Assembly (NCBI RefSeq): GCF_007752345.1
Contig: NZ_CP036299.1
Location: 2,495,001-2,559,000 of the forward strand
Direction of reading: 5' to 3'
Length of the DNA: 64,000 bases
DNA from: Planctopirus ephydatiae
Lineage (GTDB): Bacteria > Planctomycetota > Planctomycetia > Planctomycetales > Planctomycetaceae
The notes under the pieces are model-generated. The model was not told the origin of the DNA and ran no database searches. It saw nothing but the letters and a program-made list of their open reading frames with translations. Every line of letters begins with the position of its first letter. The stretch's first letter is position 1. Made by a program: the position numbers and the translations under genes. Positions 1-64,000 of the stretch are shown here, piece by piece.

Positions 1-615
1 CGTTGTCGTTCCGGCGCGGTACGAGTATTCCCACTCCGCCTCCGTGGGCAATCGATAGGTCTTACCTTCCTTCTTGCTGAGCCACTTGCAGAAAGCCGCT
101 GCGTCGTTCCAGGTGACATTCACCACGGGGTGCTCGTCAGTCTGCTTGAAACCCGTGTTTTCCCAAGAATACTTCTCGTCGTTGCTGAACTGCTTCTTGT
201 CAGAGTCCCAGCCCCATGCCAGCAGCTTCTTGTCCTTTTCCTTGTCCGTCTTGTAGCCAGTGTCAGCGATAAATTGCTTGAACTGACCTCGCGTGACTGG
301 GTACGTGCCCATGTAGAACGGCTTCGTGATCCGCACGTCGTGCTGCGGATGCTCATTTTCGAATAAGTTTGCTTCCAGTCCCCCCAGCCCGTCCGCCGGA
401 AAATTCTCGCGGTAGGTCTTGTTGAAGTAGGCCGCCGTGTCCTCCGCCGACTCGCCGCTGCCCATCTTGAACTTGCCTGCCGGGATGAGCACCAGTTCCA
501 TCTTCACCCCGCCGCCCAAGTCTGCCGCAAGCTTCTTCGGCGGCTCTGGTGTCTCGCTGAAAGCGGTCCCCGCCATTGTGAAAAGTACGATGCACACGAC
601 CGCGAAGTTTCTCAT
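1..615 (-). CDS. Formylglycine-generating enzyme (SUMF1)-like secreted protein, 3' part missing
   Basis: The gene is cut by the left edge; 205 codons are visible from the ATG at 615-613. The first 20 residues are a signal peptide, so the product is exported. Family motifs follow: [11 protein letters not shown] near residue 42, [14 protein letters not shown] near 166 and [10 protein letters not shown] at 188, the typical core of the FGE-sulfatase/SUMF1 fold. The family includes sulfatase-activating enzymes and many planctomycete proteins of unknown role. The catalytic cysteine region would lie beyond the edge, so enzyme activity cannot be judged. An attC-like site at 723-813 lies directly upstream, so this may be a cassette gene. 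Confidence 0.85.
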
Positions 616-722
616 AAAGCGGCTCTCATGGGAGATTATGGATCAGCGATCAAACGCAACAACCCAGCCCTCGCGTGTATCCAGCCGTCTCGTGCACCTC
701 GACCACCCTGAAGCCCTCCGTC

Positions 723-813
723 GCCGAACGACCAAGCTCAGCAGCCCCGCCACAGGGAGCTGAACCCTGGAAATAACCTATGAGGCGGGGTCTGCTGCAG
801 CGCCTGGTTCGGC
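723..813 (-). repeat. attC-like recombination site 1
   Basis: Terminal 7-bp boxes GCCGAAC (723-729) and GTTCGGC (807-813) are perfect inverses. After 9 non-pairing bases on each side comes a 6-bp stem (739-744 with 792-797), one unpaired T at 791, and a 7-bp stem (745-751 with 784-790), around a loop of about 32 bases. Paired R boxes, an unpaired central spacer, L boxes and an extrahelical base are the architecture of integron attC sites. The orientation, judged from the longer arm, matches the minus-strand gene ending at 837. The boxes deviate from the RYYYAAC/GTTRRRY consensus by one base. Confidence 0.72.
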
Positions 814-836
814 GTCTGGAGCGGCTGCAAAACCGC

Positions 837-1052
837 TCAACTCGTCGGAAGCTTCGGGGTCGCGTATCGATCGAGTAGGCTGGAAAGCGCGAAGAACGTG
901 GGAGCCCACAAGCCCACGAAAATCCCGAAGCGCTCACCGTGGGCGAGGTCCGGCTCCTTGGACAGAAACCAGATCGCGATGGACGCGATGACAGAGAAGA
1001 ATCCCGCAACGAAACACACGTTGCTGAGGACCCGCCAAATGGCTGTTGACAT
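837..1052 (-). CDS. Small two-helix membrane protein, hypothetical
   Basis: 71 residues, starting at an ATG with AGGAGAC seven bases upstream. Two hydrophobic segments (about residues 10-30 and 42-60) predict an inner-membrane protein; they are joined by a short polar loop containing KEPDLAHGER. No family is recognised. It is a single gene flanked by attC-like sites at 723-813 and 1125-1214, as expected for an integron gene cassette. Some other cassette membrane proteins are toxin or immunity proteins, but nothing here shows that. Confidence 0.6.
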   Translation of the reverse strand: MSTAIWRVLSNVCFVAGFFSVIASIAIWFLSKEPDLAHGERFGIFVGLWAPTFFALSSLLDRYATPKLPTS

Positions 1053-1124
1053 AGTCGTCTCCTAGGAACTTCCAGCTATGCATCACATGTTGGTCGCCAG
1101 AGACGACCATGGGCAACTTCCGCC

Positions 1125-1214
1125 GCCGAACGCCTAAAATCACCCGGTTGCCGCCGTGAGATTTGAATTTCAGGAAACGCCCGACCGGCAACTCGGGTGC
1201 ATTTTTTGTTATGC
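1125..1214 (-). repeat. attC-like recombination site 2
   Basis: Boxes GCCGAAC (1125-1131) and GTTATGC (1208-1214) flank a fold with the same geometry as the site at 723-813: 9 spacer bases, a 6-bp stem (1141-1146 with 1194-1199), an unpaired T at 1193, then a 7-bp stem (1147-1153 with 1186-1192). The stem sequence is completely different from site 1, so the structure is conserved rather than the sequence. It lies just after the stop of the minus-strand gene 1244-1759. Confidence 0.72.
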
Positions 1215-1243
1215 GGCATTCCTCGTTGTTGGTAAGCAACGAG

Positions 1244-1759
1244 TCAGTCTTTCGAATCGTCTGCAGTAGGCTTTCCGGCTGTCTCTTCCGACGATTTCGC
1301 CCGTCCGGACACGCGTTGCAGCACAACGATGTAGTCGTATGCGGCGACGGCCATATGGTTATCGTCAAGCGGGATGTACCTTCGGCCTTTGCCGATACTC
1401 AGGGATCCATCCGCATTGGCTCTCAGTGCGGCAAGCTGCTCCGTGACTTCTGTGAACTCGTCGCTATGTCGATTGAAGTCGACTTGCGTCAATCGAGTGT
1501 CATTGCAGATCAGGCTTACGTCGTCTCCCTTGTCAGCCCTCGTGTAATGGCTATCGCCGACATGCGCCATCTGATCCAGGCGCCATACTCCGCGCAGGTA
1601 TTTATGGCCCGTGTTCGGTTCGAGTATAAAAGTCCGTGCTTTTTGCATCAGCCCGAAGTAGTAACGCTGTGACTCTTGTTCACTGATCTTGTCGTCCGCT
1701 GAGATGGACGTGGCAAGAAGGCACAGAGCGATTACTGTTTGAAGCCGAAGGAAGTTCAA
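1244..1759 (-). CDS. Secreted hypothetical protein
   Basis: 171 residues from a TTG start at 1759, chosen because AGGAAA lies five bases upstream and because it gives a clean signal peptide (MNFLRLQTVIALCLLATSISA) ahead of mature ADDKISEQESQRYYFG. An in-frame extension to 1897 would run into the repeat at 1824 and place the hydrophobic stretch internally. No family is recognised. The mature part is mixed alpha/beta in character and contains GHKYLRGVWRLDQM and IPLDDNHMAVAAYDYIV. Its stop lies about 30 bases before the attC-like site at 1125-1214. Confidence 0.6.
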   Translation of the reverse strand: MNFLRLQTVIALCLLATSISADDKISEQESQRYYFGLMQKARTFILEPNTGHKYLRGVWRLDQMAHVGDSHYTRADKGDDVSLICNDTRLTQVDFNRHSDEFTEVTEQLAALRANADGSLSIGKGRRYIPLDDNHMAVAAYDYIVVLQRVSGRAKSSEETAGKPTADDSKD

Positions 1760-2014
1760 TTGGGTTTCCTGAGTTTCTGTGCGGTGAGGCGACTTCAAGC
1801 GTTTGAGGAGAGTCAGTGTCTCCGCATAACAGGTATTCGACCGCCGAAGTACGGTAGAATATTGCCGCAGTCTTGCAGTGTGGCATGGACTTGTCAATTT
1901 TGATGTGCCAGAATCTCCAAATATTTACGACAGATCGTCGCAACAAGCCCCATGCTACACCGCACTTGGCCACCATACTATGCCGCAATCTTCACGATCG
2001 AGGTGTAACGCTCA

Positions 2015-2167
2015 GAGGGCGTTCGGCCTCGCCGCGCGACACAGCCTTGCCTGAGCATCAAGTAGTTGGCCGAGAAACATCAGGTGGCCAGTGAAACCAT
2101 CCGGCGGCTGCTGATTCAGGAGCAAGTGCCGATCACCCCTCGCGGCCAGCGACGACGGCCAACTTGA
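2015..2167 (+). pseudogene. Helix-turn-helix remnant with in-frame stop, copy A
   Basis: The plus strand encodes the tail of a DNA-binding domain, with LAEKHQVASETIRRLLIQEQ followed by VPITPRGQRR and a TGA at 2165. An in-frame TAG interrupts it at the position where copy B has GAA, and there is no start codon. The pattern resembles the C-terminal helix-turn-helix of serine recombinases and some transposases; the fragment is too short to choose. Its terminal TGA forms the first arm of the palindrome. Confidence 0.5.
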
Positions 2168-2183
2168 TTTCACCGGTAATCAC
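2165..2183. repeat. Island palindrome P1 (imperfect)
   Basis: TGATTTC-ACCG-GTAATCAC. One mismatch between the arms makes this the most degenerate of the seven copies. It overlaps the stop codon of the helix-turn-helix remnant. Confidence 0.55.
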
Positions 2184-2481
2184 CACCTTCGACAAAATTA
2201 AGCGTTCAGAGCTGATGCAGCGGCTGAAGATCGATGGTGAGAAAGCGAAATGCCCGAAGGAGTTTCTGAAGCAGGGAGTGATCAAGTTGTGGAAGTTCAA
2301 GTTTCACATTCCACCGAAAACACTCGAAAAAGCGTGCAGTATCTATTGCAACTCGCTGTTTGGAACGCGTCATTGAACCAAAAGTACCCGAGGGCGACCA
2401 ACAGCGTCGCTATGCTACCAGCAAAAAGTTGAATTAGAGCAAACAAATTGACTTTGGCTCATGATCATCCTCAGTTTCATC

Positions 2482-2572
2482 GCATAACGTTGGCGTTGAC
2501 CGGGCTACCGCCAACCAACTTTGACTTCAGAAACGACCGGTCGGTGGCTCCGCATCCAACGCTTTGTTACGT
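2482..2572 (-). repeat. attC-like recombination site 3
   Basis: Boxes GCATAAC (2482-2488) and GTTACGT (2566-2572) flank a fold like sites 1 and 2: an inner 7-bp stem (2504-2510 with 2542-2548, one G-T wobble), an unpaired T at 2549, then CGG/CCG (2501-2503 with 2550-2552). Total length is 91 bp, against 91 and 90 for the others. The outer stem is weaker. The TAA stop of the minus-strand gene 2567-3187 lies inside the ACGTAAC box, a common arrangement at the 3' end of cassette genes. Confidence 0.65.
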
Positions 2573-3187
2573 GCTCGGAAAGGTGTAATAACGGCTAATT
2601 GGTGTGCAATCAAAATATGCACCTTGATCGATCGGCTCCTCGGCGAAGAACAAAGCCCTCCGGCCAGCCTGCAACGCCTGAATGATTAAGAAGGCGTCTG
2701 TATAGGGAAGACCTTTTATCTTGAGTAGCTTTCCATTCCAGACGCCATCTCGAGTCCAAATTGCCGCACCATCGCGTGAAGAAAGATCTAAAGTTGCATG
2801 ACTAACGTTCTGGTTGGAGATGTTAATCACTACTGTGCGCGGGTTTAACTTACTTTCGTCCCACTTAAGTTCAAGAGTTTCGCTCGCTTTAGCCCCCTGA
2901 ATCGCAAGGCGGCAAAAATTGTACCGAACATAGATATGATATTCGTTCTCTTCATAGGGTAAGAAAATAAACTGAGCAGAACCACCAAGGAGGAGAAAGC
3001 TCTGAATTCCGAATGCATGGACGGCTGGCACATTAAGGAACCAAAGCGACTTGCCTCGCAGAAAGTCGTTCCTCGAAACTAGCTCCCAATCTTCTGGATT
3101 ATCTAGCCAGTTTGCACACTGACCTAGATCCTCCGCTCGCCACTCAGCGATTTCAAGTGGTGTGAGTTCCGTTGGTTGCAGCTTCAT
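2567..3187 (-). CDS. Hypothetical protein (cassette-like gene)
   Basis: 206 residues, with GGAGAA six bases before the ATG. No signal peptide or membrane segment is seen. The protein is rich in aromatic and beta-type segments, for example KSLWFLNVPAVHAFGIQSF, EYHIYVRYNF and LNPRTVVINISNQNVSHATL, suggesting a compact beta fold. No family is recognised. The gene is clearly lower in GC than the phage block to its right. It sits alone between repeat copy B and the attC-like site at 2482-2572, consistent with a mobile gene cassette. Confidence 0.65.
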   Translation of the reverse strand: MKLQPTELTPLEIAEWRAEDLGQCANWLDNPEDWELVSRNDFLRGKSLWFLNVPAVHAFGIQSFLLLGGSAQFIFLPYEENEYHIYVRYNFCRLAIQGAKASETLELKWDESKLNPRTVVINISNQNVSHATLDLSSRDGAAIWTRDGVWNGKLLKIKGLPYTDAFLIIQALQAGRRALFFAEEPIDQGAYFDCTPISRYYTFPST

Positions 3188-3419
3188 ATAGTTCTCCTCG
3201 TCTTAAGCAGTCAGTACCGCAATATAGAGCATAACAGGTATTCGAACGCCGAAGTGAGGTGGAATATTACGGCAATCTGGCGGTGGGGCATGGACTTGTT
3301 AATTGTGTTGCGTCAAACTAGAGGAACTGTTGCGAATAATCGCTAAACAGAATTTGACGTTACACCGAATTCACTGTGCATGCTAGGATTAAAATACCTT
3401 AACCGAAAATTGATACTAA

Positions 3420-3572
3420 GAGGGCGTCCGGCCCGGCCGCCCGACACAGCCTGGCCTGAGCATCAAGGAACTGGCTGAGAAACATCAGGTGGCCAGTGAA
3501 ACCATCCGGCGACTGCTGATTCAGGAACATGTGCCGATCACACCTCGCGGCCAGCGACGATGGCCCACGTGA
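3420..3572 (+). pseudogene. Helix-turn-helix remnant, copy B
   Basis: Fifty codons between an in-frame TAA (3417-3419) and TGA (3570-3572) encode GRPTQPGLSIKELAEKHQVA, SETIRRLLIQEH and ITPRGQRR. This is a helix-turn-helix like the C-terminus of serine recombinases. No start codon and no catalytic domain are present, so it is a fragment. It lacks the internal stop of copy A. The product, if made, would be a bare DNA-binding domain. Confidence 0.5.
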
Positions 3573-3587
3573 TTTCCCCGAAATCAC
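3569..3587. repeat. Island palindrome P2
   Basis: GTGATTTC-CCC-GAAATCAC has perfect 8-bp arms. It carries convergent stop codons: TGA of the plus-strand remnant in the left arm and the TGA of the minus-strand SRAP gene in the right arm. It marks the left edge of the phage-type block. A half copy, GTGATTTCAC, occurs at 4299-4308 in the SRAP leader. Confidence 0.7.
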
Positions 3588-4285
3588 CAGTCGAAGGTTC
3601 GTTCGGCTTTGCCGTCTTTCCATGGTTCGATGCATTGGGGTGAATCATCCTTCACATGATTCACTCGGGCACTGACCACGTAGGCCTCCATTTGCTCTTC
3701 AGGGTATGGCTTCAGCAGTGGCAGGAGTTCTTCCGGCTCTTCAATCCCTGGATCCAGCCATACGTCGGCCAGGTCCGGGTCGAGGATGACTGGCATGCGA
3801 TGATGGAACTTTGCCATCAGCTCGTTGGGCGCGGTGGTGATGATCGTGGCACTCTCCAGCGGCTGCGGGCCTTTGTCCCAATGTTCCCATAGTCCGGCCA
3901 TCGCGAACGGTCGTTCATCCCGCATGCGAATGTAGTACGGCTCTTTGGTTTCTTCGTCCTGGTGCCATTCGTAGAAACCATCGGCCAAGATCAAACAGCG
4001 GCGGCGTTTGAAGGCCGCTCGGAATGTCGGTTTCTCGGCCACGGTATCGGCCCGGGCGTTGATCATGGGCCGCCCTTTGGGGATCTCTTTGGCCCAGCTC
4101 GGTGCCAGGCCCCAACGGAGCATATCCAACTCTCGGGAACTGGCATCCGCCGATAGCCTCACGGCTGCCACGAGCTGGGTGGGTGCGATGTTGTAACGGG
4201 GCGTCCAGGGGAGACTGATCGGCTGGAAACCATACAGTTCAGCCAGGAGTTTGAGTTCTGTTCGCAGGGTGTATCGGCCGCACAT
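3584..4285 (-). CDS. SOS response-associated peptidase (SRAP/HMCES/YedK family)
   Basis: The protein of 233 residues begins MCGRYTL, so Cys2 becomes the N-terminal nucleophile after Met removal. This residue forms a thiazolidine crosslink with abasic sites in single-stranded DNA. Other family marks are RYNIAPTQ, MINARADTVAEKPTFR, the Glu in DGFYEWHQ and the His in HHRMPVIL. Length is normal for the family. TGAGG lies eight bases before the ATG. It protects abasic sites during replication. Its position between cassette genes and phage late genes, with a palindrome at its stop and a half-palindrome in its leader, suggests it belongs to the island. Confidence 0.93.
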   Translation of the reverse strand: MCGRYTLRTELKLLAELYGFQPISLPWTPRYNIAPTQLVAAVRLSADASSRELDMLRWGLAPSWAKEIPKGRPMINARADTVAEKPTFRAAFKRRRCLILADGFYEWHQDEETKEPYYIRMRDERPFAMAGLWEHWDKGPQPLESATIITTAPNELMAKFHHRMPVILDPDLADVWLDPGIEEPEELLPLLKPYPEEQMEAYVVSARVNHVKDDSPQCIEPWKDGKAERTFDW

Positions 4286-4308
4286 GTTGATGCCTCAGGT
4301 GATTTCAC

Positions 4309-4515
4309 TCAGCTTACAGCATCCGGGGCTGATTCGGCATCGTCCTGGATGCGTTGCCGCAGGCCCTGGAGCAGGTCGCCCACGTAGCCGCTCATGCCGC
4401 CGGGGTGGCGGGTTCGGAGGGCCGCTTGCCGGATCAGTACCCAAAAGCCCAGCTGCGTTCTCACATAGATGGGCTTTTGCTTTGCGGCCTCGTGCTCGCT
4501 TTTCTGCTGTGACAT
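4309..4515 (-). CDS. Small hypothetical protein
   Basis: 68 residues, reading MSQQKSEHEAAKQKPIYVRT, then a conserved-looking core LGFWVLIRQAALRTRHPGG, then an acidic tail. The start is the ATG at 4515-4513; the Shine-Dalgarno sequence is weak. It runs divergently from the terminase. No family is recognised. A longer minus-strand reading of the same frame, up to 5505, is an artefact of the terminase reverse strand. Confidence 0.4.
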   Translation of the reverse strand: MSQQKSEHEAAKQKPIYVRTQLGFWVLIRQAALRTRHPGGMSGYVGDLLQGLRQRIQDDAESAPDAVS

Positions 4516-4550
4516 GACTTCGTTCTCTGGGTTGCTGTTGACACTTGCCA

Positions 4551-4561
4551 GCGCAAGCGCC
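4551..4561. repeat. GCGCAAGCGCC short repeat, copy 1
   Basis: The 11-mer GCGCAAGCGCC also occurs at 8530-8540 and 34347-34357, all between genes of the island. At 4551 and 34347 a GTTGAC lies 8-9 bases upstream. It lies in the 264-base gap before the terminase gene, where no other signal was recognised. Confidence 0.45.
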
Positions 4562-4779
4562 GGAATGATCCGCGTCGTTACGACAACCCACCCGAGAGCC
4601 AGTGGCAAGGATGCTGCTGGCTCTCCCCCTGTGTGGGCATTGTCGCAGGGCTGGCGATTTCGTCCAGAGTTTTTAGGTACTTCCTGGCACTTTGCACGTT
4701 TTCGACTCCTGCTCGATGGGTTGAGTGATACGACACACTTTCTTTCGCGCGAGGATCCCGATTTCGGAAGGGAGTGGGC

Positions 4780-6912
4780 ATGGACGCCGAAAACCGGGGA
4801 GCGGCTTACGAGCGGCACAAGGATCGATCCCGCGCCCGCCAGGCCGAACAGAGCGAACAGTCCCGCGACATCGGCCCGATTCCGGAAGTCGTGAATCCCG
4901 ATCGCCGAGCTCGCTGCGAGCGTGACTTGAAACTCTTTCTCGAAACGTACTTCCCGAATGCGTTTCTCCTGGGCTGGTCTCCCGATCATCTGCAGGTCAT
5001 CAGTGGCGTGGAGCGGGCAGTCCTCGATGGCGGGCTGCAGGCGATTGCCATGCCTCGCGGCACCGGAAAGACCACGATCTGCGAGCGTGGCGTGCTGTGG
5101 GCGATTCTGTACGGTCACGCCCGCTTTGCTCTGCTGGTGGCGGCCGACAAAACCAAAGCCGAAGAATCCCTGGCGAAGATCCTGCAGGAACTGGAAACCA
5201 ATCCCGCCCTGGGCGAAGACTTCCCCGAAGTAGCCTTTCCGATTCAAGCCTTGGAGGGATTGGCCAATCGGTGTAAAGGTCAGTTGTGCCAGGGAGAACG
5301 AACCTACATTCGTTACGGGAAATCGATCCTGGTCTGCCCGGCTATCCAGAATGCCAAAACGTCGGGAGCCATCATCAAGGTGGGTGGCATCAAAGGAGCG
5401 GTGCGTGGTGCGAACCATCTGCTGCGATCCGGGGAAGTCGCCCGGCCTGATGTCGTCCTGATCGACGATCCCCAGACTCGCGATTCCGCCAAAAGTGAAA
5501 CGCAATGCGATACCCGGGAGAAAGTCGTCTCGGCCGATATTCTGGGCTGTGCCGCTCCGGGGAAGTCACTCGCCGCCCTGATGACTGTCACGGTGGTCTA
5601 TCGGGGCGATATGGCCGACCGAATGCTCAACCGGATGAAGCATCCCAACTGGCGGGGGATCCGGTGCAAGCTGCTTTATGCCTTTCCCCAACGCATGGAT
5701 CTCTGGGAGCAGTACTGGCAGCTGCGATCCGAAGACCTGATCAACGATGGCGATGGAACGGTGGCCACCGAGTTCTACCGCCAGCGACGGGCCGAGATGG
5801 ATGCCGGGGCCCAGGTGGCCTGGGAAGAGCGATTCAAGCCCGATGAACTCTCCGCCGTCCAGAATGCCATCAATCTCTTCTTTGGCGATCGGGATGCCTT
5901 CTTCAGCGAGTTCCAGAACGAACCGGAGAACGAAGCCCAGGACTCCCGCATCATTGAAGCCGACGAACTGGCGAAGAAGATCAATGGCCTGGTGCGGGGC
6001 GTGATCCCGGCTCGATCCCACCTGCTGACCGGCTTCGTCGATGTCCATGAGGATCTGCTCTACTGGGGCGTCGTCGCCTGGGGCGATGGTTACACCGGCG
6101 ATCTGGTCGATTACGGCTTCTGGCCTCCACAGCCAAAGAAGTACTTCCTGAAAAGGCAGTGCCGGCCGGATCTGATCACCTGGTGGGCCAAAGAACAAGG
6201 CCGGCCGCCGGCCACCGTCAGCCTCGAGGAAGCTTTGTATGCGGGGCTCGACGCCTGCACCCGGCAGATGTTCGAGCGTGGCTGGAAGCGGGAGGATGAC
6301 GCCGACCTGGCCTTGCGGCGTGTGCTGATTGATGCCAGCCATGGGCCCACATCGGCCCTGGTGAAATCCTTCTGCAAGCAGTCCCCGTTCCATGATCTCA
6401 TCTGGCCGAGCCATGGCGTGGGGAAATCCAAGCTCGCGATGTTCCGGCCCACGAAATCCGCCAAAGAGAAGGGAGACCGTTTCGGATTCAAGTGGCGGCT
6501 TACTTACAGCTCCCGCCGGGAAAACGTCGCCCACCTCAGTTTCGATGCCAACTTCTGGAAAACTTTCCTCTGGTCACGGTTGCGAGTCAGCCTGGGCGGA
6601 TCCGGCTGCCTGGCGTTCTTCGGGGAATGGGCCAGTGCCCGGGCGGGAAGTGAAACCCGGCCCAAGATCCGCGATGAACACAAGCTGCTGATTGAGCACA
6701 TTCGCGGGGAAACCCCGAGTGTGGAAACAGCCGGCGAAGAATCGATCGAGGTCTGGAAGGCCAACCCGAACAGCGAAAACCACTTGCTCGACGTCCTGGT
6801 CGGAAACTGTGTGGCCGCTTCGTATGAGGGAATCACGATGGCCGGTCATGCTCCGGCCGCCCCCGTTCGGAAACGCAAGAAGTTCTCGATGAACAAACGG
6901 GGGGCTACATGA
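4780..6912 (+). CDS. Phage terminase large subunit
   Basis: 710 residues from the ATG at 4780, preferred over the GTG at 4774 because AAGGGAG then sits six bases away. The N-terminal ATPase has Walker A PRGTGKTT at residues 92-99 and Walker B VVLIDD around 225-230. The C-terminal half has acidic positions expected of the RNase H-like nuclease: GFVDVHEDLLYWG, VLIDASHG and HLLDVLVGN. The enzyme packages DNA into proheads and cuts the concatemer. No small terminase subunit was recognised next to it. It opens the plus-strand late operon and overlaps the next gene by four bases (ATGA). Confidence 0.9.
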   Translation: MDAENRGAAYERHKDRSRARQAEQSEQSRDIGPIPEVVNPDRRARCERDLKLFLETYFPNAFLLGWSPDHLQVISGVERAVLDGGLQAIAMPRGTGKTTICERGVLWAILYGHARFALLVAADKTKAEESLAKILQELETNPALGEDFPEVAFPIQALEGLANRCKGQLCQGERTYIRYGKSILVCPAIQNAKTSGAIIKVGGIKGAVRGANHLLRSGEVARPDVVLIDDPQTRDSAKSETQCDTREKVVSADILGCAAPGKSLAALMTVTVVYRGDMADRMLNRMKHPNWRGIRCKLLYAFPQRMDLWEQYWQLRSEDLINDGDGTVATEFYRQRRAEMDAGAQVAWEERFKPDELSAVQNAINLFFGDRDAFFSEFQNEPENEAQDSRIIEADELAKKINGLVRGVIPARSHLLTGFVDVHEDLLYWGVVAWGDGYTGDLVDYGFWPPQPKKYFLKRQCRPDLITWWAKEQGRPPATVSLEEALYAGLDACTRQMFERGWKREDDADLALRRVLIDASHGPTSALVKSFCKQSPFHDLIWPSHGVGKSKLAMFRPTKSAKEKGDRFGFKWRLTYSSRRENVAHLSFDANFWKTFLWSRLRVSLGGSGCLAFFGEWASARAGSETRPKIRDEHKLLIEHIRGETPSVETAGEESIEVWKANPNSENHLLDVLVGNCVAASYEGITMAGHAPAAPVRKRKKFSMNKRGAT

Positions 6913-7085
6913 GCCACAAACCAGAAGCGGACGATGGCGAACAGCTCGGCCTCGAATGCCCGAAGTGCGGTTGCTGTGACTTTCGGGCCTACTATACCCG
7001 CCGCCAGGCGAAACGGATTCGTCGGGTGAGGATCTGCCGTCACTGCGGGCAAAGGATTACCACCACGGAAAGGATTGTGGGATGA
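6909..7085 (+). CDS. Zinc-ribbon protein, phage-associated
   Basis: 58 residues, too short for routine ORF lists but framed by ATGA overlaps with the genes on both sides, which argues for real translation. Two CxxC pairs, CPKCGCC and CRHCG, are separated by a basic stretch (YYTRRQAKRIRRVRI), typical of a zinc ribbon that binds nucleic acid. It may be a packaging or transcription accessory factor; no specific role can be assigned. Confidence 0.65.
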   Translation: MSHKPEADDGEQLGLECPKCGCCDFRAYYTRRQAKRIRRVRICRHCGQRITTTERIVG

Positions 7086-7327
7086 ATAAGAAGCCTGTGG
7101 GACGCTGTCTGAAATGCCAGTTCTGGCAGCCGTTGGCTTCCCAGAAACCTCCGGCCTGTTGGCCACCCGCCCCTCGTGATGAGGGGGAATGTCACTTGCG
7201 AGCTCCATTGGTAGGCCGCCATGGGCGGAGCTGGCCAGTCACCAGAGGGGATGACTTCTGCGGGGATTTCGCGGAACTTGAAGATATGTCCCGCTCAGGA
7301 GTGGTTGAGACATCTTTTCAGGAATGA
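7082..7327 (+). CDS. Small cysteine-containing phage protein
   Basis: 81 residues; its ATG overlaps the previous stop. It contains CLKCQFW near the N-terminus, then C residues in PPACWPP, GECHLR and DDFCGDF. The spacing C-x2-C-x(n)-C-x(n)-C suggests a metal-binding fold like small proteins seen next to terminase genes in planctomycete prophages. Function unknown. A 9-bp hairpin overlaps its stop codon. Confidence 0.6.
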   Translation: MNKKPVGRCLKCQFWQPLASQKPPACWPPAPRDEGECHLRAPLVGRHGRSWPVTRGDDFCGDFAELEDMSRSGVVETSFQE

Positions 7328-7364
7328 GTAAATCTGAGAAGTTGCTGTCTGGGCGTTTACTCAT
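7324..7364 (+). terminator. Hairpin after the terminase mini-operon
   Basis: ATGAGTAAA (7324-7332) pairs perfectly with TTTACTCAT (7356-7364). No U-run follows, so this is a weak terminator candidate or an mRNA-stabilising hairpin. It separates the high-GC terminase genes from two lower-GC genes. Confidence 0.35.
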
Positions 7365-7387
7365 CACACCACAAAAATCAAAAAGTC

Positions 7388-7741
7388 ATGTCAAAACCCA
7401 TCTACAAAAAATGCCGTGACTGTTCTCAATTGATCCGAATTTGCGAGATGCCGAATGGTGTCCTAATCCCGTTCAATGCCGATGGTACCGGCAAGCATGA
7501 ATGTTCAGGGTCAACCTCAACAAGTTCACTACCACCGCAGCAATATGTAAATTCTCCCATCATCCCCAAGGCATCAGCTGCAAGAGGGAATGATAGTTTC
7601 GCCATCAACTCCCCGGTCGAAACAATGCCAAGTTCTGGGAATTCAGATGGATGGTCCTGCACTGCAATAATGATCATTTTAGGGTTGTTAGCATCTGTAG
7701 TGTACTGGCTTTATTCCTTCGTCGTTTCCATCTGGAGTTGA
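7388..7741 (+). CDS. Small protein with N-terminal zinc ribbon and C-terminal membrane anchor
   Basis: 117 residues. KKCRDCSQLIRICEMPNGVL at the N-terminus plus a later HECS resembles a zinc-binding knuckle. A Ser/Pro-rich linker follows, then one strong transmembrane helix (AIMIILGLLASVVYWLYSFV) near the C-terminus, giving a cytoplasmic head with a tail anchor. Base composition is lower in GC than the phage genes on both sides, suggesting a later acquisition (moron) together with the next gene. No family name can be given. Confidence 0.6.
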   Translation: MSKPIYKKCRDCSQLIRICEMPNGVLIPFNADGTGKHECSGSTSTSSLPPQQYVNSPIIPKASAARGNDSFAINSPVETMPSSGNSDGWSCTAIMIILGLLASVVYWLYSFVVSIWS

Positions 7742-7811
7742 TAGAGTTCTTACGAAAACAATTGGCTTCAACCAGAAAAAGCAATTCTGCTGTTTGGAGG
7801 GATGCACGGAA

Positions 7812-8453
7812 ATGGTTGATGGTCAGAGATCTTCAAGTGACGGTGATGCTCTTGCAAAAAACCAGGATGAGGCATTTCGCTCGTGGGAGAAACTTCTCAA
7901 TCCCGAGATACTTCGCAAAAACCTGATCGCGTCGTCTCTTTTTCTATCCGGATACGAGATTCTTCAATCATCGATCATCGACCACATTCGAGACTTTTTC
8001 TGCGACGACTTTTCTTTAGGAGAACCTACAAAGTCGAAGAAGTACCATGATGTTTGTCTAAGTTTAGACAAGAGCCCAGTACGCGCATCATTGATGTGGT
8101 TAAAGCAGATGGACATAGTCGATGACACAGATATTGCGTTCGTGGATGAACTAAGACGTCATCGAAATGATATCGCTCATGAGCTTCCTAGGATTCTGGA
8201 GACACATCACGCTGAAGTGAATATTCAGCTGCTTCAGCAAATCTACTTGCTTGTTTCCAAGATAGATCGCTGGTGGATCCGAGAAGTTGAGATGTCTGTG
8301 AATCCTGACTTTGATGGTATCGAAGCGTCAGATGAAGAAATTACCTCGGGAAACATGGTACTTATCCAGGTGATGCATCTTGTGGCTATGGGGGAAGACT
8401 CGGGCACCATCTGGAGAGAGTTTCAAGATTATTTCAATAAGCATAAGGCTTGA
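7812..8453 (+). CDS. HEPN-like protein, possible defence moron
   Basis: 213 residues from the ATG at 7812, with GGAGGGA nine bases upstream. It is mostly helical and has no membrane segment. The sequence RRHRNDIAHELPR contains R118-x4-H123, the Rx4-6H pair found at the active site of HEPN ribonucleases. Other HEPN-like family features cannot be verified by eye. Low GC, phage location and pairing with a tail-anchored partner suggest an accessory gene expressed from the prophage, perhaps abortive infection or toxin-like. This is inference; the motif alone also occurs in inactive HEPN proteins. Confidence 0.5.
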   Translation: MVDGQRSSSDGDALAKNQDEAFRSWEKLLNPEILRKNLIASSLFLSGYEILQSSIIDHIRDFFCDDFSLGEPTKSKKYHDVCLSLDKSPVRASLMWLKQMDIVDDTDIAFVDELRRHRNDIAHELPRILETHHAEVNIQLLQQIYLLVSKIDRWWIREVEMSVNPDFDGIEASDEEITSGNMVLIQVMHLVAMGEDSGTIWREFQDYFNKHKA

Positions 8454-8496
8454 TATTCTCCTAGTTCCACCCTTGGAACTTTCTCCCCCTTCTCCC

Positions 8497-8515
8497 TGAT
8501 TTCCCTCGAAATCAC
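8497..8515. repeat. Island palindrome P3
   Basis: TGATTTC-CCTC-GAAATCA with perfect 7-bp arms, 44 bases after the HEPN-like gene and 82 bases before the head genes. The copy GCGCAAGCGCC at 8530-8540 follows. No U-run is present, so it is not a standard terminator. Confidence 0.65.
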
Positions 8516-8596
8516 TCTTGATCCGTTTTGCGCAAGCGCCACCCTGCAAGCCTGAATCACGCCCGACCGGACGGATAGGCTCGCAGGGAAGCGAAC

Positions 8597-8803
8597 ATGC
8601 CCGACGATACACCGGATCTTTCTGACCGCATTGCTGAGGTCGCGCAGGGACCCGCGCAGGCCTCCGATGCGGCGGGCTCGATGCAGCAGCACAATCCCAA
8701 GGATCTGATCGAGGTCGACAAGTATCTCGCTCAGAAGAAGGCTGCCAGGCGTAAGCTGGGCGGGCTGCGGATCTTCAAGTTCCGGCCACCAGGAGCAGCC
8801 TGA
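8597..8803 (+). CDS. Head-tail connector protein, gpW-like
   Basis: 68 residues, the same size as lambda gpW and in the same place, between terminase and portal. The core DLIEVDKYLAQKKAARRKLG followed by LRIFKFRPPGAA matches the helical, basic pattern of gpW-type proteins. It would sit under the portal to stabilise packaged DNA. GGGAA precedes the ATG by six bases, and the stop overlaps the portal start (TGATG). Confidence 0.65.
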   Translation: MPDDTPDLSDRIAEVAQGPAQASDAAGSMQQHNPKDLIEVDKYLAQKKAARRKLGGLRIFKFRPPGAA

Positions 8804-10305
8804 TGGCCACCATTCTCGATGCCTTCGGGCGTCCCTTCTCCAGTGACGGCAAAGCCACGCATGATGCCGTGCGTGCGAGTAGTCGCGCGTACGTTCAACG
8901 CCAGCAGAGTAATGTTCGCGCCCGTTACGACGCCGCCGAGATGACCCCCGACAACATGCGGCACTGGCGGATGGCGGACGGTCTTTCCGCTGATGCCGCC
9001 AATTCCGCCGGCGTGCGGCGCATTCTAAGGAACCGTGCTCGTCACGAGATCTTCAACAACTCCTATCTGCGGGGGATGACCCGCACGCTGGCCAATGATG
9101 TCATCGGTTCCGGCCCGCGGCTGCAGATCCACCACGAAGACAAGAACATCGCCGCCCAGGTGGAGGCTCTCTTTGCCCAGTGGTCGATGATGATCCGCCT
9201 CGGCCCCAAAATGCGGACGATGCGGCTGGCACAGTGCCAGGATGGCGAAGGGATTTCGGTCATCAAGAACAACGGGGGCCTGCCTGGGATCCAGCTCGAT
9301 CTGCAACCGATCGAAGCCGAGATGCTGACGACGCCCTTCCTGCAGCCGTTGACGATCAATCAGGTCGATGGCCTCGAATTCGACGAATGTGGGAACGTCG
9401 TCGCCTACAACATCCTCAAGCGGCATCCCGGCGATACCTTCAGTTATTCGGCGACGATGGAGCATGACACGCTGGCGGCCGGTTATGTCTCCCACATCTT
9501 CCATGTCGAACGCCCGGGCCAGCATCGAGGCCTCCCCGAAATCATGTCCTCGCTTCCCCTTGGAGCCATGATGCGGCGGTACACGCTGGCCGTCGTCCAG
9601 GCCGCCGAAACCGCCGCCAACCTTTCTGCCATCATGGAAACGGCCGGGGCGGTCGATGACCCGGCCGAGTCGGACGATGACCCGTTCACGACCATTGAGA
9701 TGGAACGCGGCATGCTGATGCGGCTGCCGGAAGGCTGGAAGATCAACCAGCTCAAGGCCGAGCAGCCCACCAGCCTCTATGGCGATTTCAAAACCCATCT
9801 CCTCTGTGAGCAGGCCCGTCCCCTTTCGATGCCCAAGAACATCGCGCTGGGGGATTCGTCGGGTTACAACTATTCCAGCGGGCGGCTCGATCATCAGGTC
9901 TACTACAAAACCTGTGACATGGATCGCTCTGATTACGAGCTGATGCTCCTGGAACCCCTCTTACGGATGTGGACGCGGGAAGCCCGGCTGCTGCGGCTGA
10001 TTCCGTACGGTCTCACCTTTGAGCGGCTGCCGCACACCTGGCAGTGGGATCCGTATGAAGACATCGATCCCGCCAAGACGGCGGATGCCATCGAACGGGA
10101 ACTGCGGCTGGGTCTGACGACGTTGCCGCGTGAATACGCGAAGCGGGGTCTCGATTTCGAGCGAGAGCTGGAGAAGCAGGCCAAGGCCCTGGCAATGACC
10201 ACCGAGGCTCTCCGGGCCCGGATTGCGGACGTGATTTATGCAACGGCCGCCCGGCCAGTGGCCCCACAACCGGAAGGAGCACCCAATGCCCGCCAAGCTG
10301 CGTAA
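8803..10305 (+). CDS. Phage portal protein (lambda type)
   Basis: 500 residues, normal for the lambda family. It contains the characteristic WRMADGLSADAANS, RRILRNRARHEIFNNSYLRG and ANDVIGSGPRLQ near the N-terminus, and IALGDSSGYNYSSGRLDHQVYY in the C-terminal half. Twelve copies normally form the ring through which DNA enters the prohead. It overlaps the protease-capsid gene by 20 bases, so translation is probably coupled. Confidence 0.9.
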   Translation: MATILDAFGRPFSSDGKATHDAVRASSRAYVQRQQSNVRARYDAAEMTPDNMRHWRMADGLSADAANSAGVRRILRNRARHEIFNNSYLRGMTRTLANDVIGSGPRLQIHHEDKNIAAQVEALFAQWSMMIRLGPKMRTMRLAQCQDGEGISVIKNNGGLPGIQLDLQPIEAEMLTTPFLQPLTINQVDGLEFDECGNVVAYNILKRHPGDTFSYSATMEHDTLAAGYVSHIFHVERPGQHRGLPEIMSSLPLGAMMRRYTLAVVQAAETAANLSAIMETAGAVDDPAESDDDPFTTIEMERGMLMRLPEGWKINQLKAEQPTSLYGDFKTHLLCEQARPLSMPKNIALGDSSGYNYSSGRLDHQVYYKTCDMDRSDYELMLLEPLLRMWTREARLLRLIPYGLTFERLPHTWQWDPYEDIDPAKTADAIERELRLGLTTLPREYAKRGLDFERELEKQAKALAMTTEALRARIADVIYATAARPVAPQPEGAPNARQAA

Positions 10306-12499
10306 ACGCCAGCCAGCCAGGACTTCCCAGGTCAATGCCAGAAAGGGCCAGATCTCTTTCCGGGCCAGATCCACGGGAAGGCCGGTCAAGTTCACGGCCG
10401 AGGGTGGGGAGAACTCTCTCCCGCGCTTCGAGATGGAAGCCTACACCGGCAGCCGACTTCTCCTGGCCGAATTCGATCTGCCAGTCGTGATCGATCTGCA
10501 GGGGCTGTCGATCAAGTCGCAACAGCGACCGATGCTGCGAAGTCATGACCACGACCGCGTTGTGGGTCATTCCACGAAGATTGTGGCGTCTGAAACGAAT
10601 CTGGTGGTCTCGGGAATCATCTCGGGAGCGGGCCAGGATGCGATTGAAGTCCGCGACTCGGGACGCAATGGCTTCCCCTGGGAGGCCTCAATTGGAGCCT
10701 GTGCATTCTGGGCCCATATCGAAGAGATCGCCGAAGGGGAGCAAGTGGTGGTGAATGGCCAGACCTTCGAGGGGCCGCTCTATGTGGCCCGGAAGTCGAG
10801 TCTGGATGAAGTGAGTTTTGTGGCACTGGGGGCGGACGAAGGCGGCGCCTCCGCCAAAGTGATTGGATCCGCCGCAGGGAAAGGAATCCCCATGACTTTT
10901 GAAGAATGGCTCGCCTCGCTTGGGATCGATCCCAATGCACTGACAGAAGACGGTCGCGCCAAGCTGCAGCAGACCTACAACGCCGAAATGCAGGCGGAAG
11001 GTGCCGAAGGCGACGAGGGCAACCTCGAAGGCGAAGGGACCGAAGGCCAGGAAGGCGAAGAAGAAGAAAAACCGGTCGCTGCCCGGCGCAAGGGAGCGAA
11101 CGTCAAAGCCAAGGGCCGTCAGGCAAAGGTGAAAGCCAAGGCCGCCGGCTCCAGCACGTTCGAACAACGACGTGCCAAGACGACACTGACCGCTGGCCTC
11201 AACCGGGTGAACCGGGTCTATGCCGCCAACGAGAAGCGGATCAACGCGATCCGCCAGATCTGTGGCAGTAAGCATGCCGCGATTGCCGCGAAGGCGATTG
11301 AAGAGAACTGGTCTGCCGACCGGACGGAACTGGCCGTGATGCGGGCAGAACGACCCAAGGGCGCGTCTCCCCATGCCAGCGGCCGGGGTGGCTACGACTC
11401 CAACGCGGTCATCAAGGCGGCGCTGTGTAAGACACTCCGCCTCGACTCGGTCGAGAAGGAGTTCAAGCCCGAGATTCTCGAAGCCGCCGACAAGAAGTAC
11501 CGGCGGGGCATTGGCCTCCAGGAACTCTGCCTCGATGCCGCTCGCGCCAATGGCTACGAAGGAACTCGCTTCCGTGGCTACGAGCAAGCTGTGATGAAGG
11601 CAGCCTTCTCGACCAGCGAGCTGAGCGACATCTTCATGGATGTGGCCAACAAGTTCGTGCGGGAGGCATTCCTGCACGTCGATCAGTCATGGCGAGAGAT
11701 TGCCGCGATCAAGTCCGTGACCGACTTCAAGACGATTCATGGTGTCCGCCTGGTCGATGATCTGAAGTTCGAGAAGCTGGGGCGTGGCCAGAAGATCAAG
11801 CATGGTTCACTCTCGGATGAGACCTACACCAACCGGGCTGAGACCTTTGCCAGGATCCTCACTGTCGATCGACAGGATCTGATCAACGACAGCATGTCGG
11901 CCCTGCAGGATGTCACCAAGCTGCTCGGCCGGGGCGGGGCTCAGGCTCTCAATGAAGTCTTTTGGACTTGCTGGAACAACAACAGCAACTTCTTCAAGAC
12001 CGCCAACGGGAACATCCTCACGGGGGCCGGTTCGGTCTTTTCGGTCGATGCGTTGACGGCTGCCGAAACCCTGATGAACACCCGCAAGCACTTGAAGACC
12101 AAGGCTCTCCTGGGAATCACTCCCAAGGTCTTGCTGGTACCGCCTGGAGTGGAAACGCCTGCCCGCCAGTTGCTGAACTCCAGCGAGCTGCGGGACACGG
12201 GGGCCGATAAGAAATTCGGCACAGCCAACCCCCATGCCGGGAAGTACAACAAGACCCCCGTCATGAGCCCTTACCTGGCGGATACGACTCTGGGTGGCAG
12301 TACCACCGCCTGGTACCTGCTCGCCGATCCGAAGGATATTCCGGCCGTCGAGGTCGTGTTCCTCAATGGCCAGGAACAACCGGTTATCGAGCAGGTGGAA
12401 CTGGCTCCCGATTCTCTCGGCTTCGGGATGCGGGGTTACTACGACCTCGGCGTCGCTCTGGCCGATCACTACGCCGGCATGAAGAACGCCGGGGCCTGA
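10286..12499 (+). CDS. Prohead protease-scaffold-major capsid fusion
   Basis: 737 residues from the ATG at 10286, preceded by GGAAGGAG. Residues 1-190 look like a U35 prohead protease, with His87 in RSHDHD and Ser135 in EASIGA as the likely catalytic pair. Residues 237-262 are highly acidic and 263-290 highly basic, as expected for a scaffold or delta segment. From about 440 on it resembles Mu gpT-type/HK97-fold major heads (GRGGAQALNEVFWTCW, LLVPPGVE, then a C-terminal GMRGYYDLGVALADHYA). In most phages these are two genes. One polypeptide implies every capsid subunit brings its own protease and scaffold, removed during maturation. Confidence 0.85.
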   Translation: MPAKLRKRQPARTSQVNARKGQISFRARSTGRPVKFTAEGGENSLPRFEMEAYTGSRLLLAEFDLPVVIDLQGLSIKSQQRPMLRSHDHDRVVGHSTKIVASETNLVVSGIISGAGQDAIEVRDSGRNGFPWEASIGACAFWAHIEEIAEGEQVVVNGQTFEGPLYVARKSSLDEVSFVALGADEGGASAKVIGSAAGKGIPMTFEEWLASLGIDPNALTEDGRAKLQQTYNAEMQAEGAEGDEGNLEGEGTEGQEGEEEEKPVAARRKGANVKAKGRQAKVKAKAAGSSTFEQRRAKTTLTAGLNRVNRVYAANEKRINAIRQICGSKHAAIAAKAIEENWSADRTELAVMRAERPKGASPHASGRGGYDSNAVIKAALCKTLRLDSVEKEFKPEILEAADKKYRRGIGLQELCLDAARANGYEGTRFRGYEQAVMKAAFSTSELSDIFMDVANKFVREAFLHVDQSWREIAAIKSVTDFKTIHGVRLVDDLKFEKLGRGQKIKHGSLSDETYTNRAETFARILTVDRQDLINDSMSALQDVTKLLGRGGAQALNEVFWTCWNNNSNFFKTANGNILTGAGSVFSVDALTAAETLMNTRKHLKTKALLGITPKVLLVPPGVETPARQLLNSSELRDTGADKKFGTANPHAGKYNKTPVMSPYLADTTLGGSTTAWYLLADPKDIPAVEVVFLNGQEQPVIEQVELAPDSLGFGMRGYYDLGVALADHYAGMKNAGA

Positions 12500-12525
12500 T
12501 CACTGTTCGTAACTACCTGTGAGAA

Positions 12526-12562
12526 GGGGGAGCCATGTCCGTTTCGGCGGCATGGCTCCCCC
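12526..12562 (+). terminator. Strong hairpin after the capsid gene
   Basis: GGGGGAGCCATG (12526-12537) pairs perfectly over 12 bp with CATGGCTCCCCC (12551-12562). It starts 27 bases after the capsid stop. Without a U-run it may act as an mRNA 3'-end stabiliser or partial attenuator rather than a full terminator. Confidence 0.5.
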
Positions 12563-12632
12563 GCGATGGGTGGGTTGTCTTTGCGGTGGGTTGTCACTGT
12601 TCGAGTTCTTTACTTCTCATCAGGAGGCCACG

Positions 12633-12977
12633 ATGGCCATTGCCAAACTTCAGTCGGGCGAACCAATCGTTCTCGACCATACCCCCTCGGCCGATGTTGC
12701 GGCGGGAGCGGTGGTGGTCATTGGAAACGATGTGCGGATCGCTCATCACTCCATTGCCGCCAATCAACCCGGGGCACTCTCAGCGGGCGGGGCTGTTTAC
12801 ACCGTTCCCAAGGACACCTCGACCTTTGCGGACGGGGCCATCGTCTATTGGGACGAATCCGAGCAGAAGGCCTCCAGCTCGTCGGACTCAAACGCCAACA
12901 AGCGGATGGGAACATCCGTCGGAGCGTATGCGACCGGGGCCACCACGATGAATGTGTTGCACCTGGCCAACACGTAA
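12633..12977 (+). CDS. Capsid decoration protein, DUF2190-like
   Basis: 114 residues starting at an ATG with AGGAGG seven bases upstream. The sequence shows the small beta-barrel pattern of DUF2190 proteins: PIVLDHTPSADVAAGAVVVI, the short GALSAGGAVYTVP, and IVYWDESEQKAS. Such proteins cover or cement the capsid shell and follow the capsid gene in many phages. Its own strong ribosome site and the hairpin before it suggest that its level is set separately from the capsid. Confidence 0.75.
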   Translation: MAIAKLQSGEPIVLDHTPSADVAAGAVVVIGNDVRIAHHSIAANQPGALSAGGAVYTVPKDTSTFADGAIVYWDESEQKASSSSDSNANKRMGTSVGAYATGATTMNVLHLANT

Positions 12978-13027
12978 GCAATCAACGCGCGAGGGATTCG
13001 GCAAAGAAGAGTCCTCGTGTCGATGTG

Positions 13028-13076
13028 CCCGGCGGACGGACTTGGTTCCGACCGCCGTCTCTCCGCCGGGCTTTTT
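13028..13076 (+). terminator. Rho-independent terminator
   Basis: CCCGGCGGA (13028-13036) pairs with TCCGCCGGG (13062-13070), followed at once by CTTTTT. It lies 51 bases after the decoration gene and should end or attenuate the head transcript before the connector, lysis and tail genes. Confidence 0.7.
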
Positions 13077-13130
13077 CGTCTCACCAAAGCGTTTATTCGT
13101 CTCACCGCTCAGCATGGATGGCTGCAATTC

Positions 13131-13523
13131 ATGGGAACCAATCTGCTCAAAAACGCCCGAGCCTGGCTTGCTTCGCAGCGTGAAGAACACGCCAGCGAGT
13201 TGGTCACGTACCGGCGGGAGGAGCAGGCCCTGGAGCTGCGGGCCATGCTGAGCAGTTCGGCTCAATCAGCCCTGGCGGCCCTAGGCCTGTCGATCGAGTT
13301 CGACACGGTCCTATTCGTGTTCAAGTTCGGCCCCATCGAGAACGGTGGGCTCCCGTTTATCCCGAGGGCGGGCGACCGGATTGAGTACATCGCCAACGGC
13401 ATTCGCCGTGTGTTTCATGTCACGCCCCCTGCCGGCAGCCAGCAGGCTTATCAGTTTGCGGATGGCACCGGCCAGTCGCTCAAAGTCTCCACTGTCCTCC
13501 ACTCTTCGGAGCCTGTCCTATGA
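13131..13523 (+). CDS. Putative head-tail joining protein
   Basis: 130 residues from the ATG at 13131. Upstream in-frame codons overlap the terminator at 13028-13076 and are unlikely to be translated. A helical N-terminus (NARAWLASQREEHASELVTY) is followed by a beta-rich half with PRAGDRIEYIANGIRRVFHV and FADGTGQSLKVSTVL. Position after the capsid and decoration genes and this small-barrel pattern fit a neck or stopper protein. No close family could be named. It overlaps the next gene by four bases. Confidence 0.5.
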   Translation: MGTNLLKNARAWLASQREEHASELVTYRREEQALELRAMLSSSAQSALAALGLSIEFDTVLFVFKFGPIENGGLPFIPRAGDRIEYIANGIRRVFHVTPPAGSQQAYQFADGTGQSLKVSTVLHSSEPVL

Positions 13524-14623
13524 ATTTCCTGAAAATCCCCTCACCACCACCGATGGTGAAATCGTTCCTGCTGGGCCTGTCGGGGGCCTTGATTGCTTAT
13601 CTCGGCCAATGGCTCACCTCGACCGACTTTGGCGTTTATTCACCGCTGGTAGCCGCCTTCGCGCCCGTGCTGGTGAACTACCTCACCAAGCTCCGGAATG
13701 GAGATGGCAAGTCGGATGGCGGAGATGATGATGATAACGATGGCACTCCTGCCGCGATGCCTTCGCAACCATCCTTTCCCCTCGATCCGTTGCTGGCGAA
13801 CCCGTTCACCTTTGGTCGATCGCGTACGCATGTTCTGCCGATGGCTCCACCTGGTGTGAAGTGGTTGCCGCTGGGACTGATGGCCCTGCTGCTGTGCCTG
13901 TCGCTGGTCGGTTGTGACGAGGCGGCTGCCGGCGGTCGTCCGCCTCGAGCTGTGATTACGGGGCCCACTCGGGGAGAGCCCGGCGAGTTCCTCGAATTCT
14001 CGTCCAGGAGTTCGGAGAACTCACCCACACACGTTCGCTGGACGATCGCTCCTGAACTCAAAGGGCGGAAGCAGCTCAGCAGTACGGAGGCCACCGATAT
14101 CACGGCCGCCGGTTTCCCGGGGACATACATTCTCACGCTCTCGGTGAGCAATCAGCACGGCGTTGATACGACCTCTCGGCAATATGTCGTCGACGGCCGG
14201 CAGCCGACGCCGCCCCCCGAACCAAGGCCCGTCAATCCGGATCCGTTACCACCTGCTCCCGAGCCAGTAAAACCGGTTCCTCAGCCAGATCCACCATCCC
14301 CCTCCAAAACCTTTGGAGTGGCGTCCAAGCTCACGGCCGCCCTGAAGTCGATCAATCGGCCCAATCGAGCGAGCGATCTTTCTGGAGTGATTGGTGAGGC
14401 CCGGGCCGCCGCGAAAGCGATGGAAGCGGGCAGCCTTGATCCAACGTCAGCCATTCAGCGGCTCGCAGCGGCACTGGAGAAGCTCCCCGCCGATTACAAA
14501 CCCCTGCTCCTGGTGATCGTCTCCGAAATCAAACGGGTCTATGGCGAGGGGTTGCTCAAGACGCCCCTCGATTATGCCGCCCTGTTCCTGGAAGCCGCGA
14601 TCGCCCTCGAATCGGTGACCTGA
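13520..14623 (+). CDS. Holin-like/lipoprotein (spanin-like) fusion protein
   Basis: 367 residues. Residues 9-55 have two hydrophobic segments separated by a short polar turn and followed by KLRNGDGKSDGGDDDDNDG, like a small holin with a charged tail. Residues about 118-133 then form a second hydrophobic stretch ending in LLLCLSLVGC, a lipobox-type sequence in the middle of the protein. Beyond it lie a PKD-like beta domain (RAVITGPTRGEPGEFLEFSS), a Pro-rich stretch (PTPPPEPRPVNPDPLPPAPE) and a helical C-terminus. A peptidase gene follows. Holin, proline-rich lipoprotein and lysis enzyme together look like a lysis cassette. Whether the internal lipobox is processed, or used by internal initiation, is unknown. 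Confidence 0.5.
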   Translation: MNFLKIPSPPPMVKSFLLGLSGALIAYLGQWLTSTDFGVYSPLVAAFAPVLVNYLTKLRNGDGKSDGGDDDDNDGTPAAMPSQPSFPLDPLLANPFTFGRSRTHVLPMAPPGVKWLPLGLMALLLCLSLVGCDEAAAGGRPPRAVITGPTRGEPGEFLEFSSRSSENSPTHVRWTIAPELKGRKQLSSTEATDITAAGFPGTYILTLSVSNQHGVDTTSRQYVVDGRQPTPPPEPRPVNPDPLPPAPEPVKPVPQPDPPSPSKTFGVASKLTAALKSINRPNRASDLSGVIGEARAAAKAMEAGSLDPTSAIQRLAAALEKLPADYKPLLLVIVSEIKRVYGEGLLKTPLDYAALFLEAAIALESVT

Positions 14624-14638
14624 TTTCGCCCGAAATCA
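14621..14638. repeat. Island palindrome P4
   Basis: TGATTTCG-CC-CGAAATCA with perfect 8-bp arms. The first TGA is the stop codon of the holin/lipoprotein gene. The trailing bases CACTCGCACTGTTGAC share the CACTC continuation with P7 and P3. Confidence 0.7.
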
Positions 14639-14699
14639 CTCGCACTGTTGACCTGCATTTGTGTCTCCAATCGTCAGCCCAAGGATGGGACAGACCAAT

Positions 14700-15764
14700 A
14701 TGAACAACTGGAAACTCTGGCTCCGCATCCTACTGGCGGTTCTTTCTGTGGCCGGGGCGCTCTGCATCGCTCCCGTGATGCTCATTGCTCCCGAGCTGCG
14801 GCAAATCGCTGAAGAAAACTTCGGTCTGCCTTCCGATCACATGGAAGTGGCGGAGGCACTCCACCCGGCAGCCGGGCCATTCGTCGCCGCCGATGATGAT
14901 CCCCAGCGCAACCATGCCCGGGAACTGGCCCGCCTCGATCGAGCGGCTCTCTTTGTCGAGGGTGACCAGAAGCCGTTCCTGGCTCAATGGCCCGTCTCGA
15001 TTCAGCAGACGGGTGATTGCACCAGCTTTGCCCTGGCTCACGCGATCCGCGATCGCATCTGTGTTCAGGTGGCCGCTGGCCGACGGCAGAAAGTGGTGGA
15101 ACCGTTCCCGCCCTATCTGTACGGAGCTGCTCGGCGAAGTGTCGGGGCCCCGCACATCCCCTGCGGGAAGAATGGCTCGCATCCTTCGTATGCCGTGATT
15201 GCGTTGAAGAAGTTCGGCTTCATCACGAAGGAAGAAGCGGGGCAGCCTTACAGTGGCAGCCTGGCCGATCGCTGGGGCTGTTCGGGGCCACCGTCGGAAC
15301 TCATGCAGCTCGGTAAATCCCGGACAGGCGATTATCACCGCTGTTTGACAGCCGATGATGTCTGCCGGGCAATCTGCAACGGGTACCCGTGCCTGTGGGG
15401 GACGTCTTTTCGTCCGGCTGCCTATGAACAACGGGACGGGCGAGAAGTCACCAGTCGTGTGGGGAGCTGGGCCCATGCCATGGAGATCGTCGGGTATGAC
15501 GGCACCTGTTCGACCGATCCCGATCGCCAGTACTTCCTGGTTCGCAACAGCCACCCGCCGACCGATCACCCCGAACCGCTCGGCGACGAACCCGATTCGA
15601 GCTTCTGGATCACCCGAAAACAGCTCGAAGCCGACTTGAAGGCTCCCAACTCACGCACGCCCCCCAGTGGGGAAGTCTATGCGATCAGCGATGTCTCCGG
15701 CTTCCCGGCCGAGTCGATCGACTGGTCATCCCTCGACCGTTTGCTTAAGGATCCCGCGAAATGA
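14700..15764 (+). CDS. Papain-like (C1A) cysteine peptidase, membrane-anchored
   Basis: 354 residues from the ATG at 14700; ATG 14685 and GTG 14661 are in-frame alternatives. Residues 5-30 form one hydrophobic helix, a signal anchor. The peptidase core has Gln103 and Cys107 in QQTGDCTSFA, His259 in SWAHAMEIVGYD and Asn283 in FLVRNSHP, a complete papain-type set. Residues 341-348 are DWSSLDRL, a motif found twice more in the next protein. C1 peptidases are rare in phage late operons. It could mature virion proteins or attack the proteinaceous planctomycete envelope during lysis or entry. The next gene overlaps by four bases. Confidence 0.75.
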   Translation: MNNWKLWLRILLAVLSVAGALCIAPVMLIAPELRQIAEENFGLPSDHMEVAEALHPAAGPFVAADDDPQRNHARELARLDRAALFVEGDQKPFLAQWPVSIQQTGDCTSFALAHAIRDRICVQVAAGRRQKVVEPFPPYLYGAARRSVGAPHIPCGKNGSHPSYAVIALKKFGFITKEEAGQPYSGSLADRWGCSGPPSELMQLGKSRTGDYHRCLTADDVCRAICNGYPCLWGTSFRPAAYEQRDGREVTSRVGSWAHAMEIVGYDGTCSTDPDRQYFLVRNSHPPTDHPEPLGDEPDSSFWITRKQLEADLKAPNSRTPPSGEVYAISDVSGFPAESIDWSSLDRLLKDPAK

Positions 15765-16168
15765 ACGCCTACAAACTCCTGGCCTGGCAACTTTGTGTGC
15801 TGACGGCTCTCTGCCTGGCTCACATCACGGCTCCGGCAGCCGCCAATGAAGTGGACTTCGCCGCTCTCGATCGACTCGTGGCCCAACCATCTCCGGCGGC
15901 CGCCGCTTCGCCCGTGGCTTGTCTCGATGCGTTGTGTGACTGCACACCGACCGACTTCTCGGCCCTTGATCGACTGGCGGCCCGGCTGAACGCGAAACCT
16001 TCACCAGGTCAACCGGCTGCCGTGGCTCCTGCCGAGAAACCCGCGGCCACCACTCCGGCCCGCACGCCCCCGCAGGCCTCGACCACCTCCAAGGCTCCAG
16101 CCACCCGGCAGCCGCGCCTGGTGAGGTACTGCGATGGCCGCCAGTGCTTTTACTACTGGTCTTACTGA
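15761..16168 (+). CDS. Exported small protein with repeated DF-x-x-LDRL motif
   Basis: 135 residues, translationally coupled (ATGA) to the C1 peptidase. A signal peptide ends near residue 28 (APAAANE). The mature part has DFAALDRL at 32-39 and DFSALDRL at 65-72, close copies of the peptidase's C-terminal DWSSLDRL. Between them is a Cys-rich stretch (ACLDALCDCTP). A Pro/Ala/Thr-rich linker and a C-terminal VRYCDGRQCFYYWSY follow. The shared motif and coupling suggest a partner, propeptide-like regulator or substrate of the peptidase. No family is known. Confidence 0.6.
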   Translation: MNAYKLLAWQLCVLTALCLAHITAPAAANEVDFAALDRLVAQPSPAAAASPVACLDALCDCTPTDFSALDRLAARLNAKPSPGQPAAVAPAEKPAATTPARTPPQASTTSKAPATRQPRLVRYCDGRQCFYYWSY

Positions 16169-16169
16169 G

Positions 16170-16262
16170 ATGCGACGCAAACCCGGAATGTCCCGCTTCC
16201 TGGCCTTTGATCGGTTGTTTGATTCCTGGTGGAACCGCCGCTGGCGTCGAACAACCAAGTGA
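16170..16262 (+). CDS. Possible 30-residue basic peptide
   Basis: An ATG one base after the previous stop opens 30 codons: a basic N-terminus, then SRFLAFDRLFDSWWNRRW and RRTTK. The peptide is amphipathic and Trp/Arg-rich. FLAFDRL faintly echoes the LDRL motif of the two preceding proteins. The TGA stop lies inside palindrome P5. Its position with no gap and no other use of the sequence supports it, but its size makes it uncertain. Confidence 0.35.
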   Translation: MRRKPGMSRFLAFDRLFDSWWNRRWRRTTK

Positions 16263-16278
16263 TTTCGCCCGAAATCAC
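16259..16278. repeat. Island palindrome P5 (longest perfect copy)
   Basis: GTGATTTCG-CC-CGAAATCAC has 9-bp perfect arms around CC, the best copy in the window. It lies between the peptidase group and the tail operon and overlaps a stop codon, as P1, P2 and P4 do. Confidence 0.75.
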
Positions 16279-16300
16279 CCTGATTGAAAGTTTCTGAATC

Positions 16301-17275
16301 ATGCCCACCCCCGCACGCATTAATGCCGCTCTTGATGCCCTGCTGCTGCAGCTGGTAGCTGCAGAGAACGCACCGGCTGGCGGCTGGGAAATGGCCTTCC
16401 ACGTCGATCGCCAGCATCTCGACACGTACACCTTCACCGGAATCGGGACGCCTGTGATTGTGTTCGATGCCGAGGACTGGGAGGAAGTCGGTCGAACAAC
16501 GGACCGCAGCCTCGAGTATTACACCGTCCGGGTGGGCCTCGGCTGTCGCATTGCTGGCGAGAAGGATCCGTTGATCGATCGACTGGATCGACTGGCCCAG
16601 CAGCTGAGGGATTGGTTGACCGATCATGTGGTGACAGGCGGCCGGATTCTCGACATCGAGCAGACCGAGCTGGTGGATCGGGAGTCGTTGCGTAACCCAG
16701 GCGTGTACCTGACCAATTTCACGCTGACCGTCGAACTGCTCGCCGGCACACCGGCCGCACCGATCGAGATCACGCCAGAGGCCTTGCTTACCAAGGCTCG
16801 TCTGGCGGTCTGGGCTGCGATCGAGAACTGGAACTGGCCTGCAGGCTTCGCCTGGCAACGACTCTTCCAGAGTGACGCCGATGCCGAAGAACTCCTTCTG
16901 CGAGGGGGGCCGTCACTCGCTGAACTTCCCGCGATTGCCGTCGAGTGGGCTCAGCCCTTTACGGTCGAACAGATCCTGAATGTGCTGCAGAAGTGCCCCT
17001 TCTCGATCCGGATCTCCCTCTGGCTGCCAGCGGGATCGCTCACCCTGGCCGAGTCCCTCGGTGACCAGCTCCTGCAGGCGATCTGCCGCAGTGCTCCCGA
17101 GGGGAGCAGTGTCCCCTATGTCCGCAAAGTGACGGGGCATCTGCCGGAACCGTTGGGACCCTTCCAGATCACTGGTGTGATCTTACCCGGGGAACCCAGC
17201 CGCAAGGCTCTCAAAGTCTCTCTCACGCTCGTGTTGCCTGTGTACCTCGATTACTTCCATGGAGGGAGTTCCTGA
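16301..17275 (+). CDS. Phage tail completion/terminator-like protein
   Basis: 324 residues. It lies directly before the tail tube gene, where siphophages place the tail terminator. Two regions look alike in layout (helical start, then beta strands): 1-150 with TYTFTGIGTPVIVFDAEDWE and LTNFTLTVELLAG, and 160-324 with FSIRISLWLPAGSLTLAES and ALKVSLTLVLPVYLD. This suggests a duplicated gpU-like fold. The assignment rests on position and fold impression only. Stop and next start overlap (TGATG). Confidence 0.5.
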   Translation: MPTPARINAALDALLLQLVAAENAPAGGWEMAFHVDRQHLDTYTFTGIGTPVIVFDAEDWEEVGRTTDRSLEYYTVRVGLGCRIAGEKDPLIDRLDRLAQQLRDWLTDHVVTGGRILDIEQTELVDRESLRNPGVYLTNFTLTVELLAGTPAAPIEITPEALLTKARLAVWAAIENWNWPAGFAWQRLFQSDADAEELLLRGGPSLAELPAIAVEWAQPFTVEQILNVLQKCPFSIRISLWLPAGSLTLAESLGDQLLQAICRSAPEGSSVPYVRKVTGHLPEPLGPFQITGVILPGEPSRKALKVSLTLVLPVYLDYFHGGSS

Positions 17276-18240
17276 TGCCAACTGATCTGCAAATTCTGAC
17301 GGGACAGGAGTCCTTCCTGGCTCTGGTCGACGAAACGACCTGGGGCGAGTATCCCGACCCGGCCACGCTGATTCATCTCCCTGTCGATACCTACGACGTG
17401 GAATATGTGGCCGAAACCCGCAATGCGACCCCTTTCACCGGCTACCGTCAAAGGCAGCATGGCCGCCGGTTTCGCGGCATGCCCAGCGGCAACCTCAACA
17501 CCAATCTGTTCGGGTTTCGCCAGGCGGAAGGGTTACCCAGCCTGGCGGAATTTCTGCTCACCTGGGCCTTCGGGAGTCCGGAAGCCAAGTTTCGGGCATC
17601 GAAGTCGGCCAACTGGTACGAAGGTCTCAATGTCGATAACCAGCGGCATCGAGGCCTGCGGGTGAATCAAGCCACGCTCGCTGGCCAGGAGGGAGGAGCC
17701 ATCACGTTGGCTCTCGCTCTGATGGGCCGAGATCAACAGGGCCAAACGGATGTCGGGAATGCTCCGGCCGTACCATTCGATCGCAAGAAGCTGGTCGAGT
17801 TTGATTTCATCGACTCAACGTTGACGCTGGGCGGAACACCCATTCCTTATGGTGGTTTCAGCCTGGTCACAAATCACAACCTGACGGCCCCTTATCTCAA
17901 TAGTCCGGAACCGATCTCGATGCCGGCGGGAGATACGGTGGAAACGGTCACGTTCAGCCCTCCCAAGCTCACCAATACCTGGTCAGAAGCGATTCGCGAC
18001 CTGAATCCCGAAGAACAGGAAGTTTCGGCCACGCTGGTTCTCAAAGGCCTCCACATGGGGACGGGAGCTGCGGAAACCGACTGGACGCAGATCACGATCA
18101 CGATGCCGAGGTTGTTCCTGCGAGCGGCCAAGACCGGTCGACAACGAGGGATCCTGCAGCAGCCGCTGGAGTTCGATGTGGAGAAACCCCAAACCTCCGG
18201 AGGGAACGGGATCTCGATCGCTTATGCCGATGTGGCGTAA
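17275..18240 (+). CDS. Major tail tube protein
   Basis: 321 residues. Beta-rich with repeated Gly and Thr, including PFTGYRQRQHGRRFRGMPSG, FLLTWAFGSPEAKFRASKSA and IPYGGFSLVTNHNLTAPYLN. Position between the terminator-like gene and the tail chaperone fits the tube protein, whose hexameric rings form the siphophage tail. The protein is longer than lambda gpV (246), possibly from an added surface domain. Confidence 0.7.
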   Translation: MPTDLQILTGQESFLALVDETTWGEYPDPATLIHLPVDTYDVEYVAETRNATPFTGYRQRQHGRRFRGMPSGNLNTNLFGFRQAEGLPSLAEFLLTWAFGSPEAKFRASKSANWYEGLNVDNQRHRGLRVNQATLAGQEGGAITLALALMGRDQQGQTDVGNAPAVPFDRKKLVEFDFIDSTLTLGGTPIPYGGFSLVTNHNLTAPYLNSPEPISMPAGDTVETVTFSPPKLTNTWSEAIRDLNPEEQEVSATLVLKGLHMGTGAAETDWTQITITMPRLFLRAAKTGRQRGILQQPLEFDVEKPQTSGGNGISIAYADVA

Positions 18241-18242
18241 TC

Positions 18243-18680
18243 GTGACGGACTTCGATCTTTCCGAACTCCCTCAGCAGTTCCAGGACGCAGCGGCCGAAT
18301 GGGAGCGGCTCTTCCAGGAGACGCTGCGACCTGTCGAACAACTCGTGAAGCAGCTGCAGCAGGAGCGGTTCCAGCAGTTGTCGCGGGGTGAGTTAGTCGA
18401 TGGTGACCAGTGGCAACCGGCCGAGCGGCTTCTGGCCGGCGTCATCGGGATCCGCTCCCGCAACCTGGTCAACAGCCTGCAGGCCTCCAGCTCGATCCGT
18501 GGCCGGCACCTGAGGTTCAATCTGCGATACACCGCGAATTATGCCGCCGCCTTCAACCGCTTGAGAAAACTCCTGCCGGAACGCATCCCGCCCGCTTGGG
18601 CGGAACAGATCAACGCACTGTTAGAAACCCAGCTCGCCCGGTTCGAAGACGTTCTTCGAGCCCGCGGGCTGATTGATTAA
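18243..18680 (+). CDS. Hypothetical tail-region protein
   Basis: 145 residues with a GTG start two bases after the tube gene stop. Mostly helical, Gln-rich (EQLVKQLQQERFQQL) at the N-terminus, then RLLAGVIGIRSRNLVNSLQA and RHLRFNLRYTANYAAAFNRL. The second half resembles the beta-turn pattern of phage virion-morphogenesis (Mu gpG/HK97 gp10-like) neck proteins, but not strongly. It is in the late operon, so a structural or assembly role is likely. Confidence 0.55.
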   Translation: MTDFDLSELPQQFQDAAAEWERLFQETLRPVEQLVKQLQQERFQQLSRGELVDGDQWQPAERLLAGVIGIRSRNLVNSLQASSSIRGRHLRFNLRYTANYAAAFNRLRKLLPERIPPAWAEQINALLETQLARFEDVLRARGLID

Positions 18681-18692
18681 GGATTCGCAGAC

Positions 18693-19151
18693 ATGTTCTG
18701 TTTGAATGATGGGAAACCCACCGAAAAGACAATCGATGTCGAGACTCCCCAGGGGACTTTTCAGGTCACTCTGCGGCAGCCGACATTTGCTGAGGCGATG
18801 GCCTATGACTCAGTCTGGTCTCAACTCTCGGGGGACACCACAGGAGCCACCTTTGCCCGCCTGGTGCAGATGCGCCTCGGACTGGTCACTGGCTGGTCAG
18901 GAGTCACGAACGCGGCTGGTGAACCGATCAGGTTTGCAAGCAGTCGTTTGGAGCAGCTGGTGCTGAAATCGCCGGAAGCCTTTCAGCAGATCTCCAGGGT
19001 GACTCTGGAGTTGATGGCGGGAATTGATCCGGGGGAGTCCGTCGCCGCGTCCGTGACTGGCTGTGGGGACGTGGCGACTCCTCGGCCCTCGATCGCTTCG
19101 CCAGTCTCCTCCGCACGGCCCGACTCCGGAGAGCCCTCGGCATCAGTCTGA
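18693..19151 (+). CDS. Tail assembly chaperone, short form (lambda G-like)
   Basis: 152 residues in the zero frame. The first 112 residues look like a folded chaperone with TPQGTFQVTLRQPTFAEAMA and SRLEQLVLKSPEAFQQISR. After Gly113 the zero frame becomes low-complexity (RPSIASPVSSARPDSGEPSA), as expected for the termination product of a frameshifting gene. Position between tube and tape-measure genes is that of lambda G. Confidence 0.75.
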   Translation: MFCLNDGKPTEKTIDVETPQGTFQVTLRQPTFAEAMAYDSVWSQLSGDTTGATFARLVQMRLGLVTGWSGVTNAAGEPIRFASSRLEQLVLKSPEAFQQISRVTLELMAGIDPGESVAASVTGCGDVATPRPSIASPVSSARPDSGEPSASV

Positions 19152-19240
19152 AGCAGCTGGAAGAACTCCCGCTCGAAATCGTGCAGGAGTGGATCATGGC
19201 CTGGGATCTCCTCCAGGAGGATGCGAGAAAGGATCGATAG
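18693..19240 (+). CDS. Tail assembly chaperone, -1 frameshift form (lambda GT-like)
   Basis: The zero frame reads CCG GGG GAG at 19029-19037. A slip of one base back at GGGGG (19031-19035) continues as GGA GTC CGT and so on, ending at TAG 19238-19240, next to the tape-measure ATG. The -1 frame has a stop (TGA) only six bases before the G-run, so the slip must occur at or after it. The extension reads like a real protein: GGVRRRVRDWLWGRGDSSAL, DRFASLLRTARLRRALGI, QLEELPLEIVQEWIMAWDLL. The WxxxxLLQED ending is typical of T-type tail chaperone extensions. Confidence 0.72.
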
Positions 19241-21853
19241 ATGGGTGCAATCTTTTCATTTGGTCTGGAGGATCGACTCTCACCAGGGATGGGAGCTGTG
19301 GCCGATTCTCTGGCCAATGTGACGATTGCGGCCAAAGAAGCAACGGAGGGGGAGAAGGGGCTCGAAGAAACTCAAAAGCGACTCTCGGCCACCATGGACG
19401 AGATGGGCAAGCGGTTTGAAGCCGTCTCGAACTCGCAGCGAGGTTGGACCGGAGCGGCCACCGATGCGGCGGAAGCCACCGTCAAATACCGCCTGGCAGT
19501 CAATGCCAGCCGGGAAGGGATGGCGGTCTATCAGCGGATCATCAACGAGAGTGACGGCTCGCTGAACAGTTATGCCCGAACTGTCCGGCATGCCGAGCTG
19601 ATCACGAAAGGAATGGGAAACGCCGTCGATAACACGGCTCGCGACCTGGTGCGGATGACTCGATCCGCTGAACCGATTGCGAAAACGCTCGACAGTGTGG
19701 GGAAGTCGGCTCAGGCACTCCGGGAACCCTTGAGCCAGGCGGCCCAGTTGACGCGCTCAAACCGTGCCGCCTGGGCGGCGATGGATGAGGCCGCACTCAA
19801 GACACTCAATGGGCCCCTGCAACAGACTTCACGGCTGGTCAGGGCGAATACAGCCGCCTGGGTTGAAATGGATCAGGCGATTCTCCGCACGGCTCGCAGC
19901 GGCGATGCGTTCCGGGCCTGGGCGTCGCGGCCGGCAGCCACCGTCGCCACACGGGCCGCTGGAAGTGCAGCGGCCAATACCCTGGCAGGGCGAGTGGCTG
20001 GAACGGCGTTCATGGGGGCCCGAGTCGCCACAGGTACCTCGGCTCTGGCCTTCACGGGTGGGATCTATGCGGCCCGAGGCGTGGCCAGTGTGACCGGGAT
20101 GCGGGAGAGTAAGACCGAAAACCGCGAAGACTTTTCGAACTCGACCGATGAGCAGGTGGAGGCATTCAACAAACTGGCGGACATCTCCACAAAAACCGGT
20201 CGTGACATTGAAAGTGTGATGCAGGAGGCCGGGAAGACGTGGGAAGATTTCGGGGTAAAGATTGTTCCGGCGATGGAATCGAACCTCGATCGCATCGACG
20301 CTGCCACGGGAAAACTGAAATCCAAGATCGTGGGAGATTTCAAGGCGGCCGGAGCTGCGGTGCTCGATTACTACACCGGACCCATTACGCGGGCGGTCGG
20401 GGGCGTCTGGAAAGAGATCGATGCCACTGTCACCCGTGGCTCGGACAACATGGTCAAGAACATCGAGCTGATTGGCCAGGGGTGGGACTACACCACGGAA
20501 AGTGCCAATGCTTACTTCGCGACCTTCACGGGTGAATCGAAGTCGGTCAAAGAGTATCGCGAGCAGGCGAAATCACTCCGGGAGCTGACTGAATGGCATG
20601 AAAAGATGGAGGCCCATCGCGAGAAGGAAGTGGGCCACTTCGAGCGATTGCGGGCCAGCAATGCCCAGATCGAGGTGGGGGTGAAGGCTCAGGCTGAAGC
20701 CCGCCGGATTGCGGGGCTGGAGACCTTCGAGCAGATCGAAGCCGAGATCCGCAAGCAGAAGGAATCGGCAGGCTTGCGGGCGGCTGCTCTCCAGTTCGAT
20801 GAGAACGCCCAGAAGGCTCACACGGAACTGATTCTGAGACTGGAGAACCAGAAGGCGGAAGCCGTCCAGCGATCGGCCAAGATGAAAGCCGAATCGGAAC
20901 GGGTTTATCGCGAAGAGCAGGCCCGCTTCGAGCAGGAACGGGAGCAGGAATACAACGCGCACCTGCAACGCATCGTCGATGCTTCCAGAAAGCGGTACGA
21001 CGATGAAGTGGCCTATCGAAAACTCGTCTACTCGGAGGCTGCCCAAACACAAGAGGAGCAGATTCAGAATCAGCAGGCAGCAGCTCTCGAAATGATGCGG
21101 GCTGAAGGGGCCTCGACGAAGGATCTGGCCCAGCAGAAAATCCGCATGCTGGAAGCCGAGCGTGACCGGGCCATCGCGGCCAGCAAAACCCGGGAAGAAC
21201 GTCTGAAGGCGGAACACGAATTCGCCCGGCGGCTCTCCAAAGAAACGACCGCTTATGCCGTGGCCGCTCACCGGGAGGAACTGGAGGCGACTCGGAAGGC
21301 CGAGGACGAGAAGCGTAAGCAGATCGAAGAGACAGCGGCCCGTCGTCGCCAGCTGGCGGGTGAGGGGCTGCAGAAGGCGGGCTTCGATGCCCAGAGGTTC
21401 CTCAATCAGCAGGATCCCGCCGCTGTGAGAAAGCAGCTGCAGACACGGGCGGGAGTTCTCGCCGCTCGCCGATTTGATGCCGCGAATCGTGGTGCTCTCC
21501 AGCATGGGAGTGACACGCAGCGAAAGCGGCTGGCTGTCCAGCGGAAGAAAGTCGTCGAACAAGCCCGGCGTGATGCCTTCCAGAAGGATCGCATGGGCCA
21601 GACCGATCCCGGCCAACGTGTGGCCGCTCAGCGTGACCTGGCTCAGGCCAACATTGATGCGATGAAAGGGACGGGGCAACTCGCCAAGGAACAGATCGAC
21701 GTCATGGAGGAGCAGCTCAAAGCGGCTGTGGAAACACAGCGGACTGTGGGCGAACTGCAGGCCCGCCTGGAACGCATCGAAGTGACCAGCAAACAACTGG
21801 GAGAAAACGCCGCTGCCCAGCGGCAACGGGCTCAGCGGGGGAGTGTGCGATGA
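19241..21853 (+). CDS. Tape measure protein
   Basis: 870 residues, the longest late protein apart from the fibre. AGAAAGGA precedes the ATG. The N-terminal third is Ala/Thr-rich helix. Residues about 240-283 (TLAGRVAGTAFMGARVATGT, SALAFTGGIYAARGVASVTG) form the hydrophobic region expected to insert into the host membrane. The C-terminal half is long coiled coil rich in Glu, Arg, Ala and Gln (EREQEYNAHLQRIVDASRKR, REELEATRKAEDEKRKQIEE). Tape measures set tail length and help DNA cross the membrane. Confidence 0.88.
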   Translation: MGAIFSFGLEDRLSPGMGAVADSLANVTIAAKEATEGEKGLEETQKRLSATMDEMGKRFEAVSNSQRGWTGAATDAAEATVKYRLAVNASREGMAVYQRIINESDGSLNSYARTVRHAELITKGMGNAVDNTARDLVRMTRSAEPIAKTLDSVGKSAQALREPLSQAAQLTRSNRAAWAAMDEAALKTLNGPLQQTSRLVRANTAAWVEMDQAILRTARSGDAFRAWASRPAATVATRAAGSAAANTLAGRVAGTAFMGARVATGTSALAFTGGIYAARGVASVTGMRESKTENREDFSNSTDEQVEAFNKLADISTKTGRDIESVMQEAGKTWEDFGVKIVPAMESNLDRIDAATGKLKSKIVGDFKAAGAAVLDYYTGPITRAVGGVWKEIDATVTRGSDNMVKNIELIGQGWDYTTESANAYFATFTGESKSVKEYREQAKSLRELTEWHEKMEAHREKEVGHFERLRASNAQIEVGVKAQAEARRIAGLETFEQIEAEIRKQKESAGLRAAALQFDENAQKAHTELILRLENQKAEAVQRSAKMKAESERVYREEQARFEQEREQEYNAHLQRIVDASRKRYDDEVAYRKLVYSEAAQTQEEQIQNQQAAALEMMRAEGASTKDLAQQKIRMLEAERDRAIAASKTREERLKAEHEFARRLSKETTAYAVAAHREELEATRKAEDEKRKQIEETAARRRQLAGEGLQKAGFDAQRFLNQQDPAAVRKQLQTRAGVLAARRFDAANRGALQHGSDTQRKRLAVQRKKVVEQARRDAFQKDRMGQTDPGQRVAAQRDLAQANIDAMKGTGQLAKEQIDVMEEQLKAAVETQRTVGELQARLERIEVTSKQLGENAAAQRQRAQRGSVR

Positions 21854-23748
21854 TCCGGATGCAGGCCCAGACGGAACCATTTGGAGCATTCACCGAAGTC
21901 GATGTGGTGCAGCTCGCGATGTCGGGGCTGAAAGTGCAGTTCAGCTACGACCACGCGGTCCGCATGACGTTCAGTGTCTGCGAACCGCAGCATACTCGGC
22001 CCATCGAATACCACACGTTCCTCCGGGTGTGGGTCGAAGGGGAATCGATTCGTGGCAGTGCTCAATCGGCCTCGAATCCATTGTTCGAAGGGTTCGTCGA
22101 AAGCATTCAACCGGCGGCCAGCAATCGGGTCGATTATGAATGTTTCGATGCTACCTATCGGGCCAATAAGGAAGTGGTGCAGTTCAATGCTCCCTGGGAG
22201 CCTGGCAACCCTGCCGAACTCGACTGGCCTTATCCGACAGTCGGGGCGTTGCCAAGGTTGGTCTACAACTGCAAGAACGACGGCGACGATGACTACCCGC
22301 ACAGTGTGGGCCAGGACGGCACAGTGGCCAACATTCTGGCTGGGATCCTGGAGTACTCATACCATCCCCTCTGCTGGCGGAACGCAGCTCCGGGAGATGG
22401 GACGGTCGAAGGGGCGGAACTGGCCTACGTCGAAAGCGATCTCACCCCCTACGACACCAAGCCTCAGGAGAAGCTGGTCTTTCAGTCGGAGGGAATCCGT
22501 TCGTGCCTGGAACGTGTCCGCCGGTATGAACCCCGCATGCGGATGCTGTTCCAGCCCGGGGCGAGAAAATGGCGATTCATCAAGATCGATGCTTCGAGCG
22601 TGGTAACACTGCGGCTCAATGATCCGGCCGTCACTCATCCGGTGTTGTCACTCGATATGCAGAGCTCGATCGAGAACAGTGTCTCGGCGGTCCGGATCTA
22701 TGGCCCGGAAACCAACACGCTGGAGGAGTTCCGCTGGCGACTTCCAGCCGAAGGGGAAATCGATCCTCCGGCAAACACACTGGTACCGCTGGGAGATCCG
22801 GTGTTCCTACAGACGTGGGGAGATTCCTCCGGCTATCACACAGAACAGACCTGGCACCGCTGGCAGATTGTGCCACCCGTGAAACGACGCGGGGCCAAGT
22901 CGCTCCCGCAATGGGTGACTGTCCCTGCAGGCCCCTATCAGTTTCTGAATGTGAAGACTCCCACGCTGCAGATTTCCTACGACCGGGGTTCCACCTGGGT
23001 GACGGCCCAGAATGTGTGGTTTGATTTCTTGAACGGCATTGCGACGTTTCAGGGAACGCTGCCGTATTACCAGCATCCCACACCCCGACCGGGTTCCACG
23101 CAGACGATTTACGCTCCCACAGCCGTCCGGTTGATCTGGGCTCCCTATGCTCCCTGCCTCGAAGTGCGGGTACCGGCGGAAGGCTGGGAAGGGAATGCCT
23201 TCGAGCTGACCGGGCTGAAGCGAGAGTGGCAGCAGTATGACGAAGCTCTCGCCACGGGCTATGAATGGGGAACACCGGTCACCACGACTGCCCGGCGGGA
23301 GCAGTTCTTGAAGTATGCCCGGGCGCAACTCGACGAACGCAAGGACATTGTCTGGGCGGGTGGCCTGACACTCGATGGCCTCGACTTCCAGTTTGCAGGC
23401 CTCGATCGACGGGTTTCGTTCACCAGCAACAACGGAGCGGGAGGAACCACCGAGATCGGCTGGGAAGACATCAAAGCCATTGTGACTGATGTCGAGTATG
23501 ACCTCAGCGAAGGCACCACATCGCTGACGTTCTCGGGCGATTGGTTGGAGTTGCTCGGCCAGGATCCGGGGGAGCTTCGGGAACGGCTCAAGATCCGGGC
23601 GTTGGAGCAAGTGACGCTCTATGCGGGTCAGACTCTCACGTTCGATTTGTTCAAGACTCACAAGGGTTACCAGGTGAGGGAGTTGATCGGAGTGCAGAAC
23701 AACTACCGGATCGCGTACATCGATCCCGAGACAGGCAGGGAGCAATAA
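21850..23748 (+). CDS. Putative tail hub/baseplate protein
   Basis: 632 residues, overlapping the tape-measure stop by four bases (ATGA). Early segments [40 protein letters not shown] and [15 protein letters not shown] have the pattern of gp27/gpD-like hub domains. [20 protein letters not shown] and [12 protein letters not shown] near the C-terminus match the usual end of such hubs. Position after the tape measure supports a tail-tip hub. The long middle part shows no family. It ends overlapping the fibre start (TAATG). Confidence 0.6.
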
Positions 23749-26513
23749 TGCACGAAGGCCCCTTCCGAAATGATGAGCAGTGGAAGAACGACATGGAGCG
23801 ACGACTGAACCAGGTCTACGTCGATGTCGATCGCTTATGGCGTCGCCAACGGCCGCAAGGGGAAGGAATTCCTGTGGGCGGCCCCTGGCCACCAAGCGCA
23901 TTCACTGGGCCCTGGGAAGAAACGGGAACTGGAACCGATACCGGCACTGGAACAGGAACAGAAGTGCCGCCATGCGAAGATTGTACGGAGTGCTTTGAAA
24001 TCGTCTCCAGCGGGGCGACTGGCGTGATGTCGTTCACAAACGGCACCTTTTACATAACTCAAAACATGGAAATTCCGTGCCAATGGGTTGGGGTAGAAAT
24101 CAGCAGTGCGGGAATCATCGCCTTATGGCAAATGACTCGAAACCCCACCACGGGAGAACGTGGTATCACTCTGTTTGCTGGATATGGTTCGTTCACGCAA
24201 GAAGTGGCCGGATTTGTCCTGGATAATGACGATTGCTCAATTTCTGCGGAGAGTCAGACGGTCCCCGAGGTAACGACAAACCTTACAACTCTCGGATTGT
24301 TGGCCCCAACCTCAATCACACTACGACCAATTGCCTGCAGTGAGACAACGGGCAGTGATACAGGGACGGACACTGGTACCGGAACAGGAAGCGACACAGG
24401 GACTGGTTCAGACACTGGAACGGGGAGCGATTCAGGAACTGGCACTGGAACTGGTTCGGATACAGGCACCGGCTCAGATACTGGCACAGGATCAGATTCG
24501 GGAACGGGAACGGGCAGTGACACTGGAACAGGATCAGGGACCGGCTCAGATACGGGGACTGGCAGTGGCAGCGACTCAGGCACAGGTTCAGACTCGGGCA
24601 CAGGTTCGGGGACTGGCTCCGGGACGGGCAGTGACACAGGAACTGGTTCGGGATCAGATACAGGCACCGGATCAGACACGGGCACCGGGACGGGCATCGA
24701 CTGTTCCGACTTCAGCGAGCTCTCACCATGCGTGGCCTGGTACGTGGCCGATGACCTTGAGGCGGAAGACGGCGATCCCGTCACTGTCTGGCCGAACCGC
24801 ATTTCCGGGAGCAGTTCGCTCTCGATCGCGGCACCGGGAAGCCCAACCGATTACCCGACATTGATTGCCAGCGGCCCGGGTGGCCATCAGGCCGTCAACT
24901 GGCCGGGGAATGCAGGCCAGCGACACCTCAAGGCCAGCGGCTCCGACATCACGATGGATACCGTGGTGGCTGTGGTGCGAATCCTCCACGATGACACCAG
25001 CACGGCTCGCCAGATCATCTGCGGCGATGACGCCGGCACGTTCGAGCTGCACGCCTCGCCACGCACGGGGGGCAAATCCGGGGGCGAGATTGCAGGCCAT
25101 TTGACCACTCCCTCCGATTACTGCGTCATGAGCTGGAGGCGGCGACGATTCAACGTGAACGGCGTCAGCACAGGCCGGGTGATGCGGAACATCGATGACT
25201 TCCGCATCCTGGGCCGCATTCGAGGTTATCAGGCCAGTTTCTACTCAGCCGTCGATGATGACTCATTCACGAGTGCCGAACGCAACCAGGCACTCCTGCA
25301 GCTCGGCGGGGCTCGCGACTTCTCCGCCCCTTTCCGAGGCCGCATTGCCGAGGTGGTGGTGTTCAATCAGGGGCTCGATCAGGACACGCTCGAAGAAGTC
25401 GAACAGTGCCTGGCGACGAAGTACAGCATCCTCCACAACTTCCCAATTTCGCTGGCCACAAACATGCTCGGGCTCTGGACGCTCGATGAACCAGACATGT
25501 CGGGAATCAATCGCTTCGATTTGATCCATGGAAACGATCTCACCCGGGCCGATGCCTCCGATGCGATCAAGACCGCCAGCAGTGCTGAGAGCGTTCCAAA
25601 TCTGGGCTGGGTGGCTGATTTCAGTGGTGGCGATGAACTGTCCACACTGTTGGCCCGTCCGCCGGTCGAGATCCAGACACCGGCCACGTTCACGGTGTTG
25701 TGCTGGTTCCGTACGGGCAGCTCATCAAACTCGCTGCTCGTGAGCAAAGCGGCTGCCACTGGTGATCGTCGCGAGTGGGGGATGGGACTGGCAGCCGAAC
25801 CACTCTTTGAGTTCACCGATACCTGGGGGCCGCTCAATCAGCCGTTGTTTGCCACCTGGGCCAACAGTTCATCGCAAACCAGCGGACTGGCCACCGGAGC
25901 GATTGGCTACCCGGAAGGAGCAGGCGGCACTGGCACGGGTGGAGATGATCCAGCAGTCGGCTGGCAGCCACACGGTAGCGGGCTGGTCGATGCCGATCAG
26001 TGGCTGCTGGTCGGTTTCGTCTACGGCACATTTGACGGCCGGACAAAGATGATCTTTCCCGAACCGTACTACGAAGGGGGAATCTTCCTGCGGCTCAAGA
26101 TGAATCCCGTCGAAGGCCCGTATTCAGTCGGCATTGGCACCGTGGCCGATGGACCGCTTCTGGTGGGCGGCGGCAATCGCAGCAACTCGGATTTCGTGGG
26201 GCAGATCACCAAAGTGATGATCCTCAATACGGAAGTGAGCCAGACCCAGATGGAGTGGCTCTGGAACTGCGGCAAGGGCCGACCGGTCAACGATTGGTTC
26301 AACCCGAATTATTCGGCATTGCCTGAATGTGAAGCCGGTACCGGCACAGGATCGAGTACAGGCAGTTCGACAGGGAGCAGCACTGGGACTGGTTCTGATT
26401 CCGGAACCGGCAGTTCAACCGGATCGAGCACAGGATCCGGAACAGATACCGGCACAGAAACAGGCTCGGGGACTGAGGGTGAAGAAGAAGCACCAGCACC
26501 GGAGGAACCATGA
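23748..26513 (+). CDS. Repeat-rich tail fibre or adhesin with LamG-like domains
   Basis: 921 residues from the ATG at 23748; the upstream in-frame ORF is antisense-like filler over the hub gene. A short helical N-terminus ([20 protein letters not shown]) may attach to the tail. A small domain follows. Residues about 197-318 are an almost pure (T/S)GTGSD repeat. Two concanavalin/LamG-like regions follow (about 404-560 and 644-840; for example [20 protein letters not shown] and [20 protein letters not shown]). A second [10 protein letters not shown] repeat spans about 862-909, then an acidic tail. Laminin-G folds bind glycans, so receptor binding is likely. The repeats are ideal O-glycosylation or calcium-binding spacers, and a glycosyltransferase gene follows. 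Confidence 0.75.
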
Positions 26514-27691
26514 TCAGACGCAACGCACGTTTTGCTTCCGGGGCCGAGCTGCTCAAGCACAATGGCCCCAAGCTCTCGATCGTGTTGCCGCACTGCTGCG
26601 ACTATAAGCGGCTGTGGCATACCCTCGCTGGCCTGCACAAAGACCGGCTGCGGCTCGATGTGGTGAAGGATGTCGAGCTGCTCGTCTGCGACAATTCACG
26701 GACGGTACCGGATAAGGCGAAAGGCCAGCGGCACTCCGAGGAAGCCGAGAAGCGAGTCAAGGAACTCCCCAACGCTCGCTTCGTGAGTTTTATCAGAGTT
26801 GCGGGGACTGCACCGACGAAAGATGAAGGGATTCGACAAGCCACTGGGCTCTTTGCGATCTGCCTCGATCCGCACTGCGAGTTCCCGGCCGGCATGTTGG
26901 AACGCATCCTCGATTGGATCACAGCTCATCCACTGGATGACGATCTCCACTTCGCGATGGAGCTCCATCTGCGCATGGTCGAACCAGATGGCAAGCCTGC
27001 AGCCTGCTGCACGCACCGGGTAGCCAGGTTCGGAGGGGATGGAAACTTCGCGGTTTGTCGAGTCGATCCGCAGGCCCTGGCTCCCGGAGCGGCACCCTTT
27101 GAGACAGAGACCGCTGGCTGTGCGTTCTTCCTGGTACGCCGGGCTTCCTGGCTTGGCTTTCATCCCCTGTCAGAAGGGTGGGGTGGCGAAGAAAGCTATC
27201 TGCCGGAGAAGTACCGCCAGGCTGGCCGGAGAGTCTGGGTGCATCCCGATTGGCAGTACGTCCATCAATACCACGACATCGACGGTGTGGCGTACAGTGG
27301 CCGGGACTGGATCACCAAAGCCCGCGTGATCCTCAGAGGCTTCAAGGAGCTGAGCTATCCTCCACTGGCCGAAATCAAAGCAAACTTCGTGCAGCCTCGA
27401 CGAATGACCGAACAGCAGTGGCAAGGTCTCCTGCAGGAGCTGCAGATTTGCGAGACTTCCCCAGCGGCCGTTCCTGGCCTCGAAGAGGGCGAACTGCCGC
27501 TGCTAGAGGGATTACCCTGCCCTCATCGTGGCCGCCAATCGGGCAAGATTCTCTGCAACGTCGGCTGCCCCTCGATGCGTTCCCAGCAGGTGACGACCTT
27601 TGATTGCCGGCGCCATGGCCTGGTCATCCTCGGCAAGCGGCGATCGGATCTTGTCAACTGTTTGAACTGCTCATTCAGGCTGGATGATTGA
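26510..27691 (+). CDS. Glycosyltransferase family 2-like protein with Cys-rich tail
   Basis: 393 residues, overlapping the fibre stop by four bases. GT-A elements are visible: [19 protein letters not shown] near residue 21, [10 protein letters not shown], then [20 protein letters not shown], where the nucleotide-sugar site is expected, and [20 protein letters not shown], an ExxY-type acceptor motif. The last 70 residues hold paired cysteines ([33 protein letters not shown]). The gene closes the tail operon. Coupling to the fibre suggests that it glycosylates the fibre's Thr/Ser repeats; modifying the host envelope is the alternative. Confidence 0.75.
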
Positions 27692-27788
27692 TCTCAGAAA
27701 ATTCAAGTAATTAGATTTTTATTCCCCTGTGTTACATGACATAGAGTAGGCGAATTCATGTGGCCCTTGCAGTCTGACTGGCTGATGT

Positions 27789-27808
27789 GTGATTTCCCCA
27801 GAAATTAC
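27789..27808. repeat. Island palindrome P6
   Basis: GTGATTTC-CCCA-GAAATTAC, with one mismatch between the arms. It lies in the 127-base gap between the last tail gene and the metal-efflux block, close to the stop of the minus-strand gene at 27819. Confidence 0.6.
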
Positions 27809-27818
27809 AGAACTCGCC

Positions 27819-28157
27819 TCAGTTGAAGTTCTGAGATATCGCGAACCATCCCAAAATCATAACTGAGGTCGCCAAGAGGCCCACCGCGACGGCAGTCCAG
27901 AATCCCATGTGCCATTGTTCTGCAAACGCCAGCGGGACGAAGAACGGCAAGGTGAGCGGCACAAGGATCAGTGTCTCCCTCGCCATCGCTGACATGCTTT
28001 TCAGATCGCCATGGGCCTGCCAACTGAAGCTGAACGCCAGAATGCTAGTCAGCGGCAATGAGAGCAAGAGCGCCCCGATCCGAGGCCAGCGTCCTGAGAT
28101 TTCCGACACGCTGGCGATGATCACGGCCGCAAGGATAAGCCGCAGAAAGAAAACCAT
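27819..28157 (-). CDS. DUF3147 family membrane protein
   Basis: 112 residues from the ATG at 28157; AAGGGT lies seven bases upstream, which selects this start over one 11 codons earlier. Four hydrophobic helices: FLRLILAAVIIASVSEI, IGALLLSLPLTSILAFSF, ILVPLTLPFFVPLAFAE and WTAVAVGLLATSVMILGWFA, with the family's GRWPRIGALLLSLPLTS. DUF3147 proteins often neighbour metal-efflux genes; their function is unknown. It is divergent from the His-rich gene, sharing an 80-base intergenic region. Confidence 0.8.
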   Translation of the reverse strand: MVFFLRLILAAVIIASVSEISGRWPRIGALLLSLPLTSILAFSFSWQAHGDLKSMSAMARETLILVPLTLPFFVPLAFAEQWHMGFWTAVAVGLLATSVMILGWFAISQNFN

Positions 28158-28237
28158 GAAATACCCTTTCTTGTCGTTCGTCGTTGCCATCGGTCAAAAG
28201 ATGACGTAATCTCAGAGTAGCACCAAAAAAGGTTTTT

Positions 28238-28678
28238 GTGTCGATGCTCCAACGTTTGCTGGTACTTCTGGTGACTTGTGGACTGCTTGTGCAGGGAATG
28301 GCCTTCCCCCACGTGCATGCCGCTGGAGATCTGGATACACCCAGCGGACATACAGCCAGACCACATATTCACACCGCACATTCCCACCACGGACATTCTC
28401 ACGAACATGGCCATGGCCATCACTCGCCCGAGAATTCCACAACGACCCCAGAGTCAGCTCCTTCGCATGACGATTCCGCCATCTACGTCGGTGATCTGAT
28501 TTCTCTCCATGTCCAGCGGAGTGTCGAGATCTTGCCACCCGTATCGAGTGGCTTTCTAGTCGAATATCGCGTCTTCCTTGGGCCATCGCTGATGATGGCG
28601 CGACCCTTCACGGATCGCCCACCCGATCCCGGTGATGGCTGTCCTCTCTATCTGCGACTGCTCTCACTGCGCGTTTAA
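28238..28678 (+). CDS. His-rich exported metal-binding protein
   Basis: 146 residues from GTG 28238 (AAAAAAGG five bases upstream) or ATG 28244. A signal peptide (LLVLLVTCGLLVQGMAF) precedes a stretch with many His (THTAHSHHGHSHEHGHGHHS uses 10 in 20 residues), a soft metal-binding region. The C-terminal part, SLHVQRSVEILPPVSSGF and GPSLMMARPFTDRPPDP, resembles small proteins that precede CusA-type operons in planctomycetes. Likely a periplasmic metal scavenger or sensor for the efflux pump downstream. Confidence 0.75.
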   Translation: MSMLQRLLVLLVTCGLLVQGMAFPHVHAAGDLDTPSGHTARPHIHTAHSHHGHSHEHGHGHHSPENSTTTPESAPSHDDSAIYVGDLISLHVQRSVEILPPVSSGFLVEYRVFLGPSLMMARPFTDRPPDPGDGCPLYLRLLSLRV

Positions 28679-28940
28679 CGGGCTTTCATGCCTGCACAGG
28701 CTGCGCGTGCTATTGAGTCTTGGTCGGCGCTGCACCTCATGATGTATCTCACCAAGTCTTCCCAGTGATGATCACGAATTTCGCGTCATCCTCTCGGGCA
28801 TCGCGGTGATATCTCGTTCCCGAATCGCACGGCGACGGGAGTCTGGATGCCGAGCAGCGGCGATGCTCCCACCGCGGAATCCATCGCGTCTGGGCCTGTT
28901 TCCTTCGCCTTCTGCCAGTCCCCCGTGGGAAATCCGAATC

Positions 28941-30338
28941 ATGATCCGTCGACTGTTCAAACCCGCGGCCATCGTCGCGTTTCTCGCGATCGTTATCGTA
29001 ACTGGCTATCTCACCCGTGAGAGGTGGCAGGTCCTGCTGCATCCCGAAACTCGCGCCGCCGATCCGGTTGAGGCGGACGAATCACCCGTCTCTTCCAGCA
29101 AGATCGTGGTGGGAGAACAAGCCCAGCTCAATCTGGGGCTGAAAGCCAAGGCACTGAAACCGCAAACCTATTGGAAAACGATCCAGGTTCCCGGCATGGT
29201 TGTCGACCGTCCCGGCCAAAGCGATCGCGGTGTTGTCGCATTAGCGACCGGGGTCGTTTCTCGAGTCTATCATTTCCCGGGCGACACTGTCCGACCCGGC
29301 GAGGCCCTTTTTAACGTCAAGCTGCTCAGTGAATCGCTTCACCTCACGCAGACAGAACTTTTCAAAGCGACGCAGGAGATCACCCTCGCCCAGGCCCAGC
29401 GCAATCGTTTGGCGTCGATTGGTAGTGGGGGCATTCCCGAGTCTCGCATTATCGAGGTCGACAACCAGATCAAACGCCTCGAAGTGGCCGTCAAAGCGTA
29501 CCGGCAGGAGTTGCAAAACCGGGGCATTGCCTCCCATCTCATCGACGAGATTTCCCAAGGGACGTTTGTGAACGAAGTGACGGTCACCGCTCCCGCCATC
29601 TCCGGTGAACGATTGTCCGAATTGGATCCAGAGGTCACCACAAATAGTGATCCAACCACAACGTTCGAAGTGCAGGAACTGAAGGTCGACCTGGGCCAGC
29701 AAGTTCAAGCAGGGCAACTCTTATGTTTGCTCTCCAGCCATCAACGGCTCGCTATCGAAGGGCAAGCATTTCGAGATGAGACACCCCTTCTTGAACGCAG
29801 TGTCCGGGAGAGTTGGCCTGTGGAGGTCGACTTCCGCGAGGAGACCACCGATTGGGGCGAACTCAAGCAGGAGTTCCGCATCCGTCAGTTGGCCAACACG
29901 ATCGATCCGGTCAATCGGACGTTCGCCTTTCGCATGCCGCTGGAAAACCAGTCGCGGGTCATCGACGACGAGGGTCGACGCCAGACACTCTGGCGGTTTC
30001 GGCCCGGCCAAAAAGTGTTGATCCTCGTGCGGGTGGAAAAGCTCGAAAATGTCTATGTCGTCCCGTCGGACGCGGTGGCGACGGAGGGACCTGAATCCTT
30101 TGTCTTCACTCAGAACGTGAACACGTTCGAGCGCAAACCCGTACGCATCCTGCTGCGTGACCGGCAACGGATTGTTCTTGCCAACGACGGCACGCTCATC
30201 CCTGGAACCTATGTGGTGCAGTCCGCTGCCGAGCAGCTCAATCGCATGGTCAAGTCGGGTGCCAACAGCGGGATCCCCAAGGGATACCACATACACGCCG
30301 ATGGCAGCCTGCACAAGAACGAAGACGAGGGGAAGTAA
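28941..30338 (+). CDS. RND efflux periplasmic adaptor (membrane fusion protein)
   Basis: 465 residues from the ATG at 28941 (GGGAAA eight bases upstream); 45 in-frame codons before it lack signal features. An N-terminal anchor helix (AAIVAFLAIVIVTGYLT) is followed by a barrel-sandwich half (ALATGVVSRVYHFPGDTVRP), a helical hairpin (LFKATQEITLAQAQRNRLAS), the second lipoyl half and a beta barrel (LENVYVVPSDAVATEGPESF). It ends with a His-containing tail (GYHIHADGSLHKNEDEGK), perhaps a metal ligand. It links the inner-membrane pump to an outer-membrane channel; no TolC-like gene is in this block. Confidence 0.88.
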   Translation: MIRRLFKPAAIVAFLAIVIVTGYLTRERWQVLLHPETRAADPVEADESPVSSSKIVVGEQAQLNLGLKAKALKPQTYWKTIQVPGMVVDRPGQSDRGVVALATGVVSRVYHFPGDTVRPGEALFNVKLLSESLHLTQTELFKATQEITLAQAQRNRLASIGSGGIPESRIIEVDNQIKRLEVAVKAYRQELQNRGIASHLIDEISQGTFVNEVTVTAPAISGERLSELDPEVTTNSDPTTTFEVQELKVDLGQQVQAGQLLCLLSSHQRLAIEGQAFRDETPLLERSVRESWPVEVDFREETTDWGELKQEFRIRQLANTIDPVNRTFAFRMPLENQSRVIDDEGRRQTLWRFRPGQKVLILVRVEKLENVYVVPSDAVATEGPESFVFTQNVNTFERKPVRILLRDRQRIVLANDGTLIPGTYVVQSAAEQLNRMVKSGANSGIPKGYHIHADGSLHKNEDEGK

Positions 30339-30347
30339 GGCCTCACC

Positions 30348-33300
30348 ATGCTCAACTCCATCATTCGTCTGGCGCTCATTCACCGTACGCTCGTCCTGGC
30401 TGCTTGCCTGGTCGTGTTAGTCTATGGGGGTTACCTCTCGACGACTCTACCGATCGATGTGTTCCCGGATCTCGACCGGCCTCGAGTGGTCATCCTTACC
30501 GAATGCCCCGGACTCTCCCCGGAGGAGATCGAAACACAGATCACCTATCCAATCGAAACAGCACTACTGGGGGCGGCGGGGGTTGAGGCCGTTCGTAGCC
30601 AGTCCAGCCAGGGGATGAATGTCATTTATGTCGAGTTTAGCTGGACGACCGAAGTGCGCTACGCCCGGCAGGTCGTCGCCGAGCGACTGGCCGTCGTCAC
30701 CGTCCCTCCCGGTGTTCGCCCGCAAATGACACCCCCCGCCTCGATTATGGGCCAGATTCTCCATGTCGGCATCCATCGTCGACTCGGCCCACAAGGCGGT
30801 GATCTGGCTGTCATTGAGAACACCGGCTTGATGGCGGAGCGCGTCACCTCGGGAACAACTAACACACTTAATGTCTGGAAGCCACGTCCACGCAACGATC
30901 TGACTTTGTGGGAGCAGGTCACTGCGGAACATGTTGTTTGGAACACTCAGGGAGCGACTGCCTCAGCAAACTTCACCATCGAAGGCAAGTCCTGCCAGGT
31001 CACTTTCCGGACTCCCTTGGAGGAGCGGATGGATCTGCGGACCACCGCAAATTGGCTGATCCGGCCGCGACTGCTCAAACTACCTGGGATCGCTGAGGTC
31101 ATCCTGCTCGGTGGTGATGTGAAGCAGTATCAGGTACTGGTCGATCCCGACAAATTATTGGAATACAACGCGACACTCCAGGAAGTAGAAACCGCGATTC
31201 AGACGAACAATCTGAATGCGAGCGGTGGCTTTCTGGAGGAGGGCCAGACCGAACGTCCAGTGCGAGTGATCGCCCGGCTCGGCCCCACCCCTGAAAAGGT
31301 GCTGGAGGATCTTCGCAAGGTAGTCGTGAAGGTGGGCGCCGACCGCTCCGTCCTTCTCGGAAATGTGGCCGAGATCGTCGAAGGCGCCGCTCCCAAACGG
31401 GGTGATGGCAGCATTGACGGCCATCCGGGAGTCGTTATCACCATTGTCAAACAACCACACGCCGACACCCGGAAACTGACGGACGAAGTGATAGCTGCAA
31501 TGCGAGAGGCAGAAGCGTCACTTCCCGCCGACATCGTCGTCGAGACCAACCTCTTCCAGCTCAAAAGCTTCATTGATCGGGGAGTCTATTATGTTGAGGA
31601 AGCCCTCCTGATCGGGGCCGTGTTGGTGGTGGTTGTTCTGTTCCTGTTTCTGCTCAACATCCGGACGACCTTCATCACATTGACTGCGATTCCCTTGTCG
31701 CTGGTGATTACCACGCTGGTCTTCCGCATGATCAGCTTCTTCACTGGCCAGGAACTCTCGATCAACGTCATGACGCTCGGTGGCATCGCAGTGGCGATGG
31801 GGGAACTGGTCGACGATGCCATTGTCGATGTCGAAAACATCTTCCGCAGGCTGGGCGAGAACGCGGTCGCCACCAGCCCGAAGCCACCCATCGTCGTGAT
31901 TTACGAAGCCAGCAAGGAGATCCGGTCGGCCATTGTCTTCGGCACGGCCGTGGTCATCCTCGCGTTCCTGCCGCTGTTCGCGCTCTCGGGTGTCGAGGGC
32001 CGGTTGTTCGCGCCGCTGGGGATCGCCTACATCGTCTCGATTCTCGCCTCACTGATCGTGTCACTCACCGTGACGCCGGTCTTGTCCTACTACCTGCTGG
32101 CTGGTTCGGTGACGGCCCATACACATGGCGACGGTTGGCTGCTCAAAGTGTTGAAGTGGGTCGCCGGATACCTCATTCGCTTCAGTATGCGTCACGCGTT
32201 GCTGCTTCTCTCTTTGACCTGGCTATGCGTGGGCTTGAGCGTCTGGCAGCTCACCCGGTTGGGAGCCGACTTTCTGCCGAAGTTCGACGAAGGCTCCGTG
32301 CAGATTAATGTCGCCTTGCCAGGCGGTTCCTCACTCAAAGCCTCCAACGAAGCCTCGGCCTTGATCGACGCGCGGTTGATTACCATGCAGCAGTCTCCGG
32401 AGAACCCGGATGGCCCAGTGCTGCACTTCGCCCGGCGCACTGGCCGGGCGGAACTCGATGAACATGCGCAGCCGATCAACGTGGGCGAATACATCCTGAC
32501 GATGAATCCCGAGTCGGGTGTGGGCCGCGACATCTTTCTTAAGAACCTGCTGGCCGATCTGCGTGCCAATGTTCCCGGCGTCGAGATAGAGGCTGAGCAG
32601 CCACTTTCACACCTCATCAGCCACATGCTGTCGGGGGTCAATGCCCAGGTTGCGATCAAGCTCTTCGGCGACGATCTCGACAAACTGCGGGAACTCTCGG
32701 TGCAGGTGAAGGACGCTATCGTGACGGTGCCGGGCGTGACGCCACCGATCATCGACCCCCAGGAAAGAGTCAATGAGCTGCATGTGGTGCTGAGGGCCGA
32801 CGATCTCGCCTTCCACGGCCTCAGTCGTGAGTACGTGGCCGATTTCGTCCAAACGGCTCTCAAGGGCGAGGCGGTCTCGACGGTCATCGAAGGCCAAAGG
32901 CGATTCGATCTCGTGGTGAAACTCAAAGAACCCATTCGGTCGGATGCCGACAAATTCGGGGAGTTGAGGCTCGATCTTCCCGACGGGCGGGGACAGATCC
33001 GGCTGCGGGAAGTGGCCGACTTCCCCAGCGCTGCCAGCGGGCCGAACCTTGTGAACCGCGAGAATGTCCGACGTCGCCAAACAATCCGCTGCAACGTGAC
33101 GGGACGGGATCTCGAAAGCGCGATCACCGAGATCGAGCAGCGGGTAAGATCCCAGGTGCTGATGCCGCCGGGATACTTCGTCGAATTCGGCGGGCAGTTC
33201 GAAGCCCAGCGTTCGGCCACACGGCTGATTTCGATCCTGGCGGCCGTCTCCCTCGCGGGCATCTTCCTGGTGCTGATGATGCTCTATCCCTCGGTGCGCA

Positions 33301-33776
33301 TCACGTTGCAGATCCTGAACGCCATCCCCACCGCGTTCATCGGTGGCGTGCTCGCATTGGTGGTCACAGGCCAGTCGCTGACCGTGGCCAGCATGGTGGG
33401 ATTCGTGTCTTTGGGTGGCATCGCCGTGAGGAACGGGATTCTGCTGGTGACCCACTACTTCCACTTGATGAAGGAGGAAGGAGAACCGTTCAGCGAGGGC
33501 ATGATCCTGAGGGGCAGCCTGGAGCGTTTGGCACCGGTGCTCATGACGGCCCTGACGGCTGGGATCGGACTCATTCCCCTGGTGGTCAACGGCAAGAAGC
33601 CGGGCCTGGAAATCCTGTATCCCGTGGCGACCGTCATCCTGGGGGGACTGATCACCTCCAGCTTCTGCGAGTTTCTGATTCATCCCGGACTGTTCTGGAA
33701 GTTCTCCGGCCGGGATGCCGAACGACTCGTGCGCGGTGAAGGATCCGATGAGGATCTGCTGCGACACGACGTGTAA
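30348..33776 (+). CDS. Heavy-metal RND efflux permease, CusA/CzcA family
   Basis: 1,142 residues. The N-terminus (RTLVLAACLVVLVYGGYLST, TLPIDVFPDLDRPRVVILTE) and GLSPEEIETQITYPIETAL are classic for the family. The transport-relay helix contains GGIAVAMGELVDDAIVDVEN with adjacent Asp residues that should carry protons. Two large periplasmic loops and 12 helices can be traced. Substrate cannot be fixed by eye; the methionine ladder of CusA is not evident, so a divalent cation is more likely than Cu(I). The gene follows the adaptor after nine bases. Confidence 0.92.
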   Translation: MLNSIIRLALIHRTLVLAACLVVLVYGGYLSTTLPIDVFPDLDRPRVVILTECPGLSPEEIETQITYPIETALLGAAGVEAVRSQSSQGMNVIYVEFSWTTEVRYARQVVAERLAVVTVPPGVRPQMTPPASIMGQILHVGIHRRLGPQGGDLAVIENTGLMAERVTSGTTNTLNVWKPRPRNDLTLWEQVTAEHVVWNTQGATASANFTIEGKSCQVTFRTPLEERMDLRTTANWLIRPRLLKLPGIAEVILLGGDVKQYQVLVDPDKLLEYNATLQEVETAIQTNNLNASGGFLEEGQTERPVRVIARLGPTPEKVLEDLRKVVVKVGADRSVLLGNVAEIVEGAAPKRGDGSIDGHPGVVITIVKQPHADTRKLTDEVIAAMREAEASLPADIVVETNLFQLKSFIDRGVYYVEEALLIGAVLVVVVLFLFLLNIRTTFITLTAIPLSLVITTLVFRMISFFTGQELSINVMTLGGIAVAMGELVDDAIVDVENIFRRLGENAVATSPKPPIVVIYEASKEIRSAIVFGTAVVILAFLPLFALSGVEGRLFAPLGIAYIVSILASLIVSLTVTPVLSYYLLAGSVTAHTHGDGWLLKVLKWVAGYLIRFSMRHALLLLSLTWLCVGLSVWQLTRLGADFLPKFDEGSVQINVALPGGSSLKASNEASALIDARLITMQQSPENPDGPVLHFARRTGRAELDEHAQPINVGEYILTMNPESGVGRDIFLKNLLADLRANVPGVEIEAEQPLSHLISHMLSGVNAQVAIKLFGDDLDKLRELSVQVKDAIVTVPGVTPPIIDPQERVNELHVVLRADDLAFHGLSREYVADFVQTALKGEAVSTVIEGQRRFDLVVKLKEPIRSDADKFGELRLDLPDGRGQIRLREVADFPSAASGPNLVNRENVRRRQTIRCNVTGRDLESAITEIEQRVRSQVLMPPGYFVEFGGQFEAQRSATRLISILAAVSLAGIFLVLMMLYPSVRITLQILNAIPTAFIGGVLALVVTGQSLTVASMVGFVSLGGIAVRNGILLVTHYFHLMKEEGEPFSEGMILRGSLERLAPVLMTALTAGIGLIPLVVNGKKPGLEILYPVATVILGGLITSSFCEFLIHPGLFWKFSGRDAERLVRGEGSDEDLLRHDV

Positions 33777-33826
33777 GCGGGCCCGTTGTGGCTCTTTGTT
33801 TCTTCCCTCTGAAAAGGACCTGCAAG

Positions 33827-34315
33827 ATGATTCTCGCCAAGATGCTCCCTTTGGGTTTGATGGTCACCGCGCTGGCTTTGACGGGCTGCACCCCCACGGC
33901 CAGTCCCCCTGCGGCCGATGTCAAAAAACCAGCTGTTAGTGAGACCGCTGAGCACACTCACGGCACTGGCCCGAATGGTGGTGTGATCTTCGACTTGGGT
34001 AAGTACCACGCTGAGTTCACGGTCGATCATTCCTCCAAGGAGTGCACCGTGCTTTTCGTGACTGGTGACCACGCCGACGATAAGCCCCTCCCCGTGGCAG
34101 CCAAAGAACTCACCCTTACCACGAAGGAAACCAAAACGGCCGATGGTACAGTCGTGGCGCCCATGACCATCACACTGCTTCCTAAGGATGAAGCCGAAGG
34201 CAAGGCGGCCAAGTTCGTCGGCACTGACCCCGGCATCGGCAACGTCGCCGACTTCGAGGGGACCGTGATTGGTGAGATCGACGGCAAGCCCTCACAGGGT
34301 GAGTTCAAGGAATAG
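33827..34315 (+). CDS. Metal-efflux-associated lipoprotein
   Basis: 162 residues from the ATG at 33827 (AAGGA seven bases upstream). Lipobox LALTGC gives a lipidated Cys near residue 20. The mature part has AEHTHGTGPNGGVIFDLGKY then HAEFTVDHSSKECTVLFV, a small domain known in lipoproteins that accompany CusA/CzcA pumps in planctomycetes. Many polar beta segments and few aromatics suggest a periplasm-facing binding domain. Likely a metal-binding helper at the membrane. Confidence 0.8.
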   Translation: MILAKMLPLGLMVTALALTGCTPTASPPAADVKKPAVSETAEHTHGTGPNGGVIFDLGKYHAEFTVDHSSKECTVLFVTGDHADDKPLPVAAKELTLTTKETKTADGTVVAPMTITLLPKDEAEGKAAKFVGTDPGIGNVADFEGTVIGEIDGKPSQGEFKE

Positions 34316-34371
34316 TGCCAGAAGTGAAATTCTGTTGACGAACCTAGCGCAAGCGCCACGATTCCCTTCTC

Positions 34372-34389
34372 TGATTTCGCCCGAAATCA
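34372..34389. repeat. Island palindrome P7
   Basis: TGATTTCG-CC-CGAAATCA, identical to P4 across the palindrome and into CACTC. It lies 57 bases after the lipoprotein stop. GCGCAAGCGCC (34347-34357) precedes it by 14 bases, the mirror of the order at P3. It is the last copy seen in the window. Confidence 0.72.
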
Positions 34390-34398
34390 CTCCCACAA

Positions 34399-34590
34399 AT
34401 GAAGGTGGCCGGGAAGCTGTTTGAGCAACTTCCCGGCCTGCAAATCGACCTGCGCAAACAGGCCGACTGCATTCGCAAGGAAGCGAAAATGCAGCGGTGT
34501 GCCTGTGCGCAAAATTTAGGTCGATTGGCAGGCTTCCCACGCCTGGCTCGGGGCCCTCCGGAAAAGATCGTTCGACTGTGCGTCGTCTAA
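34399..34590 (+). CDS. Doubtful small ORF
   Basis: 63 codons opening MKVAGKLFEQLPGLQIDLRK with no clear ribosome site and no recognised family. Reading past its TAA (34588-34590) in the same frame gives another Cys-rich stretch (LNCGCRSCWPPPYLNFDP) ending just before the methyltransferase, so the pair could be a decayed gene. Otherwise the 394-base gap between 34316 and 34709 holds only P7 and the 11-mer repeat. Confidence 0.25.
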   Translation: MKVAGKLFEQLPGLQIDLRKQADCIRKEAKMQRCACAQNLGRLAGFPRLARGPPEKIVRLCVV

Positions 34591-34709
34591 ATCGATCATT
34601 CCGTTTGTAAGGCCTCCCATCTATGGACCGCTGATGGCGGCCTGAAGACCCATTTCCTGAACTGCGGCTGCCGGTCGTGCTGGCCGCCGCCCTACTTGAA
34701 CTTTGACCC

Positions 34710-35450
34710 ATGAAACCTGTGTATGAAGATGATTTTGTGTCGCTCTATCACGGCGATTTGTTCGATGTGCTGCCGACGCTCCAGCCAGGCTCGATTCACT
34801 CTTTGATCACGGATCCGCCTTACTGCAGCGGGGCTCCTGGAGCAGGAGTGAAGGCCGATCCGGTGAAGAAGTACTGCCAGGGAGGAAATGCCCTCGGCCG
34901 CCCGACCTTTGGCGGTGATAGCAAGAATGAACGAGGGTTCTCGTTCTGGTGTTTGCAGTGGTTGCGAATCTGCAGGCAGCTCGTGAAGGAAGGCGGCTAT
35001 GGTCTCGTCTTCATCGACTGGCGAAACCTGCCCTCGATGTGTGACGCTCTGCAGGCCGCTGACTGGATTCATCGCGGAGTGGCTGCATGGGATAAAGGCC
35101 TCACCTCGAGATCTCCGCATCGAGGTTACTTTCGCCACCAGTGTGAATACATCGTGTGGGGGACGAACGGGCCGTGCCATAAGCGGGACGATGCGGGGCC
35201 GTTCAAGGGTTGCCACCATGTTCCCCATGACCTTAAAGACAAGCACCATATCACGGGGAAGCCTGTCCGGCTGATGTCCGAGTTGGTGCAAGTCGCTCCG
35301 ATCGGTGAAACAATTCTCGATCCATTTGCTGGTTCAGGAACCACACTCCTGGCCGCAAAGAGGGAAGGGCGTCGTGCGATCGGCATTGAGCGAGAAAAAT
35401 CTTACTGCGACATCACAATTAATCGCCTCAGATCTTTAGATCTTCAGTAG
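34710..35450 (+). CDS. DNA methyltransferase (N4-cytosine or N6-adenine, beta-type order)
   Basis: 246 residues. The catalytic motif TDPPY is at 34-38 and the SAM-binding FAGSGTT near 206, in the order of beta-class enzymes, with HGDLFDVLPTLQPGSIHSLI before motif IV. The target-recognition region between them is short. Small orphan methyltransferases of this kind are common in prophages, where they protect DNA from host restriction. No restriction endonuclease is adjacent. The gene sits between P7 and the tRNA fragment at the island's right end. Confidence 0.9.
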   Translation: MKPVYEDDFVSLYHGDLFDVLPTLQPGSIHSLITDPPYCSGAPGAGVKADPVKKYCQGGNALGRPTFGGDSKNERGFSFWCLQWLRICRQLVKEGGYGLVFIDWRNLPSMCDALQAADWIHRGVAAWDKGLTSRSPHRGYFRHQCEYIVWGTNGPCHKRDDAGPFKGCHHVPHDLKDKHHITGKPVRLMSELVQVAPIGETILDPFAGSGTTLLAAKREGRRAIGIEREKSYCDITINRLRSLDLQ

Positions 35451-35521
35451 GTGGGGTGATGAGTTTTTTCACCATCACTGACTGATCATCACAGTTCGCA
35501 CGAACCGATGTGTCAAAAAGC

Positions 35522-35566
35522 GGACTCATAATCCTTTGGTTCTGGGTTCGAATCCCAGCGGAGCCA
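35522..35566 (+). tRNA. 3' fragment of a CAU-anticodon tRNA (probable attachment-site scar)
   Basis: The sequence reproduces a tRNA from the anticodon stem to the discriminator base: GGA-CTCATAA-TCC anticodon arm, T arm CTGGG-TTCGAAT-CCCAG, acceptor strand CGGAGCC then A, with no encoded CCA. The matching 5' acceptor GGCTCCG and D arm are absent upstream, and the first stem bases mispair, so identity starts at 35522. A 45-base 3' tRNA piece is the usual attR left when an element integrates into a tRNA gene. An intact elongator Met (or Ile2) tRNA should lie at the other end, left of this window. Confidence 0.7.
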
Positions 35567-35619
35567 ATCAGGTCTTCGAAGTGCTGCTGGCTTGTCAGCT
35601 GTGGATCACTTGGGCCGAT

Positions 35620-36030
35620 TCAGTGAGTATGCCGTAGTCCGTGGGGCTGCTGCGAATTATCTGGGGTTTGGGAACGCCAGCGGTTCTGTTGGCCTTCGGC
35701 GAGATGGTAGCAGGCTTTGGAGGCTTCTTCCCATGCCCCAGATTGCGCTTGCCGGATGATCCGCTCGAACTCTGCCAGGGCGGCTGGGGACATCTCCCCC
35801 TGAGTGGCTCGCTGCCGGATGGCCTCTTCGACTTTATTGAGTTGCGAGGGATTGCGAGATGAGGTGGCGGTCCAAAGAAGTTGAACGTATTTGAGGTTGT
35901 TCTGCTCAATGACTGCCGGCGTAGCCCACCATCGCCAGAGAACCATCAATACAACGATCGTTAATAAAATCGACAGCCCCGAAATGACTCGACGATCGCG
36001 GATCATTTCGCTGAACGATAGTTCGGACAT
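35620..36030 (-). CDS. Single-pass membrane protein, hypothetical
   Basis: 136 residues from the ATG at 36030, with AAGGG upstream. One transmembrane helix (VISGLSILLTIVVLMVLWRW) near residues 14-33 precedes a helical domain with NNLKYVQLLWTATSSRNPSQ, GEMSPAALAEFERIIRQAQ and WEEASKACYHLAEGQQ. The pattern of short amphipathic helices is like a TPR remnant. No family is recognised. It is the first gene of the backbone side after the tRNA scar. Confidence 0.65.
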   Translation of the reverse strand: MSELSFSEMIRDRRVISGLSILLTIVVLMVLWRWWATPAVIEQNNLKYVQLLWTATSSRNPSQLNKVEEAIRQRATQGEMSPAALAEFERIIRQAQSGAWEEASKACYHLAEGQQNRWRSQTPDNSQQPHGLRHTH

Positions 36031-36207
36031 TTTTTCGATCGCCCTTACTTGATGACTATTCGAATCGCCTATTATCACCAAACACGCAACCGCGGAATGG
36101 ATTGGCAGTTACCAGTTCTCGGACATTAGGGGGGCAGGAAAAATCGAGCCCTCTCTCTAAGAAATAGTGATGATCACAGAGCGGGGCCGACTGAGAGTAG
36201 AAGCCAA

Positions 36208-37182
36208 TCAGTATTCGGCAACGACTTCATTCCCTCGGCAGCTTGAGAGTGCGGCCCAGGTGGGCTGATGAATGAATTGGGAAACGAAGCGGACACTGCC
36301 GTCGCCCAGCAATACATGGGCCCCTCCTGCGTGAGGAGAGTACATCTGGCAGACATGGCACAGCGGGCTGTTGGGGGGATGGATGGGAGCGAACCCTGTT
36401 ACTGGATCGATCTCATCTTGAGCAGGGCCCGAGTGAACATTCACCATCGTTGCCGCTGCATCACATTCGGTCATGGGGAATCTCGCCGGATCGATAGCAC
36501 AGACCACGGCTCCGGGGACCACACCCACCCACGTTTTGTCACTGACGATGCTGTGCTCTCCGATGAAGATCGTGTTGGACAGACCATCGGTGACATCGGC
36601 CGTGCGGATTTTCGAGTTGCGATACATGGGGCCATTGGCGATCTGCGAATAATCTTCGAGTTGATAGCCCCAGGGCTCATCCTGGCCGGCATTCGCCACA
36701 TAATGGGCGCGACCGAATCTTGCCAGTTCATTGCCAGATCCATCGCGAACAATCATTGGTCCGTTGGAATTGGTGGCCGAGGGAGACATGAAGACCGGCA
36801 GATTGATGGCAACGGCCGAGGCATTCTGCGGCGCCCAGCAGGGGAGATCGGTACGAATGGAATTGTAGAGAGGAGCCTGGTCAAGATAGGGGAGCAGCAT
36901 GGTGCCCCAGGCAAACCCATTGGGGCCATCGAAGGTATTGGGATCACGCGATGGATGCCTGGTATTGGCGAGATAGGCCGCGGGGAACACCTTGTGGGCG
37001 TCGTGATAGTTATGAAGTGCAATCCCGATTTGCTTGAGATTATTGCGGCTTTGGGTACGCCGAGCCGCCTCGCGTGCCTGTTGAACTGCGGGAAGCAGTA
37101 AGGCAATGAGCACGGCGATAATCGCAATGACGACCAGCAGCTCAATGAGCGTAAAGCCAATTCTGCGAGGGGTTACGGACAT
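36208..37182 (-). CDS. DUF1559 domain protein with type IV pilin-like N-terminus
   Basis: 324 residues. RRIGFTLIELLVVIAIIAVL is a class III/prepilin signal (cleavage after Gly, Phe+1, Glu+5). AVQQAREAARRTQSRNNLKQ and IGIALHNYHDAHKVFP follow, and GGAHVLLGDGSVRFVSQFI is the C-terminal H-x(n)-DG box. These are the hallmarks of the hugely expanded planctomycete DUF1559 family, thought to be pseudopilin-like exported proteins of unknown role. An 18-bp palindrome lies in its upstream region. Confidence 0.95.
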   Translation of the reverse strand: MSVTPRRIGFTLIELLVVIAIIAVLIALLLPAVQQAREAARRTQSRNNLKQIGIALHNYHDAHKVFPAAYLANTRHPSRDPNTFDGPNGFAWGTMLLPYLDQAPLYNSIRTDLPCWAPQNASAVAINLPVFMSPSATNSNGPMIVRDGSGNELARFGRAHYVANAGQDEPWGYQLEDYSQIANGPMYRNSKIRTADVTDGLSNTIFIGEHSIVSDKTWVGVVPGAVVCAIDPARFPMTECDAAATMVNVHSGPAQDEIDPVTGFAPIHPPNSPLCHVCQMYSPHAGGAHVLLGDGSVRFVSQFIHQPTWAALSSCRGNEVVAEY

Positions 37183-37215
37183 TGGAAACTCCGATTTTGC
37201 AATTTAGTATCCACT

Positions 37216-37233
37216 GTTTTGATTAATCAAAAC
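37216..37233. promoter_or_regulatory. Perfect 18-bp palindrome upstream of the DUF1559 gene
   Basis: GTTTTGATTAATCAAAAC lies 34 bases before the DUF1559 start, a typical distance for an operator overlapping a promoter. No matching regulator is evident in the window. Confidence 0.4.
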
Positions 37234-37275
37234 TTGGGATAGAATTGCATGTGAATCGAAGTTTGTCAAGAAACG

Positions 37276-37333
37276 AGGACGCACCGGCAGGAGTTCTCCG
37301 TCGCAAAGAGAACTCGCACTGCCAGTGCGTCCT
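37276..37333 (-). terminator. Long hairpin after the 37357-38448 gene
   Basis: GGACGCAC, GGCAG and GAGTTCTC (37277-37298) pair with GAGAACTC, CTGCC and GTGCGTCC (37308-37332), interrupted by small bulges, giving about 21 bp around a 9-base loop. It starts 24 bases beyond the minus-strand stop at 37357. The following minus-strand bases have only a short T-run. Confidence 0.55.
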
Positions 37334-37356
37334 AAGTTTTGAAGCGATATCAAGCG

Positions 37357-38448
37357 TTACTTGTGGAGTGGAGCTGGTGTGATCTGAGTCGTTCGCATGG
37401 GACTGGACGATTCGCTGATCATTCGCCCACTGGCAATGGTGGAAATGTTCCCATTGACGGGTAAAACTCTGGGTTGTGCAGGTGTGGAATTTGATTCCTG
37501 AATTTTCAGGGGTTCAATGATTTTGTCGATCGCGATGGGGTTGGTGGGCAAATTGGCGATGCGCCAGCGGGCCTGAGCGTTCTGATAAGCTGTTTTCGTG
37601 AGACGAACAAACTCCTGGCGATGGCCCTCGCTGATCCCATCCATCTTCTTGCTCAGGGATTCGACCCACGAGGGCTGCCTTTCCATCATTTGAGACATCA
37701 TGTGAACGAACAGCGTGATCTGCCGAAAATTTCGATCCGCGATGGAATGACTCACTGGGGAAATGACTCTGGCGACGGCATCTACCATATGCTGTGGAAA
37801 CTCGACGAAGACATCTCCACGATGTGTGCAGATCACCCGGCCATCTGGTTGAGTGGCGAATGAAGCCTGAAATCTCATGACTGAGCGGGCAGTGATGGGT
37901 CTGACAACAGCTGGGCTTTTGAACTGACCATCGCAGATGATCAGTGTGTCTTCGGGATCGCGATAGAGAACTTCGACATTTCCTATCGAACCGTCACCAG
38001 CATCGGCATGGTAGATCCCCGTGGCAGTTTCCTTGAGTTGGAATTTGGAGATATCCATGGCTCTCCAGGTACTTACGGCAATATCCGGATGCTGCATAAA
38101 GAAGCGATAAGCGTCGGCGTCCACTTCAAACTGGAGAGTAGGAAGTCGGCGATACAACGTCACTGATTGCAGCAGGCTATTCAGCTTCTTCTGCTGTTCG
38201 GCAGTCAGTCGATGCATCGGCAAATCGGCCATAGCCTCTTTGCGCAATTGAGAAGTAGAGGAACCTGGCTTGAGCTGATGGATTCCGATCTCTTCAAAAT
38301 ATTCCAGCTCGCTGTTCTTTTGAAATTGAGTCTGCACAACGCCTGCATCATCCGCAGGAATCTCATCGGCAGTCAAAGGTTTTGCATCATGCAACAGCAG
38401 CATAGTGCTCAGCATGGCCAAGCAGCATCCCACGCCGAGATCTCTCAT
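37357..38448 (-). CDS. Exported hypothetical protein
   Basis: 363 residues with a signal peptide (LAMLSTMLLLHDAKPLTA). Segments include LPMHRLTAEQQKKLNSLLQS, RLPTLQFEVDADAYRFFMQH, GSIGNVEVLYRDPEDTLI and FVEFPQHMVDAVARVISPVS. The C-terminal 60 residues are Ser/Thr/Pro-rich and look disordered. No catalytic motif or known family is seen. A strong hairpin follows the gene. Confidence 0.75.
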   Translation of the reverse strand: MRDLGVGCCLAMLSTMLLLHDAKPLTADEIPADDAGVVQTQFQKNSELEYFEEIGIHQLKPGSSTSQLRKEAMADLPMHRLTAEQQKKLNSLLQSVTLYRRLPTLQFEVDADAYRFFMQHPDIAVSTWRAMDISKFQLKETATGIYHADAGDGSIGNVEVLYRDPEDTLIICDGQFKSPAVVRPITARSVMRFQASFATQPDGRVICTHRGDVFVEFPQHMVDAVARVISPVSHSIADRNFRQITLFVHMMSQMMERQPSWVESLSKKMDGISEGHRQEFVRLTKTAYQNAQARWRIANLPTNPIAIDKIIEPLKIQESNSTPAQPRVLPVNGNISTIASGRMISESSSPMRTTQITPAPLHK

Positions 38449-39066
38449 CCGGCGGCCCCCCTTCAGAATTTCTGGTGGGGGAAAAGTGATCGCGCCTCTC
38501 GCACCTGAAGTGGGCCATGGCCCATTGCTCTACAGGTGCGCGAGAGCACTCACTGGCCATAAATGCCAGTGAAGTTAGCTCCGATGCCTGAATCACTTCC
38601 CCCCGTAGCTCATGAACAGGCTCCGATTCCCGTCACATTCGCTACAGCAGGAGAAATCGGCAAAGTCGCAGAGAGTCATTCACAGAAAAGGAGACGCACT
38701 TCACATTTGGTTGAGTGCGTAAGATGGGTTGTGTTTGCCTGTGGCGTTGAGATTTCCCGATACGGATCTTTTGCGGGCAGATTGCGCGATCAGAATGATC
38801 AAGGACAGTGGTTTGCTATCTTAGGTCAGCCGTCGGGATCATCAGTAAAGAGAGGTGTGTCTTGCCTGAAGGACCTCAGGCTAGAGATCGATTATGATGG
38901 GTGATATCTCTAGACAACAGATGCTGAACGCGAGGTACAAATCGAATACGGACGAAAGGGATTTCCGGAAATGAATCCCGTAGTGTTTTTGGAAAGATCA
39001 GAGCAGTCGTTTTCAAGTCTCGATTAAGTTTCTGAAGTTCGCATCGATGTCGAATTCCCAGGGAGC
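38449..39066. other. Intergenic region with a hairpin, no confident gene
   Basis: CTCTCGCACCTG (38496-38507) pairs with CAGGTGCGCGAGAG (38533-38546) around a loop containing GGGCCATGGCCC, itself a 12-bp palindrome. The rest holds a 113-codon plus-strand ORF at 38563 that lacks a ribosome site and any domain pattern, so it is not called. The promoter of the gene at 39067 is presumably near the right end. Confidence 0.45.
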
Positions 39067-39711
39067 ATGGCCGTGCAGGAAGTGTTGCAGCAGATCTGGG
39101 TTCACGTTCAGGATAATCTCGTCAAGATTCTCATCGGGTTGATTTTTGTCGGTGTCGGGTGGTGGTTTGGCCAGCGTCGAGCACGGCATGACTGGAAGCG
39201 TCAGGAATTTTTCGACCGTTTGAACTTTTCACTCAACTGGATCGAAGACGGCAAGCTGGTTTATCGAACGCTGGCTGAGAAGCGTTGCGAAGAGGTCTTT
39301 CTGAATGCGACGGCTGCTGAGGAGATTCGCGCTGCAGCCAAGGCGACCACTCCAGAAAATTCGGTCTTGCCACTTCCTAAAGAGCATTACTGGAACTACC
39401 TCAATGCAGTTCTGAATGAACTTTCGGAGCGGTTTGCTGAGGGAAATCTCCGCCGGGAAATGGGATTACCCACGCGGACTATTCCATATGTGGTGTGCCT
39501 GACATGTGAATGTGCCGGTGAGCTGCGAACTCGCAAGATCCGGGTCATGATCATTCGCGAGCAGGTCCTGGAAACGCTCAATGGTACTGAGGCGATTACT
39601 CCCGAGAATTCTCGCGGTGGCACTCGATTAGCGACTCTCAGGCAACTGGCGAATCGGTATAAAACTCATCCTCATGAGTTTCTATCGGTGGAACTTTCGC
39701 TGCCGCAATGA
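39067..39711 (+). CDS. Membrane-anchored hypothetical protein
   Basis: 214 residues. One helix (LVKILIGLIFVGVGWWFGQR) at about 18-37 precedes a soluble domain with DRLNFSLNWIEDGKLVYRTL, LPLPKEHYWNYLNAVLNELS, RTIPYVVCLTCECAGELRTR and IRVMIIREQVLETL. The layout (anchor, then an alpha/beta cytosolic domain) is clear, but the family is not recognised. Transcribed away from the preceding region. Confidence 0.75.
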   Translation: MAVQEVLQQIWVHVQDNLVKILIGLIFVGVGWWFGQRRARHDWKRQEFFDRLNFSLNWIEDGKLVYRTLAEKRCEEVFLNATAAEEIRAAAKATTPENSVLPLPKEHYWNYLNAVLNELSERFAEGNLRREMGLPTRTIPYVVCLTCECAGELRTRKIRVMIIREQVLETLNGTEAITPENSRGGTRLATLRQLANRYKTHPHEFLSVELSLPQ

Positions 39712-39837
39712 CACCTTGTGTTGAGATATCAATCACGGCAGATTTCAGTTCATTGAAACGAGCTGCGTCATTCATATCTCTCTGGAACTCTGCGAGTTCC
39801 CACAATCCTGCAATTCCCACTCAGTGGGAAACCCGGC

Positions 39838-40482
39838 TTAGTTTGCGGGGGTTGGCTCAGTGTGATCGGGGATGATCGCCTGAGGCTCATCGCTCGTTGC
39901 CGGTGATTTGCGGGGTGCTGGCGCCATGATGGCTGCTACTAGCAGGATGAGCGCACCGGCGGTGATGGCCATATCGGCAATGTTAAAGATTCCGCTGCGC
40001 AGGGAACCCCAGCCGATATTCAAGAAATCGATCACGTGGCCGTTCTCGAGGCGAATCCGGTCGATCTGATTCCCAATACCACCGGCAAAGATCAGCCAGC
40101 AGGCAAAGAAGTTCAAGAGCGATAATCGCTTGATGCAAGGCAGGATCGCCAGTGCTAACAGACCCACGCCATTCAGGCCGATGAATAAAGCCGTCCTCAT
40201 TTCACTGGAGAGATTTCCGCCCAGGCCAAGAAATCCGCCCGGGTTGTAGGCGAATTGCATGCGGAAGATGCCACCAAGAAAGACCCAGGCCTCTTCTCCT
40301 TTGAGGACTTCGACTGCCCAGAGTTTTGTCCATTGATCAGCAATGAGAATGGTCAGGCAGAGAATGAAAGCCGCAGTCCAGCGTGAAGTCAGAATTTTCG
40401 GCATGACGTTCATTCCGTAGGAAGCTGGAGCGGCGATGGACTCTTGAAGGTTCGTCGTGGCAGTTGATTTGTCAGGCAGCAT
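39838..40482 (-). CDS. lspA: Lipoprotein signal peptidase (signal peptidase II)
   Basis: 214 residues; an extra 25-30 residues precede the first helix, and an internal Met (MPKILTSRW) is an alternative start. Four transmembrane helices carry the family motifs: [32 protein letters not shown] and [24 protein letters not shown]. The Asp in NQIDR and the Asp in FNIAD are the catalytic pair that cleaves prolipoproteins after lipidation. The tail is Pro/Thr-rich. It overlaps the ParA-like gene by 11 bases. Confidence 0.92.
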
Positions 40483-41290
40483 GTGGGCGAGTTGCCTGAC
40501 TGGCAGTGGTTAACACTTCGTTGGCCAATCCCAGGTAATCTTCAGCTCCTGTGCATTTGGGAGCGTAGTCAAAAATTGATTGTCCAAAGCTCGGTGCTTC
40601 CGCCAGTTTAATGTTTCGACGAATGCGAGACGAGAAGATTCTGGCCTGTGCCCAGGGAGACTGTGGATCGCTCTCTTCGAGAAAGCGAGTCAGGTCGTCG
40701 GTGATATCCGCCGCGAGTCGAGTCCCTGTCTCATACAGACAAAGCACAATCCCGGCGACTTTGAGCTGCCGATTCAAACGGCGTTTCACCAGAGCCGTCG
40801 TTTCAAACAGCTTCGAAAGCCCCTGCAAGGCAAAGAAGTGAGGCTGGAGAGGAATAAAAACCTCGGTCGCTGCGGTGAGCGCATTGATCGTGAGAACTGT
40901 CAGTGAAGGAGGGCAATCCATCACGATATAGTCAAATGCCCCCTGATCCTCACAGGCGAGGATAGCGTCTCGCAGGATGACTTCGCGATTCTGTGCGTCG
41001 ACAAGCTCCAATTCAGCCGCTGCAAGATCGAGATTCGCGGGGGCCAGCCAAAGATTTTCACAAGCAAGTTGCTGAACTTCAGTCAGCTTTTTACGGCCAG
41101 TAAAGACCTGATAGATCGTGGGAACCTGGCCATAGGCTTCGACACCCAGATGAATCGAAGCATGGCCTTGAGGGTCGAGATCGATCAGGAGAACCTTCTG
41201 CCCGGCACGAGCCAGGCCCGCAGCCAGATTGACACTTGTGGTCGTCTTGCCGACGCCACCTTTCTGATTCATCACTGCAATCCGGCGCAT
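40472..41290 (-). CDS. ParA/Soj family ATPase
   Basis: 272 residues from the ATG at 41290 ([20 protein letters not shown]); a longer reading adds 13 unlikely residues. The deviant Walker A KGGVGKTT, Walker A' [12 protein letters not shown] and Walker [11 protein letters not shown] are intact. Most relatives partition chromosomes or plasmids or position cell structures. No ParB lies next to it; instead it is cotranscribed with lspA, so it may be an orphan ParA with a role other than chromosome segregation. Confidence 0.9.
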
Positions 41291-41441
41291 TTTTGATTCC
41301 GTCCCTGGAAGCTGTTTAAGCGCAAACACACTCTAAGTCAGATGTTAGCCAATCCATCCCAAATCGCAAAGATGAACTGCGAAGACTCTTTTGAATTTCC
41401 TCTGGGTCTTTGACCGCTGATTTTTCAAGCGTTTTTCCGCC

Positions 41442-43622
41442 TCACAAGGCCTTAATTGTCACAGGAATGGCCTTAAAGGCTGGAGTTTTGCTGCGCGGAT
41501 CGAGACTGCGTGGAACAAGGATATTGGCCTCCGGGTAGTACATCATGACATTCCCGGGGCGAATATTTTTGAAGGCCCTTGTGCGAATACCCACCATCTC
41601 GCCAGCAGCACTTTTCACGACCACTCGCTGGTCGTCGAACAGGCCAGCCAACTGAAGATCTTCAGGGTGCATGAGAATCACATCACGGCGGTCGATGTTG
41701 CGATACAGGTCGTAATCTTCGTAAACCACGGTATTGAATTGGCCTTCGCTGCGGATTGTCATCAATCGGAATTCACCGGGTGCCCCCATCAGAGAAGGAA
41801 GCTCGTGACATTTGATCTGTGCGCGGCCGCTGGGCGTCGGAAAAGTGGGGGTGTGAAAGGTGCGGCCAGGAATCTGAAACTCCTGTTTTGTTTCGCCAAT
41901 CGTCGCTAGGGATTCGAGACCAGGCACGACTTTCGCCAGGGATTCACGGATCTTCTGGGCGCTTTTCATTTCGTTCCAGTCGATCGGGCCCGACCTCTGC
42001 AGAACTCTTTGGGCGATCTCGGCAATCACATGAATTTCCGATAGTGGGCCGGTATGTCGAGGCGATCCCCCATCGCTCAGTCGCATGTAATTGAACATTG
42101 ATTCCTGAGTTGTGGGTTCAGGTTCTTCATCGCGTGCCAGCACCGGGAGGATGATGGTTTCCTGAGCCAGACCATGGGCATGTCCGGTGTTGAGTGTGGT
42201 GCTCAGATAAACGATCTGATCGAGTTTCGAGAGCGATTTCGCGGCGTAGGAGGCATCAGGATTCGACCCAAAGAGATTTCCCCCCAGGCAGAAGCCGAAC
42301 TTGAGTTCTCTATTCAGCGAGCCATCCATGCAGGCCATCGTGTCCCGCCCGGGAGTTTGTGGGAGAGAAATCTGAAAGGTCGATTGGAGTCGTTCAAAAA
42401 TGACATCTTTGAGTTTGGGTGTGACACCGACCGTCCCCATGCCTTGAATATTGGAATGTCCGCGGATGGGCATCAGGCCGGCATGAGGTCTTCCCACCAT
42501 GCCGCGCATGAGGGCCAGATTGGCAATGGCCTCAACGTTTTCCACCCCGTGTGCATGGTGAGTGATGCCCATGGTCCAGGCGAAGACCGTGTTTTTGGAC
42601 TTGGCATATCGTCTGGCGATGGCATGAATCTCATCGATGCCAACCCCCGATTTTTCGCAGATTTCGCTCCAGTGAATCGATTCGAGATGCTGCTTCCACT
42701 CGCTCCAGCCATCACAGGCCGTGGTGAGAAATGCAGGATCGTACTGGCCCAGTTCCAGGATTTTTTTGGCAATCCCTGTAAGTAGAGCCAGGTCTCCGCC
42801 AATTTGTGGCTGAACATACAGCGAAGCGATTTTGGTACCAAAGAGCAGGCTCCAGGGATCACTGGGGACACTGAAGTTGACCAGCCCGGTTTCGATGACC
42901 GGGTTAATGACGATCACCTCGCCACCACGGCGACGAATGTGCTTGAGTGTGGACATCAACCGCGGATGATTGCTGGCCGGGTTGCCACCGATGAGAAAGA
43001 TACAGTCGGCATGTTCGACATCTTCCAGCGTGATGGTGGCTGTCCCTGTGCCGAGCACGCTGGTCAGACCCACACCACTGGCCTGGTGGCAATAAAAACT
43101 GCAATTGTTGATGTTGTTTGTGCCGTAAATGCGGGCAAAGAGCTGGAGCAAAAAACCGGCCTCGTTCGAACTGCGGCCACTGAAGTACCAGAAGGTTTCA
43201 TCCGGTTGAACCGATTTCAGGCGTTCAGCAATTCTGGCAAATGCATCTTCCCAACTGATGGGGCGATAATGGCTTTTGCCCGCTTCATGGATCACAGGTT
43301 CGACGAGTCGGCCACAGTATTCCAGTTCTCGCGGCGAGAGGGATTTCAGTTGACCAATACTGTATTTCTGCCAGAAATCCGAACGAATGCCGGCCTGCAG
43401 GTCCGATGCCATGGCCTGGAGCGATTTTTTGCAGACTTCAGGGAACGACCCGGCTTCATTGACCATGCCCCCTTTCTGGCCGCCCATGCCCAATGCACAG
43501 GTTTTGCAGGCATTTCTAGATCTCATCGCCTGCCACATCTTCCAGAAGCCACCCATTTCGCGGGCTTTGCGAAGAGTGTAAAGCACTGCGGGCCAACCGC
43601 CTCCCGTGGTAATTTTTCGCAT
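41442..43622 (-). CDS. FdhF/YdeP family molybdopterin oxidoreductase
   Basis: 726 residues. It begins TTGGGWPAVLYTLRKAREMG and has the CKTCALGMGGQKGGMVNEAG motif near residue 40, then NNCSFYCHQASGVGLTSVLG, FLIGGNPASNHPRLM and WTMGITHHAHGVENVEAIAN, all typical of the YdeP branch of the formate dehydrogenase alpha family. These enzymes bind bis-MGD; the electron donor is generally unknown, and in E. coli YdeP is linked to acid resistance. A C-terminal molybdopterin-binding domain (MHPEDLQLAGLFDDQRVVVK) closes it. No accessory subunit lies nearby. Confidence 0.88.
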   Translation of the reverse strand: MRKITTGGGWPAVLYTLRKAREMGGFWKMWQAMRSRNACKTCALGMGGQKGGMVNEAGSFPEVCKKSLQAMASDLQAGIRSDFWQKYSIGQLKSLSPRELEYCGRLVEPVIHEAGKSHYRPISWEDAFARIAERLKSVQPDETFWYFSGRSSNEAGFLLQLFARIYGTNNINNCSFYCHQASGVGLTSVLGTGTATITLEDVEHADCIFLIGGNPASNHPRLMSTLKHIRRRGGEVIVINPVIETGLVNFSVPSDPWSLLFGTKIASLYVQPQIGGDLALLTGIAKKILELGQYDPAFLTTACDGWSEWKQHLESIHWSEICEKSGVGIDEIHAIARRYAKSKNTVFAWTMGITHHAHGVENVEAIANLALMRGMVGRPHAGLMPIRGHSNIQGMGTVGVTPKLKDVIFERLQSTFQISLPQTPGRDTMACMDGSLNRELKFGFCLGGNLFGSNPDASYAAKSLSKLDQIVYLSTTLNTGHAHGLAQETIILPVLARDEEPEPTTQESMFNYMRLSDGGSPRHTGPLSEIHVIAEIAQRVLQRSGPIDWNEMKSAQKIRESLAKVVPGLESLATIGETKQEFQIPGRTFHTPTFPTPSGRAQIKCHELPSLMGAPGEFRLMTIRSEGQFNTVVYEDYDLYRNIDRRDVILMHPEDLQLAGLFDDQRVVVKSAAGEMVGIRTRAFKNIRPGNVMMYYPEANILVPRSLDPRSKTPAFKAIPVTIKAL

Positions 43623-43995
43623 GATGCAGCTTCTTCAGTGGGGCTCAATCTGATTCATTATTGAGAGTAAACGACCCGTCTTCTAAGGGAAATAGTGTTC
43701 TACTCCCAAAGATGATCATCATACTGAAAATCAGAATAATTGGCTCCTACTGACCTTGAGAACAGTTCAGTGTTGTAACATCGAGGCTAACAGAAGCATC
43801 AAGAGTGTTCGGTGAAGTCCAGAATCATTCTCGATGGAAGCGAACCTGTGTTCGTTGAGATTGTCCGAGGCGGCACTGTTTGTGCGAATATCGAGTATCA
43901 AGTGCCACAAAATTGGCGATCACCTCAAGTGAAAAGTCGATGACTGTTGAGATCGTCTAAGTTTTTTCAGAATTTGCCGCAGAAAAGAGATTGTG
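43623..43995. other. Divergent intergenic region
   Basis: 373 bases between the divergently transcribed oxidoreductase and arfB genes. It should contain both promoters. No ORF, repeat or strong hairpin was seen. Confidence 0.5.
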
Positions 43996-44460
43996 ATGGA
44001 TCATCCATTATCGAGGGAGCAGGGCGAGCAGGATGCGGGCGATGTGTTGCGCGTGACCAATCGCTTGCTCATTCCACGTTCTGAGTTCCGCTGGACATAT
44101 AGCCGCAGCTCAGGCCCGGGCGGGCAGAATGTCAATAAGGTGAATTCCAAAGCAACGCTGCACTGGCCGGCGATGGTATCGAAATCGCTCCCTGTGGAGC
44201 TTCGATTGAGGCTGCGCCACGAGTTTGGAAATCGCTTAAACAACGAGGGCGAACTTGTCATCGCCAGCGATGAACACCGTGATCAAAAGCAGAATATCCT
44301 GGCGTGTGAGCAGCGGTTAGTGCAGATTCTCAGAACAATCTCGATTCCACAGAAGGTTCGCCGCCCGACAAAGCCTTCGAAGGCCTCCAATGCCCGCCGA
44401 TTGCAGGAAAAAAAGCACCGCGCCAACATCCGCAACAGCCGGCGGATCGATCCGACTTAG
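43996..44460 (+). CDS. arfB: Alternative ribosome-rescue factor (ArfB/YaeJ family)
   Basis: 154 residues from the ATG at 43996 (AAAAGAGA five bases upstream). The GGQ catalytic motif lies in SRSSGPGGQNVNKVNSKATL, as in class I release factors, and the C-terminal tail is basic (RRPTKPSKASNARRLQEKKH, RANIRNSRR), as needed to enter the empty mRNA channel of stalled ribosomes. No codon-recognition domain is present. It hydrolyses peptidyl-tRNA on ribosomes lacking a stop codon. Confidence 0.92.
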   Translation: MDHPLSREQGEQDAGDVLRVTNRLLIPRSEFRWTYSRSSGPGGQNVNKVNSKATLHWPAMVSKSLPVELRLRLRHEFGNRLNNEGELVIASDEHRDQKQNILACEQRLVQILRTISIPQKVRRPTKPSKASNARRLQEKKHRANIRNSRRIDPT

Positions 44461-44548
44461 CAGTGGCTGAACTCTTGTCGAATCATCATTTCTCATGCGG
44501 TGTCACCGCAACTTAATGCCATCAACAGATGAGCATGAAGGTGCTGTC

Positions 44549-45886
44549 TTACTGCGGGTTGCCAGAGCTGAAGGTTCGCTGGAGTTCTTCCAGGGAGGTT
44601 TTGCCTTCAACCACCAGACGCAGACCATCTTTCTGGAGGGTCTGCATTCCCTCTTTCCGCATCTGAGCTTTAATGGCGTCGGCAGTGGGGGACTGCTTGA
44701 TGACCTCCTTCATCTCCTCAGTCCCTTCGAGCATTTCAAGCATGGCGACCCGGCCGTAATAGCCAATACCGCCACATTTTCCACAAGGTTCGCCTTCCTG
44801 CCCGGTCTTTTCATCGACAGAAGCTTCACCCTTTTTGTAAAGCACCTTAGTTTCGGGAGGGAGTCCGACTTTTGCCAGAAGCTTAGGGTTAGGGCGAAAA
44901 GCTTCTTTGCATTCTTCGCACAATTGCCGGATGAGTTTTGAGCTGATGACCAACTGGATGGCATCGGCCACTTTGGCGGAATCACCGACCCACGCACAAA
45001 GTTGTGCCACGGCAGAAGCGGCGTCTTTGGCAGGCATTTCTGCCATCAGAGTCAAAGTATCGCAGTTATCCACCAGGGTTTTCGCGTATTCGGCATCTTT
45101 AATCGGATCGACGAAGAGAACATCCGCCTCGGCCCGTTGGACACGAGCGATCGTTTGCACGATCGAGTCCCCTTCCTGGCTTTCGAACTTCGTGCAGTTG
45201 ATAATTTCGCGAGAGCCCAGATTGGCAACGGACATGCATGAGTACATGTACATGTCGATGCCGCGAATGGTGGCAAAGGTTGTGGTTGTGACACCACTGC
45301 CGGGAGGGCCGGCGATAATCACGAGACCTTTTCGATTGGGTGTTTTTTCGCGAATCTTCTGACGGACAATGCCTGGAAAGCCCAGTTCGTCGAGCGTGTT
45401 GAGCTTGGCTTTCAAGTCGCGAAATCGAAGTGTCAACCTCTCGACACCTTCCGCCTGAGGAGTCGTTTCCACAGAGATTTCCCACGGGTGGCCTTCGTAG
45501 TCACTTTTGAGACCGCCCTGTTGAGTCGTGGCTTTGTTTTTGGGGTCTAGCCCAGCCAGAAGTTTCATAATCTGAGTAATGGCAACGGCCTGTGGCCTGG
45601 GCATGCGGGAGCCCGCGTAAACGACTCCATCCACCGAAATTGTCGATTGAGCCCGCTCCCCTTTAATATCGATACGAACCATTTCGGCTCGGCGCGAAAG
45701 TGCATCGGTTACGAACTCTTTGGCGGGAATCAAACCAATCTGGGCCAGCTTGGCATTGGCTTGCAGATCGGCTGATTTTCCATTGAGGGCCCCCTGAAAT
45801 GAGACCAGTTCAATTTCTTCATCTTCGTCATGATCTTCACCCCCACCCTGGTCTGCGGGTTTTTTGCCGAACATGCCGAAAATCAT
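44549..45886 (-). CDS. Divergent GspE/PilB-type protein, probably ATPase-inactive
   Basis: 445 residues from the ATG at 45886, preceded by AAAGGATC. The fold of type II/IV secretion ATPases is recognisable: VVYAGSRMPRPQAVAITQIM, ERLTLRFRDLKAKLNTLDEL, then LVIIAGPPGSGVTTTTFATI, and the Cys-rich end QLCEECKEAF ... PCGKCGGIGYYGRVAMLEML. But the Walker A Lys is Val (GPPGSGVTTT), the Walker B Gly-Glu is FVDPIKD, and the His box reads LMAEMPAKDAAS. Loss of all three suggests a structural paralogue rather than a motor. Its partner may be pseudopilins such as the DUF1559 family, which is inference. Confidence 0.82.
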   Translation of the reverse strand: MIFGMFGKKPADQGGGEDHDEDEEIELVSFQGALNGKSADLQANAKLAQIGLIPAKEFVTDALSRRAEMVRIDIKGERAQSTISVDGVVYAGSRMPRPQAVAITQIMKLLAGLDPKNKATTQQGGLKSDYEGHPWEISVETTPQAEGVERLTLRFRDLKAKLNTLDELGFPGIVRQKIREKTPNRKGLVIIAGPPGSGVTTTTFATIRGIDMYMYSCMSVANLGSREIINCTKFESQEGDSIVQTIARVQRAEADVLFVDPIKDAEYAKTLVDNCDTLTLMAEMPAKDAASAVAQLCAWVGDSAKVADAIQLVISSKLIRQLCEECKEAFRPNPKLLAKVGLPPETKVLYKKGEASVDEKTGQEGEPCGKCGGIGYYGRVAMLEMLEGTEEMKEVIKQSPTADAIKAQMRKEGMQTLQKDGLRLVVEGKTSLEELQRTFSSGNPQ

Positions 45887-46054
45887 GGACGATCCTTTGC
45901 CAAACACGCAATCAAACGCACGTATGTCAGAAGCTAGCAGCCAGAACGGGAGGCGAACTTTTCCAGTTATTCTAAACGACAGGGGTGACCAATCACACGC
46001 TCATTTATCATCGAGAATTTCCATCGTGAAAAGTTCTCGAAATATTGGAGAGCT

Positions 46055-46945
46055 CTATGGGAGCAAGCCATAGGTCTTGAGAGTCTGGACCAGTTTGGCT
46101 TCTTCGGATGGGCCTAGGGGTGTCATCGGCAGCCGGAGTTCGCCCGTATCACGTCCCAGCAACTTCATGGCAGCCTTGATGGGGATGGGATTGGTCGCCA
46201 GCCCCAGCAGATCGCGGCACAAAGTAAAAAGCTTGAAGTGCATCGCCTGGGCTTCAGCAATCTTGCCAGCCTTCCAGGCAGCCACCAGTTTGAGCATGTC
46301 CTGCGGGACGATGTTCCCGACGACCGATACAATGCCGCTGCCCCCCATCGAGAGGAGCGGCAAAGTCAGGCTGTCGTCTCCTGAGAGCACCGTGAGATTT
46401 GTTTCGGCAAGGAGTCGCGAAGCCTGATCCATCGACCCTGTCGCTTCCTTGATAGCCACAATGGACGGGATCTCCGCCATGCGGGCAATCGTTTCCGGCT
46501 CCATATTCTTAGCGGTTCGGCCGGGGATATTGTACAGAATGATGGGAATATCGACGGCTGCCGCGACCGCTTCAAAATGACGGAAAAAGCCTTCACCGGT
46601 AGGCTTGTTGTAATAAGGGGCAACCATCATCGCACCGTCGGCCCCGACCGACTTGGCGAACTTTGTGAGCTGGATCGCTTCCTGTGTGCTGTTTGAACCA
46701 GTACCCGCCATGACGCGAATGCGTCCAGCCGCATGTTCGCAGGTGAGAGCAATCACACGCTCGTGCTCTTCATGCGTCAAAGTGGGGCTTTCGCCAGTCG
46801 TACCCACCGGGCAAATGCAGTTGGTGCCTGCTTCGATCTGAAAATCAATGATCTTCTTCAGAGCCGACTCATCCAGACGATCATTTCGAAACGGAGTCAC
46901 GATCGCGACGGTCAAACCAGCAAACTGTTCGCCTTTGCGAGGCAT
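46055..46945 (-). CDS. dapA: 4-hydroxy-tetrahydrodipicolinate synthase
   Basis: 296 residues from the ATG at 46945. [20 protein letters not shown], the [17 protein letters not shown] phosphate/pyruvate motif, YNIPGRT with the catalytic Tyr and VAIKEATGS with the Schiff-base Lys are all present. The TIM-barrel enzyme condenses pyruvate with aspartate semialdehyde in lysine and diaminopimelate synthesis. GAGG lies upstream. No other dap gene is adjacent. Confidence 0.95.
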
Positions 46946-47135
46946 TTTCAACAATCCTCAAGGAAGCCTGATACTCGTGGTCAATTGACCCTTTATGGCG
47001 GGTATCAGTAGTTCAAAAAAACAGAAAATCTCGATTCAGGGAATCGTATCGGAAAAGTGTTCAGGTCTGTCACGAAAACATGCCTGGGTCAGCCAGGCAA
47101 TGACCAGTTCATTCCCTGGTCTCGTGCATTTGAAA

Positions 47136-48071
47136 CTACGAATTGACGGTACGGTTGCGCCAATCGATATCGGACATTTCTGCAAGTGCCAGCATCAATG
47201 CGTGAGTCCCATTGCGGCCAAAGCCTTTGGCTTTCACTGAGAGATACAATTGTTCGGCGAGTGCCAGGCCAGGTAAGGAAAGACCCATGCGGCGGGATTC
47301 TGCCAGGGCAATTCCCATGTCTTTAATGAAATGTTCTACGAAAAATCCCGGGTCGAAATTATTCGCAATCATGCGCGGACCCAGGTTCGAAAGCGACCAG
47401 CTTCCGGCGGCACCTGGCCCGACCGATTGCATCACCGTATTAAGATCAAGGCCGGCTTTGTATCCATAAAGCAAGGCCTCGCAGACACCAATCATCCCTG
47501 TACTGATCAGAATCTGATTGACCATTTTTGTATGTTGTCCAGCCCCCGGTCCCCCCTGATGCACAATCGTTTTCCCCATGACTGTAAACAATGGCTGCAA
47601 GGCGTTGACCACTTCCGCTTCCCCTCCCACCATGATGGAGAGGGTTGCATTCTTCGCACCGATATCTCCACCGGAAACAGGAGCATCGACCGCATGGACA
47701 TGCTTCGCCTTGGCCGCCTGATAGATCTCAACGGCGAGAGAAGGTTCGCTGGTCGTCATATCGACGAGGACGGTGTTAGCCGCTGCCCCGGCGAGAGCAC
47801 CTTTGGTCCCCAGTGTGACTTCCCGGACATCCGACGGAAAACCGACAATTGAAAAGACGACGTCGGAATTGGCAGCGACTTCCGCAGGTGTGGCTGCCCA
47901 CTGAGCACCTCGCGATATGAGATCGGCCGCTTTCTCCGGACTGCGGGTGTAAATTGTGGCTGTATAGCCGACGTTCATGAGGTGACCGACCATGCTGCGG
48001 CCCATGACCCCAGTCCCGATCCAGCCGATACGTGTCTTTCCGGTAGCAAACTCAAGCACTGTAAACCTCAT
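47136..48071 (-). CDS. 3-hydroxyisobutyrate dehydrogenase/tartronate semialdehyde reductase family
   Basis: 311 residues. Rossmann motif [18 protein letters not shown], substrate-site [20 protein letters not shown], and catalytic Lys in [17 protein letters not shown] abuts the ATG too closely; a GTG at residue 5 with GAGG at a better distance may be the true start. The enzyme oxidises or reduces a beta-hydroxyacid with NAD(P). Substrate within the family cannot be fixed by sight. Confidence 0.88.
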
Positions 48072-48248
48072 TCCTCAGTCGTGAATTTCTGGACGAGCAT
48101 CAACTGGCGATTTTTGATTCATGATAATCTTTTACAGTGTGGCAGTGTACCGTTCGTTAATCTCACCGTCATCAGTCCGCCCGGTGATATCCAGGTCAAA
48201 TGCATCATTCCAGTGGTTCTCTACTTACTTCAGTCAAGAAAATTGCTG

Positions 48249-48824
48249 ATGGACCCTCACTCAGACAAGCCGAATTGGAGGCGAAAGTGGCGGAGGTACA
48301 ACTTTTCGCCAAGTTTCTTCAGCCAATTCCCGATGTCAAAAGTGGAGGAAGATTTCGTCGCCAGAATGACCGGCGAGATTTGCCGCTCGAATATGGTCTG
48401 GAATCGGGCGGTTAGCTCGTGCGGAGATGGATATCCGATGGGAATGCTCAGTCCCGAACTTATGCTCGCCATTGAACAGGCGGCCCACGAAATGTTGATG
48501 TGGGTGGGCTTCGGCACGCTGGTTGGGCTTTGCGGCAAAGCCATCATGCCAGGAAAAGATCCCGGCGGTGCTGTGGGGACTGTCTGTATCGGGATTTCCG
48601 GGAGTGTGATTGGCTGCGGATCGTTACTGTTGTGGGACTCGTCACTGCGAATCTCGCCCATTAGTATTAGTGGATTTATAGCCGCTACTGCTGGAGCTTT
48701 CGCCCTCCTCTTGTTTTACCGGATTCTGTCGAACTCCTACTTCATTGTGGAAGCGGTCGATGGCGGAGATCTCAACAGTGGTGAGCGGGTGACTTACCGT
48801 CGCCGACGCCGGACTGCTGCTTAG
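48249..48824 (+). CDS. Membrane protein with GlsB/YeaQ-like segment
   Basis: About 191 residues from ATG 48249; ATG 48333 and 48438 are alternatives. The membrane part contains GFGTLVGLCGKAIMPGKDPG then GAVGTVCIGISGSVIGCGSL, the glycine-rich GKxxMPGKDPGG pattern of the GlsB/YeaQ/YmgE (transglycosylase-associated) family, plus two further helices (ISISGFIAATAGAFALLLFY). The first 60 residues are soluble and not part of the family. Stress-related roles are reported for relatives; the mechanism is unknown. Confidence 0.65.
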   Translation: MDPHSDKPNWRRKWRRYNFSPSFFSQFPMSKVEEDFVARMTGEICRSNMVWNRAVSSCGDGYPMGMLSPELMLAIEQAAHEMLMWVGFGTLVGLCGKAIMPGKDPGGAVGTVCIGISGSVIGCGSLLLWDSSLRISPISISGFIAATAGAFALLLFYRILSNSYFIVEAVDGGDLNSGERVTYRRRRRTAA

Positions 48825-48943
48825 AGTGAGTTTCCCCCAACGAATAGGCTCAAGGGCGATTTAGTCACTGGGATGCATCTTGACGGACTTTCAAGTAGAT
48901 TTTCACGAAATACCGTGCAGAGTTTATTTGAAAAGTATCTTGC

Positions 48944-50710
48944 GTGACTGAGTCCATGACCTCCTTTTCGTCGCCTTCGATTGCCAACGGTCAACCCGGG
49001 CCCCAGTTGTTGTCTGGGCTGGCCGACGATTCATCGCCAAACTGCAAGCAGGACGTGTTTCGAGTTCTCTATCAACTGAACTGTCCGACAGACTCTGCAG
49101 ATGCTGTTGCCAGAGATATTGCACTCGAACAGACAGTCGAGGTACCAGAGTCATTGATCACGGATGAAGTGATCTGGCAGAACTTCGCTGGCCAGGTGGT
49201 CTCTGTTCGATCAGTGTCAGAGCATGTTCAGGTGGCTTCGATTGAATACCACGCTCATCTGGCGAGTGGACACTTGGCGCAGTTGATGAACCTGCTGTTT
49301 GGAAATGTCAGTCTGAAACCCGGGGTTCGATTATTAGATGTCGAGTTTCCGGAATCTTTTCTCAGTGGATTGGCTGGGCCTAAACTTGGGATTGAAGGTC
49401 TTCGATCAGCCTGCGGTGTGTGGGAACGTCCTCTGCTGGCGACCGCCATCAAGCCTAAGGGATCGTCTGTCTCTCAACTGGCACAGATCGCTGGAGAGTT
49501 TGCGGCTGGGGGCGGTGATCTCGTCAAGGATGATCACAATCTCGCAGAGAGCACGTTCGACGCCTTCAGAGCCCGTGTCGAAGCCTGCCAGCAATCCGTA
49601 CTTTCGAAGACTCCACCAGGACAAAAGTGCCTTTACTTTCCTAATCTTTCCGGGACGCTGCGCGATCTGGAACGGCAGGCAGCGTTTTGTGTGGAATCCG
49701 GCATTCGGGGTGTCCTTGTGGCCCCTATGATTGCCGGTCTCGAAACCATCCGCCATCTGTCGGAATCTTTTCCTTTGGCGATTCTGGCCCATCCGACAAT
49801 GTCGGGTTCGTTCCTGCAGGAAGGGCAGGGCCTATCGCATGCGTTCTGGCTTTCGACCATGATGCGTTTGTGTGGTTGTGATGGAACTGTGTTCCCCAAT
49901 ACGGGAGGAAGGTTTTCCTTCTCACAGGCAGATTGTCTGTCGATCGCAGACGCGGCGCGAAAACCTCTCGGAAGATTGAAGAGTTGCTTCCCGGCACCGG
50001 CGGGAGGCATGTCGTATACATCGCTTCCGGGAATGGCTCATGACTACGGCCCGGACACGATCTTTCTGGTGGGAGGCGGATTACTCGGTTACTCAGAAAA
50101 TCTCGCAGACAGCACGGCGGCATTTCGCTCCAGAATCGAAGAGCTGTTCCTCACGAATCAAGCGTCTCAGAATTCCAATCCGGATCCTCGTGGCCAATAT
50201 GTTTCTTCGTGTGAACTGCCAGCAGCGTATCCATCAGGATCTCAAAATTCTGGCATCGACGCGTATGCTCATGGAAATGAAAAGTCAGGAATCTCGTCTT
50301 CAGATTCTGCCAATTCGATCGTGACTCAACTGCTCAAGTTTCTGCCCGGGTATCGTTGGGAAAAACGTGAAGTTTCGGTTTACAAACCCAATGCGGGTCT
50401 GCCATTTGCGCATGTGGATCGACAGGAGCTGATTGGAAAGTTTGGAGAGTCAACGGCATTTGATGTGCGATACTTCGAACTGGCACCCGGTGGCTATTCG
50501 AGTCGTGAAAAGCATTTCCATACGCATGTAGTGATTCCTGTTCGCGGTCAGGGTCAACTGGAATGCCAGGGTCAGACTTTCCCTTTGCACCACCTGGATA
50601 TTGCTTACGTTCCGCCTCTGGCTGTGCATCAATTGTCCAATCCAACCAGTGAACCATTTGGTTTTCTGTGCATTGTTGATCATGATCGTGATGCACCGAT
50701 GGCTCCTTAA
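48944..50710 (+). CDS. RuBisCO-like protein fused to a C-terminal cupin
   Basis: 588 residues from GTG 48944 (ATG 48956 is possible). Residues 35-405 match the RuBisCO large-subunit fold: LLATAIKPKGSS (Lys170), GGGDLVKDDHN (Lys195, Asp197, with His198 where true RuBisCO has Glu), AHPTMSGSF at 282 and the phosphate loop FLVGGGLLG at 374. The loop-6 Lys is missing (PNTGGRFSF), so it is a form IV enolase-type protein, not a CO2 fixer. A Ser/Asn linker (405-455) leads to a cupin (505-585) with metal ligands in REKHFHTH (521-528) and His562. In Rhodospirillum rubrum a separate RuBisCO-like protein and a cupin act in succession in methylthioadenosine salvage. Confidence 0.85.
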   Translation: MTESMTSFSSPSIANGQPGPQLLSGLADDSSPNCKQDVFRVLYQLNCPTDSADAVARDIALEQTVEVPESLITDEVIWQNFAGQVVSVRSVSEHVQVASIEYHAHLASGHLAQLMNLLFGNVSLKPGVRLLDVEFPESFLSGLAGPKLGIEGLRSACGVWERPLLATAIKPKGSSVSQLAQIAGEFAAGGGDLVKDDHNLAESTFDAFRARVEACQQSVLSKTPPGQKCLYFPNLSGTLRDLERQAAFCVESGIRGVLVAPMIAGLETIRHLSESFPLAILAHPTMSGSFLQEGQGLSHAFWLSTMMRLCGCDGTVFPNTGGRFSFSQADCLSIADAARKPLGRLKSCFPAPAGGMSYTSLPGMAHDYGPDTIFLVGGGLLGYSENLADSTAAFRSRIEELFLTNQASQNSNPDPRGQYVSSCELPAAYPSGSQNSGIDAYAHGNEKSGISSSDSANSIVTQLLKFLPGYRWEKREVSVYKPNAGLPFAHVDRQELIGKFGESTAFDVRYFELAPGGYSSREKHFHTHVVIPVRGQGQLECQGQTFPLHHLDIAYVPPLAVHQLSNPTSEPFGFLCIVDHDRDAPMAP

Positions 50711-50775
50711 TCGGGCTCGGTTCAGCTTGCGGATTGAACGTCTTATTGCCTGTTGGAAAAGTGTATCGAACCAGC

Positions 50776-53082
50776 ATGCAGCCCAGTTCCCAGCAACCAT
50801 CGTTGTTTACGCCAGAAGACCTTCCTGAGGTCTCGACCCCCTGGGAGATCGTGGACAGTGAAGATCAACTCTACGCTGAAGTGGTTTTCAACCTGCCCAT
50901 GCTCAAGTCCTACCACTATCTTGTCCCTTCGGGACTGAGAGATAACATTCGCCCCGGTTCAAGAGTTCGAGTTCCTTTCGGGACTGGCCAGAAGTTGACG
51001 CAAGGGTACTGTGTCTCTTTAACAAGGACTCGACCTGCACATCGAAACTTTAAATCGATCGAATCCTTACTTGATGCCGCTCCACTGGTCGATGCGGCCA
51101 TGTTGCGACTGACAAGGTGGATCAGTGAAGAGTACCTGTGCAGTTGGGGTCAGGTGCTCGATTCGGTAATCCCGGCGGGAGTGAAATCGAAGGCCGGGAC
51201 TCGCGAACTTTTGCACTTCGAACTTGCCGAAGGCTATGAAACTCGACTGACAACTCTCAAATTGTCGGCCACTCAGCAGCGAATTGTCGATGTGCTGAGA
51301 TCAACGACGGGGCCAATGGCCGGAGATGAATTGACCTCTCTGGCGGAATGTGGGCTCTCACCTCTGCAAACCCTGCGGAATAAAGGGATTGTCGTTGCCA
51401 CAAAAATTCGCACGTGGTCGAAGTCGGTTTCCAGCGTAGGAGAGAACGATACTTCGGCCATTCTGCTGAATCGAAATCAGCATTCAGCGGTCACCAGGGT
51501 CATCGAGTCGCTGGCATCAGGGAAGTCAGAAACTTTTCTACTATACGGCGTCACTGGCAGTGGCAAGACAGAAGTCTATATCCGTGTGATTGAAGAGGTT
51601 GTGAGGTATGGTCGGCAGGCCATTGTGCTGGTGCCGGAAATCAGTCTCACTCCGCAGACAATCCGGCGTTTTCGTAAACGATTTGCCTCGGTCGCTGTAC
51701 TGCATTCTCACTTGAGCGATGCCGAGCGGCATAGCTATTGGCAGCAGATCGCTCGAGGTCAGGTTCAGGTGATTGTCGGGGCCCGAAGTGCGATTTTTGC
51801 ACCGGCTCCGAACCTGGGCCTGGTGGTGATCGATGAAGAACATGAGACGAGTTTCAAGCAGGATTCGACGCCTAGGTATCATGCCCGGGAAGTTGCCAGG
51901 CAACGAGTGCGCGATGCCGGGATCCCCCTGATTCTTGGTTCTGCCACACCGACTCTCGAAACCTGGCTTCGCGGAATTCGAAAAGAAGAGATCGTGCTTT
52001 CTCTACCTTATCGAGTGGCTCAAAGGCCATTGCCACCTGTGATGATTGTGGATACCCGTAACGATCAGTCACTTCAGAAAGGGGCATCTCTGGGGCGAGC
52101 ACTGCTCGTGGCCATGCGAGAATCATTAGCAAAGAAGGGGCAGATTATTCTGTTTCTGAATGTTCGGGGTTATTCGCCAGCACTCTTTTGCCGGGCCTGC
52201 GGGCAAAGCGTGAGGTGTCCGGATTGTGATGTCACACTCACATATCATAAACAGCGGCAAATCGCTCTGTGCCATAGCTGCGAGTATTCCATCGATCCAC
52301 CGACCAGTTGCCCGAATTGTGGAAAGCCCGGCCTGTTATTTCTCGGGCAGGGGACCGAGCGGTTGGAACACGAATTGAAGGCTCGATTCCCCGGTGTCAG
52401 CGTGTTGCGCATGGATAGCGATACCATGCAGCAAAAGGGGAGCCACGATCGGGCTTTGGAATCCTTCCGGCAAGGTGAGGTGCGGATTCTGCTGGGAACG
52501 CAGATGATTGCAAAAGGTCTGGATTTCCCCAACGTGACACTCGTGGGCGTGATTGATGCCGATACGTCTCTACATCAACCGGATTTTCGAGCATCTGAAC
52601 GAACTTTTCAGTTGATTGCTCAGGTCGCAGGGAGGACCGGTCGCGGTGAGCTGGGCGGCAAAGTGCTGGTGCAGACAGCGTGCCCGGATCAGCCAGCGAT
52701 CCTGTATGCCGCCCGGCATGATTATGCCGCCTTTGCACGGCAAGAACTTGAGCACAGGCATACTCTGGGATACCCACCTTTTGTCCGCATCTTGCGGATC
52801 ATTCTTCGCGGTGAGATTGAAGCCGATGTGGAAAAAGCCGCCGAGAGAATTCGTGTGGGATTGGAATCGAAGGGGTTGGAAAGGGTTGGCATCCAGGCCA
52901 AGATCCTCGGCCCGGCACCTTGCCCAGTGGCCAGGCTGAAGAAGTATTTTCGCTACCAGTTGCAGCTTTCCCATCCTTCGGGGGAAGTCTTGGGGCAATT
53001 GTGGAGAGAAGTTGAACCTATCGTGCCTGAACTCACGCCGGTGGAAATCTCTGTCGATCTTGACCCGATCAGCTTCCGCTGA
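50776..53082 (+). CDS. priA: Primosomal protein N' (replication restart helicase)
   Basis: 768 residues from the ATG at 50776. A DNA-binding domain (AEVVFNLPMLKSYHYLVPSG, RVRVPFGTGQKLTQGY) is followed by a superfamily 2 helicase with Walker A YGVTGSGKTEVYIRV, the DEEH box VVIDEEHETSFKQD and GSATPTLETWL. Eight cysteines form two zinc sites (CRACGQSVRCPDCD, CHSCEY, CPNCGKP). The C-terminal helicase half has LLGTQMIAKGLDFPNVTLVG and AQVAGRTGRGE. It restarts stalled replication forks. It lies 66 bases after the RuBisCO-like gene. Confidence 0.96.
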   Translation: MQPSSQQPSLFTPEDLPEVSTPWEIVDSEDQLYAEVVFNLPMLKSYHYLVPSGLRDNIRPGSRVRVPFGTGQKLTQGYCVSLTRTRPAHRNFKSIESLLDAAPLVDAAMLRLTRWISEEYLCSWGQVLDSVIPAGVKSKAGTRELLHFELAEGYETRLTTLKLSATQQRIVDVLRSTTGPMAGDELTSLAECGLSPLQTLRNKGIVVATKIRTWSKSVSSVGENDTSAILLNRNQHSAVTRVIESLASGKSETFLLYGVTGSGKTEVYIRVIEEVVRYGRQAIVLVPEISLTPQTIRRFRKRFASVAVLHSHLSDAERHSYWQQIARGQVQVIVGARSAIFAPAPNLGLVVIDEEHETSFKQDSTPRYHAREVARQRVRDAGIPLILGSATPTLETWLRGIRKEEIVLSLPYRVAQRPLPPVMIVDTRNDQSLQKGASLGRALLVAMRESLAKKGQIILFLNVRGYSPALFCRACGQSVRCPDCDVTLTYHKQRQIALCHSCEYSIDPPTSCPNCGKPGLLFLGQGTERLEHELKARFPGVSVLRMDSDTMQQKGSHDRALESFRQGEVRILLGTQMIAKGLDFPNVTLVGVIDADTSLHQPDFRASERTFQLIAQVAGRTGRGELGGKVLVQTACPDQPAILYAARHDYAAFARQELEHRHTLGYPPFVRILRIILRGEIEADVEKAAERIRVGLESKGLERVGIQAKILGPAPCPVARLKKYFRYQLQLSHPSGEVLGQLWREVEPIVPELTPVEISVDLDPISFR

Positions 53083-53217
53083 ATCAATTCTTAGACCTGT
53101 TTGCAGCCATAGGAATTGTTATTGCCCAGGGATTTCAGCTCTTGGCAACTCATCTGAGAAAGATGAGAGGCAGCGCCTCATGGTCGATCATCGAGGTTGA
53201 TCAATGAAGAACAGCAT

Positions 53218-53562
53218 TTAGCGCTCGACACAAATCTGGTTGCAGATATGCCGGTCGGTCACCAATTGTTGAGTCATCGACGAGACAAGCTGCTTGGCGT
53301 GATAGGACGGGCAAACACCGGTCAAAATGACGCGATCATCCGACCAGCAGAGTTCGAGTTGGTGCACCAAACCTCTTAGACGATTGCGGAGAATCTCTGC
53401 CGTATCGTCTTCTTCCAATTTGTTGGCAGGGTCGATCATTTCAAAGACCGGCATGCTGGAAGAACCAGGGTTGACCACAGCAGTCCCGTCATTATCAGCC
53501 TCACGTGGCTCGTGTGGCCATGCCGTTGTGATCACCGCAAACTTCGCTGGTTGAGAAATCAT
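53218..53562 (-). CDS. Small hypothetical protein with BON-like C-terminus
   Basis: 114 residues. The second half, LELCWSDDRVILTGVCPSYH, AKQLVSSMTQQLV and ICNQICV, has the alpha-beta rhythm of a BON domain (a small fold found in envelope proteins). No signal peptide is seen; residues 1-50 are polar. An inverted repeat at 53622-53651 lies 60 bases before its start. The BON reading is tentative. Confidence 0.55.
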   Translation of the reverse strand: MISQPAKFAVITTAWPHEPREADNDGTAVVNPGSSSMPVFEMIDPANKLEEDDTAEILRNRLRGLVHQLELCWSDDRVILTGVCPSYHAKQLVSSMTQQLVTDRHICNQICVER

Positions 53563-54071
53563 GGTGCCATCCCTGCTGGTGAATTCTTAAGCCGCCCATG
53601 TCAAAACGGTGCGCATTGAGAATGATTGTTGTACAAGACAATGACAATCATGCAGCCTTCCTTGACTGAATTCATTTGATCTAAAAGCTACCCCTCGCGA
53701 TTCAATCCGTCAAAGAAATTTTGTATGAATCCTGGGTTTGTGATTCTCTGCATATGTGCTGGGGAAATCTGGTTGGGTCAATATTCATTCTGTACTGGAA
53801 AATGGCTGTTTTCATGCTGTTTCTCTAGCAGGAAGTAACTTTTTCTGAAGCATCCATCCTGCGTGGAGAGACAACTTTCATCCCTTTATATAAGCTGTCG
53901 AAGAATGTCAGCCATGTAAATTCTCACGAATTGGAAACTCCGAGGTGATCTCTGGGGTGAAAGCCTCATCTTGAGTGCCGGCCAATGTCTGTTATTGACT
54001 GCAACAGGTTGTGTGAACAACTCCCCTCGGTTTTATCCTGAGAGTCTTAAAAACACTAAAGGTTCATGCTC
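53563..54071. other. Divergent intergenic region with an inverted repeat
   Basis: 509 bases between divergent genes. ATGATTGT (53622-53629) and ACAATCAT (53644-53651) form a perfect 8-bp inverted repeat with 14 bases between, which includes TTGTACAA. It could be an operator for the BON-like gene. The remainder is AT-rich with no convincing ORF; an 83-codon frame at 53971 runs over the next gene. Confidence 0.4.
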
Positions 54072-55136
54072 ATGCCTATCTCTGAATTGGATCGCAAGTT
54101 TCTGGATGATCTCCTGGCGGCTCCCAGTCCCTCAGGATATGAGCAACCGATTCAGGATGTTGTCCGAGCTTATGCAGCCGAGTTTGCAGAGACTGTCACC
54201 ACAGATCGTCATGGAAACGTGATGGCCTGTGTGAATCCTCAAGGACAGGTGCGCATCATGCTGGCTGGCCACTGCGACCAGATTGGCCTGATTGTCAAAA
54301 ACATCGACGAGAAGGGGTTTATCTGGGTGCAGACGATTGGAGGCTGGGATCCCATGGTTCTGCTGGGCCAGCGCGTGCAGGTCTGGACACGCAGTGGGCC
54401 GATTCCAGGGATTATGGCTCGCAAGCCGATTCATCTGCAGTCGCCGGAAGATCGCAAAGCTGTTCCCGAAATCAAGAATTTGTGGGTCGATATTGGCGTT
54501 CTGAATGGAGAAGAAGCCAGGGCGGCCGTGCGAGTTGGCGATGTCATTACCTGTGAACTTCATCAGCAAACCATGCGAAACGGCTTTGTCAGCGGTGTGG
54601 CCATGGATGATAAGGTCGGAGTCTGGACTGTATTTACGGCGGCACGCCGGGCGGCACTTCAATCGCCAAAGGCGGCGATTTATGCAGTCTCCACCGTACA
54701 GGAAGAAATTGGTCTGCGCGGTGTGCAGACGAGTGCAGCCGCCATTCGGCCACAGATCGGTCTGGTCACCGATGTGACCCATGCCACCGATTGTCCGACG
54801 ATTGATGAGAATCAGCATGGTCGCATCAAGCTGGGGCAAGGCCCTGTCGTTTATCGTGGGCCGAATACTAATCCTCGGGTCTTCGACCTGATTGAAGAAG
54901 AAGCTGCGAAACACGGGATCCCTTATCAACTGGCTTCATTAGGTACACCAGCCAGTAACGATGCGGCTCAACTCCAGTTGGCGGGCGATGGAGTGGCCAT
55001 GGGATTGATCTGCATTCCGAATCGATACATGCACAGCCCCGTCGAAATGGTATCGCTGGAGGATCTGGATCATGCAGCCAATCTGATGGCAGCGTTTTGC
55101 GTGCGGATTCAGGACGATACGAATCTCATCCCGTAA
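54072..55136 (+). CDS. M42 family aminopeptidase (FrvX/glutamyl aminopeptidase type)
   Basis: 354 residues from ATG 54072, favoured over 54066 because AAAGG is then nine bases away. Metal ligands and catalytic residues are visible: AGHCDQIGLIV, VAMDDKVGVW, VQEEIGLRGVQ, TDVTHATD and RYMHSPVEMV. M42 enzymes form large tetrahedral dodecamers that trim peptides in the cytoplasm. The characteristic APSPSGYE start is present. It lies 95 bases before the AddA-like gene. Confidence 0.94.
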   Translation: MPISELDRKFLDDLLAAPSPSGYEQPIQDVVRAYAAEFAETVTTDRHGNVMACVNPQGQVRIMLAGHCDQIGLIVKNIDEKGFIWVQTIGGWDPMVLLGQRVQVWTRSGPIPGIMARKPIHLQSPEDRKAVPEIKNLWVDIGVLNGEEARAAVRVGDVITCELHQQTMRNGFVSGVAMDDKVGVWTVFTAARRAALQSPKAAIYAVSTVQEEIGLRGVQTSAAAIRPQIGLVTDVTHATDCPTIDENQHGRIKLGQGPVVYRGPNTNPRVFDLIEEEAAKHGIPYQLASLGTPASNDAAQLQLAGDGVAMGLICIPNRYMHSPVEMVSLEDLDHAANLMAAFCVRIQDDTNLIP

Positions 55137-55231
55137 GCCTTCCACCTAAGGAATGCTGCCGCCAAAGATGTCGCAGCGAAGTTTCACTACAGCCAGAAAC
55201 AGATGGCGTGTTCCGCAGGGAACGAATCGTT

Positions 55232-58200
55232 ATGTCAACTCCCCGCTACACACCTCAACAAACGCGGGCCTTGACTGAGAAATCGGTCTCGATCGCTCTT
55301 TCGGCAGGTGCCGGTTGTGGCAAAACCTTCGTGCTAACGAGGAGATTTCTCGGATATTTGAAGCCGGGGCCTGAGCAATACCCGCTGACATCGCTGGTGG
55401 CGATCACATTTACCGATAAAGCCGCTCGCGAGATGCGGGATCGGGTACGGGCCACTTGTCTGCAGCGTGTGCGAGAATGTCCACCCGAAGAAGCTGACCA
55501 CTGGTTAAGCCTGCTGCGGGATCTGGATCGAGCGCGGATCAGTACAATCCACTCCTTTTGCGGAAACATCCTGCGTTCGCATGCGATCGCGAGTAGTCTC
55601 GATCCCGAATTTACCACCCTCGAAGCGAGTGTGGCCGATTCGCTCCTAAGGCAATCGATTGAAGCCACAGCCACGCGATTGCTGGTCGAAGATCAACCCG
55701 AATTTCGGCTGCTGGCTGTCGATTATGGTATTGAGAAACTACTCGAATCGTCGGGAGTCCTTGTCCGACAACGGCAACTGATCTCTTTAGCAGACTTTGC
55801 CGAAATGACAGCCGAAGAGTTGGCAGGGATCTGGCATCGTTGGCTGAAAGAGACGGGCTGGCCCGCGTTGGTGCGGCAGATCGAGCACCAGCCGACGTTT
55901 GTAAGACTCAGTGAATTCATCTCTCGAACATCGGCCAATACTTCCAAGCTTGACGAGAAGCTGAAGATTCTTCGGCTGATCATGGAGCAATTGAAGAGTC
56001 AGCAAGACTCGCCAGAGCCGGGGCGTCTGGAAGAGTTATTTGCGGAGCTAACGCTTCAGGCGCGAGTGGTGGGGGTGAAGCCTGATCATTGGGGATCTCC
56101 TGACGATCACGAACTGGCTAAGGAGTTGTTCACACAGGTTCGAGACGAATGCAAAAAGCTGATTGAATTCATTCAGCTGGCTCAAACGGAGTTTGTCCCC
56201 TACGCCGAGACAAGCCTGGCCTGGCTGTCGATTGCTGGTGAGTCAATCAAAGATTACGAACTGCTCAAGAAGTCGCGAGCATGTGTTGACTTTGATGATC
56301 TGCTGGTTTTGAGCCGGGATTTGTTGCGGAACGATCTGACGGTGCGTCAGGCGTTGTCGCGCTCCATTCGTGTGCTGATGGTGGATGAATTTCAGGATAC
56401 GGATCCCGTTCAGGCCGATCTGGTCGAGATGATCTGCGGGAAGGAATTGACTACAGGGAAGTTGTTCCTGGTCGGTGACCAGAAACAGAGCATCTATCGC
56501 TTTCGAGGTGCTGATCCTCTGGTTTTTCGATCGTTGAAGAGCAAAATCCCAGCGGCGGGTCAACTCCCACTCACCATGAACTTTCGCAGTCAGCCCCCGA
56601 TTCTGCATTTCGTAAACATTCTGTTTCGGAGGGTGATGGGAGCAGATTACGAAGCTCTGGAACCGTTTTTCGCGGATGAAAAACCTGAACTTGAGCGAAT
56701 TGAGTTTCTGTGGGCAACAACGGATGTGGCCGAGAACAAAACGGTTCAGGGAAGTATCGCGAGCACAGTTCCCACGGCGCAAGGATTGGCCGATGAACAA
56801 GCCCAGGATACTGCTGATACAGAAAGTCAGGATGTTGCAGATGTTGATGATGATTCCCGCTCTGATTCCGGTGAGAAGCAAACAGCACCTTTTTTGAGAC
56901 GGCGCGAGGCTGATTGGATTGCCCGTCGCATTCTTGAGTTGCTGGCCGATCCGACACCGAGAGTTCGGGAGAAAAGTGGCGAGTGGCGAACAATCGTACC
57001 TGGGGATATTACGATCTTGTTCCGGGCGTTGACGAACCTGGAGGTTTACGAACAGGCATTAGAAGCTGCCGGAATCGACTATTATGTGGCGGGTGGCAGA
57101 GCGTTCTTTGCCCAGCAGGAAATCTACGATCTGGCCCACATGTGTCAGTTTCTGGATGACCCTGAGGACGGGTTCAGTCTCGTGGGCCTGTTACGCTCGC
57201 CGTTTTTCTGTTTCAGCGATCCACTGATTCATCGACTCGCTTCTCGCGCGGGTGGTATCACGCAATCGTTATTGGCCGAGGCTTCGGTTGTCAGCGGTCT
57301 GTCGCCTGAAGAGACTGCACAGGTTCAGTTTGCTGCCCAGACTCTTGGTTCACTCGTGGAGCAGCGGGATCACTGGCCGTTGGCGAGAATCATTCGTCGG
57401 GCCCTGGAGTTGACGGGCTATGAGGCCATTGTCTCTCAGGAATTTCTCGGTTCACGGAAGCTGGCGAATGTGCATAAAGCGATTGAACTGGCCCGACAGT
57501 TTGATCTGGCGGGCGGAAGTCGTGCGGAGTTTGTGACTCAGCTGCGGGAATCCATCGATCAGGAATCTCGCGAGGAGTTAGCTGCCACACATCCCGAATC
57601 GAGCAGTGTGGTACGTTTGATGTCGATCCATCAATCTAAGGGACTTGAGTTTCCAGTCGTCTTTGTGGCCGATATGAATCGACCGCGAAAGACTGAATCG
57701 CTCCCACCGACGCTCCATCCGCAGTTAGGGGCTCTGGTAACACCTTCGAACCCCCTGGGTGATCGACAAAAACATCCTGTGGGCCAATTCATTGAGATCA
57801 TGGAAGAGGCTGCCAGCCTCGAAGAGTATCAGCGTCTGCTGTATGTGGCTGCGACACGGGCGCGCGACCTGTTGATTCTGTCTGCGGGGATCAAAGGTTT
57901 TGATGAAGGAAAGTTTTCGCCCTGGATGCTGGCTTTGAAGCAAGTCTTTCATATCGAGACAGGCCTCTTGCGGAATGATCCCTGGTTTGCGAGTGCACAT
58001 GAGGATGTGAAAACCCCGCAGGAAATTCCGCTGATTCGTACTCATCATCAGCCACCGCAATTCATCGACCATGGGGTTCATCGACAGGGTGTTAAGCGAC
58101 AGGGTGTTCACAAACTGTCATTTCCACAGGTGTGGAATGAACTGGAACTGGCAGAATCTTTGCCCTGGCCTCAACTCGTGGCGGATGTCCAGCGGGGTGC

Positions 58201-58927
58201 GGAAGGTCGCCGAAGATTGAGTGTTTCGCGACTGGAGGAATTTCAGGAACAAAGCTCATCGAAGTTCAAGAGTTTCGTTTCTGTAGGGGAATTGGAAGCA
58301 CAGTCGGCGAACCTCGGTCGCAGCGATGCGGAACTGTTGGGAGAAATGATTCATGGCGTACTGGAGCGATTTGAACCTCGCGCCGCAGAGGAGTCCGAAA
58401 AGGCTTTGCTCCATCGACTGTGGCTGTGGTGCCAGAGACAGCCTGCACCACCTGGAGGCCAGATTCTGGAGCAGGCACAGCAATGGCTCAAGACGTTTGC
58501 ATCGACCGAACTGATTGATGAACTGGCAATGGCCAGTGAAATGCATCGAGAACTGGAATTCAGTCTTGATTGGAAATTGACTGGAGAAGAGTCGAAACGA
58601 GAGACAGAGATCTATGGTCTGATCGATGTCCTGATGAAAGATTCTCAGGGTGACTGGATCATTCTCGATTACAAGACGAGTCGTGTTGCGGCTGGAGCCA
58701 CTGATGAGCTGCTACTCCAGCCATATCGATTGCAATTGGGAACATATGCCCTGGCCGTGCAGCGGCTCTTTGGTCGCCTTCCCAAAAGAGCCGAACTGAT
58801 TTTTATGCGCCCCACACCCCGCCGGGTGGTCTGGAACATGGAGCAGGTACTTGTTTCCGATCTGGAACGACTTGTGACCGAGGCAATCAATCAGTTAGAT
58901 GCGGCACAGGCTTCGAGCTCATTCTGA
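55232..58927 (+). CDS. UvrD-type helicase-nuclease, AddA-like
   Basis: 1,231 residues from the ATG at 55232; the earlier in-frame reading overlaps the M42 gene. Walker A SAGAGCGKTFVL (about 24-35), DKAAREMRDRVRAT, ISTIHSFCGNILRSHA, Walker B VLMVDEFQDTDPVQADL, LVGDQKQSIYRFRGADP and YVAATRARDLLILSAG are superfamily 1A motifs. The C-terminal 100 residues carry a RecB-type nuclease (YGLIDVLMKDSQGDWIILDY, then KTSR). A Ser/Asp/Glu-rich insert sits near residue 520. AddA with AddB processes double-strand ends; no addB is in the window. Confidence 0.9.
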   Translation: MSTPRYTPQQTRALTEKSVSIALSAGAGCGKTFVLTRRFLGYLKPGPEQYPLTSLVAITFTDKAAREMRDRVRATCLQRVRECPPEEADHWLSLLRDLDRARISTIHSFCGNILRSHAIASSLDPEFTTLEASVADSLLRQSIEATATRLLVEDQPEFRLLAVDYGIEKLLESSGVLVRQRQLISLADFAEMTAEELAGIWHRWLKETGWPALVRQIEHQPTFVRLSEFISRTSANTSKLDEKLKILRLIMEQLKSQQDSPEPGRLEELFAELTLQARVVGVKPDHWGSPDDHELAKELFTQVRDECKKLIEFIQLAQTEFVPYAETSLAWLSIAGESIKDYELLKKSRACVDFDDLLVLSRDLLRNDLTVRQALSRSIRVLMVDEFQDTDPVQADLVEMICGKELTTGKLFLVGDQKQSIYRFRGADPLVFRSLKSKIPAAGQLPLTMNFRSQPPILHFVNILFRRVMGADYEALEPFFADEKPELERIEFLWATTDVAENKTVQGSIASTVPTAQGLADEQAQDTADTESQDVADVDDDSRSDSGEKQTAPFLRRREADWIARRILELLADPTPRVREKSGEWRTIVPGDITILFRALTNLEVYEQALEAAGIDYYVAGGRAFFAQQEIYDLAHMCQFLDDPEDGFSLVGLLRSPFFCFSDPLIHRLASRAGGITQSLLAEASVVSGLSPEETAQVQFAAQTLGSLVEQRDHWPLARIIRRALELTGYEAIVSQEFLGSRKLANVHKAIELARQFDLAGGSRAEFVTQLRESIDQESREELAATHPESSSVVRLMSIHQSKGLEFPVVFVADMNRPRKTESLPPTLHPQLGALVTPSNPLGDRQKHPVGQFIEIMEEAASLEEYQRLLYVAATRARDLLILSAGIKGFDEGKFSPWMLALKQVFHIETGLLRNDPWFASAHEDVKTPQEIPLIRTHHQPPQFIDHGVHRQGVKRQGVHKLSFPQVWNELELAESLPWPQLVADVQRGAEGRRRLSVSRLEEFQEQSSSKFKSFVSVGELEAQSANLGRSDAELLGEMIHGVLERFEPRAAEESEKALLHRLWLWCQRQPAPPGGQILEQAQQWLKTFASTELIDELAMASEMHRELEFSLDWKLTGEESKRETEIYGLIDVLMKDSQGDWIILDYKTSRVAAGATDELLLQPYRLQLGTYALAVQRLFGRLPKRAELIFMRPTPRRVVWNMEQVLVSDLERLVTEAINQLDAAQASSSF

Positions 58928-59150
58928 GCATTGATTGAACCTGAAGTTTATTTGGCCGTCTGATCCAAAGTACCTTGCGATGGTCGCTCAGCATTTTGAC
59001 GCGATTCTCCAGAATCACACCTTCGATCGTGTTATGGCTGAACGTCTTTCGGAATTTGCCGTTCAAAATTGGAGGACAGACGTTGCTTTGTAGACCACAA
59101 AGGTGATCGTGCCCTTCGAATGAGGTTTGTGAAGGGCGAAGGTTAGCCTT

Positions 59151-59199
59151 GATCCCCCGGCGGGTGTTCACCACGGTCGAAAATCTCAACCGGGGGATC
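59151..59199 (-). terminator. Hairpin after the 59208-59588 lipoprotein gene
   Basis: GATCCCCCGG (59151-59160) pairs perfectly with CCGGGGGATC (59190-59199). It begins nine bases past the minus-strand stop. There is no T-run on either side. The rest of 58928-59150 shows no gene. Confidence 0.5.
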
Positions 59200-59207
59200 C
59201 TTCTGCG

Positions 59208-59588
59208 TCAATTATTGCCACCCGTCGCGATTTGTGTGAGCGTGTTGTTGCGTTGTGTTTCATTCTCAATTTTCTTGGCCACTGCAGTCGCTTCAGATGT
59301 CTTGCCATGTTTGGCTAATACCAGGCTGCAGATTGCACAGGTGTTGTCGCGAGCTGTCCCAGTATCAACCGCCGCAATTGCATTGAGCACGACTTCTCCA
59401 TCGCCGGCCTGAGCGGCGTTCTCTGCCAACTTTACGAGGGTGTTATGCTTGGCAGTGCCATCTTTCATGGCGAGCGCCGCTTCCAATCGGCCCGAAAGTT
59501 CGGTCGTCCCAGCGACAGGTGCTGGTTCCTGACGGACACAGCCGGTAAAGAGAACTAACAGCAACAAGATTCTTGAAATGTTTCTCAA
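59208..59588 (-). CDS. Small lipoprotein, hypothetical
   Basis: 126 residues from a TTG at 59588. AAAGGA seven bases upstream and the immediate signal sequence RNISRILLLLVLFTGC, a lipobox, decide this start over longer readings. The mature part is Ala-rich helix with a repeating pattern (RLEAALAMKDGTAKHNTLVK, LAENAAQAGDGEVVLNAIAA, EATAVAKKIENETQRNNTLT) resembling three TPR/HEAT-like helical repeats. Function unknown. Lipidation is predicted only from the lipobox. Confidence 0.65.
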   Translation of the reverse strand: MRNISRILLLLVLFTGCVRQEPAPVAGTTELSGRLEAALAMKDGTAKHNTLVKLAENAAQAGDGEVVLNAIAAVDTGTARDNTCAICSLVLAKHGKTSEATAVAKKIENETQRNNTLTQIATGGNN

Positions 59589-60634
59589 GCAGAATTCCTT
59601 TGTGTCAAATGAGTTATCGTTAGTCATGGACTCCGGGATGGCGATGGCTTTCAACCAATGGCCTTATACGAGGGTCCACTTCAAGAATTCGTTGTGGAAA
59701 ATGCGATGTATCGCTTTTTATGCCGCGATTTTCTTGTGAAGTGAGAAAGCGTTGATAAACAGACTTGGGTCATGAATCGATACACGTTACTGAATGACAT
59801 TGAGCCAAACCAGTCGCTAATGCCAGAAATAGCTGAAACAACCAGTGTTTCACCTATTGTGACTGAAACGCTCCCAAAACCAGAGTACATGCGGCCTCAA
59901 GCGAAGTGCAGATCACGGGTAGATCGGATTCTCTGCGAAAATGGTGCACCTCCCGGCTTTTGCCAACGGTTAAGAGTTCGCGTATTCAAAGGCTGGTCAA
60001 GTCATGTTGGCAGGCCTTGAACTTCTCATGATGTCTCCCAAAGTCAGACATCATGACTTCAACCTGAATTCCCTTTGAGAGATCTTTCATGTCACTAGCT
60101 TGGAGGGGTGTCTTGTCGTCGTTCTTCACGGGGACCCGGCATCAGTTGGCTGTACCACCCATCAGGTTTGCGAGTGATGAGTTTGACGCATTCTTCCTGG
60201 CGATGTGGATCTCGCCTGTTTCTCTTGAGAAGGGAAGAAAACTTCCAGAGGTATTGCATTCGTTGTGATCAGAATCCCTTGCCGAGATTCCGCAACAGTC
60301 ACAACACATGAAGTCCCATCAACAAAAGTGCCTTTGCGACACCTTAGTTGACACACATCCTGATTCATGTGGCACGGTTGACTACAGAAGAGGTCTTTGT
60401 GCGATGAGATTTTTTTCGTGTGAATCTGTTCTGATCAGGTAAGATTTGACGGATCGTATGACTCTCCGGCACATCGAAGATCGCAACTAGAATCTCCGCA
60501 GGTGATGCAACCCGCAAAGTATGGCTTTGTCTGCGATCTGTGGGATGTTCCGCCGAAGAGACATACGAGCGACTTCTGCCTGGTCTCCACCAAGCGTCGC
60601 CCAGTGTCAGGGCCGTTTCTTCAGAAAGCCTGAA
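59589..60634. other. Long intergenic region with one strong hairpin
   Basis: Just over 1 kb with no convincing gene. TCATGATGTCT (60026-60036) pairs perfectly over 11 bp with AGACATCATGA (60046-60056) around a 9-base loop. Candidate frames of 82 codons (59772 plus) and 68 codons (60368 minus) lack ribosome sites and domain patterns. An undetected small RNA or a decayed gene is possible. The 114 bases before 60635 read in frame with the protease but have no signal-peptide character. Confidence 0.4.
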
Positions 60635-62122
60635 ATGTCGAAACTGACAAAATGGACAGTTCCCGCCAGCATGTTTTTTCTGGGTTGCCTGGCAGGCGGT
60701 GGGCTGTTGTCAATTCCTGTTATGAATGCCGTCCGTGCATCTGCCGTCGATAAAGCTGCTCTGGAAGAAGCTTACGAAGATCTCAATAAGAAAGTCACCG
60801 CCCTTCAGGAGGGGAGTTCCCTGCTGGCGCGAGTCGCTCATTTAGCGACTCCCAGTGTGGTGCACATCGAGAGCCGGCGGAATGTCCCCAACAAAGGTGT
60901 TGTGGAAGAAACCGGATCAGGAGTCCTCGTCAGCGGCAGTGATGGTAAAGGGATTTATGTCGTTACCAATCGGCATGTGATTGATGGGGCGATTCCAGGC
61001 AACATCTCGATTTCGTTGTTTGATGGACGGGTCATCAATCCTGATGACATTCGTGCAGACCGCGATACCGATTTAGCCGTTCTGCGAGTCAATGCTCCCA
61101 ACCTCTCACCTGCCCGCTGGGCTGATTCTGATAAAGTCGATATTGGTCACATGGTGCTGGCTGTCGGCAGTCCGTTTGGTCTCAGTCAGTCAGTAACCTT
61201 TGGAATCATCAGTGCCAAAGGTCGTCGCAAACTTAAGCTGGGTACGACGGCTGTATTGAATCAGGATTTTCTCCAGACCGATGCCGCAATCAATCCCGGC
61301 AACAGTGGCGGCCCATTGATCGACCTGCAGGGACGCATCATCGGCATCAACACCGCAATTGCCAGCAGCAGTGGCGGAAACGAAGGGATCGGCTTCAGTA
61401 TTCCCAGCAATCTTGTCCGCCGGGTGATGGATCAGCTCCTCGAATTTGGTGTGGTACAACGGGCTTATCTGGGTGTGCGACTGGATCCAGCCTTTGATCT
61501 GCGATCTGCCAACCGGCTGAAACTCGACCGAGTGGGTGGAGCGCGTGTTACCGAAGTTTATCCCAATACTGCCGCTTCCAAAGCCAACCTGCTCTATGAC
61601 GATGTGATTCTCAGTTTCGATGGAGTCGATGTTGAAGATGAGAACCATCTGATCAATCTGGTCAGTCTGACACCGTTCGGCAAAAAAGTGCGGATGGTCG
61701 TCTGGCGGGGAGGGAATAAGGTGCCTGTCCTGGTACAACTGGGTGATCGTGCCGAGATGCGGGAACAGAGTGCCGTGCCAACTCCTGATTCAGGGACTTC
61801 GCCAGTTCGAACCACGAGTCTGACCTCGGGATTGAGACTGAAGCCACTCGATTTTCAAGTGCGGGAGACGCACCGGCTGCCAGCTCGTGCTGGCGGTATT
61901 CTGGTCAACGAGGTCGCGATCGACAGTATCTGGCAAGGGATTGTCGAAGTGGGCGACCTGATTGTCGAAGTGGATCAGTGGCCAGTCGCTTCTGAAAGCG
62001 AGTTAGCCAGTGTCCTGAAGGCAGGCCAGGCATTACCAGCCATACCCATCCGGTTGATGCGACTCGAAGGCGGAAAATCGGTCGAGCATGTCGTGCAACT
62101 GCCGCAATCGAAACTGCAGTAA
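60635..62122 (+). CDS. HtrA/DegP-type serine protease with two PDZ domains
   Basis: 495 residues from the ATG at 60635. An N-terminal membrane anchor (TVPASMFFLGCLAGGGLLSI) is followed by a trypsin-like domain with His in VVTNRHVID, Asp in DRDTDLAVLRV and Ser in INPGNSGGPLI, a full triad. GIGFSIPSNLVRRVMDQLLE leads to PDZ1 (RAYLGVRLDP, GGARVTEVYPNTAASKANLL) and a more diverged PDZ2 at the C-terminus (GGILVNEVAIDSIWQGIVEV). It should degrade or refold misfolded envelope proteins. Confidence 0.93.
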   Translation: MSKLTKWTVPASMFFLGCLAGGGLLSIPVMNAVRASAVDKAALEEAYEDLNKKVTALQEGSSLLARVAHLATPSVVHIESRRNVPNKGVVEETGSGVLVSGSDGKGIYVVTNRHVIDGAIPGNISISLFDGRVINPDDIRADRDTDLAVLRVNAPNLSPARWADSDKVDIGHMVLAVGSPFGLSQSVTFGIISAKGRRKLKLGTTAVLNQDFLQTDAAINPGNSGGPLIDLQGRIIGINTAIASSSGGNEGIGFSIPSNLVRRVMDQLLEFGVVQRAYLGVRLDPAFDLRSANRLKLDRVGGARVTEVYPNTAASKANLLYDDVILSFDGVDVEDENHLINLVSLTPFGKKVRMVVWRGGNKVPVLVQLGDRAEMREQSAVPTPDSGTSPVRTTSLTSGLRLKPLDFQVRETHRLPARAGGILVNEVAIDSIWQGIVEVGDLIVEVDQWPVASESELASVLKAGQALPAIPIRLMRLEGGKSVEHVVQLPQSKLQ

Positions 62123-62164
62123 GCGCATGTCTTCCAGGTGCACTGGTTGGGTAGGGAGAGATCA

Positions 62165-62668
62165 TTGGCGTCAAACGATCACTGGCGTATCGAAGTAGCC
62201 GCCTCTCAATCGCCGTGGACTCATCCCCACTGGGTTCAATGGATCAAGCGGGTAGTAGCCTCATATGCTCAATGGACGGGTAAAGCCCTTTCCGATGCAG
62301 GCGCGGAAGAATTGCCTAAATTACTGTACCATGCCCCATTCGTGCTGGTCTCGCATGGACAGGAAGCCGACCCAATCCTGTGCTATGGAAACCAGCAAGC
62401 TCTCGAATTGTGGGAAATGAGCCTCTCTCAGTTTCTCGAAACACCTTCGCGATACACCGCTGAACCCATGCATCGTGATGAACGGGCACAACTCCTCGAA
62501 CGTACGACCAGATACGGATTTGTCGACGATTACCAGGGAATCCGCATCTCTGCATCCGGAGCCCGATTTCGCATCCATCAGGCAACGGTCTGGAATGTGG
62601 TCGATGAAGTGGGCGTCTATCAGGGTCAGGCCGCCATGTTCCACGAATGGACACTACTTGGTCAGTAA
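62165..62668 (+). CDS. MEKHLA domain protein
   Basis: About 167 residues from TTG 62165 (GGGAGAG four bases upstream), or 176 from GTG 62138. LLYHAPFVLVSHGQEADPIL, CYGNQQALELWEMSLSQFLE, TAEPMHRDERAQLLERTTRY, GFVDDYQGIRISASGARFRI and HQATVWNVVDEVGVYQGQAA cover nearly all of the MEKHLA domain. The domain is PAS-related and also found at the end of plant HD-ZIP III proteins. Stand-alone bacterial members are of unknown function. Confidence 0.88.
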   Translation: MASNDHWRIEVAASQSPWTHPHWVQWIKRVVASYAQWTGKALSDAGAEELPKLLYHAPFVLVSHGQEADPILCYGNQQALELWEMSLSQFLETPSRYTAEPMHRDERAQLLERTTRYGFVDDYQGIRISASGARFRIHQATVWNVVDEVGVYQGQAAMFHEWTLLGQ

Positions 62669-62704
62669 GTTTCAGTCGGTGTGTAACTATTGTCGTCAAA
62701 CCGC

Positions 62705-63793
62705 TCAGGCACTCAAGACTTTGCGGACGTTGGCTTCGGTGACCGGCTGAATAATGCCCTTTTCAGTGATGATTGCCGTAATGAGTTCCGCCGGTGCGAA
62801 ATCGAATGCCGGGTTGTAGACATTGGCACCTGCGGGGGCAAGTTGGGCACCCCCAGGATGAGTAATCTCAGTGGAGACTCGTTCTTCGATGGGAATTGAT
62901 TTCCCTTCGATAAGCGTCAGGTCGAATGTGGAGGATGGGGCTGAGACGTAAAACGGAATTTTGTGGTAATGGCATAACACCGCCACGCTGTATGTCCCAA
63001 TTTTATTGGCGGCATCGCCACGTGCGGTGATACGATCAGCCCCGACAATAGCAGCACCAATCCGGCCTTCCTTCATGACCTGCCCGGCCATGGAATCGGT
63101 GATGAGTGTGCAGGGGATTCCTCTTTGCATGAGTTCCCACATGGTCAGTCGGGCCCCCTGAAGCAGCGGGCGGGTTTCATCAGCGTAAACATGAATCCGC
63201 TTGCCAGCGGCATGCGCATGAGCCAGAGCGGCGAACGCTGTTCCATCGCCAGCGGTGGCCAATCCGCCTGTATTGCAGTGTGTCAGAATCCCAGTATTAG
63301 TAGGGAGGAGCGAGGCTCCGAATTCTCCCAGTCTGGCACACATCGCACGGTCTTCAGTTTCAATGGCCTGTGCCTCAAGAAGTAGTCTCTGCTGAAGATC
63401 GGCAGCACTGCATTGTGGGTGGTCTTTGGCCACCTGTTCCATACGCTGAATGGCCCAGAAGAGATTGACAGCCGTGGGCCGACTTTCGGCCAGGTATTTG
63501 GCCACCTTGGCCAGTTGTCGATCAAACTCTCGCCGCGAGACTTCTGCCCCTGGCTGAAAGAGTGGTTGAAGGCCGACAACGATTCCATAGGCCGCCGCCA
63601 CGCCAATGGCAGGAGCCCCGCGAACTTTGAGCTGCTTGATCGCCTCCCAGATGAGTTCCACGGTGTTCCCATCAATATGCTTCAGTTGCGTGGGCAATAC
63701 CGTCTGGTCGATCAGCTTCAGTGATCCGGTCAATTCGTCGCCTTGCCACTCCAGAGCACGATAACTGGGCAACGACACAGGATTGGACACCAT
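62705..63793 (-). CDS. mtnA: S-methyl-5-thioribose-1-phosphate isomerase
   Basis: 362 residues from the ATG at 63793; the longer reading upstream adds 68 non-homologous residues. KVRGAPAIGVAAAYGIVVGL, ILTHCNTGGLATAGDGTA with catalytic Cys173, VYADETRPLLQGARLT and AAIVGADRITARGDAANKIG with Asp253 are the family signature. The enzyme converts methylthioribose 1-phosphate to methylthioribulose 1-phosphate in methylthioadenosine salvage. Its product is the substrate of RuBisCO-like proteins in some bacteria; one such protein is encoded at 48944-50710. The last 207 bases of the window hold no further gene. Confidence 0.93.
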   Translation of the reverse strand: MVSNPVSLPSYRALEWQGDELTGSLKLIDQTVLPTQLKHIDGNTVELIWEAIKQLKVRGAPAIGVAAAYGIVVGLQPLFQPGAEVSRREFDRQLAKVAKYLAESRPTAVNLFWAIQRMEQVAKDHPQCSAADLQQRLLLEAQAIETEDRAMCARLGEFGASLLPTNTGILTHCNTGGLATAGDGTAFAALAHAHAAGKRIHVYADETRPLLQGARLTMWELMQRGIPCTLITDSMAGQVMKEGRIGAAIVGADRITARGDAANKIGTYSVAVLCHYHKIPFYVSAPSSTFDLTLIEGKSIPIEERVSTEITHPGGAQLAPAGANVYNPAFDFAPAELITAIITEKGIIQPVTEANVRKVLSA

Positions 63794-64000
63794 TGGGAAT
63801 TCTCTTTGGCTGGGCAGAACATTCGGGAAGAATCTCAAGAGTTGGTACGCTAACCGAAATGACTGGGACGTACCAACGAAGGCCACTTTCCCAGCGGTTT
63901 GAAGCTCAAAGTCGCCGATTTCAATCGAGGTCGTTCGGGACGAGACAAACTTTTTCGGAAAGAGGTGAACCCGAACCCGACAGTTGATAACATGCAAATC

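Follow-up and report, generated by a model that had tools for sequence, protein, structure and literature searches.

A RuBisCO-like protein fused to a methylsulfurylase-like cupin in planctomycetes, with a conserved Ser-x-Cys-Glu motif in its linker

We analysed a 64,000-nucleotide stretch of the Planctopirus ephydatiae contig NZ_CP036299.1 (positions 2,495,001 to 2,559,000; hereafter the window). One of its reading frames, with a GTG start and no internal stop, encodes a 588-residue protein in which a RuBisCO-like protein (RLP) domain is joined by a linker to a cupin domain (Table 1). Pfam RuBisCO_large (75.9 bits, residues 149–399) and Cupin_2 (34.8 bits, residues 510–578) both score above their cut-offs, and RuBisCO_large_N falls slightly short (18 bits against 20.7). 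The fusion named in a preliminary description of this DNA is thus a real open reading frame, and the mtnA gene reported there at a distance of 12 kb is present. The fused protein is the single RuBisCO_large match at E ≤ 0.001 in the 5.21-Mb, single-contig genome (G000). Its closest named records, from two Planctomyces sp. MAGs, are also fused and match over the full length, with best segments 96% and 66% identical. Elsewhere in the window, a block at 4774–27691 has, on visual inspection, the look of a prophage or of phage-derived DNA, with terminase-, portal-, capsid- and tape-measure-like ORFs, and a glycine/threonine-rich repeat protein is encoded inside it at 23541–26513.

Table 1 Features of the fused gene and of mtnA, in window coordinates
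Feature	Position	Strand	Basis and remarks
Fused RLP–cupin gene	48944..50710	+	ORF (stop included), Pfam; like architecture in 19 genomes
RuBisCO-like domain, aa 36–403	49049..50152	+	K170, K195, D197, H198, H283 and R323 are active-site positions
Linker, aa 404–464	50153..50335	+	Length and sequence vary, motif excepted
Linker motif S421-S-C-E-L-P426	50204..50221	+	S421, C423 and E424 invariant in 14/15 non-redundant fused rows (exception G277)
Cupin domain, aa 465–588	50336..50707	+	Likely metal ligands among E522, H524, H526, H528 and H562
mtnA, S-methyl-5-thioribose-1-phosphate isomerase	62705..63997	-	TIGR00512 418 bits, cut-off 279; 12 kb off

A survey of the phylum matched 50 of 392 genomes at 1e-10, and the architecture was read at 30 loci. 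Six of these matches are fused (G000, G315, G216, G369, G231 and G277, the last with its RLP cut by a contig end). The RLP and cupin genes lie on different contigs in G058, the RLP adjoins transketolase subunits in G037 and G051, and others have an RLP alone (in the planctomycete branch described below, 14 f20 genomes and three f18 genomes, all without a cupin match) or a cupin match alone. Within the family of G000, 18 of 170 genomes matched: 17 are fused, and G453 is cut by a contig end before the linker. G231 and G277 belong to two further planctomycete families, for 19 fused genomes in total. An assembly or frameshift artefact is ruled out, as the fusion occurs in genomes of one or two contigs (G000, G315 and G369) and in 19 genomes overall. 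For sequence comparisons we used 21 fused sequences, those of the 19 genomes and of the two named MAGs; the figures obtained for these MAGs coincide with those for G465 and G464. Across genera the fusion has no conserved neighbours except for three stray pairwise matches (G507 with G445, G369 with G277 and G445 with G231; a same-genus pair was set aside). When viral contigs were scanned for further RLPs, the pattern matched 17 times, but none of these hits was a relative.

Among solved structures the RLP domain is closest to 3qfw (E 2.1e-75), which we take to be RLP1 of Rhodopseudomonas palustris (RPA2169), and the MtnW enolases rank behind it (2zvi, 1e-43; 2oek, 1.3e-40). Residues K195, D197, H198 and R323 are identical in every one of the 17 fused rows, and the two reference rows for cupin-adjacent RLPs (3qfw and Terrarubrum) have them too; the same holds for the pair A353–G354. 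We take the aligned positions of form I RuBisCO to be K201, D203, E204 and K334. The lysine at 195 is therefore kept, while His198 replaces Glu204 and Arg323 occupies the place of the loop-6 lysine, where the form I row has Glu and Lys; the preliminary description had likewise noted the kept Lys195, His198 and the missing loop-6 lysine. The protein lacks these two residues of a bona fide RuBisCO. Because all 17 fused rows, 3qfw and Terrarubrum share His198, we read it from the alignment as a mark of the clade rather than of decay.

Maximum-likelihood analysis of 64 rows (51 of them different, several on long end branches, and the Rru_A1998 sequence absent) places the fused RLPs in a 55-row clade with support of 100/100. 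Its three branches stand in unresolved order. One joins 3qfw to the Terrarubrum RLP that adjoins a cupin gene; another holds the transketolase-linked RLPs, including two from planctomycetes; and the third consists of 48 planctomycete rows (100/99) comprising the fused ones, G058, f18 and f20, within which the fused rows form no single clade. MtnW, form I RuBisCO, an OiaX-type row and the planctomycete RLPs L032–L034 lie outside. The domain thus groups with 3qfw apart from MtnW and carries the matching active-site letters, the two marks sought for a DeepYkr-type RLP. The kinship put forward in the preliminary description stands to this extent, but transketolase-linked RLPs share the clade. Because they do so at 100/100, and because the branch order is unresolved, the tree does not single out an isomerase. 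From its kinship and residues, we infer that the RLP domain catalyses the conversion of 5-methylthioribulose 1-phosphate (MTRu-1P) to 1-methylthioxylulose 5-phosphate (MTXu-5P).

The same data bear on whether the RLP domain could instead serve conventional salvage of the Bacillus type as its enolase, MtnW. MtnW models do supply its best NCBIfam names, but the scores are far under the cut-offs (NF007095, 196.5 against 409 bits; TIGR03332, 160.5 against 513.6 bits). Moreover, the domain lies outside the MtnW clade, the MtnW row has Glu and Ser at the positions of H198 and R323 and also differs at A353, and the MtnB and MtnD partners are missing above cut-off from the 27 genomes searched (below). 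We reject an MtnW identity on score, tree and residues and consider it barely credible.

The transketolase-linked RLPs lie behind a split DXS/transketolase pair, on plasmids of Rhizobium, Mariluticola and Vibrio (L037, L038 and L041) and in G051 and G037 (L015 and L025). The Rhizobium and Mariluticola loci also carry mtnK and mtnA, and G037 and G051 have no Dxs above cut-off.

The cupin domain matches 3ibm (3.7e-29), 3jzv (5.3e-20) and 3kgz (2.9e-19) among solved structures, with the next cupin at 7.3e-8. The record of 3jzv names it Rru_A2000, the methylsulfurylase of Rhodospirillum rubrum, and 3kgz is presumably the R. palustris cupin RPA2170. The motif E522-K-H-F-H-T-H528 is followed by H562, and E522, H524, H526, H528 and H562, among which the motif places the likely metal ligands, are invariant in 14 of 14 rows; the histidine ligands noted beforehand are among them. 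Fused cupins and Rru_A2000 have in common the signature RYFE, E-[KR]-H-x-H-x-H, HQ, GF-x-C and RD-x-P, with Q in place of K/R in one fused row. In a 28-row tree, in which 4rd7 and DddK have very long branches, the separate cupins including Rru_A2000 form a clade (95/93), and the fused rows fall outside it, mostly unresolved. The ligand motif is in place, and apart from 3ibm no solved cupin matches better than Rru_A2000; the domain is thus nearest to the methylsulfurylase kind, as had been supposed. Five f23 genomes (G118, G134, G149, G164 and G178) have methylsulfurylase-like cupins (41–50% identical) and no RLP match at 1e-10.

We searched 27 genomes with pathway profiles at the model cut-offs. 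MtnD was above cut-off in none (of 14 control genomes, two score above it), and neither was MtnB, whose model is matched below cut-off by class II aldolases in 21 of the 27. The proposed absence of conventional salvage thus held for MtnB and MtnD, the two of its enzymes covered by the search. In G000, a class II aldolase was tried as MtnB or Ald2 and rejected (68 bits against the MtnB cut-off of 137, and none of the further models tried was passed); the genes around it resemble, by eye, a sugar microcompartment operon. MTA phosphorylase was above cut-off only in G231 and G058 among the 27 genomes. The TIGR01694 score in G000 is 77 against 274.85 bits, and its homologue there passes as an inosine/guanosine PNP (369 bits, cut-off 218). 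MTA nucleosidase (MTAN) was above cut-off in none of the 27; the nucleosidase-like protein of G000 is nearest HpnG (126 against 187 bits). A few kb beyond this HpnG-like phosphorylase there is a class II aldolase among microcompartment-like genes (by eye; region G000:C1:3242964-3248484, L097 and L113).

MtnA, on the other hand, was above cut-off in all 27 genomes, including five of five family members without an RLP match. Because it is present with or without an RLP, mtnA does not mark the pathway. It lies 12 kb from the fusion in G000, at a similar distance in G315, roughly 21 kb away in G231 and megabases away in G369, and in G216 it is on another contig. Proximity of mtnA, noted in the preliminary description, is therefore weak evidence; MtnA is likely the upstream enzyme, outside any operon with the fused gene. 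Of the components of a whole shunt, G000 has MtnA (418 bits) and, for use of 1-deoxyxylulose 5-phosphate (DXP), Dxr (464 bits), but it has no MTA phosphorylase above cut-off, and another route to MTR-1P is possible. G000 also has a full-length Dxs of its own (673 bits). Dxs passes in 16 of the 19 fused genomes. It does not in G445, in G454, where pieces of it lie on two contigs, or in G464, a genome 88% complete. Two draft genomes, G445 (fused) and G058 (separate RLP and cupin), pass for Dxr and not for Dxs.

In the 14 f20 genomes that carry an RLP but no cupin match (e.g. G163 and G015; L051 and L052; 83–94% complete), Dxs is below cut-off throughout (best scores 77–102 of 466 bits); Dxr passes in both of the two tested. 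All six f20 loci read have what by eye resembles a GAPDH gene close to the RLP, and four of them have two. The RLP may supply DXP in these genomes. Against a general rule of this kind, Dxs is present in the three f18 genomes whose RLP likewise comes without a cupin match. In a rival reading, the substrate of the RLP domain would be 5-deoxyribulose 1-phosphate (from 5'-deoxyadenosine), which the domain would turn directly into DXP, leaving the cupin some other role. Consistent with this are the f20 genomes and the range of MtnA, which excerpts of PMC10986504 name as acting on 5-deoxyribose-1P too. Such a route needs no methylsulfurylase signature, however, and yet the fused cupin keeps one; we regard it as very unlikely for the fused protein.

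We conclude instead that the fused protein is probably (at roughly 75%) a bifunctional MTRu-1P isomerase and MTXu-5P methylsulfurylase in a methionine salvage of the MTA-isoprenoid-shunt type. The sequences display two domains, their kinship to a known pair, conserved active-site letters and a conserved fusion. Both activities would be expected in this one protein because of its kinship to, and the residues it shares with, the pairs of R. rubrum and R. palustris. For R. palustris, excerpts of PMC5893883 describe an rlp1/cupin pair that performs the steps from MTRu-1P through MTXu-5P to DXP in vivo; for R. rubrum, PMC4958253 assigns the same steps to Rru_A1998 (RLP) and Rru_A2000 (cupin). In the proposed sequence, MtnA would form MTRu-1P and the RLP domain would isomerise it to MTXu-5P. 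At the metal-binding cupin a thiol would then accept the methylthio group, leaving DXP for the MEP pathway, and methanethiol would go back to methionine. Our guess is that the linker keeps both active sites near each other, with a part for its conserved Cys-Glu; the channelling of the two steps put forward in the preliminary description is likewise conjectural.

In favour of the bifunctional reading we count the 3qfw-nearest RLP, the active-site letters it shares with 3qfw and Terrarubrum, the adjacent gene pair of Terrarubrum, the Rru_A2000-type cupin, the lack of MtnD and MtnB above cut-off, the kept fusion and the presence of MtnA, Dxs and Dxr in G000. Against it stand the clade shared with transketolase-linked RLPs, the RLPs of cupin-free f20 and f18 genomes, the missing MTA phosphorylase, the sub-cut-off aldolases, the lack of kept neighbours, the failure of mtnA to track the RLP and the genome's own Dxs. 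The preliminary description had proposed the same two-step shunt. Of the three results it named as contrary (an RLP grouped with a clade of different function, a cupin lacking affinity to the methylsulfurylases and a complete conventional pathway using another enolase), none arose, the third as judged by MtnB and MtnD; mtnA proximity and MTA phosphorylase lent it no support.

That description had also called the linker disordered. It is indeed variable, spanning 33 to 67 aligned residues with a median pairwise identity of 0.15 (motif excluded) compared to 0.53 in the domains, but it is not featureless: an S-x-C-E motif at residues 421–424 had been overlooked. Of the 21 fused sequences 20 carry the motif, usually in the form SACELP; G277, although fused, has KAQE at this position. 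After removal of six near-identical rows, 15 fused rows remained for the motif alignment, and in the 14 without G277 S421, C423 and E424 are the sole invariant residues between positions 378 and 472. In 2000 shuffles per linker, which ignore shared descent, a like three-letter pattern arose in at most 7 of 15 rows, compared to 14 of 15 observed. Among ORFs of at least 80 residues in the loci compared, [SA]C[ED][LIM]P is confined to fused proteins. L004, a distant Peptococcaceae RLP, has ACEDP close to its C-terminus, which we take as chance. In the four separate cupins examined, no [SA]CE precedes the domain, and S-x-C-E was not seen in the unfused relatives compared, the same-clade unfused RLPs ending short of the motif position.

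This motif could serve in docking or could provide a thiol of the protein's own. A docking or closing element with a structural cysteine, packing against either domain or against a partner protein, would suit its position 11–21 residues past the aligned RLP end and about 20 or more ahead of the cupin. RuBisCO C-terminal tails close the active site, which we count toward this role, whereas the early end and missing motif of the same-clade unfused RLPs count against it. We give docking slightly less than an even chance.

Within the bifunctional explanation, C423 could alternatively be the thiol itself, swinging into the cupin site and becoming Cys-S-S-CH3. Thioredoxin or a small thiol would then reduce it, and glutathione would be unneeded. 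A thiol is required at this step, and excerpts of PMC4334135 report that glutathione accepts the methylthio group in R. rubrum, with a glutathione–methylthiol adduct. The conservation of the motif, the shuffles and the invariance of S421, C423 and E424 are in keeping with a built-in thiol, as is the distribution of PF02955: it exceeds 170 bits only in G445, G042 and G299 of the 27 genomes, and thus in G445 alone of 17 fused genomes. However, PF02955 passes its low cut-off (23 bits) in 25 of 27 genomes and in all 17 fused ones (16 of them at 41–73 bits). Among these 16 only the G000 protein was typed, an ATP-grasp nearest MptN that reaches 103 of 299 and 109 of 272 bits with glutathione synthase models. 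The G445 protein passes the glutathione synthetase model, placing GshB and motif in one genome, and G058, with separate genes and no motif, reaches 54 bits at best. Also against this role are the motif-free fusion of G277, the shared descent that the shuffles disregard and AlphaFold models with mean pLDDT of 46.5 (four sequences) and 35.7 (linker–cupin piece, three sequences), in which the cysteine is not placeable. Docking is the likelier role and the tethered thiol, which we hold unlikely, the bolder one. Bolder still would be a glutathione-independent, one-polypeptide shunt in planctomycetes, in which the linker cysteine as swinging thiol at the cupin makes isomerisation, dethiomethylation and reductant delivery one machine and in which RLP routes would be the only visible DXP source, in place of Dxs, in some relatives (G445, G058 and the RLP-only f20 genomes). 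We regard this combination as distinctly unlikely.

If the bifunctional reading is true, the MTA-isoprenoid shunt, established in R. rubrum and R. palustris, also occurs in planctomycetes, where the fusion allows it to be expressed and assayed as a single protein. The fusion itself argues for two domains acting in sequence, and the conserved linker cysteine offers a direct handle on the thiol source of the methylsulfurylase. With Dxs missing in several RLP-bearing planctomycetes, the suggestion in excerpts of PMC10663253 that the shunt may replace Dxs becomes testable there. The separate RLP and cupin enzymes were known already; S-x-C-E in the fused linker is new here. As the preliminary description had supposed, no RLP–cupin fusion is named in the titles and abstract openings of our full-text search results, although a mention in subscription journals is possible.

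Several known systems are comparable. RPA2169/RPA2170 of R. palustris (PMC5893883) presumably supplies the nearest solved structure (3qfw), with equal active-site letters, but its genes are separate and the linker motif is absent. In Terrarubrum flagellatum (NZ_CP091853.1) the RLP and cupin genes lie 36 bases apart in the order of the fusion; they are unfused, and their products are 37% (RLP) and 35% (cupin) identical to the fused protein. The RLPs beside a split transketolase share the 100/100 RLP clade, but a thiamine-enzyme pair stands in place of the cupin. Rru_A1998 and Rru_A2000 of R. rubrum are of the same two domain kinds, and Rru_A2000 has the same cupin signature; there, however, two genes are used and the thiol is glutathione (excerpts of PMC4334135), whereas the planctomycete protein is one polypeptide with an S-x-C-E linker. 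Finally, Tetrahymena MtnBD (PMC3698126; mentioned in PMC6302742) is also a methionine-salvage fusion, but it joins other enzymes, those of the conventional oxygen-dependent branch.
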